A DNA stretch of 30,357 nucleotides. It comes from a virus. A program made the position numbers and the translations under genes. The stretch lies in IMG/VR virus record IMGVR_UViG_3300021959_000246, positions 1-30,357 of that record. One strand, 5' to 3'. Positions within the stretch are counted from its first letter, which is position 1, and each line of letters begins with the position of its first letter. Below, in pieces: positions 1-30,357 of this stretch. The notes under the pieces are model-generated. The model saw nothing but the letters and a program-made list of their open reading frames with translations. It made no database searches and was not told the origin of the DNA.

Positions 1-5
1 AATAT

Positions 6-437
6 TTGGACAAGATGACCTACGTTGGTGAACTTGAAGTTATAGATGATACTATTAACTGGCATAGAAACAGAGACATTAAAGTTTCTAAAATAAAAGA
101 TGTAGTATATTTTATGATGGTTGATGGCAAACTATATAAAATAGGTAAGACAGAATGTACTACAGGTTGGTTAGGTAGAGTACAGACATACGCATCAGGT
201 GCAAAGTTCGACCACACAAATGCTAGGATAATAAGAGTAATGAATGAAGATAATTTACTTGAACATAGAATAAAAGTATATGTTTTAGAAATACCTAGAA
301 AGAAAGTAGAGTTTGAATGTCCTGCAACTGGAGATATAATTACCGATGATATACCTATGGCAAAAAATATGGAATGGCATTTAACAAAGAAATTTATTAA
401 CGAAGGATATGAACTAAAATTTTGTAATCAATTATGA
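6..437 (+). CDS. GIY-YIG-like nuclease-fold protein, start uncertain
   Basis: The protein has a GIY-YIG/T5orf172-like core: a hydrophobic strand ending in VYF, then DGKLYKIGKT about ten residues later, then a downstream Arg (LGRVQTY). In this superfamily the core binds and cuts DNA with a Tyr/Tyr/Arg/Glu set. A possible catalytic Glu lies in the LLEHRIKVY helix. The C-terminal part, with conserved-looking MEWHLTKKF, may be an accessory domain. The frame stays open to the window edge, so the gene may begin outside. Internal candidates are TTG at 6 and ATG at 15, and neither has a strong ribosome site. It overlaps the next gene by ATGA. The role could be homing, host-DNA damage or something non-catalytic. 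The fold is fairly likely, the function unknown. Confidence 0.6.
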   Translation: MDKMTYVGELEVIDDTINWHRNRDIKVSKIKDVVYFMMVDGKLYKIGKTECTTGWLGRVQTYASGAKFDHTNARIIRVMNEDNLLEHRIKVYVLEIPRKKVEFECPATGDIITDDIPMAKNMEWHLTKKFINEGYELKFCNQL

Positions 438-808
438 ATAAGTACGATAAACGTAGAGCCTTAGACTGCAAGCTCTTAAAAAAATCTGACAGTCACAAAG
501 GATATTGTAAATATCTAATAACATTAGGTGAGGTAGACGGCACTGTACATAAACAACCTGTTTATGGTAAAGATATGCAAGACGCATTAAGCCGTTTAAT
601 TAAAAAAGAGCTTACCGTAAAAGTAGAGAAAAAGCTAGAGACAAATACTGGATTTATATTTCTTGCGTGGTTGTTACTGATGGGAACACCAGCTATATTT
701 TTAGGTGGAGGTAATACACCCTGGATATTGGTATATACATTTGGTACTATTATAATGCTGATGGCGATAGCAGCTATATGGTATAATCATATAAATAAAG
801 GAGAGTAA
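434..808 (+). CDS. small membrane protein, two C-terminal TM segments
   Basis: I do not recognise this 124-residue protein. The N-terminal half is soluble and basic, and predicts as a small alpha/beta domain with several Lys-rich stretches. The C-terminal half has two hydrophobic segments (about residues 75-93 and 97-115) separated by a short GGGNTPW turn, followed by a short polar tail. The start ATG overlaps the upstream stop codon (ATGA), which suggests translational coupling. The topology would place the basic N-terminal domain in the cytoplasm with a helical hairpin in the inner membrane. An early takeover or superinfection-exclusion factor is conceivable, but nothing in the sequence proves it. 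Confidence 0.7.
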   Translation: MNKYDKRRALDCKLLKKSDSHKGYCKYLITLGEVDGTVHKQPVYGKDMQDALSRLIKKELTVKVEKKLETNTGFIFLAWLLLMGTPAIFLGGGNTPWILVYTFGTIIMLMAIAAIWYNHINKGE

Positions 809-809
809 T

Positions 810-1046
810 ATGGGATTCAACAAAAGATATATAGACAAAGAAAGAATTATATCTACATTTAAACAAAATGGTGCTAAAGGTGTAGCGGACTTATATAAAG
901 CTGATGCGATAATACAAACAGCTGACAGTCCTATATGTCATTATATAGAAAAGATAATGAATAAATCTGAAGATATAGAATACAAACACAATCTGATAGA
1001 GGTTTATATGACTCAGCTATTAGAAGGTTTATATTCTTTTAAATAA
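810..1046 (+). CDS. hypothetical protein, 78 aa
   Basis: Small, soluble, mostly helical protein of unknown function. The start at 810 is preceded by a good Shine-Dalgarno (AAAGGAG, ending about 7 nt before ATG) and lies one base after the preceding stop. The stretch RIISTFKQNGAKGVADLYKA (about residues 13-32) looks like a helix-turn-helix-like pair of helices, which could mean nucleic-acid binding, but the match is weak. It is the last gene of the first small cluster and is followed by a 200-nt AT-rich intergenic stretch. Confidence 0.65.
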   Translation: MGFNKRYIDKERIISTFKQNGAKGVADLYKADAIIQTADSPICHYIEKIMNKSEDIEYKHNLIEVYMTQLLEGLYSFK

Positions 1047-1125
1047 AATAAATGCTGAAAAGTTTTTATTTGTCAGAAATTTTTAATATATTAGTAGTAA
1101 AAAACTAATAATAGTAATAAATACT

Positions 1126-1190
1126 ATAATTAAAATACTAAATATTAAATAATTAAAATAATTAAATTACTATAATTAAGATAATTATAA
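1126..1190. repeat. iterated ATAATTA motif in AT-only intergenic stretch
   Basis: The gene-free interval 1047-1247 is extremely AT-rich. Within it ATAATTA occurs five times, starting at 1126, 1149, 1158, 1172 and 1181. Four are followed by A and the last by TAA. Offsets are 23, 9, 14 and 9 nt. The cluster ends just before a GGAG-containing leader (1193-1247) for the next gene. It could be a regulator-binding array, an AT-rich unwinding element, or low-complexity leader DNA. Confidence 0.4.
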
Positions 1191-1247
1191 AAGGAGATAG
1201 TCGAAAATCCTATTCAATAGAGTAGACAAACGCTAAAATTAAATAAA

Positions 1248-1514
1248 ATGGCAAAACAATTCAATCCCCACAAGTACGGAAAATTATGGTCAACAGTTGA
1301 CTGTGAACTAATGAAAGGAGCTAAAGCTAAAAGACCTCAAGGAGAAGCTAATCAACCACTGATTGGTACATTCATAATTGATGGTAAAAGGTTTGAACTT
1401 ACATTCTCAGAAACTAATAGAGTTTTGGAAACAATGTTAGATATGCAGAATATGTATAAGAAAGCTCAAAGGTTAGGAATGCTTGAAGAGGGTACAGGAA
1501 CATGGAGAGGATAA
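1248..1514 (+). CDS. hypothetical protein, 88 aa
   Basis: Unrecognised small soluble protein. The start ATG at 1248 sits in a strongly A-rich context (TTAAATAAAATG), with a GGAG about 50 nt upstream too far away to be its ribosome site. The middle part (GTFIIDGKRFELTFSE, about residues 40-55) predicts as two beta strands, followed by a long helix with MLDMQNMYKKAQRLGML. This resembles small phage modulators of host enzymes in general character only. The gene ends inside the start region of the next small gene. Confidence 0.65.
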   Translation: MAKQFNPHKYGKLWSTVDCELMKGAKAKRPQGEANQPLIGTFIIDGKRFELTFSETNRVLETMLDMQNMYKKAQRLGMLEEGTGTWRG

Positions 1515-1516
1515 TT

Positions 1517-1753
1517 ATGATACTATCAGGTATTACAGGATTTGTATTAGGCTGCGCTTTAGTAGCTTTATACTTAAACAAAAGATTCAGTACAGTTAAA
1601 ACTTTATTAGAAGATAAGATTTTAATCAATGACCTTTTGAAAAAAGAAATCACAGGATTAACTTGTTGTAAGGAAAAATCTTCTAAGAAATCTGCAAATA
1701 AAAATAAACGCAGAACTTATAGAAGAAAACCTAAAAAACAAGTAGAGAAGTGA
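1517..1753 (+). CDS. small membrane protein with basic tail
   Basis: The frame opens with an ATG at 1502 that overlaps the upstream gene. I prefer ATG 1517 because GGAGAGG (1504-1510) stands 6 nt before it as a ribosome site. The product would be 78 residues: a single N-terminal transmembrane segment (GITGFVLGCALVALYL), a short amphipathic helix, a CC pair, and a very Lys/Arg-rich tail. This topology suggests an N-out, C-in single-span protein whose basic tail touches nucleic acid or phospholipid head groups. Function unknown. The stop is immediately followed by the candidate late promoter of the tmRNA. Confidence 0.65.
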   Translation: MILSGITGFVLGCALVALYLNKRFSTVKTLLEDKILINDLLKKEITGLTCCKEKSSKKSANKNKRRTYRRKPKKQVEK

Positions 1754-1761
1754 TATTTATA
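1754..1761 (+). promoter_or_regulatory. candidate late promoter box upstream of tmRNA
   Basis: TATTTATA preceded by GA, the same core found 28-37 nt before four late protein genes (7812, 9720, 19445, 27849). Here it directly follows the stop of the small membrane gene and lies about 30-40 nt before the T arm of the tmRNA acceptor piece, leaving no room for a coding leader. The downstream part (TTTGAA) differs from the TATA(T)AA of the others. Confidence 0.5.
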
Positions 1762-1764
1762 TTT

Positions 1765-2010
1765 GAACGCTATTACTTATATTAGCTGCATTGTTGGACG
1801 AGGGTTCGATACCCTCCACCTCCACAAATAGTTTATTAACAATATGGGGGTGACTGGATTTGACACAATGATAAGGATGTAAGGAAGTTCAACGCATAAC
1901 TGGCGCACAAGTTGAAATGGCGATGGCGGCTTAATTTAAGCACCTTGACCCAACGGTTGAAGAAGCACACCGTTTAAGCTTCGGAGGTTTAAGAGGTAAA
2001 AATTTAAAAA
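1765..2010 (+). ncRNA. ssrA: circularly permuted two-piece transfer-messenger RNA (tmRNA)
   Basis: tmRNA rescues stalled ribosomes by acting as alanyl-tRNA and as a short mRNA for a degradation tag. Here the gene order is permuted. The acceptor piece comes first: T stem GAGGG 1800-1804 with CCCTC 1812-1816, T loop TTCGATA 1805-1811, acceptor 3' strand CACCTCC 1817-1823, discriminator A1824. After a 21-nt spacer comes the coding piece, starting GGGGGTG at 1846-1852. These strands form a 7-bp acceptor stem with the G3-U70 alanine identity pair (G1848-U1821). A D-loop-like ACTGGATTTGACAC follows. ACAATG 1865-1870 pairs with CATTGT 1789-1794 as P2. The tag frame is 1902-1934. A pseudoknot forms at 1952-1982. 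CCA is not encoded. No T arm exists downstream of the coding piece, which excludes the normal arrangement. The outer ends are estimates. Confidence 0.9.
1902..1934 (+). other. tmRNA tag reading frame, GAQVEMAMAA
   Basis: Codons GGC GCA CAA GTT GAA ATG GCG ATG GCG GCT TAA. The context before GGC (ATAACT) has A at -4, -6 and U at -5, as in known tmRNAs. The tag ends in AMAA, a hydrophobic-Ala-Ala degron of the ClpXP/ClpA type. A Gly first residue is usual for Bacteroidetes tags. If the resume codon were GCA at 1905 the tag would be one residue shorter. The stop lies in a small hairpin (GCTTA 1929-1933 with TAAGC 1937-1941), as is common for tmRNA P5. Confidence 0.8.
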
Positions 2011-2017
2011 TATAGTT

Positions 2018-2893
2018 ATGGAATATTATGGAACAGAAAATATGAATGAAAAACTAAACACTGAAGGATTGGATGTTGCTTTTGAAAGTACATACAGATT
2101 GATGACAGGTAAAACTAACATCAGTTCTATAGCATCGTCTTCTAAAGAAGTGTTTATTCTTTATGACCCATATTACCTAGATATTTTAGAACTTAAAGAT
2201 ATAATAAACGACATAATAGATTATTTCATACAGACAGAAGAGTATGAAAAATGCCAGGAGTTAAAAGAAATACTAGAGTCAGGTGACAAAGGTATGAATG
2301 AACTCATTGGTAAAATAACTTTAAGCGAAGATGAAAACAAAGAAATTATTCGTACTGTAAATGATACAAGAACTGGAGGCTTAAATTCTATAGATAACTT
2401 AATAGATTTATTTAAGCAGTACAAAGGTAGACTTGGAAGTGATATAACAGGTGAATGGCAAGCTAAAGAAAAATCTAAGAAATATATTCCCGAACACTTA
2501 TCTGACCCAGAGCTCTGGTCTTTAATGGTAGCTGAAGATAAAAGTATATTCGAAATGGATTATAATATATTCAAGCAGTGGACTGCAAAGCTTGACTTAG
2601 ATAATAAAAAATACTATTCAGAAAGACTTATAAACAACTTGCCTTTAATACCAGTTATACAAGAAGAGATGTACAACAAAGGACAATATACATATGACTA
2701 TAACTCTCTTGTAGTATCTGTAATTGGTGAGTTTATATGTATAAGTAATTACAGCCAAGACAAGATACACAGACTACAAAAGATACTAGAAGGCTTAGGA
2801 ATTACAGATTCAGAGATAAGAGTAAAGACAGGTGATGGTGACAAGACTGTATATACACTTGTATATTCTTCTAACCAACCTCCTTTAAACTAA
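2018..2893 (+). CDS. hypothetical protein, 291 aa
   Basis: I do not recognise this family. The protein is soluble, acidic and mainly helical. Residues about 45-90 hold SKEVFILYDPYYLDILELKD followed by a helical stretch with TEEYEKCQELKEIL, which resembles a tetratricopeptide-like helix pair. The C-terminal region (VIGEFICISNYSQDKIHRLQ) looks alpha/beta. ATG at 2018 has no Shine-Dalgarno. An alternative in-frame ATG lies at 2042. The gene begins within a few bases of the estimated 3' end of the tmRNA coding piece, so both may be on one transcript and separated by processing. It is the first of a run of abutting genes up to 4375. Confidence 0.75.
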   Translation: MEYYGTENMNEKLNTEGLDVAFESTYRLMTGKTNISSIASSSKEVFILYDPYYLDILELKDIINDIIDYFIQTEEYEKCQELKEILESGDKGMNELIGKITLSEDENKEIIRTVNDTRTGGLNSIDNLIDLFKQYKGRLGSDITGEWQAKEKSKKYIPEHLSDPELWSLMVAEDKSIFEMDYNIFKQWTAKLDLDNKKYYSERLINNLPLIPVIQEEMYNKGQYTYDYNSLVVSVIGEFICISNYSQDKIHRLQKILEGLGITDSEIRVKTGDGDKTVYTLVYSSNQPPLN

Positions 2894-2894
2894 T

Positions 2895-3860
2895 ATGAAA
2901 ACAAAGATATTACCATATTTAATAGCGTTAAGTGCACTGTCGGTTTCTATGTCGGCTGCGTTTTATTCCGTATATGGTTTGAGCAAATTATTTGCAGGAG
3001 CTAGTACTGAAGTTATTATAATGGCTGGCGCGCTTGAAGTTGCTAAGCTTATTATAGCATCTCTATTATATCAATATTGGGAAGACATAAATAAGATGTT
3101 GCGAACTTATTTTATAATAGCAACGTTAGTACTTATGGTGATTACTAGTGGAGGTATTTATGGTTTCCTATCTGGAGCATATCAAGACACCGCAAACCAA
3201 ACAGCTTTCTTAGACAAAGAGGTTGAGATTATAAAATCAAAACAGAATAGATTTATTGAGCAAAGAAATAATTTTCAGGTAACAGTTAAAGAATTAACTA
3301 CAGCTCTTTCAAATCCTACAATGATACAGTACGTAGATAAAGAATCTCAACAGTTAATAACTACAACTTCATCTAGACAAAGAAGACTTTTAGAAGAACA
3401 ATTGTCAGAAGCTAAAAAAGGTTATAGTTCTGCTACTGATTCAATAAGCAAATTGGATTTACTGATACTAGACCAGCAGATAGGAAATGAAACTGTAAGC
3501 GAATTAGGTCCGCTAAAATATATGGCAGAGTTAACAGGCAAAAGTATGGACAAAATAGTTAATTGGTTTATGCTACTTATAATATTTGTATTCGACCCTC
3601 TAGCTATAGCTATGGTGGTTGCAGCAAACTTCGCTTTCGCAACAAATAAAAGAGATGAAGAGTTAGAAAACCTTGATATAAACCTAGAAGGGATGGATAG
3701 ATTAGAAAAAGTTGAAGCGCTTAACTCCGAGGTTATTAACAGGTTAGAGAAAATTAAGCAAATTGAGGACAGATTAAACTCTTCCTCGAGTATACTTAAT
3801 AATATAAGGAACGATGAAAATGGCATCTCATTTGGTGAATTTAAAATAAAAGGTAAGTAA
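2895..3860 (+). CDS. membrane protein with TM helices and coiled coils
   Basis: The 321-residue protein begins with three hydrophobic segments (about residues 7-30, 38-58 and 70-95), including the motif MAGALEVAKLIIASLLYQYW. A long charged coiled-coil region follows (about 105-200, with LLEEQLSEAKKG). A fourth transmembrane segment (about 213-246) and a second coiled coil to the C terminus complete it. From memory, similar 'AKLI.ASLLYQYW' proteins occur in marine T4-like phages, with no assigned role. The start follows the previous stop by one base, and the end overlaps the next start by one base (TAATG). The soluble coiled coils probably form an oligomeric assembly at the inner membrane. A role in membrane takeover or lysis control is possible but unproven. 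Confidence 0.75.
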   Translation: MKTKILPYLIALSALSVSMSAAFYSVYGLSKLFAGASTEVIIMAGALEVAKLIIASLLYQYWEDINKMLRTYFIIATLVLMVITSGGIYGFLSGAYQDTANQTAFLDKEVEIIKSKQNRFIEQRNNFQVTVKELTTALSNPTMIQYVDKESQQLITTTSSRQRRLLEEQLSEAKKGYSSATDSISKLDLLILDQQIGNETVSELGPLKYMAELTGKSMDKIVNWFMLLIIFVFDPLAIAMVVAANFAFATNKRDEELENLDINLEGMDRLEKVEALNSEVINRLEKIKQIEDRLNSSSSILNNIRNDENGISFGEFKIKGK

Positions 3861-4375
3861 TGGCAGAGGAAATTAAATACGCAGTTGAATATAGAAAAGG
3901 CACGGCATGGAATCAAAATCCTGACCGTGAATATAGATATATGGAATGTAAAACATGTGGCCAATTTGCTACTGTATCTGACGATACAACCTCAACAACA
4001 TGTTATGAATGCGTACAAGAGATGGCAGAGCCACCTGAAATTAGTACAAGAGGTAATACAGGTAAAGTATCAGGTTGGCATTTCATGAAAGAATTTGTAG
4101 ATAAAAATGGTAATGTATATCATAAAGGTGTAGAGCAACCTCAGCTGAAAGGAAAACTCAAACCTACAGTTATCGAAAAGAAAAATAAATTATCTAAAAA
4201 ACAAAAAGATAATTATAAATTAGAGGCAGCACAGGAAGTTGCTATTCTAAAGAAAAAGTTAAAAGGTCTGCGTTGGAAAAAAGACAAGAAACTAGTAACG
4301 CAAAAGATAAATCAGTACTCAAGAATAATGAAAGGTAAATTTACCGAATCATTAGTTACAAAACTTTTCAGCTAA
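3860..4375 (+). CDS. zinc-ribbon protein, 171 aa
   Basis: The N-terminal part carries a four-cysteine zinc-ribbon signature, C30-x2-C33 and C48-x2-C51, in the context YMECKTCGQ...TTCYECV. A segment around residues 70-100 (GWHFMKEFVDKNGNVYHKGVEQP) predicts as a beta hairpin. The C-terminal 65 residues are strongly basic and helical (KKKLKGLRWKKDKKL), as in nucleic-acid-binding tails. A DNA- or RNA-binding accessory protein is the reasonable reading, for example a transcription or recombination helper, but no named family is clear. Start ATG 3860 overlaps the preceding TAA. The following 65 nt contain a candidate promoter for the next gene. Confidence 0.75.
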   Translation: MAEEIKYAVEYRKGTAWNQNPDREYRYMECKTCGQFATVSDDTTSTTCYECVQEMAEPPEISTRGNTGKVSGWHFMKEFVDKNGNVYHKGVEQPQLKGKLKPTVIEKKNKLSKKQKDNYKLEAAQEVAILKKKLKGLRWKKDKKLVTQKINQYSRIMKGKFTESLVTKLFS

Positions 4376-4414
4376 TTGTTTTCATATTTCATAATAATTT
4401 GTTATATTAGTATA
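4376..4414 (+). promoter_or_regulatory. candidate early/middle promoter
   Basis: TTGTTT at 4376-4381 and TTATATTAGTATA at 4402-4414, 26 nt before the ATG at 4440. The TTATATTA core recurs before the primase gene (23781-23788), and a related TATATTAGTA stands at 1087-1096. The 21-nt gap between the elements is longer than a sigma70 spacer and nearer to that of Bacteroidetes promoters. No terminator is visible in this gap. Confidence 0.3.
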
Positions 4415-4439
4415 TAATAAAAACTATTGGAGTGAATGA

Positions 4440-4658
4440 ATGGCATTAGACAAACTAACATATCAACGAACTTTACTATCTAAAGAACCTCAAGTTATAG
4501 AGTTCAAAGTAAATGACAATTTAACAATTGAAGAATATAAACGAACCTGTAAGAGAATGGCTTTAGCTTTAGGCTATTCAAGTAAGACTGTTGAAGAACA
4601 CTTCGGCAAAGACATCGAAATAGGCGACCCAAATCAACTAAAACTTTTATTTGACTAA
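4440..4658 (+). CDS. hypothetical protein, 72 aa
   Basis: Small soluble protein, unrecognised. The start at 4440 has GGAG at 4429-4432, 7 nt upstream, as ribosome site. An N-terminal basic stretch precedes VIEFKVNDNLTIEEYKRTCKRMALALGYSSKTVEEHFG, in which the last 25 residues look like two helices with a turn (ALGYSSKTVEEHFG), compatible with a helix-turn-helix. A small DNA-binding regulator is one possibility. The gene is the first in a tight run (4440-7002) ending with the late sigma factor. Confidence 0.65.
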   Translation: MALDKLTYQRTLLSKEPQVIEFKVNDNLTIEEYKRTCKRMALALGYSSKTVEEHFGKDIEIGDPNQLKLLFD

Positions 4659-4659
4659 T

Positions 4660-5193
4660 ATGAAAAAATCATCGGAAATATTTTTATTTATCGCTATAGT
4701 GTTTTTATCTGGCATTTACTTTATAACAACATTAGTTAGTTATGAAAACCAGATAGAAGATATGAAATTAGATTTGGATAAATACGAAAACGAAATAGAT
4801 ACTTTATTGAAAACAATAGATACTCTTAACTATAGGTTAGAAATATGGGACGAACTTCCATCATCATCTACAATAAATGCTTTGATATTTGTAGAAAGCA
4901 GTAACAACGACTCCGCTTATAATCTAAGTGAGGACGCTGTAGGCTGTCTACAAATAAGACGAACTATGGTAAGAGATATAAACAGAATATTGGGAAAGCA
5001 AAAATATACATATAACGATAGATGGAGTCGTACAAAATCCATCGAAATGTTAAGAATATATTGTAATCATTATAACCTCAACACTCCGGAGCAGATAGCT
5101 CGATGCTGGAATGGTGGACCAAGAGGATTGGCAAAACCACAAACGGCTAATTATTGGAGTAGAGTTAAAATTAAAATAGAGGAGAATTCATGA
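4660..5193 (+). CDS. membrane-anchored lytic transglycosylase (SLT-like)
   Basis: Peptidoglycan-cleaving enzyme. I use ATG 4660, one base after the upstream stop, rather than the in-frame TTG at 4651. Residues 7-25 are a transmembrane anchor or signal-anchor, and 28-63 form a coiled coil. The catalytic domain shows the SLT pattern: INALIFVESS with the likely catalytic Glu79, then DAVGCLQI (about 92-99), and ARCWNGGP (147-154), equivalent to the 'A.YNGGP' motif of goose-type/SLT lysozymes. The domain is short (about 110 residues). The anchored topology puts it in the periplasm, fitting either lysis or local wall opening. The stop overlaps the next gene's start region by four bases. Confidence 0.75.
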   Translation: MKKSSEIFLFIAIVFLSGIYFITTLVSYENQIEDMKLDLDKYENEIDTLLKTIDTLNYRLEIWDELPSSSTINALIFVESSNNDSAYNLSEDAVGCLQIRRTMVRDINRILGKQKYTYNDRWSRTKSIEMLRIYCNHYNLNTPEQIARCWNGGPRGLAKPQTANYWSRVKIKIEENS

Positions 5194-5945
5194 ATTTAAC
5201 AGAAGAACAATTACTACAAAATTGGAATGACTTAATGCGAGTCATAGACAAGAATTTTGAAGGTGAAAGAAAAGAAAAATTAAAAGCTATGTATAACACA
5301 TTCCAAGAACGAATGATGTTTACACCAGCTTCAGGAAACATTAATTATCATAACGCATTTGTAGGTGGTTATGTAGAACACGTATTACGAGTATGTAAAT
5401 GTGCTTCTCAAACTTACATGCTGTGGAAATCTATGGGTTCGTCAATGGAAGGTTACACATTAGAAGAATTAATGTTTGCTGCGCTTAATCACGACTTAGG
5501 AAAGTATGGTGATTTAGAAAAAGATTTATATGTACCAAATCCTAGTGAATGGCATAGAAAAAATCAAGGTTCACTTTGGAACTTAAATCCAGAATTAAAC
5601 TGGATGCCGGTACAACATAGAAGCTTATGGCTATTACAACAACACGATATAAAGTTTTCAGAAAATGAAATGATAGCTATTATGGTACACGATGGTTTAT
5701 ATGATGAAGCCAACACTCAATACTTTAAGCACTACAATTCTGATAGAAACTTTAAAACAAACATGCCATTGGTGTTACACCAAGCAGATTTAATCGCTTC
5801 TAAAATTGAAGGTGAAATAAATAAAGTAGGAAGTGAAGTTAAGAAAGCATCCAATTCGAAGCACAAGAAAAAGTCTTTGGATACAGCAACAGCAAACAAA
5901 TCTGTTGATGATATATTTTCAGGATTATTTGGGGAGTCTAAATAA
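5190..5945 (+). CDS. HD-domain phosphohydrolase
   Basis: HD-superfamily metal-dependent phosphohydrolase, probably acting on nucleotides or other phosphorylated small molecules. Metal-ligand candidates are His54/His64 (NYHNAFVGGYVEHVLRV), His101-Asp102 in LNHDLGKYG, and Asp200 in LHQADLIASKIEGE. His152-Asp153 and His167-Asp168 add further candidates. The last 40 residues are Lys/Ser-rich and low complexity, ending in a small hydrophobic helix (IFSGLFG). Proteins with this HD layout are, to my recollection, common in T4-like marine phages. The start has GAGGAG 7 nt upstream and overlaps the transglycosylase stop. The substrate cannot be told from sequence. Confidence 0.85.
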   Translation: MNLTEEQLLQNWNDLMRVIDKNFEGERKEKLKAMYNTFQERMMFTPASGNINYHNAFVGGYVEHVLRVCKCASQTYMLWKSMGSSMEGYTLEELMFAALNHDLGKYGDLEKDLYVPNPSEWHRKNQGSLWNLNPELNWMPVQHRSLWLLQQHDIKFSENEMIAIMVHDGLYDEANTQYFKHYNSDRNFKTNMPLVLHQADLIASKIEGEINKVGSEVKKASNSKHKKKSLDTATANKSVDDIFSGLFGESK

Positions 5946-6244
5946 TGGATATTAACCCAACAACACTATTTATTATAATAGCGGCTTTAGGATTTTTGGT
6001 TTTGATACTAGGATATACTACTTTTAATTTGCTTAGAAAAAACGAAGAGATTGAGGATATTGTTTTAAATCAAGATGATGTGTTACAAGAAACAACAAAT
6101 ATTTTTAGAGTGGCATTAAAATCTCTAAAGGAAGTTGACAGCAAAGGTGGATTTGAAGCCGAAGATGAAGTAGGACAGATTTTTACAAGTATCAAAGAAA
6201 TTGTTACTTTACTTGAAAGTGACTTTGAGGCTAAAAAATGGTAA
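5945..6244 (+). CDS. small single-span membrane protein
   Basis: The 99-residue protein has an N-terminal transmembrane segment (about residues 8-29, TLFIIIAALGFLVLILGYTTF) and a charged, acidic helical domain that probably forms a coiled coil (about 32-95). It abuts the HD gene by one base and overlaps the sigma gene by seven bases, so it is translationally coupled between them. Not recognised. The topology (short N terminus outside, acidic domain in the cytoplasm) would allow it to recruit soluble proteins to the membrane. Confidence 0.7.
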   Translation: MDINPTTLFIIIAALGFLVLILGYTTFNLLRKNEEIEDIVLNQDDVLQETTNIFRVALKSLKEVDSKGGFEAEDEVGQIFTSIKEIVTLLESDFEAKKW

Positions 6245-7002
6245 GCCCGGTAGACGACTTTTATAAAAATGTTGAAAAATATCAGCAAGAGTTTGAAGAT
6301 TATATGAACAACAAAAGCAAGCGAGGTAGAAAAAGAAAGAACAAGATGTACTTTACACCTGTGACTGAAAAAGCAATTGTTGCATATAATAAAGAAAAAG
6401 AGTATAGCAAAAGAAATAGAGTTTACTCACAACACATACACTATCCTGTATGGAAGTTGGCTCAAAATATAATAAACAGATTTAAGTTTCCTTATATGAA
6501 TGGTACAACAGAAGACAAACAATACGAAGTAATAGGATTCTTATTGCAGAAGCTGCCTAAGTATACTGAAGATAAAGGTAGGGCTTTTTCTTATTTTAGT
6601 ATTGTTGCAAAAAACTATTGTATACAAACAAATAACAAAGCATATAAATTACTAAAATCTAAAACGGATTTGCTAGCTGTAGACAAACAAAGAGACACTG
6701 TAAATGAAGAAGCACAAAATTCTAGAAAAGAATCGCTAAAAGACTTTACAGATTTATTTGTAGAAAACTATGATGAAAGAGTAGAATCTATATTTTCAAA
6801 AAACTCAGATATAAAAATAGCTTACGCAGTAATGGAGTTATTCAGACGTAGAGAAAATATAGAAAAATATAACAAGAAAGCATTATACGTTTTAATACGA
6901 GAAATGACAGATGAAAAAACTCAGGATATTTCCAGAGTTGTAAATATAATAAAGAAAGACTTCAAAGAGAAGTATAGAATATATGAGCAAACGGCTCATT
7001 AA
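6238..7002 (+). CDS. 55: late-transcription sigma factor, T4 gp55-like
   Basis: Sigma-like protein that directs host RNA polymerase to phage late promoters. After a basic N-terminal linker (SKRGRKRKNK, about 28-36), residues 70-140 give the sigma region 2-like pattern seen in gp55 homologues: LAQNIINRFKFPYM, then a helix ending LLQKLPKYTEDKGRAFSYFSIVAKNYCIQTNNKAY. This last motif is the recognisable signature (polypeptide passing through 'K..AFSYFS..AKN'). At 254 residues it is longer than T4 gp55 (185 aa), with an extra C-terminal helical domain. Its presence matches the TATTTATA boxes found before late genes here. The gene ends just before a GC-rich palindrome. Confidence 0.8.
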   Translation: MVSPVDDFYKNVEKYQQEFEDYMNNKSKRGRKRKNKMYFTPVTEKAIVAYNKEKEYSKRNRVYSQHIHYPVWKLAQNIINRFKFPYMNGTTEDKQYEVIGFLLQKLPKYTEDKGRAFSYFSIVAKNYCIQTNNKAYKLLKSKTDLLAVDKQRDTVNEEAQNSRKESLKDFTDLFVENYDERVESIFSKNSDIKIAYAVMELFRRRENIEKYNKKALYVLIREMTDEKTQDISRVVNIIKKDFKEKYRIYEQTAH

Positions 7003-7005
7003 AAA

Positions 7006-7019
7006 ATAGCGCGCGCTAT
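7006..7019. repeat. 14-nt perfect palindrome ATAGCGCGCGCTAT
   Basis: A perfect inverted repeat with a GC-only core in otherwise AT-rich DNA, 4 nt after the sigma factor stop and 24 nt before the beta-barrel gene start. No U-tract of terminator length follows. It may be a protein-binding operator or, in RNA, a short stem. A second GCGCGC palindrome stands at 7472-7481 before the next gene. Confidence 0.6.
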
Positions 7020-7043
7020 AATTAAAAAAGAGAGGAAAACATT

Positions 7044-7454
7044 ATGAATAAATTATTTTTAACATTAGCTTTGACAATGGCAACTTTAGTTGCTACTCAA
7101 GCTCAAACAAAAGGTGACTGGTACGTAGGTACTGGTGACGTAGCAGATGTAGCTTGGACAGAATGGGCAATTAGCCCGACTGTAGGTTACGGACTGATGG
7201 ACAACTTAATGGTTGGACTATCTATTTCACAAGCGGATTCAACAGTAGATGTATCTTACGATTTACACGCAAGATATTTTTACAAAGGATATTTCGCTTA
7301 TGCAGCAACACAAGGACTCGACACTGATGGATTAAAAATTGGTGTTGGTCGAATGTTTACAATTCACAGAGGTATTTTTGTAGACCCGAAAATTGTTTAT
7401 AACACAGAAGAGAAGACTACGAATCTTACTTTAGGATTCGGTCTTAAATTTTAA
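7044..7454 (+). CDS. outer-membrane beta-barrel protein
   Basis: Secreted protein with a clear signal peptide (positively charged MNK, hydrophobic LFLTLALTMATLVAT, cleavage near TQAQ-TKG), typical of Bacteroidetes export signals. The mature part of about 115 residues alternates polar and hydrophobic residues in strands (GDWYVGTGD, ISPTVGYGLMDNLMVGLSIS, DLHARYFYKGYFAYAAT, LKIGVGRMF, TNLTLGFGLKF) and ends in Phe, the signal read by the BAM complex. It resembles small flavobacterial porin-like outer-membrane proteins. GAGAGG before ATG is a strong ribosome site. All six Ile codons are ATT, none ATA, unlike its neighbours. It may alter the infected cell's surface, for example superinfection exclusion. 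Confidence 0.8.
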   Translation: MNKLFLTLALTMATLVATQAQTKGDWYVGTGDVADVAWTEWAISPTVGYGLMDNLMVGLSISQADSTVDVSYDLHARYFYKGYFAYAATQGLDTDGLKIGVGRMFTIHRGIFVDPKIVYNTEEKTTNLTLGFGLKF

Positions 7455-7471
7455 TAAATAAATAAATAAAA

Positions 7472-7493
7472 GAGCGCGCTCGGCAATTTTGCC
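7472..7493. repeat. palindrome GAGCGCGCTC plus adjoining GGCAA/TTGCC hairpin
   Basis: GAGCGCGCTC (7472-7481) is a perfect 10-nt palindrome. It is followed directly by GGCAATTTTGCC (7482-7493), which folds as a 4-5 bp stem. Just upstream, 7453-7470 is a run of AATA units. The elements stand between the two small envelope genes and share the GCGCGC core with the palindrome at 7006. They may stabilise or process the transcript. Confidence 0.55.
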
Positions 7494-7523
7494 ACACAAC
7501 ACGTAAACACAAGGAGAGAAATT

Positions 7524-7751
7524 ATGGATTCAGTAATCAAATACGTAAACGGATTTTTCGGTGGACTTTTATCAATTATGATGGCAGTTTTACCAGTAAC
7601 AATTCTTTGGAACGTTTTAACAGGCGGTTCAGTATTTGGAATGGACGTAATTGCTAACTTATCAGCACTTGTAACTTCACTAGGAAACGGTGGGTTTGTA
7701 GGATTGGTAGTATTAGTAATTGTAGCATCATTCTTTATTAACAAGAAGTAA
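7524..7751 (+). CDS. holin-like small membrane protein, two TM segments
   Basis: A 75-residue protein with two hydrophobic helices (about residues 10-33, FFGGLLSIMMAVLPVTILWNV, and 52-71, LGNGGFVGLVVLVIVASFF), a Gly-rich turn between them, and a KK C terminus. Size and topology match class II holins, though small two-span virion or exclusion proteins look alike. The ribosome site is AAGGAG. None of its six Ile codons is ATA. It is the last gene before a strong intrinsic terminator, so it and the beta-barrel gene form a compact unit. An anchored transglycosylase lies 2.3 kb upstream, which would fit a lysis role. Confidence 0.65.
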   Translation: MDSVIKYVNGFFGGLLSIMMAVLPVTILWNVLTGGSVFGMDVIANLSALVTSLGNGGFVGLVVLVIVASFFINKK

Positions 7752-7771
7752 TTACAATCGTTATATATAAT

Positions 7772-7803
7772 AAAAAGCCTAGGGAGAAATCTCTAGGTTT
7801 TTT
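7772..7803 (+). terminator. intrinsic transcription terminator
   Basis: An 8-bp stem, CCTAGGGA 7778-7785 with TCTCTAGG 7790-7797 (one G-U pair), closes a GAAA tetraloop and is followed by six T. An A-run upstream of the stem pairs with the T-run, so it may work in both directions. It ends the transcription unit of the two small envelope genes, and a late promoter box follows 9 nt later. Confidence 0.9.
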
Positions 7804-7811
7804 GTTTTGTA

Positions 7812-7819
7812 TATTTATA
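7812..7819 (+). promoter_or_regulatory. candidate late promoter box
   Basis: TATTTATA followed by TATAAAG, 29 nt before ATG 7841 and directly behind the terminator. It would start the transcription unit that leads into the baseplate hub gene. Confidence 0.65.
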
Positions 7820-7840
7820 TATAAAGATAAGGAGTAAAAC

Positions 7841-7996
7841 ATGGCAATAAGCGAAGACAAAATATTTGAAGGTAAATCATTTGAAGGTTTACTTAAGGAT
7901 ATATACGACAACTCTGCTAAAAAAGAAAAGCAGATAAACGAACTAATACTGCAGCTCCAGCCTATGATTAAAAATATGGGTGATGCTAAATATTAG
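7841..7996 (+). CDS. 5' part of a split small structural-block gene
   Basis: A 51-residue frame (starts MAISEDKIFEGKSFEGLLKD, ends GDAKY) with GGAG 6 nt before the ATG and a late promoter box upstream. The stop TAG at 7994 interrupts what looks like a longer protein: adding one A to the run at 7988-7990 would join it to the next frame as GDAK-ILVPIIKEYLEV, 112 residues in all. From memory, homologues in marine T4-like phages are single proteins with a 'I(G/V)P(I/L)IKEYLEV..KND' middle. Function unknown. It belongs to the baseplate/tail gene block. Confidence 0.6.
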   Translation: MAISEDKIFEGKSFEGLLKDIYDNSAKKEKQINELILQLQPMIKNMGDAKY

Positions 7997-8178
7997 TACC
8001 TATAATAAAAGAGTATTTAGAAGTTAGTGTTAAGAATGATGAACACTTAATTAAAATGGCTGCAATAGTTCAAAGAGCTATGACAAGAGATACGTCTAAT
8101 AACAGTGAAGGATTGTTAACTGAAAGCGAAAAGCGACAGTTATTAGATACAGTTCAAAATTTAGAGGATAATAAATAA
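7990..8178 (+). pseudogene. 3' part of the split gene, shifted frame without good start
   Basis: The frame opens at 7990 right after an in-frame TAA and runs to TAA 8176-8178. It encodes about 62 residues, beginning ILVPIIKEYLEVSVKND and including EHLIKMAAIVQRAM and LLTESEKRQLLD. No ATG exists before 8056, and no ribosome site is visible there, so independent expression of the full segment is unlikely. Coding-like codon use on both sides of the break suggests a recent one-base deletion, a base-calling error in the short A-run, or slippage. The stop overlaps the baseplate hub start (TAATG). Confidence 0.55.
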
Positions 8179-9218
8179 TGGGATTTGGTGATAAAGGAAG
8201 TAGTGCTAAGTTTACTAATGATAATTCAGGTGCAAATCCGTTAGTAGCAAGTGGTGAAGTTGTAGACGTAGTAATGAATCCTGAACACGAGTGGTACAAA
8301 TCATCAACGCCTGGTACAGATTTAGGTTTTGTAAAAGTAAAACTACTAGGTGAACAATTGGATTATGCGTTTGCTGATGAAGTTCAGGGACATTGGATTC
8401 CTCCTTTAAATAAAAACATAACATCATATCCATTAAAAGGTGAAGTTGTTGTTCTTATTAGAGCCACGACATTAGGTGCACAAATAAATCCAAAAGAATC
8501 TTCTTACTATTGGCTATCCACCGTACAGCTTTGGGGAGATGTAAATAGTAATGCACTGCCCAATGTAAGTTTCAGTCCTAAAAACTTTGTTAACGATACG
8601 CTAGGTGATACATTTCCAGAGACAGATATTTCACCAGTACAGCATTACGAAGGTGATACTATTTTTCAAGGAAGATTTGACAATAGTATAAGATTAGGTT
8701 CTACTCAATTACTAGGTAAACCTAAAAATACATGGTCAGTAGGCTCTACAGATGGCGATCCGATAATGTTTATTTCTAACGGACATGCTGATACTGGAGA
8801 TTCTCACATAGAAGATGTAAATGATAATGACTCTTCAATAGTGCTTACAAAATCTCAAAAAATAGATTTAAAACCTGCAAACAGTATAGCAGCACAAACA
8901 GTACCTGTACCAACAGGACCTCCAATACCTATGGTACCAATAAGTGGATATCTAGGAAGCTCACAAGTTATAATAAACTCAGACAGACTTATATTTAATT
9001 CAAAGAAAGAAAATATAATACTTTCTGCAAAAAAAGAAATAGGTTTATCTACTGCAACATGGAAATTAAATGTAAGTGCACTAGCTGATATATTACTAGA
9101 AACACTAACACAGCTTACTCAAGAAGTACACCCTACAGCATGCGGTATGTCCGGGCCAGCAATACAGGCTCCAGTATACGCACTACTAAAAGGTCAAATG
9201 GAGGCGATGAAACAGTAA
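8178..9218 (+). CDS. 5: baseplate hub/spike protein, gp5-like
   Basis: Probable central baseplate hub protein carrying the OB-fold platform of the tail spike. Residues about 20-110 fit a gp5/VgrG-type OB domain (VASGEVVDVVMNPEHEWY, LGFVKVKLLGEQ, VQGHWIPPLNKNITSYPLKGEVVVLI). Later parts hold short strands (FDNSIRLGST, SSQVIINSDRLIFNSKKENIILSAKKEIGLST) like the intertwined beta-helix region of spikes. No lysozyme domain like that of T4 gp5 is seen, so muralytic activity must come from elsewhere. It lies upstream of gp25 and gp6 homologues, as expected for a T4-like baseplate cluster. The start overlaps the upstream stop (TAATG). Confidence 0.7.
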   Translation: MGFGDKGSSAKFTNDNSGANPLVASGEVVDVVMNPEHEWYKSSTPGTDLGFVKVKLLGEQLDYAFADEVQGHWIPPLNKNITSYPLKGEVVVLIRATTLGAQINPKESSYYWLSTVQLWGDVNSNALPNVSFSPKNFVNDTLGDTFPETDISPVQHYEGDTIFQGRFDNSIRLGSTQLLGKPKNTWSVGSTDGDPIMFISNGHADTGDSHIEDVNDNDSSIVLTKSQKIDLKPANSIAAQTVPVPTGPPIPMVPISGYLGSSQVIINSDRLIFNSKKENIILSAKKEIGLSTATWKLNVSALADILLETLTQLTQEVHPTACGMSGPAIQAPVYALLKGQMEAMKQ

Positions 9219-9703
9219 TGCCTTTTTTAGTACCTATATTCGTAAACAACATGGCAAAATATTTTGACCCAGAGTCGCCGGCTTATGAAGGCGTTAAAGG
9301 TGACATAGCAAATGTAGCTTCACCAGGTACTGCAAAAGCTTGGGCAGAGTCTATAAAACTAGCTTCACCATCTATATTCCCACCTTCAGTAACAATATCA
9401 GCTGCAGAGATGGCTATGTTTGGTGTGTTGGCAGGTTGGAACGCTAGCAATGATTCAGCAGGTAGTATGTTGAAATCTGGACTCGATGCATTCTATGCTA
9501 CATACGCACCAGGCTGCTTACCTTCATTTGCTGCAGTACCTCCAACACAATGTCCTATAGAATCAACGTTTGCTTCTGGAATGGCAGGCGTATCTCATAC
9601 TATGTGGGCTGCAAATTGCGGTAATGTAATTTCAAGTTGGATAAATACTGGAACTTGGGCAAGTACACCAGCAGGCCCAGGTGGCGCAGGTCCTTGGTTG
9701 TAA
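9218..9703 (+). CDS. baseplate-block protein, 161 aa, Ala/Gly/Pro-rich
   Basis: I place the start at ATG 9218, which overlaps the hub gene stop (TAATG). The frame opens earlier inside the hub gene but that part is an overlap artefact. The product (MPFLVPIFVNNMAKYFDPES...) is rich in Ala, Gly, Ser and Pro, has three Cys (two around CLPSF and PTQCPIE, one in AANCGN), and ends in a PAGPGGAGPWL tail. No known domain is recognised. Its location between hub and gp25 suggests a small virion or spike-associated protein. It is followed by 46 nt containing a late promoter box. Confidence 0.65.
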   Translation: MPFLVPIFVNNMAKYFDPESPAYEGVKGDIANVASPGTAKAWAESIKLASPSIFPPSVTISAAEMAMFGVLAGWNASNDSAGSMLKSGLDAFYATYAPGCLPSFAAVPPTQCPIESTFASGMAGVSHTMWAANCGNVISSWINTGTWASTPAGPGGAGPWL

Positions 9704-9719
9704 AAACGAATTTTTTAGA

Positions 9720-9727
9720 TATTTATA
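9720..9727 (+). promoter_or_regulatory. candidate late promoter box
   Basis: TATTTATA preceded by GA and followed by TATAAAG, 30 nt before ATG 9750. The 15-nt stretch GATATTTATATATAA is nearly the same as at 7810. Confidence 0.65.
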
Positions 9728-9749
9728 TATAAAGTAATGGAGTGTATAC

Positions 9750-10148
9750 ATGACAAAGAAAGAATTAGTTAAACTAATACGCGAGGTTGTAAAAATCGAA
9801 GTAAAATCTGCAGTTAACAGCGAGCTTAATGAAGCTCTTAACATATTAGAGCAGAAAGAAAATAAAGTTAATAAAGTTAGCACAACTAAAGCACCTAAAA
9901 ATTATACAAGCAACATATCACTAAACGAAGCCCTAAACGATACAAAAGCTAGTTCAGAATTTGAAGCTTATCCTGAGGTTTCTGTAAATGAATTAAGAAA
10001 CAAGTTTTCATCAATGCAAAGCGGACCAATGGCATCAGCACCAATGGTTGACCACAACAACATGCCAGTTAGAAGTTCAACATTAGAAAAAGACGGTTTA
10101 GGAAAAGCATTAACAAGAGATTATTCTGAGTTAGTAAAAAGATTTTAA
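9750..10148 (+). CDS. structural-block protein, 132 aa, helical N terminus
   Basis: The N-terminal 45 residues form a charged amphipathic helix (KKELVKLIREVVKIEVKSAVNSELNEALNILEQ), probably a coiled coil. The rest is polar and low in hydrophobic residues, with KSSTLEKDG-like and MASAPMVDHNNMP stretches typical of extended virion or scaffolding proteins. Ribosome site GGAG lies 7 nt upstream. Similar short 'KLIREVVK.EVK' proteins occur in marine T4-like phages near gp25, to my recollection, without known function. It heads the gp25-gp6 operon from its own late promoter box. Confidence 0.65.
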   Translation: MTKKELVKLIREVVKIEVKSAVNSELNEALNILEQKENKVNKVSTTKAPKNYTSNISLNEALNDTKASSEFEAYPEVSVNELRNKFSSMQSGPMASAPMVDHNNMPVRSSTLEKDGLGKALTRDYSELVKRF

Positions 10149-10154
10149 TAGACA

Positions 10155-10679
10155 ATGAGAAAAAGACCTATATATAAATTCAATCCTTTAGATTTTGAAA
10201 GAGATGTTGCAATAGGATTAACGCTGCCTCTTACAAATGATGCAAGTGCTGAACGTAGGTATTCATTCGAAACCTTAATCCCATCAGGTAGTTCTTCAGG
10301 CCAGCTGCCTCACAACTCTAGCATAAAAGGAAGTAGCGGAGGTGACTTTCATCAATCATATACTACAGTAGAACAGACCAAATCTAATTTGATAAATCTA
10401 GTTCTTACAAACAGAGGTGAAAGACCAATGCATCCAGAATTTGGGTGTGATGTTTGGAAAACTCTTTTTGAAAATAACACAGCTAGTGTTAGAGAAGAGT
10501 TGGAGAGACTTATAAAAGAACAAGTTATGTTATGGCTTCCTTATGTAGATTTAAAGAGTGTAAAAGTTGAACAGCTACGAACAAATGAGAATAGAATGAA
10601 TATAAAAATAGATTGGTCTTTATTCAAAGGTAACAGTATGGATTTACAATCAATCGCATTAGATATAGGTGAATTATAA
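10155..10679 (+). CDS. 25: baseplate wedge protein gp25
   Basis: GPW/gp25 family wedge component, which joins gp6 and helps initiate the sheath. The hallmark NRGERPMHPEFGCDVWKTLF occupies about residues 86-105, preceded by the helix KSNLINLVLT. The family's conserved Glu-Pro-Arg-like element appears as E89-R90-P91. Compared with the usual length (about 130 residues) it carries an extra Ser/Gly-rich segment near residues 36-64. The C-terminal strands (KSVKVEQLRTNENRMNIKIDWSLF) match the family. The gene is followed directly by gp6, with a one-base overlap (TAATG), the conserved T4-like order. Confidence 0.9.
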   Translation: MRKRPIYKFNPLDFERDVAIGLTLPLTNDASAERRYSFETLIPSGSSSGQLPHNSSIKGSSGGDFHQSYTTVEQTKSNLINLVLTNRGERPMHPEFGCDVWKTLFENNTASVREELERLIKEQVMLWLPYVDLKSVKVEQLRTNENRMNIKIDWSLFKGNSMDLQSIALDIGEL

Positions 10680-12604
10680 TGGCAAATGACTGTAACATAG
10701 ATAAGAAAGTAACTAAAGATATAAAGTATCTTAACAAAGACTTTGGCAAGTTTAGAAGTGACCTTATAAGCTTTGCTAAATCATACTTCCCTGAAACATA
10801 TAACGACTTTAACGAATCGTCACCGGGTATGATGTTTATAGAAATGTCAGCTTATGTAGGAGACGTTTTATCATATTATGTCGATGACCAATTAAAAGAA
10901 AGTTTGTTAATGCATGCTGAAGAACGAGCTAACGTCGTTGATTTAGCAAAAGCATTAGGATATAAAACAAAACCTTCAATACCTTCTCTTGCACAGCTTT
11001 CGGTTTACCAAGTAGTACCGGCAATATTCCCAGGCGGTGGCCAAGTTAAGCCGGATATGAGATATGCAATGGAAATTGCAGAAGGTCTTACATGTACATC
11101 TGGAGAACACGAATTTATAACTCAAGATAAAGTAGATTTTAAAGCTAGCAGTTCTTCAGACCCTATGGACATATCAGTATATCAAATTGATGATACAACT
11201 GGAGAACCTACATACTACTTGTTGAAAAAAGAAGTTAGTGCGATGAACGGTAAGCTTGAAACCGAAACATTCGAATTTACAGAACCTGAAAAATTTAACA
11301 AGATAACACTTAGTAAAGATAATGCTGTAGCAGTTACAGATGTAAAGGATGCTGACGGCAATAAATGGTGTGAGGTTGAATATCTTGCTCAAGACAATAT
11401 ATTTGAAGATGTAATAAACAACTGGTCAGCTGACCCTTCAATGTCTGCGTATAATTATGACGCACCATATATATTAAAACTTAGAAGAACAGGAAGAAGA
11501 TTTACTACTCATGTAAAAGCAGATAACTCGACTCAACTTTGGTTTGGAGCAGGTATATCATCTCAACCTGATGAGTTAATAGTTCCTAGTCCTTCCAATG
11601 TAGGTCTTGCATTACCTTATGGTAATACAACTCAAAATTATATGAATGGAACTAATTATGTTGATGTTGCATTCGACCCTGCAAACACAATGTTCACAAG
11701 ACAGTATGGAGAAGCTCCAAGAGATACAACACTAACAGTTAAGTATATTGCAGGTGGCGGAATAAGTTCTAATGTAGCTGCAAGAACAATAGATACAATA
11801 ATTGATTCTACAATGTGGTTAGACGAAGATGGACTTCCTAGTGGTACTGTTAAGACTGTAAAAGATTCTTTAGCTATAATAAATTTAAACCCTGCTGTAG
11901 GAGGTAGATCTGCAGAATCAACAGATGATATAAAACAAAACGCTTTGGCACATTTTGCATCTCAAAACAGAGCTGTAACACGAGAAGATTATATAGCAAG
12001 AGTATATGCAATGCCACCTAAGTATGGTTCTGTATCTAAAGCTTACTTGGACAAAGACGAACAATATTGGATTCAGACTGTAGGAACACACGAGATAAAA
12101 AATCCATTAGCTATAAATTTATACACTCTAGCTTACGATGATAACAAGAATTATGTGCCGTTAACTCCACTAGCTAAAGAAAACTTACAAACATATATCT
12201 CTCAATATAGAATGTTGACAGATGCGATAAATATAAAAAACGCACACATAATAAACATAGGTGTAGACTTTGGAGTTTTACCAAGACCTGGTTATCAAAA
12301 CAAAGAAGTATTGCTTCGATGTATTAAAAAATTAAGATGTATATTTGACCCTGATAACTGGTCTATAAACGAACCTATAATACTTCCAAAGATAGCTACA
12401 GAGCTAGATAAAGTAGAAGGTGTACAGACTGTAAAAAGTCTAAGAATATTTAACCTGTTTGATAAAGAGTCAGGTTATAGTGGAAACATATATGATATAA
12501 AAGGTGCAACAAGAGAAGGTGTTGTATATCCATCTCAAGACCCATGCATATTTGAAGTTAAGAATTTAGATACCGATATAAAAGGTAGAATCGTAGGATA
12601 TTAA
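10679..12604 (+). CDS. 6: baseplate wedge protein gp6
   Basis: Large wedge subunit that forms the ring around the hub (J/gp6 family). The N-terminal region shows the usual pattern FGKFRSDLISFAKSYFPETYNDFNESSPG followed by MFIEMSAYVGDVLSYYVDDQLKESLL (about residues 22-85). The C-terminal half has the J-like core (QNALAHFASQNRAVTREDYIARVYAMPPKYGSVSKAYL), a family signature around residues 420-460, and final domain VLLRCIKKLRCIFDPDNWSINEPI. At 641 residues it matches T4 gp6 (660). It overlaps gp25 by one base and is followed two bases later by the next virion gene. Confidence 0.9.
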   Translation: MANDCNIDKKVTKDIKYLNKDFGKFRSDLISFAKSYFPETYNDFNESSPGMMFIEMSAYVGDVLSYYVDDQLKESLLMHAEERANVVDLAKALGYKTKPSIPSLAQLSVYQVVPAIFPGGGQVKPDMRYAMEIAEGLTCTSGEHEFITQDKVDFKASSSSDPMDISVYQIDDTTGEPTYYLLKKEVSAMNGKLETETFEFTEPEKFNKITLSKDNAVAVTDVKDADGNKWCEVEYLAQDNIFEDVINNWSADPSMSAYNYDAPYILKLRRTGRRFTTHVKADNSTQLWFGAGISSQPDELIVPSPSNVGLALPYGNTTQNYMNGTNYVDVAFDPANTMFTRQYGEAPRDTTLTVKYIAGGGISSNVAARTIDTIIDSTMWLDEDGLPSGTVKTVKDSLAIINLNPAVGGRSAESTDDIKQNALAHFASQNRAVTREDYIARVYAMPPKYGSVSKAYLDKDEQYWIQTVGTHEIKNPLAINLYTLAYDDNKNYVPLTPLAKENLQTYISQYRMLTDAINIKNAHIINIGVDFGVLPRPGYQNKEVLLRCIKKLRCIFDPDNWSINEPIILPKIATELDKVEGVQTVKSLRIFNLFDKESGYSGNIYDIKGATREGVVYPSQDPCIFEVKNLDTDIKGRIVGY

Positions 12605-12606
12605 AT

Positions 12607-13809
12607 ATGATATATTCAATAACAGCATCTAAAGATGCAACGCTATATGAAAACATACAAGAAGGTATTTATTCTTCTAGTATGAATACGGGTATTGATG
12701 AGATATTAACTATAGAAAAAAGAGTATCAAGTTCACTAGGACCAGGACCTTATAATTCTAGAATACTTATACAATTTGACATTCCAAAATCAATACACTC
12801 AGGCTCTTCAACATCCTCAGCTGATGGGAATTTTTTTACAAATCCCGACGGTACAGCTTTTACAACACCAACTACTAACATAAAATTATATTCTGCAGAC
12901 AACTCTACACTAACTGGAATTGACCCAGTTAAAATAAAAATAGAACCAAACTCACAATCATGGGGAAGAGGCAAAGGTAGAAAATCAACCAAGCCTATTG
13001 TACATGAACAAGGCTGTAGTTGGAAGTATACTAATGGGACAGTGTTGGCAGCAACTTGGTCGAACCATCTAGGCATACCTGCTCCAGGTGCACCAACACA
13101 CTCAGCAACATTATTAGGTATCTCAACAGCTCAAAGGAATTATGATGAACAAACAATACAATACGACTACGATGTAGATATAACACAGTATATTGCTAAA
13201 ATCACAGCTTCATCTTACCCAGCTGGTACTTTAGGTGTAGATAAAATACCTAATAACGGCTTCATCATTCAGCAGTTTCCATTCAATGAAAATATTAACA
13301 GAGACCCTATACATCTTCAATTCTTTTCAACTAATACACATACTATATACCAACCTAGATTGGAATTTAAGTGGGATGATTCTAAATGGTCAACAGGCTC
13401 GCTTGCAGAGTTAGACACAACAGACGCATCTTCGGTATTTTTATATTTAAAAAACAATAGAGGTAATTACAAATATGGAGAGAAGGTAAAGTTCAGAATA
13501 CAAGGTAGAGAAAAATATCCTACAAAAACATACGGAAATACTTCTGCCGAATTAAGCTTGAAATATCTACCTTCTGGTTCAGCATTCTATTCAGTTAAAG
13601 ACCTTAAGACAGGTGAATCGGTATTACCTTATAGCGATATTTATACTAAATTAAGCTGTGATAGTACTGGAAACTACTTTGAAATGTTTACATCAAACTT
13701 ATCTCCAGAAAGATATTATCAAATAGAGGTAAAGCTGAAAGCTAGTGGTAGCTCTACAGATGTTATAGGTTATTATCCTATTAAAGACATATTCAAGGTT
13801 GTTAGATAA
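12607..13809 (+). CDS. virion protein with DNRLRE-like N-terminal module
   Basis: The N-terminal 60 residues (ASKDATLYENIQEGIYSSSMNTGIDEILTIEK...SRILIQFDIP) follow the pattern of DNRLRE/jelly-roll modules, in which a list of attribute strands is followed by 'S..L.QFD'. The same module type appears in many secreted proteins and in marine phage tails. The rest is Ser/Thr-rich and beta-predicted, with a final domain (VKFRIQGREKYPTKTYG, about 290-400) that may be a further beta sandwich. Its place right after gp6 suggests a baseplate or fibre-attachment component, possibly standing where T4 has gp7/gp8. Identity is only a class-level guess. Confidence 0.6.
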   Translation: MIYSITASKDATLYENIQEGIYSSSMNTGIDEILTIEKRVSSSLGPGPYNSRILIQFDIPKSIHSGSSTSSADGNFFTNPDGTAFTTPTTNIKLYSADNSTLTGIDPVKIKIEPNSQSWGRGKGRKSTKPIVHEQGCSWKYTNGTVLAATWSNHLGIPAPGAPTHSATLLGISTAQRNYDEQTIQYDYDVDITQYIAKITASSYPAGTLGVDKIPNNGFIIQQFPFNENINRDPIHLQFFSTNTHTIYQPRLEFKWDDSKWSTGSLAELDTTDASSVFLYLKNNRGNYKYGEKVKFRIQGREKYPTKTYGNTSAELSLKYLPSGSAFYSVKDLKTGESVLPYSDIYTKLSCDSTGNYFEMFTSNLSPERYYQIEVKLKASGSSTDVIGYYPIKDIFKVVR

Positions 13810-15077
13810 TGAGAAAAAGAAATCCAAATTTAGATAGAAAGCTTCCAGTTAGAAAGTTTGAAAAAACACCTGAAAGACAGATACGTGTACAGACCGAACC
13901 TATAAGTCCTATAAAATCTGCTACAGGAATAAAAGGCGACAGTTTATACTCAGATAAAAACTTTGTTTTAAGAGAAAAGTTTGAATTTGCAATAGACAAT
14001 GACAACAATGAAAGAAGTGATACAGGCATAATAATATCTAGGGAAGGTATTGACGAGTGGAAGTTAGAAATAGCTTCTGCAAGATTTATATTCGATAGAG
14101 ACTTAACTGAAAGATTTAGCGATGTAGAATTTGAAGAGCTTTCTAAATACGAAAAACCTAATTACGGTACACCTATTATAGACCAATTTGAATATGAAAA
14201 TGTAACTTATCACGAGGCAAATAAAGATATTAAAGGTGCTAGAAAATTAGCATATAACTTAGGTGAGACACACGTACTTTCAAGCTGGGCAAATGGAACT
14301 GTAGTATTTGTATGTAACGCATATAATTACGAAGACAAAAGAGGTGATAAAGATAGAGAGCTTCTACAATATACTTGGTATTTTTCAGCAGACACAAATA
14401 GAAACTTTAACACTGATGTACAGATGAGAGTGGTAGGCAAAGGAAGAAAAATTATATTGAACGATGTACAACGCTCTTCTGTAGGTAGATATTTCTGTGA
14501 AATTTCAAATGACAAAGGTGTAACAAGAAGTAAGTCTCACTATCTAAATGCTTATAGAGATGGTCGAATAGTTGAGCTTATGGGAGGTGAAAAGAACAGT
14601 ATACCTTTAGGTAGATACGAATGGGAAGATATATCTACAACAAAAACATTTGACAAAAGACATCCCAAGCTACAGCCTTATAAAGACTACATATTAGAAG
14701 AAGAAAAATGGGTTAAGATGGTATGGAACCCTGAAATAAAATCTTATGAAAGAGATGATATAGCTAGAACAAACCAAGCTCCTGGCAGAAGACCTTGGAA
14801 TACTAACAAGAAAATACGTTGGGTAAAAGAAAACTCTATGAAAGGAAATGTTATATCCTCAAACTTACAAAGAAAGCAGGGGTACTGGAAATATAATGAT
14901 AGCCAAACAGTATATTGGTCTGACTCTCAAGATGTATATTCTTTCCCTGACCCTCCTACTTATTATAACCATAGAGAAGAGATGGGATATAAAAGAGATT
15001 TTTCTGATATAAATGTATTTAATAGAAATCAAAACAACCCTTATTTTTTAGATAACGATACAGTAAAAGCATACTAA
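13809..15077 (+). CDS. virion protein with Ig-like domain
   Basis: The 422-residue protein holds an immunoglobulin-like fold at about residues 150-250: the first cysteine in VVFVCNAYNY, a tryptophan in YTWYFSADT about 20 residues on, and the D-x-G-x-Y-x-C-like strand NDVQRSSVGRYFCEISNDKG. Ig-like domains on phage virions usually bind carbohydrate weakly at the cell surface. The N-terminal 60 residues are basic and polar, and the C-terminal third is Trp/Tyr/Asn-rich (RWVKENSMKGNV, YWKYNDSQTVYWSD). It overlaps the preceding gene by one base and abuts the 1449-residue gene by one base, so it belongs to the tail module. Confidence 0.7.
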   Translation: MRKRNPNLDRKLPVRKFEKTPERQIRVQTEPISPIKSATGIKGDSLYSDKNFVLREKFEFAIDNDNNERSDTGIIISREGIDEWKLEIASARFIFDRDLTERFSDVEFEELSKYEKPNYGTPIIDQFEYENVTYHEANKDIKGARKLAYNLGETHVLSSWANGTVVFVCNAYNYEDKRGDKDRELLQYTWYFSADTNRNFNTDVQMRVVGKGRKIILNDVQRSSVGRYFCEISNDKGVTRSKSHYLNAYRDGRIVELMGGEKNSIPLGRYEWEDISTTKTFDKRHPKLQPYKDYILEEEKWVKMVWNPEIKSYERDDIARTNQAPGRRPWNTNKKIRWVKENSMKGNVISSNLQRKQGYWKYNDSQTVYWSDSQDVYSFPDPPTYYNHREEMGYKRDFSDINVFNRNQNNPYFLDNDTVKAY

Positions 15078-15078
15078 A

Positions 15079-18000
15079 ATGGATAGAATTGAAAGATATA
15101 GAATAGAGGATTTACAGAATATACCTTCTAAAAAAGTATTTACAAACTTTGGTGAAGGGGATATTGATTTAGTAGAACTGCATGTATACGGAGGCGACAC
15201 ACTTTTAGAATCTGATTATGATGTCGATGGATTTAGAATTGACAAATATATAAAGAAAGGTAGGAAAAGAAAGAAGCCTAGAATAGAACTTGATATTCAT
15301 AATGATATACGACAGTTAGGTTTCTCATCGGGGTTATATAAAGTACATTATAATTTCTTTAGAGACATATTAGGTTCTTATAACGAAAACAACGGAATAC
15401 ATATATCAGAAATTTCACCTTCACGTAAAGAGATTAGGATTAAAACTACATCTCAAGACAAGGAGTTTGTTAGAAAGTTTTCAGAACTACAGCAGAAGAA
15501 CGTCGAAGATTTTATTGACGAAGGATGGCAAGATTTATTAGCTAATTTCGGTAACAACCAAACATCACTTATAGTTAACTGGAAAGATGACGGCGATGAT
15601 GGTATACTAATAAAATTATACGAACCTTTACCAGATGACGTTCAAGTAAAAGAACAACTTTGGGTTGTAAAAGAAATAATAACATCTCACACTGAGATGA
15701 TAAAACTTATACCTGCAGAAAGAGAAAAAGTTGGAAATGAAATAGCAGGTCCTAACTTTACAATAGATATTACAAAAGGTGCAGGTGGAGAAACAGACTG
15801 GCATACTTGGGATACTATACTAGGAACAAACCCTACAACAAAACAGAAACTAATGAATTTATACACATCAGGTTCTGCTTATAACTCTGCACACTTAAAT
15901 ATAGATTATCATGGGTATAATAATTTTGTACATTTTAGTTCTGCAAAAGAAAGACTAGAAAACTTTAAATACAAATTAGGCTTAATAGAATATTATGACA
16001 CCCAACTTGCTACTTTAAATGCAATAACAAATACAGGCACAGTTAATAATAAAAATATATCTGATTATAAAATAAAAAAGGAATCTGTAGTTCAAGGTTT
16101 TGATGGCTATGAAAATTACCTATACTTTCAATCATCTTCATATGAATCTACATCCAATGGTATAAGACATGAAAGAACTTGGCCAAAAACAAACGATACC
16201 GAACCTTATTCTAATCGAACCATAACAGACCCAATTTCAGTAGCATGGTTTACGTCTCAATCCAATGTAGCACTTGATTACGATGTGCACAATCCTCATA
16301 ATCTTGAAAATACAATACCGTTTCATGTTAGAGAAGCGAATGACGGAAAGGACAATGCTAACTATTTATTATTTGTAAATATGGTGGCTCATCATTTCGA
16401 CACTGTGTATAATTACATAGACCATTCTATGCAAATACATAAAAGAACAAATCCGCTATACGAAGACCTATCAAAAGATTTAGTATACAATGTTCTATCT
16501 TCTTTTGGTTGGGAATCCTATCAAGGTTTTCAATTTACAGATTTATGGGAATATTCTTTTGGACAAAACCAGGATGGCACATTTGCTAACTCTACTCAAC
16601 CTATAGGTACTGTAAATACTGGTTCTGTTAGATATGTAACAGGTTCATCGGCTCAAAGTAAACAGCTATCGTCTCAAGAAGATGTTTCAAGAGAAACTTG
16701 GAAAAGGATGTTAAACAATCTTCCTTATCTTATGAAAACAAAAGGTGGTGAAAGAGGTATAAGAGCTTTGACTACTACATACGGCTTACCTCCAACATTG
16801 TTAAGAGTATTCGAGTACGGAGGACCTCAGAAAGCTAAAACTACAGACTCATATGTTAAATATGATAAGTTTTCATACGCACTAGAATTTGGTGAAGCCG
16901 GCAGTAGCGATTCTTCTTTTAGAGTTTATAACACTGACCTAAGAGCACCACATCCTTTACAGACAGCTACACCTGCTGATAGAAAATCTGATGCGTTAGA
17001 GTTTAGATTCAATACAAATATAATAAAGTCTCAATCATTGTTTACAGGAGTTGATTCATTAGACGGTGTAACAGTAGGCTCATATAATAACCAGATGAGT
17101 ATAATACCTCACCCTAATGCCAAAAAGGAAACATCAGGTTATTACAAATATGGTAAACTTTTATTGACTGATAGAAGTAACGCTGCTACTGCTAACTTTA
17201 CTTCTGTAGTATCTGCAAGTACTGAATGGCTTCCTCTATTCGATAACGACTGGTGGAATGTTATGGTATACAGAAAAGCAAACAAAGCATCTGAATTACC
17301 TATTCCTTTTGCAGGACCAGACCAAGTATTAGGTGTTGTTGTTGCAAAATCACCTGACCATTCAAAGGCTAGAATAACACATACTGGTTCGACAGAGTTA
17401 GCTTTAGGTTCTACTGAAGACGCTACTTGGGACTCGAATAAGTATTTTGGTTTTGGTTCTAATTGGTCAAACAACGCACTTACTGCAGGCGTTACAGCTT
17501 CATTTTCAGGTTCGCTTCAAGAAGTTAGATTGTGGTACATAGAACCAACAAACTTAAGCTTTGAAAGATGGGACCCTACTCATATATCTCACAACGCTAC
17601 AAGTAGTAGACCTGCTCCGTTCTGGAATCACGTTAGAGCTCCTCTTTCTATAGAAGGTTCTAACGCAACTTCATCATTTGCTCAATTATCAGTAAGGCAC
17701 TCTTTAGGAGCCGATTTAAACAGAGCTAACGCAAATTATTTCCAAGATGGAGATTGGACATCTGGAAATGTATATATGACATCTTCAGCACCAGGAAATT
17801 TCCACGTATATGCAGACAATAATATAGGTTCTGCCATAGATACTAGACATCACCCTATTGGTACTCCATCAGCTGTAGAAACTGTAGCAATGGCTTCTGG
17901 ATTTTCTGGAATTATGGCTAATGACTGGTCAACTCAAGAAGAACGTCATTATACACCTATGCCAGATTTAGTTTCTACACGAACAATAAGTGATAAAGTT

Positions 18001-19428
18001 AGAATAGAATCTTCTGAGCTAAAAGGAAGATTAAGTGATAGAAATAAAGTTGAAAAATCTCAATATGATAAAGCACCTTTAGATTCTAACAGGCTAGGTG
18101 TTTATTACGCACCTCACTTCGAAATTGATTTAGATATAGCACACGAAATGGCAGGTGCTGACTTTCATAATTATGTAGGTAATCCACTAGATTATAGAGA
18201 TGATGAATACAAAAGATTAAGAAATCTAAGAAACCATTATTGGAAAAAACATACAAATCCATATAATTTCTTTGAATACTTACGAATATTAAGATTTATC
18301 GACCACTCGCTTTTCAAACAAATAGAGATGTTGGTACCTGCAAGAGCAAACGCACAAATAGGTTTACTTGTAAAAGCTAACATGCTAGAAAAACCTAAGG
18401 TTGAAAATTTACAAGAATATGTAGAAGAAAATCACCACAATGGAGTATTAGATATAAGTAAATATAAAGTTACTGCTAACACAACTACATTGGGAGGTGA
18501 ATATCACAAGTGGTTTAATCCAAAAAGCAATAAATGGGAACCAGGTGACGCTCTTCAAGCTCACACAGGCTATCAAGCAATATATTCGGGAAGTTCAATT
18601 GAATATACAAATCAGTCAGCAGGTGAAGTTGAAGCTGAAATAAATACTAGAAAACATCACAATCATGATTTAGATATAGATGGGTCTAGATATTATTGGG
18701 ATAATATGCATTGGTTTCAACCATCGTCTTCTCAAGGCGGACCTCAATATAAGAACAATCCTACTGCCAGTGTAATACAGGGAGGAGCAAGCTATGAAAA
18801 CGCAGGCGACTTTTTATTAAACGTTGGAAGTACTACAGCTGAAGGATTTTATGGGCTAGACATTATAGGACACGCTCATTCTTCTGAATCATCATTCACA
18901 AGTGCAAACTGGAAAGAAAGTGGTTCTGCTTGGGACCACCCTCATTATGGCCATAGTCAAAGAAGCACCAAAGTTGCAAAATTTAATGACAGAGGTAATA
19001 TAAAATACTATCACCATCAGCGCGCATCTAGAAGATACAAGGTATATGAATATCACTTTTTCTCTCCTAGAAATAATATGGCAACAAGTGCTAGTACAGG
19101 AAATAACTTCCCAGCATCAAACGTAAGTATGAGTGGATATGCTTACTCAGAATTACAAGGTGGTTTTTTCAGATCAGGGTTAAGACCTGTAAGTAAAAGT
19201 TTAAAAACAGCAGAGCATCAAGACTATCTTCCAAACGCGATAAACAATTTATTGTATGCTGGATGTAAGCTTGTTGGTTCTGACTTTAATATGCCAGTAA
19301 CAGCAACTGTTGACGGTGGTCCTGTAGTGGAAGTAACAGACACTAACCCTAATCAGTTAGTGATATCAACGCCTTCAGCAGGTAACAGTTCAATACAGGC
19401 AGTAAATACAAGCAACGCAGTAAGATAA
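15079..19428 (+). CDS. large baseplate/tail protein with LamG-like domain, 1449 aa
   Basis: The largest protein here. The N-terminal domain (about 1-110) has YKVHYNFFRDILGSYNENNG then HISEISPSRKEIRI, a motif I know from marine T4-like phage tail proteins. Residues about 535-575 hold SRETWKRMLNNLPYLMKTKGG and RALTTTYGLP, another signature of this family. About 580-825 resembles a LamG/concanavalin-like jelly roll (YALEFG..., SASTEWLPLFDNDWWNVMVYR, FSGSLQEVRLWYI). About 1050-1115 carries FFEYLRILRFIDHSLFKQIEMLVPARANAQIGLLV. The C terminus is Ser/Gly/His-rich. A wedge-arm role like T4 gp7 is plausible. It ends the gp25-to-tail operon, and a late promoter box follows. Confidence 0.7.
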   Translation: MDRIERYRIEDLQNIPSKKVFTNFGEGDIDLVELHVYGGDTLLESDYDVDGFRIDKYIKKGRKRKKPRIELDIHNDIRQLGFSSGLYKVHYNFFRDILGSYNENNGIHISEISPSRKEIRIKTTSQDKEFVRKFSELQQKNVEDFIDEGWQDLLANFGNNQTSLIVNWKDDGDDGILIKLYEPLPDDVQVKEQLWVVKEIITSHTEMIKLIPAEREKVGNEIAGPNFTIDITKGAGGETDWHTWDTILGTNPTTKQKLMNLYTSGSAYNSAHLNIDYHGYNNFVHFSSAKERLENFKYKLGLIEYYDTQLATLNAITNTGTVNNKNISDYKIKKESVVQGFDGYENYLYFQSSSYESTSNGIRHERTWPKTNDTEPYSNRTITDPISVAWFTSQSNVALDYDVHNPHNLENTIPFHVREANDGKDNANYLLFVNMVAHHFDTVYNYIDHSMQIHKRTNPLYEDLSKDLVYNVLSSFGWESYQGFQFTDLWEYSFGQNQDGTFANSTQPIGTVNTGSVRYVTGSSAQSKQLSSQEDVSRETWKRMLNNLPYLMKTKGGERGIRALTTTYGLPPTLLRVFEYGGPQKAKTTDSYVKYDKFSYALEFGEAGSSDSSFRVYNTDLRAPHPLQTATPADRKSDALEFRFNTNIIKSQSLFTGVDSLDGVTVGSYNNQMSIIPHPNAKKETSGYYKYGKLLLTDRSNAATANFTSVVSASTEWLPLFDNDWWNVMVYRKANKASELPIPFAGPDQVLGVVVAKSPDHSKARITHTGSTELALGSTEDATWDSNKYFGFGSNWSNNALTAGVTASFSGSLQEVRLWYIEPTNLSFERWDPTHISHNATSSRPAPFWNHVRAPLSIEGSNATSSFAQLSVRHSLGADLNRANANYFQDGDWTSGNVYMTSSAPGNFHVYADNNIGSAIDTRHHPIGTPSAVETVAMASGFSGIMANDWSTQEERHYTPMPDLVSTRTISDKVRIESSELKGRLSDRNKVEKSQYDKAPLDSNRLGVYYAPHFEIDLDIAHEMAGADFHNYVGNPLDYRDDEYKRLRNLRNHYWKKHTNPYNFFEYLRILRFIDHSLFKQIEMLVPARANAQIGLLVKANMLEKPKVENLQEYVEENHHNGVLDISKYKVTANTTTLGGEYHKWFNPKSNKWEPGDALQAHTGYQAIYSGSSIEYTNQSAGEVEAEINTRKHHNHDLDIDGSRYYWDNMHWFQPSSSQGGPQYKNNPTASVIQGGASYENAGDFLLNVGSTTAEGFYGLDIIGHAHSSESSFTSANWKESGSAWDHPHYGHSQRSTKVAKFNDRGNIKYYHHQRASRRYKVYEYHFFSPRNNMATSASTGNNFPASNVSMSGYAYSELQGGFFRSGLRPVSKSLKTAEHQDYLPNAINNLLYAGCKLVGSDFNMPVTATVDGGPVVEVTDTNPNQLVISTPSAGNSSIQAVNTSNAVR

Positions 19429-19444
19429 AAACAAAAGAACTATA

Positions 19445-19452
19445 TATTTATA
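19445..19452 (+). promoter_or_regulatory. candidate late promoter box
   Basis: TATTTATA preceded by TATA and followed by TATAATAA, 37 nt before ATG 19482. This is the longest spacing of the four protein-gene copies. It starts a new unit of three virion genes. Confidence 0.65.
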
Positions 19453-19481
19453 TATAATAAAATAGATTAGTGGAGTAAACA

Positions 19482-20159
19482 ATGGGATATTTAGATAAAA
19501 CAACAATAACGGTAGATGCTATTCTTACCAAAAAAGGTAGAGAATTGCTAGCAAAAGGAAGTGAGTTTTTTAACATCACACAATTTGCATTGGCCGATGA
19601 TGAAATCGATTATGGTTTGTGGGACGTTAACCACCAACTAGGTACTAATTATTATGGTCAAGCTATAGAAGCTATGCCATTAGTAGAAGCTGTTCCTAAC
19701 GAGAATTACGTGATGAAACACAAGCTTGTCACACTACCTAAAAATATTTCTAGAATGCCAACTGTTACAGTAGGTGTTACTGATATCACATTAACATACG
19801 GTGGCGATAAAGCACCTGTTACTCCAAACACAGCAAACTTTGCAAATGGTAATAAGACATACGGATATACTGCAATACTAGCTAATTCAGATGCATGTTA
19901 TCTTAACGTTGCACCAGGTGGTAGAGTTTCTGGACAAGGTGCTCCAACAACTGCAGACTATATAGGAGATACAGGAAATTCTGTTACTTCTGTAGGTACA
20001 AGATTTGAATTGGTAGCAAAACCTCAACCAACTGCAGACGTAACAACAACATTAACTATAATTGGAAATGAAACAGGTGGATATGTTACTATTAACGTTA
20101 CCGTTAAGAAAGAAGCTACAGCCACTAACTTAGTTGAAGATTATTACTTCGAAAAATAA
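19482..20159 (+). CDS. tail/virion structural protein, 225 aa
   Basis: The N-terminal half (GYLDKTTITVDAILTKKGRELLAKG then FFNITQFALADDEIDYGLWD, about residues 2-46) matches a family of tail proteins that I recall from marine T4-like phages, next to gp6 and the large tail protein. The C-terminal half (about 95-225) is a Thr/Gly/Val-rich beta domain (VTVGVTDITLTYGGDKAP, TVTTTLTIIGNETGGYVTINVTVKKE) that looks like an Ig/BIG-type or fibronectin-like sandwich. GGAG lies 8 nt before ATG. The protein probably polymerises or caps a tail element. Its exact part in the virion cannot be told. Confidence 0.65.
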   Translation: MGYLDKTTITVDAILTKKGRELLAKGSEFFNITQFALADDEIDYGLWDVNHQLGTNYYGQAIEAMPLVEAVPNENYVMKHKLVTLPKNISRMPTVTVGVTDITLTYGGDKAPVTPNTANFANGNKTYGYTAILANSDACYLNVAPGGRVSGQGAPTTADYIGDTGNSVTSVGTRFELVAKPQPTADVTTTLTIIGNETGGYVTINVTVKKEATATNLVEDYYFEK

Positions 20160-20171
20160 TAGGGAATAAAA

Positions 20172-21392
20172 ATGGCAAGAAATACATCACCGCGTTTTGA
20201 TAGAGAAGGCGCGTTATCTAGAAACTACTCAACAAGAGTTGGTAGAAGTAATAGAAGAATATCTAGACCTTATCGTAGACCTGTAACTCCTCTGTATACT
20301 AAATTTGAAGGAGGCGATATTGTAGAAAACGCTCAGGCAGATGTAATAACTGCAGCAATGTGGACAAACAATGACGGTGAGCTTAAACTCGCTGACAATG
20401 AGATTTATACTTCATCTGTACAAAACGCAGCATCAGGTATATATTACAAAGAATTTTATAGAGACAACCCTCAGTTAACAGCATCAGCTGAACCTCAGTT
20501 TGCTGTAGCTTACGGACATTATCATGGTTCTGGTTCTGCTCCAATTAGCCAATACGCTTCTGCAGGACATACACCTACTAAAACTGTATATTCTCAATAT
20601 GCTAATTTATTACTTACACCTGGAGATGAGCAGTTTACAATTAACAGTGTTAACGAAACTTCTTCTATTTTTATAAATGTTAACAGACAAAGATTTAAAG
20701 AAAGAATTGACCCAGGTAATTGGGCGATTACAATATCAAGTTCTGCAATACACGCAGGTCATTCACCAAATCTATCAGTAGGTTCTCAAATAACACTTAC
20801 AGATGACTCAGCTGCAAATCAAGCTTCGTTAGGAGATTATGGAGCGCTTTATAAAGTAGTTACAGGTTCGATAGGAATAACAGATATGGATGGAGTTGCA
20901 ATATCAAACCCAACTCAATATGGATGGTTTTATCCAGACATGGGAGTTATTATGCTTTCACCTAGATTGTTAAGTATGGATATTACTGAAACTAATTATT
21001 GCTGGTGTCCTGGTAATGGTAACGATGTAGGTAGTACAAATCAAAATCCAACACTAAATAGTATTGTAGGATTTTTCACAGGTTCTAACTCACCAGTACC
21101 TTCAATTCCATCAAGTTCATTCTCAGCACGTAGTTCTGAAAGAGTTTTTGCAACTCATTATTTCTGTAGGCTGAAAAATGCTGAATACAACTTTAGTAAC
21201 AATCCAACATTTACATCTGGTTCTCAAGGTTCGTTTTCTCACCCTTCTATGTATAGAGACCCTAAGGTTTATATTACAACTGTTGGTATGTACAACGACA
21301 AAAATGAATTATTAGCAACGGCAAAATTAAGCAAGCCTTTATTAAAATCGTTTACGCGAGAAGCACTTATTCGAATTAAATTAGAATTCTAA
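20172..21392 (+). CDS. virion protein sharing a C-terminal module with the next gene
   Basis: A 406-residue structural protein. The N terminus is basic and Arg-rich (SPRFDREGALSRNYSTRVGRSNRRISRPYRR), a feature of proteins that dock onto a virion core. The centre is Ser/Thr-rich beta. The last 80 residues (about 325-406) form a module with HYFCRLKNAEYNFSNNPTF and YITTVGMYNDKNELLATAKLSKPLLKS, nearly duplicated in the next gene. Both C termini are hydrophobic and strand-like. It lies 12 nt after the preceding gene, in the same unit. Function beyond 'tail or baseplate' is unknown. Confidence 0.65.
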   Translation: MARNTSPRFDREGALSRNYSTRVGRSNRRISRPYRRPVTPLYTKFEGGDIVENAQADVITAAMWTNNDGELKLADNEIYTSSVQNAASGIYYKEFYRDNPQLTASAEPQFAVAYGHYHGSGSAPISQYASAGHTPTKTVYSQYANLLLTPGDEQFTINSVNETSSIFINVNRQRFKERIDPGNWAITISSSAIHAGHSPNLSVGSQITLTDDSAANQASLGDYGALYKVVTGSIGITDMDGVAISNPTQYGWFYPDMGVIMLSPRLLSMDITETNYCWCPGNGNDVGSTNQNPTLNSIVGFFTGSNSPVPSIPSSSFSARSSERVFATHYFCRLKNAEYNFSNNPTFTSGSQGSFSHPSMYRDPKVYITTVGMYNDKNELLATAKLSKPLLKSFTREALIRIKLEF

Positions 21393-21408
21393 AAAATAGG
21401 AGTATTAT

Positions 21409-23316
21409 ATGTCCGGCATATTTAAGAAATTTCGAAAGGACGACATACAAATAACTCCATTTGAGGCTCATAAAACATATGAGTTTACAATAAGTAATCA
21501 TACTGGTAGTTATTTTGAAAGAAACTACGATCAGTATAAAGTTTTTGACCACTGGGTTACATCATCACAGGGCAATCCTCAAGATATAAGAATAGTTTCA
21601 TTAAGTGCATTCGCATATAGAACCGAATATGATGGTACAGACTTTATGCCAAATGAATACGGCTCTTATCTACAAGTAACAAAATCTTCACCACACGCGG
21701 TAACAACAAATGGATATTTCAAAAGAAGTCTACACGATTCTTTACAGGGAATGTATTATACAAATCCAGATGACCCATGTTGGACTTTAGATAATAGTGG
21801 TTACGAAAAAGAAATAAGAGCTTTAGGAAAAGAGGCTATGATTATATCCATACCTCAAAAAATGTTCGGTGAGTCTATAAAAAAAGGTACTGTATCTATA
21901 AAATCAGGAAGTAAGCATATTATAGATGATGGCTTTGGAAATCTTATTGACTGTTCTATTTCGATCACACAAGCAAGTGAGTCTGTAAATTATATTTCTC
22001 AAAGTTTATTTGCTATGAACTTTACAGACATGTACAACCAAAGTGGAGAAAAACTAAGCGCACATAGTATCAACGCACTTGCAAGCAGTAGTTTTTACAG
22101 AGATAAAGGTAAGGAATATTACAATCTTAAAAATAAAACTAGGTTTTTTGAAAGATCGAGATATCCAAATAGAGTAGAGGCTCACAATATAATCCCAAAA
22201 AATATTACAGCTGAAAGCACTGTAATACAATTTGATGGTGTTAGGCCAGAAACAACAAAGTCTAGATTAGAAAAAGAAAATTCTAGCATGTTAATAATAA
22301 AAGACAGACATCAGTTTGACTTTAGAACTTCTAGGTCGAAAAGAAATACATCTGCCGATGACTTTTCAGTATATGTAAGAGTATCAGCGTCTAGGTTTCA
22401 AGAAACAGCAAGCGCAGGAAATGTAAACATACAAAACCACAATTATATAATTTCTAAACATGACCCTCACAAAGAAGGCTCATATCCGTTTTCAATAAGG
22501 TACGTTAATAGAAATGCAGATGGTAGTACTGAAATAGGCAACCCAGGTACATACCAAGCAGCTATAAGTAATGGAGCAGAAACTCTATATTTAAACAGTT
22601 CAACAGTAGTAAGTACAAGTACAGCATTTAACAATGTTGTATTGACAAAGTCTGGTAGTCATGCATATTTTTATGTAGACAATGTATTACAATCACAAGG
22701 CTCAATACCTTCTGGTTCTAGATTTAACAAAGCTGACATTGTTGTAGGTGCTCGACCTCATGACCCTGGTACAGAGTTTAGAAAAAGAAATTTAAGCTCT
22801 AGATATTCTAGAAAGTTTAAAGACACACTGGAATATAAAAACCAATTGTCAGGAAGTATAAGTCAGATAATGATATTTGATAAAGTGTTGAAAGTTGAAG
22901 AGATAAATTTCGTACAATCAAATCCTTCTTTCGAAAACAGAGTAGGAAATGTTTTCTATAACCACGGACTGTTAACACTTACATCTCCATTAAGCAATTA
23001 TGAACCTGTAATAGGAAACAACATTTTTTCAGAATGTACAATGTCATTTAAAAATACACATACAATAATTGAACACGAATATAGCTGTCACATAAAAGAA
23101 AGAGAGTATGGATTCACTATGAACCCTACTATATTAGATGACAAAAAACTTGGAACTCTTGAATCGTTTACGACAAGTTCTGAATGGTCACCTTATATAA
23201 CAAGCATAGGTCTTTATGATAACAATGCAAGGTTGTTGGCTGTAGGTAAATTATCTAGACCTATTGTTAAGTCTAATAATTATGATACTACATTTGTTGT
23301 TGCTTTTGATAGTTAA
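21409..23316 (+). CDS. virion protein with LamG-like domain, 635 aa
   Basis: Residues about 270-500 look like a LamG/pentraxin-type jelly roll: SADDFSVYVRVSASRFQ, YIISKHDPHKEGSYPFSIRYV, VVLTKSGSHAYFYVDNVLQSQGSIP, and the closing LSGSISQIMIFDKVLKVEEI. Such domains usually bind glycans, so host-surface contact is likely. The last 80 residues (about 554-635) repeat the C-terminal module of the preceding gene (HEYSCHIKEREYGFTMNPTI, YITSIGLYDNNARLLAVGKLSRPIVKS). The N-terminal domain (FEAHKTYEFTISNHTGSYFERNYDQYKVFDHWV) is not recognised. Ribosome site AGGAG lies 7 nt upstream. It closes the structural block. Confidence 0.65.
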   Translation: MSGIFKKFRKDDIQITPFEAHKTYEFTISNHTGSYFERNYDQYKVFDHWVTSSQGNPQDIRIVSLSAFAYRTEYDGTDFMPNEYGSYLQVTKSSPHAVTTNGYFKRSLHDSLQGMYYTNPDDPCWTLDNSGYEKEIRALGKEAMIISIPQKMFGESIKKGTVSIKSGSKHIIDDGFGNLIDCSISITQASESVNYISQSLFAMNFTDMYNQSGEKLSAHSINALASSSFYRDKGKEYYNLKNKTRFFERSRYPNRVEAHNIIPKNITAESTVIQFDGVRPETTKSRLEKENSSMLIIKDRHQFDFRTSRSKRNTSADDFSVYVRVSASRFQETASAGNVNIQNHNYIISKHDPHKEGSYPFSIRYVNRNADGSTEIGNPGTYQAAISNGAETLYLNSSTVVSTSTAFNNVVLTKSGSHAYFYVDNVLQSQGSIPSGSRFNKADIVVGARPHDPGTEFRKRNLSSRYSRKFKDTLEYKNQLSGSISQIMIFDKVLKVEEINFVQSNPSFENRVGNVFYNHGLLTLTSPLSNYEPVIGNNIFSECTMSFKNTHTIIEHEYSCHIKEREYGFTMNPTILDDKKLGTLESFTTSSEWSPYITSIGLYDNNARLLAVGKLSRPIVKSNNYDTTFVVAFDS

Positions 23317-23322
23317 AAAAAT

Positions 23323-23763
23323 ATGAGTCATTGGTTATACAAAGGAAAGCCTATTGAAGAGGCGCCTGAAAATGAATTTGGTTTTGTTTACTTAATCACA
23401 AATAAAAAATCAGGTAAAAAATATATAGGCCGGAAATACTTCGGCACAACTCGTCGAGTTAAAGTGAAAGGTAAGAAAAGACGAAAAATAATTAGAAAAG
23501 ACTCAAACTGGAGACTGTATACAGGTTCTTCAAAAAAACTTAACAAAGATATAGAAAATCTTGGAAAGAAATGTTTTAAATTTGAAATACTAATAATGGG
23601 TGAGACAAAAGGACAGGTTAATTACTTGGAAGAAAATATACACCATAGATATCATGTTTCTGTAAAAGACGATTTCTACAACGATTGCATAGGACCTAGA
23701 AGATTTGCAAAAGTTAGATTTACAAATGAAACTGAAGCTAAAATAAACGAAATAAAGTTTTAA
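23323..23763 (+). CDS. GIY-YIG endonuclease
   Basis: DNA endonuclease of the GIY-YIG superfamily (metal-dependent single-strand cut). The first strand is GFVYLIT (residues 20-26), then KKYIGRKYF (32-40) with the second Tyr of the motif (Tyr34), Gly36 and the catalytic Arg37, and the expected Glu (E103/E104) in QVNYLEENIHHRY. A basic insert (VKVKGKKRRKIIRK, about 46-59) separates core motifs. The protein is 146 residues and lacks an obvious DNA-binding module such as NUMOD, so it may be a stand-alone nuclease or a minimal homing enzyme. The gene starts just after the tail gene, with no ribosome site. A Seg-like homing role is possible. Confidence 0.85.
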   Translation: MSHWLYKGKPIEEAPENEFGFVYLITNKKSGKKYIGRKYFGTTRRVKVKGKKRRKIIRKDSNWRLYTGSSKKLNKDIENLGKKCFKFEILIMGETKGQVNYLEENIHHRYHVSVKDDFYNDCIGPRRFAKVRFTNETEAKINEIKF

Positions 23764-23774
23764 TAACTCAACAT

Positions 23775-23790
23775 TTTTTGTTATATTATA
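23775..23790 (+). promoter_or_regulatory. candidate promoter before primase
   Basis: TTTTTTGTTATATTATATA-type sequence immediately before ATG 23794, sharing TTTGTTATATTA with 4398-4409. The -10-like TATATT (23782-23787) would put transcription at or next to the ATG, so a leaderless or nearly leaderless mRNA is possible. Evidence is motif similarity only. Confidence 0.3.
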
Positions 23791-23793
23791 TAC

Positions 23794-24705
23794 ATGAATA
23801 AAAGTAGACGATTACTCAATTTATTTGAGAGTGTTTTAGGAAAGTCAATGACAAGTGGTAATGAAGCCACTTTTTCTTGTCCTTATTGCAACCATCATAA
23901 GAAAAAATTAGTAATAAATGTTATAACTCAAAAATGGCATTGCTGGGTATGTGGTGTAAAAGGTGTTGGAGCAGAAAGAATATTTAAGAAAATAGGCGCG
24001 GCGGGAAAAATAAAAGAACTACACTCACTTACAGGTGTAAAAAGAAAGACCGACGACTCTAAGGATATTCAACATGTTGCTTTACCATTAGAGTTCAAAC
24101 CCATGGTAAACGGCTCTGTAAATAATCCAGAATTTAGAAACGCAGCTAAATATTTAAAGTCTAGAGGTATAACAAAGACAGACGTTTTAAGATATAATAT
24201 AGGGTTTTGCGACTCAGGTCAATATAACGGTATGGTTATAATACCTAGTTACAACAAGGAAGGAATATTAAATTACTTTGTAGGAAGGTCTTATTATGAC
24301 ACAGACTTTAAACACAAGAATCCAAAAACTTCTAAAGATGTTGTAGGTTTTGAAATGCTTATTAACTGGAAAGAAGACATTAACATTTGCGAAGGTGTTT
24401 TTGATGCAATAGCTATAGGTGAAAACTCAATACCTATATTTGGAAAGTTCTTACCTAAATCGCTGCGGTCTACTATAAAAGAAAACGATGTTAAAAGAGT
24501 AAATATACTTTTAGATAGCGATGCTAAAAATGAGTCTATAAAGCTATGTGAATATTTACAATCTGAAAATATAGATGTTAGAATAATTGAAATGAAAGAC
24601 GACGAAGACCCTAGCACACTAGGTCATGAAAAAATTACTAAGCTTATTAGTAAATCTAAGACTGTCGACTTTGCAAAACTATTGGAGATGAAATTTGGAC
24701 TTTAA
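23794..24705 (+). CDS. DNA primase, DnaG-like (gp61 role)
   Basis: Primase of the zinc-ribbon plus TOPRIM type, which lays RNA primers for the replication fork. The zinc ligands are C29, C32 (SCPYC) and C50, C53 (CWVC). The TOPRIM domain begins near INICEGVFDAIAI (about 196-208, catalytic Glu200) and continues with ILLDSDAKNE (about 239-249, the DxD-like motif). At 303 residues it is shorter than DnaG, lacks its helicase-binding domain, and compares with T4 gp61 (342). Its promoter-like upstream and replacement among structural genes suggest separate timing. It overlaps the nuclease-ATPase gene by 11 bases. Confidence 0.88.
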   Translation: MNKSRRLLNLFESVLGKSMTSGNEATFSCPYCNHHKKKLVINVITQKWHCWVCGVKGVGAERIFKKIGAAGKIKELHSLTGVKRKTDDSKDIQHVALPLEFKPMVNGSVNNPEFRNAAKYLKSRGITKTDVLRYNIGFCDSGQYNGMVIIPSYNKEGILNYFVGRSYYDTDFKHKNPKTSKDVVGFEMLINWKEDINICEGVFDAIAIGENSIPIFGKFLPKSLRSTIKENDVKRVNILLDSDAKNESIKLCEYLQSENIDVRIIEMKDDEDPSTLGHEKITKLISKSKTVDFAKLLEMKFGL

Positions 24706-27700
24706 TAAAATTGATGTAGGATTTGATAAACTAGAAAAAGTATTACATGTTGCAGACATACACATACGAAATTACCAAAGGCACAAAGAATATAGAAAAG
24801 TATTCAGACAGTTATATAAAGAAGTTGACAAACTTCCTAAAAACTCAATAGTTTATGTAGGTGGTGATATAGTTCATAGTAAGACTGATATTTCACCTGA
24901 GCTTATAGACGTTACGTGCGAGTTTCTTAAAAACTTAGCAGATAGAAGACATACTATAGTTATAACAGGTAATCACGATGCTAATTTAAACAACTCATCT
25001 AGACTTGATTCATTATCACCTATGATTGAATCTCTAAACCATCCTAAACTACACTACCTTAAAGATTCTGCTGTTCATGAAATTGCAGACACTCACTTTG
25101 TAGTGTTTAGTATATTCGACGACCCAAAAACATTTATAAAATCAAACTCATTTGAAGCAGATACAAAAGTAGCACTTTTTCATGGAGCACTTGATATGTC
25201 ATACACAGACGCTGGATATAAAGTAGAAAGCGATGATTTAAAAGTATCTATGTTTGATGGTTACGATATGGTCATGTTAGGTGACATACATAAAAGGCAG
25301 TTTTATAATAAGTCAGAAACAATACTACAGGTAGGTTCACTTATACAGCAGAATTTTGGAGAAGCTTTTGATAAACACGGATGCGCTATATGGGATATCG
25401 ATAAAAGAAAAGCTAGCTTTGTTGATTTTGAAAACGTGCACGGTTTCTACACAATAAATGTTAAAGATGGCGTACTACCTAATATAGACAGTATACCAAA
25501 ATATCCTAGAGTTAGAATACGTACTGAAAACACAACACAGGCTCAATTAAAAGATATAATTAAAAACATAAAAAGCAAGTGTAAGACAACCGATATAGTT
25601 ATAATAAAAAATGACAAACTTAATGCTCAAAATAAAACTACAAGGTCTGTAACTCGAGACATTAGAGATGTACAATACCAAAATGAGTTGTTAGAAGAAT
25701 ACATAGGTACAAACCACCCTGCAGATGACGAAACAATAAGACGTATAAAAAATATAAACACAGAACTTAACAAATCGCTTTCTACAACTGAAATATCTAG
25801 AGGTGTTAGATGGACTCCTAAAATGTTTGAGTTTTCTAATATGTTTAGTTATGGAGAAGGCAATGTAATAGACTTTAGCAAGCTTCGTGATGTTATAGGT
25901 GTATTCGCACCAAACCACGCAGGTAAATCTGCTATATTAGATGCACTAATGTTTTGTATATTCCATAAATGCTCTAGAACTAAATCAGCCACAGACGTGT
26001 TGAATAATAAAAAGAAAAACTTTTATTGTAAACTGTCTTTTGAAATTGACGGAGTACAATACTTTATAGAACGAAAAGGTAAGAAAGAAAAGAAAGGTCA
26101 TGTCCGTGTAGATGTAAACTTTTGGATGATAGGTGAAGACGATAGTATAATATCGCTTAATGGAGAACAGAGAACTCAGACAGATAAGAACATTAGAGGT
26201 TATCTAGGTTTATATAATGACTTTGTTCTAACTTCTATGTCTGTACAAAATAATAATACAGGATTTATAGACCAGTCACAAACTGAAAAGAAAGATTTGC
26301 TTTCTCAATTCTTAGATATAACAGTATTTGAAGAGCTATATCAACTCGCTAATGAAGAGATAAAAGAGGTACAAATACTTTTAAGAAATTTTGGAAAAAC
26401 AGACTACTCACAACAGCTTATAGATGAAGAGGACAATTTAAAGAAATACGAATCAGCTTATAAAAAACTAGAACAAGCAAACAAAGAAATACAGAAGCGA
26501 TACACTAAAAAAGAAAACCAGATACACAGCAAAGTAAAAGAGCTAAAAAATATAACAATAGAAAACGATATTGAAAAACTTGAATATAAAAAATCATGCT
26601 GCGAGCAAGATATAAAGGTATATAATTACAAGCTTGAAAAATATAAGAATTATAAAAAGGCCAATAAGGTTAAAATATCTGACATTATTTCTAAAATGTC
26701 AAAAATAACAATAGATGAATTGAATGCAAAGAAATCTGTATTAGATGTTGAAAAAGACAATAACTCAAGATTGGTAAGAGAGATAGAAGTTATAAAGGTA
26801 AATGTTAGAAACAAACTTGATTTAATATCTAAATTAGACACACATGAATATGACCCTAATTGTAATTATTGTTGTAATAACGAATTCGTAAAAGCAGCAG
26901 ACAAGGCAAAAGCTGAGCTTGTAGAAGATAAAGTAATAGTTAATAAGCTTTTAAATGATAAAACAATATCAGACAAGATACTTAGCGACAAGCTTTCTGT
27001 AGAAAATTTAATAAGTGCATATAATTCTTTAGAATCAGAAAAAGTGACAATTCTCCAATATGAATCAGAAATTATCATTAAGTCAGAGCAAAGAAAGTCT
27101 GACCTACGCGCAAAGAAAACTGAATTAAAGGGTATAGAGCGTGACATAGAGAAGTATCACAAAAACAAAGAAACTATAAAGGCAAATGAAAAGATAAACG
27201 CATCTATTGAAAAGCTTAAGATGGAGAAGGTAAGTATAAAACTAGAGTTGGACGGAAGTCAAACCGATATACAGCAAGCATATAGCAACGTTTCTATAAC
27301 TAGTCAGAATATAGCAAACATAACAACGACCATAAGCGATGCGCATGAATTAGAGCTTAGACTAAAGTCATATGAGTTTTATTTAGATGCAATAAGACGT
27401 GACGGTATACCATATGAAATAATAGCAGAAACGCTTCCGTATTTAGAGGAAGAGATAAACAATACTCTGTCTCAAATAGTTAATTTTGAAATTGAGTTTG
27501 ATGTTGATGGTAAAAACATACTGAGTTATATAAAATACGGACAAGACGACAGATGGCCTTTGGAGTTAACATCTGGAATGGAGAAATTCATTAGTTCATT
27601 AGCGATAAGAGTTGCACTTATAAAAATATCTAATTTACCTAGACCTAACTTTCTCGCAATAGACGAAGGCTTCGGTAACCTAGACTCAGAAAACATAAAC

Positions 27701-27841
27701 TCAATTTCAATGCTGTTCGATTATCTTAAAACAGAATTTGATTTTGTTGTAATCATATCTCATATCGACATAATGAAAGATATGGTTGATGGCCTTATAG
27801 AAATAAGCAGATCTAAAGGATTAAGCCAAGTTATTGTCTAA
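24695..27841 (+). CDS. single-chain gp47-gp46 (SbcD-SbcC) recombination nuclease
   Basis: This 1048-residue protein fuses a Mre11/SbcD-type nuclease to a Rad50/SbcC-type ATPase, which in T4 are separate gp47 and gp46 that resect DNA ends for recombination-dependent replication. The nuclease motifs are D21-x-H23, GGD58, GNHD95 and later FHGAL and GDIHKRQ (about 196). The ATPase has a Walker A-like stretch APNHAGKS (near 405), a long coiled coil with zinc-hook CNYC (about 722), a signature TSGMEKFISSLA (about 958) and Walker B FLAIDEGFGNLD (about 985). The only in-frame start near the N terminus is TTG at 24695, with GGAG 7 nt before it. It overlaps primase by 11 bases. Confidence 0.88.
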   Translation: MDFNKIDVGFDKLEKVLHVADIHIRNYQRHKEYRKVFRQLYKEVDKLPKNSIVYVGGDIVHSKTDISPELIDVTCEFLKNLADRRHTIVITGNHDANLNNSSRLDSLSPMIESLNHPKLHYLKDSAVHEIADTHFVVFSIFDDPKTFIKSNSFEADTKVALFHGALDMSYTDAGYKVESDDLKVSMFDGYDMVMLGDIHKRQFYNKSETILQVGSLIQQNFGEAFDKHGCAIWDIDKRKASFVDFENVHGFYTINVKDGVLPNIDSIPKYPRVRIRTENTTQAQLKDIIKNIKSKCKTTDIVIIKNDKLNAQNKTTRSVTRDIRDVQYQNELLEEYIGTNHPADDETIRRIKNINTELNKSLSTTEISRGVRWTPKMFEFSNMFSYGEGNVIDFSKLRDVIGVFAPNHAGKSAILDALMFCIFHKCSRTKSATDVLNNKKKNFYCKLSFEIDGVQYFIERKGKKEKKGHVRVDVNFWMIGEDDSIISLNGEQRTQTDKNIRGYLGLYNDFVLTSMSVQNNNTGFIDQSQTEKKDLLSQFLDITVFEELYQLANEEIKEVQILLRNFGKTDYSQQLIDEEDNLKKYESAYKKLEQANKEIQKRYTKKENQIHSKVKELKNITIENDIEKLEYKKSCCEQDIKVYNYKLEKYKNYKKANKVKISDIISKMSKITIDELNAKKSVLDVEKDNNSRLVREIEVIKVNVRNKLDLISKLDTHEYDPNCNYCCNNEFVKAADKAKAELVEDKVIVNKLLNDKTISDKILSDKLSVENLISAYNSLESEKVTILQYESEIIIKSEQRKSDLRAKKTELKGIERDIEKYHKNKETIKANEKINASIEKLKMEKVSIKLELDGSQTDIQQAYSNVSITSQNIANITTTISDAHELELRLKSYEFYLDAIRRDGIPYEIIAETLPYLEEEINNTLSQIVNFEIEFDVDGKNILSYIKYGQDDRWPLELTSGMEKFISSLAIRVALIKISNLPRPNFLAIDEGFGNLDSENINSISMLFDYLKTEFDFVVIISHIDIMKDMVDGLIEISRSKGLSQVIV

Positions 27842-27848
27842 TACTTGA

Positions 27849-27856
27849 TATTTATA
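27849..27856 (+). promoter_or_regulatory. candidate late promoter box
   Basis: TATTTATA preceded by GA and followed by TAATAT, 28 nt before ATG 27877. It separates the replication genes from the tail-fibre gene. Confidence 0.6.
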
Positions 27857-27876
27857 TAATATATTGGGAATAATGA

Positions 27877-30357
27877 ATGGCATCAAGAAACGACACATCA
27901 AATAGGATAGAAAGGCTGCAGGTTGAGACAACTGTAGGACAGTATTTCTTCCAGGACTTATATAATAAAGAAGTATACTTCGAAGACTTTGACGACAAGT
28001 CTAGTAACTATCTTCGTTTAGATTATGACGCGTCTTTTAATTTTTCAGGAGGTAGAAACTTTATAGGTATACGAGGTACTGCTGCAACTATGCTTCTTAA
28101 TTCTGAGATACTTGTAGAAGTGATAGATGCTAATGGTCAGCTTATGAAGTCTCAAGTATATGGGTTAGGAGACGAATTAGATACTAAAGTTATATCAATT
28201 GATGTGGCACCTAATACTCCTCCAGGAGATACAATCGTCTCGATAATAGGAGTTGCAAGTCAATCACCAGATGGCTCTGCAATACCAGGAGTCTGGCAAG
28301 GTGTACCTAACTTTAGATGGACAAGAATATTTACAACAAAGCCAGGAACTGCTAATACATCACCTGTATTATATAGCGAAACTTCTAGACCTGTAATAAA
28401 GATAGAAGAAATATTAAAACCTTTCTATACTCTTACACACAACCAAGACCTAGAGTCAAGCGGCTTATACTGGACAGGTAACCCTACATCTAGCTATATA
28501 CTTTCTTCAGATGGATATGCATCAGACTTACCATCACCTAATACTAATACTAAAGTTTCATATAGAAAGAGTGGAGATAAATACTTTCTAACAGCACAGC
28601 CTCAAGGTACAAGCTTTATTGACTTTGGTGGATTCACAAAAGACATGGAAGGCGGTATAGTAATTGTACGAGACCCACAAATACCTAGACCTGCGTCATT
28701 TTTAGGATATACATCTGAACATGACCCATCAACAAATCCAGTATTTGCAGCAGAGGAAGAAGGTGATGGATTATTTGAAGACATATCATATCTCCATCCA
28801 ACATCTACAGTGCCAACAAAATCTTTTGTAACAGGCGCTTACGTTACTATGGTAGAGGAAGTTATATCTCCATTTGAAATAAGGACAACTTCACCTCATA
28901 CAACTACCCAAGGAACTACGGCAGCAAATTACCAAGACTTCGAACACTTTGAATTCTCAGACTCAGATTTTGAGTTGATGTGGTCACAAGCTCCAGTTAG
29001 TTACAGTATGATGACAAGTAGCGCAAATGGAGGACCTTTAAATACATCATATGCACACGTAACATTTAATAACCTAGAACCTCTTACTGGAGACGTAACT
29101 AGAATTAAATGTTATATGAAAAATGAACAAGCTCCATTTGATTGGATGCTGGCTTCAGATAATGCAGTTTGGGCTCAAGAACTTTTATATAGAAAAGACT
29201 TTGAAAAATACAGAGCACCAATAGGTGACTTTACTAGTAAAGGAGTTGCACATAATGGAGCAACTTCACTTAAAACATATTGGACATCATCAGGTGTAGG
29301 TACAAACAATCCGTCATTAGGTATATATCAACAGCAAACGGCTGCTGAAAACCCACCTGTAGAAGACTGTATGGTCATAGGTGATAATGGACAAGCGCTT
29401 AATTTAGATGATACATCTTATTGGGTTGTAGAACCTTCTGGTTCTAATACCGCTTCGTTTTATGAAGGTCAGTGGTATGAACTTTCATTTAAAGCAGTTT
29501 CTCAAAAAACTCAAATACCTTCATGGACAGCGGCATTCGACAATGCAATCGAGGAACCTAAAATATCTGTATACATGTCAGGTTCTGCATTTACAGATGG
29601 TGGCCAAGATGGTGACTTAGGTAAATTTATAGGACTTATAGAAGACGTTGCAGTAAAGAAAAAGCAAGTTGACTACGACTATAAAAACAACGAAAAAGAA
29701 ATAGGTAAGAAGTTTATATTTAGAGCAGATGGTACTGAAGGAGGTAAACCTAAATTTAAAATAGATTCAGGAGTATGGTATCTATGGGATATATCAATAA
29801 AGCCTTGGGACAGAAATGGTTTTACTCCAGGAACCTGGGATGTAATATTCCCCACAATAAAATGTAATGTTGCTAGATATGACTCATTAGACTTTAAATT
29901 TGAATTTTATAATGATTATGGAGACATAGCAAATTATACTGCAGTAGTACCTCATGTCCCTTGGAAAAACGAATTAACAGCAACATTTACAAATATAGTT
30001 ACAAATACTGTAACAGCTACAGGCCCTGCAACGTTTAGTGGAGGTATAAGTGCAAGTGGTCCTAATTATTTTAGTACAAATTCATTTTCAGGACCTACTA
30101 CATTTAGTTCTACTGTTAACTTTAATGGACCAACAACATTTAGTGGAGGTATGAGTTCCAGCGGACCTAACTTATTTGGTGGTAACACAACAATATCTGG
30201 ACCTGTATCATTTTCAGGACCTATAACAGCCGGCGGACCAGTTACAATGTCTGGGCCAGGATTATTTGGACAAGACTGTAATGATTCTTGGATAATATCA
30301 GGTTCAGTATATCTACCTTGCTTACCAGAAGCTTCTCAAACTAAGATTGTAAATTGG
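27877..30357 (+). CDS. tail fibre/adhesin, 5' part, runs off the window
   Basis: The frame from ATG 27877 (after GGGAATAATGA; an out-of-frame ATG lies at 27873) stays open to the window end, 827 codons. The N terminus (SNRIERLQVETTVGQYFFQDLYNKEVYF) is not recognised. The body is Ser/Thr/Gly-rich and beta-predicted, with alternating domains (WYELSFKAV, WDVIFPTIKCNVARYDSLDFKFEFYNDYGDIANY) that suggest several beta sandwiches. From about residue 715 onwards Gly-Pro repeats appear. This is how long phage fibres that contact host receptors look. The 3' end, and hence any receptor-binding tip or chaperone domain, lies beyond the window. Confidence 0.75.
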   Translation, partial: MASRNDTSNRIERLQVETTVGQYFFQDLYNKEVYFEDFDDKSSNYLRLDYDASFNFSGGRNFIGIRGTAATMLLNSEILVEVIDANGQLMKSQVYGLGDELDTKVISIDVAPNTPPGDTIVSIIGVASQSPDGSAIPGVWQGVPNFRWTRIFTTKPGTANTSPVLYSETSRPVIKIEEILKPFYTLTHNQDLESSGLYWTGNPTSSYILSSDGYASDLPSPNTNTKVSYRKSGDKYFLTAQPQGTSFIDFGGFTKDMEGGIVIVRDPQIPRPASFLGYTSEHDPSTNPVFAAEEEGDGLFEDISYLHPTSTVPTKSFVTGAYVTMVEEVISPFEIRTTSPHTTTQGTTAANYQDFEHFEFSDSDFELMWSQAPVSYSMMTSSANGGPLNTSYAHVTFNNLEPLTGDVTRIKCYMKNEQAPFDWMLASDNAVWAQELLYRKDFEKYRAPIGDFTSKGVAHNGATSLKTYWTSSGVGTNNPSLGIYQQQTAAENPPVEDCMVIGDNGQALNLDDTSYWVVEPSGSNTASFYEGQWYELSFKAVSQKTQIPSWTAAFDNAIEEPKISVYMSGSAFTDGGQDGDLGKFIGLIEDVAVKKKQVDYDYKNNEKEIGKKFIFRADGTEGGKPKFKIDSGVWYLWDISIKPWDRNGFTPGTWDVIFPTIKCNVARYDSLDFKFEFYNDYGDIANYTAVVPHVPWKNELTATFTNIVTNTVTATGPATFSGGISASGPNYFSTNSFSGPTTFSSTVNFNGPTTFSGGMSSSGPNLFGGNTTISGPVSFSGPITAGGPVTMSGPGLFGQDCNDSWIISGSVYLPCLPEASQTKIVNW
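30022..30270 (+). repeat. Gly-Pro/Ser-rich repeats in tail fibre gene
   Basis: At least nine short units carry Gly-Pro followed by a beta-like Thr/Val/Asn, Phe and Ser/Gly (GPATFSG, GPNYFS, GPTTFSS, GPTTFSG, GPNLFGG, GPVSFSG, GPITAGG, GPVTMSG, GPGLFGQ), with units 8-16 residues apart. This fits a fibrous beta-strand repeat shaft. Confidence 0.75.

Follow-up and report, generated by a model that had tools for sequence, protein, structure and literature searches.

The window, by which is meant the whole analysed stretch of 30,357 nucleotides of viral DNA (IMG/VR record IMGVR_UViG_3300021959_000246), carries a real circularly permuted tmRNA gene, in which the 3' tRNA part stands 5' of the 5' tRNA part, and the gene is very likely functional. 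The full explanation preferred here, that of a circularly permuted tmRNA gene of a large tailed phage which would serve in ribosome rescue and whose permutation probably had an origin separate from those already known, is put forward with high confidence.

Organization of the permuted gene

The permuted, two-piece order was proposed in a first-pass annotation of this DNA and is recovered by direct reading, ARAGORN, and Rfam alike. In a covariance-model search of the whole window against 4227 Rfam families, of the kind suggested in that annotation as a check, RF04321 (tmRNA_permuted) matched positions 1775-1934 at 64.4 bits (gathering score 47, E 1.9e-10), which is far beyond chance and was the sole gathering-level match. 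ARAGORN called a single tmRNA in the window, flagged as permuted, at 1735-2025 with the tag GAQVEMAMAA. A normal T arm downstream of the coding piece, whose presence in related genomes was earlier named as one finding that would speak against a permutation, was detected in the window by neither ARAGORN nor Rfam, and neither gave a one-piece tmRNA match there. Direct reading confirms all the positions first given, those of the T arm, the two acceptor strands, the 21-nt spacer, and P2, and likewise the acceptor stem of seven pairs with a G-U third pair (G3-U70). The features of the locus are as follows.

1753-1761, + strand: promoter-like motif ATATTTATA just 5' of the acceptor piece, one of six copies in the window; promoter function putative
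1766-1824, + strand: acceptor (3') piece (Rfam RF04321, ARAGORN, alignment A1); 5' end approximate, placed from the ATATTTATA motif
1769-1786, + strand: possible hairpin GCTA...TAGC near the 5' end of the acceptor piece, read from the sequence; similar ones seen by eye in relatives
1789-1794, + strand: P2 5' strand CATTGT, partner of 1865-1870 (covariation)
1800-1816, + strand: T arm with stem GAGGG/CCCTC and loop TTCGATA (direct reading; relatives show double changes of A-T to T-A and G-C)
1817-1823, + strand: acceptor stem 3' strand CACCTCC (direct reading; acceptor covariation across viral contigs)
1825-1845, + strand: intervening spacer of 21 nt between the two pieces (direct reading; 16-22 nt in most relatives)
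1846-1852, + strand: acceptor stem 5' strand GGGGGTG, which opens the coding piece (direct reading, Rfam)
1846-1990, + strand: coding (5') piece (ARAGORN, conserved pseudoknot); 3' end approximate
1865-1870, + strand: P2 3' strand ACAATG (covariation)
1902-1934, + strand: tag frame GAQVEMAMAA plus stop (ARAGORN; GEQVE(M/L)AMAA conserved in relatives)
1952-1957/1969-1974 and 1962-1966/1978-1982 (about 1942-1988), + strand: H-type pseudoknot 3' of the tag (position shared by about 40 relatives, in which changes are compensatory)
2018-2893, + strand: next ORF, 291 aa, unassigned, which sets the downstream limit

The acceptor piece of the window ends in ACAA with A73 at 1824, and CCA is not encoded. 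The tag is read from the codons GGC GCA CAA GTT GAA ATG GCG ATG GCG GCT TAA and, as in a tmRNA tag, finishes with small hydrophobic residues ahead of the stop; the resume context in the coding piece is CATAACTGGC.

Conservation and covariation among related phages

The gene belongs to a lineage found in over 40 IMG/VR phage contigs, where an exact pattern on its two halves matched 30 viral contigs and a looser pattern matched 40, while a general permuted-gene pattern gave at least 120 viral matches. Since the window is a single metagenomic contig, an assembly artefact or a chance resemblance might be considered, but a near-identical contig (L017) and dozens of others carry the gene and the Rfam E value is 1.9e-10, and this explanation is refuted. 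In the window lineage, the tag is GEQVE(M/L)AMAA or near it and is almost constant (GEQVELAMAA type), while the flanking sequence varies.

Compensatory changes among homologues, whose absence had been proposed as a ground for rejecting the gene, are present in P2, the T stem, and the acceptor stem. In P2, 96 of 108 pairs are standard over 18 distinct strand combinations (best of 5000 shuffles, 88), and in alignment A1 both sides have changed in four of the six P2 pairs and in one T-stem pair, with pairing falling from 89.5% to at most 55% when the partner is slid by 1-3 columns. A1 shows no variation in the acceptor stem, whose sequence was prescribed by the search pattern; in the general set, among the matches listed, pairing at positions 5-7 of the acceptor holds in 49 of 60 cases for 20 distinct combinations, while shuffling gave no more than 42. 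Among contigs of the window's tag family, the stem is GGGGATG/CATCTCC in L147, L077, and L103 and GGGGCTG/CAGCTCC in L155 and L156. When P2 was pooled over all permuted viral tmRNAs among the matches listed, its pairing was not significant (289/498 against a shuffle maximum of 298), because the fixed P2 offset is valid only in the window lineage. For the pseudoknot, matched stem variants (GAAGC/GCTTC, GAGAC/GTCTC, and GGGAT/ATCCC) occur at the same position in about 40 sequences; scores of individual sequences alone were not significant against shuffles, and the case for this element therefore lies in its constant position and covariation, although a second test is biased by picking the pairing positions per sequence.

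The completeness of the gene also bears on whether it could be what is left of a host tmRNA gene, as a relic or as a fragment from an integration site, which would fit with tmRNA genes being common integration sites whose phage copies may restore the gene (PMC11590407). Both halves, the tag, and the pseudoknot are nevertheless complete and under compensatory selection, and the covariation largely refutes such an origin; no integrase was found in the scanned subset of window ORFs, and phages that are otherwise similar either have the locus or cleanly lack it, all of which leaves a relic very improbable. An upstream gene and a downstream RNA-like element are common to L177, L178, and L185 without a tmRNA between them, while L179, L180, L181, and L186 have the tmRNA at that same locus, and thus the gene has been gained or lost cleanly there.

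Some members of the lineage depart from the usual dimensions. Two same-lineage permuted tmRNAs (L023:9943-10189 and L042:486-731) have a tag frame that is very long (GTQIKSVKAGIFASLAAIRLLATETVATEESVYAMAA in L042) and closes with the usual AMAA, and a much longer inter-piece spacer with repeated ACTATATTCA/GATATAAT blocks that could form hairpins occurs in L180 (upstream of 2949), L183, and L184. A conserved, RNA-like element some 95 nt long (GAGGGTATTAGGAACTCTCACCCTC...GCGTCTGAGACGTCGCGGATAGCT...GAGTTCAGCTGGG) lies 3' of the tmRNA, for example at L022:1860-1965, and is also found in L002, L005, L009-L011, L013, L020, L025, L027-L029, and L177-L186, including the three contigs without the tmRNA (L177, L178, and L185), and it precedes an ORF (WTIDEVLDPxSxFWD). 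Two of its stems covary by eye, one of them as a possible pseudoknot, and no Rfam family matched it at gathering score; it is possibly a riboswitch or leader of a type not yet known.

Putative promoter and proposed mode of action

The motif ATATTTATA occurs six times in the window (at 1753, 7811, 9719, 13637, 19444, and 27848), all on the coding strand, against 1.75 copies expected. In three larger relatives, copies on the coding strand outnumber those on the other strand by 27 to 2, 29 to 4, and 15 to 2, and 22/27, 20/29, and 9/15 of them, respectively, have an ORF start within the next 60 nt, compared with 5-9% of random positions. The motif is probably a phage promoter element, judging from this strand bias and placement, and it differs from the T4 late promoter TATAAATA. 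Both in the window and in most relatives it directly precedes the acceptor piece, and the tmRNA therefore probably has its own start near 1766-1772. The strand-specific occurrence of ATATTTATA just 5' of ORFs was seen in this phage group in the window, G002, G062, G064, and immuto.

Known two-piece tmRNAs are made from a single precursor that is cut by tRNA-processing enzymes (PMC11915505). The promoter-like motif directly upstream of the window gene may give the tmRNA its own expression, and one transcription unit would yield a precursor whose order can be read from the sequence: T arm and acceptor 3' strand, 21-nt spacer, acceptor 5' strand, D region, and then the tag frame and the pseudoknot. 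By analogy with the known cases, RNase P cleavage at 1846, together with 3' trimming and CCA addition after 1824, would excise the spacer (1825-1845), and the acceptor stem and P2 would keep the two resulting RNAs together. The G-U acceptor pair of a tmRNA directs alanine charging, which is accordingly expected here, and the alanyl-tRNA synthetase of the host would accept the molecule as a substrate. Together with host SmpB, the molecule may then enter stalled ribosomes and add its tag, so that during infection ribosomes would be released and the tagged proteins marked for host proteases. No smpB was found among the window genes examined, and the phage would for this reason depend on the SmpB of its host.

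A different role, that of a decoy which ties up SmpB or obstructs trans-translation in the host, has been proposed for the TLD-only tmRNA (TLD, tRNA-like domain) of mycobacteriophage DS6A, and a TLD-only phage tmRNA is cited as inhibiting E. coli tmRNA (PMC4131195, PMC11915505). In the window lineage, however, the tag frame is open, near-constant over dozens of phages, and ends in AA before the stop, and the resume context is conserved; since a decoy needs neither a tag frame nor a resume context, this role is improbable here, and rescue by tagging remains the preferred function.

Relation to known two-piece tmRNAs

The initial statement that no permuted tmRNA was known to have been described in such a phage is contradicted by the T4-like marine myophage Melnitz, a Methylophilales phage with a two-piece tmRNA (PMC9004378, 2022), and by annotated records of crAss-like and Chryseobacterium phages. 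Two-piece tmRNAs account for 53 of 133 unique phage tmRNAs by ARAGORN, and 50 of these 53 are marine or aquatic (PMC9004378). Phage two-piece tmRNA is thus already published, and the value of the present case is a possible fourth origin of the permutation and the test that it offers. A tmRNA is annotated in the GenBank/RefSeq records of the crAss-like phages cr10_1, cr50_1, cr60_1, cr114_1, and cr125_1 and of Chryseobacterium phage MA9V-3; ARAGORN calls all six permuted, and Rfam agrees for cr10_1, cr50_1, cr114_1, and MA9V-3, while for the crAss-like cr53_1 the permuted call comes from Rfam alone. A literature search limited to main texts found no published statement of a permuted tmRNA in Bacteroidota phages.

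Melnitz and the pelagimyophages resemble the window in carrying a permuted tmRNA in a marine T4-like myophage, but their tmRNA is of the alphaproteobacterial type and adjoins a glutamine riboswitch (PMC9004378), whereas the TLD, the tag GAQVEMAMAA, and the resume context of the window are of another type. The family RF04321 comprises alpha, beta, and cyanobacterial permuted lineages (PMC11915505), and the window shares with it the order of parts, the acceptor stem with its G-U pair, the T arm, P2, the tag frame, and a score above gathering. Its 64 bits are low, however, beside the 122-143 of nearly all SAR11 genomes sampled, and it differs in having TTTGAC instead of TTCGAC, a tag that starts with G instead of A, and no encoded CCA. 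Similarly, the crAss-like and MA9V-3 permuted tmRNAs have the GGACGAGGG T arm and a G-starting tag as in the window, and the crAss-like ones have TTTGAC, but their spacers are 59-213 nt long and sometimes hold a tRNA gene, their tags (GNxxVTDYT..., GNVIDINKY...) differ, and the phage groups are unrelated. In cr114_1 (L036:647-718), an intact tRNA gene lies within the inter-piece spacer, and RAGATH RNAs (Rfam) occur upstream in L036, L351, L352, and L342.

Origin of the permutation

Whether the gene represents an independent permutation or a transfer was left open at first; the TLD, the tag start, and the resume context favour a separate permutation, the AU tests are borderline, and transfer from SAR11 is unlikely. 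In a comparison of 142 distinct TLDs of about 49 nt, the window differs at only 2 of 49 positions from the one-piece L246 and at 3 from the one-piece L309, in a one-piece set that was retrieved with a T-arm pattern near that of the window; such a choice favours likeness in that half and leaves the D half unselected, and the bacterial-type sequences of the set were drawn from viral contigs only. The tag of L309 is GETNYALAA, a tag known from Bacteroides. The TLDs of the one-piece Bacteroidota-type tmRNAs of L261, L309, and Cellulophaga phage Calle_1 are nearly identical to that of the window, and L261 and L309 have the GGC resume codon and the GE tag start of the window lineage; these tmRNAs differ from the window in having a downstream T arm, a continuous RNA, and a match to RF00023. 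In one case, a permuted gene that adjoins a phage head gene (L259) is identical over 49 nt to the one-piece L261 (tag GENNYALAA). A tag that starts with G is found in 26 of the 42 permuted genes with TTTGAC but in 6 of the 105 with TTCGAC, and the AACTGGC resume context in 31/42 and 7/105, respectively. With a TLD and a tag start of the Bacteroidota one-piece type, the permutation was probably separate from the alpha, beta, and cyanobacterial ones, and on this sequence evidence a separation from all three known lineages is favoured.

Inheritance or transfer from one of these lineages, with the TLD later drifting or being converted toward the Bacteroidota type, would agree with the shared architecture and single Rfam model of all permuted genes and with the alphaproteobacterial type of the pelagimyophage two-piece tmRNAs (PMC9004378). 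It would also agree with the AU test, in which a single clade of all permuted forms was not firmly rejected (p 0.023 or 0.066 depending on the row set, from 52 columns with little signal). Such descent is nonetheless less likely, given that the window TLD differs at 8 or more of 49 positions from the AND-tag permuted genes, whose tags are of the proteobacterial type, and at 13-14 from SAR11, against 2-3 from one-piece TTTGAC genes, that the tag start and resume context differ, and that the SAR11 T arm GGACGTGGGGGCAGTACCCAC, ATCGAC, and ANDKFALAA are unlike the window. In 30 SAR11 genomes, the tmRNAs have the T arm GGACGTGGGGGCAGTACCCAC, ATCGAC, ANDKFALAA-type tags, and an encoded CCA, and a SAR11 donor was rejected; by its TLD, its tag start, and its 3' end without CCA, the window gene is not of the SAR11/alphaproteobacterial type. 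Within the TTTGAC permuted genes, a single origin was not rejected (AU test, p 0.144). When 84,980 genomes of bacteria and archaea were scanned for permuted genes of the GGGGGTG/TTTGAC form, the one match was L042, in a Pelagibacter/SAR11 MAG; it was rejected as a bacterial carrier and is a phage contig, since the MAG has its own separate tmRNA and the contig carries phage-like genes.

There is an even chance that phages of Bacteroidota and neighbouring phyla (T4-like, crAss-like, and Chryseobacterium phages) carry a lineage that was permuted separately from a one-piece Bacteroidota-type tmRNA and has been kept while their hosts stay one-piece. A further phage-borne origin, if true, would mean that the permutation is repeatable and may be favoured in viruses, where a split gene could be immune to integrases that target the one-piece 3' end or could escape a host factor. 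It also opens the test of whether a two-piece phage tmRNA works with the SmpB of a one-piece host.

Phage and host

The description of the phage as T4-like is supported by its T4-type baseplate wedge genes (gp25-like phrog_43/261 at 10155-10679; gp6-like phrog_6 and related at 10679-12604). Its baseplate, neck-region, and recombination proteins are nearest to those of Microcystis phage Mel-JY01, Flavobacterium phage immuto, and the huge phage LR756508 (30-46% identity), with which gene order is also shared.

Genes of Bacteroidota phages typically lack a Shine-Dalgarno sequence. In the window, GGAG/GAGG precedes 13 of 29 genes against 2.1 expected, compared with 1 of 55 genes in immuto, and the window's host was therefore probably not an ordinary member of the Bacteroidota; a Pfam search was uninformative about host origin. 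In relatives with the tmRNA, the share of genes with a Shine-Dalgarno sequence is 3% in G063, 10% in G002, 45% in G062, and 55% in G064, so that one tmRNA lineage seems to be at work in phages with different hosts, and the sharpness of these differences suggests hosts from different phyla. The Bacteroidetes-like setting first suggested thus agrees with some relatives, which lack Shine-Dalgarno sequences, but less well with the window and two relatives, which use them. The window also contains, at 24695-27841, a single ORF of 1048 aa with SbcD-like and SbcC-like parts (phrog_100, phrog_77), a fused nuclease of the Mre11-Rad50 type, which is matched end to end by one ORF of about the same length in Mel-JY01.
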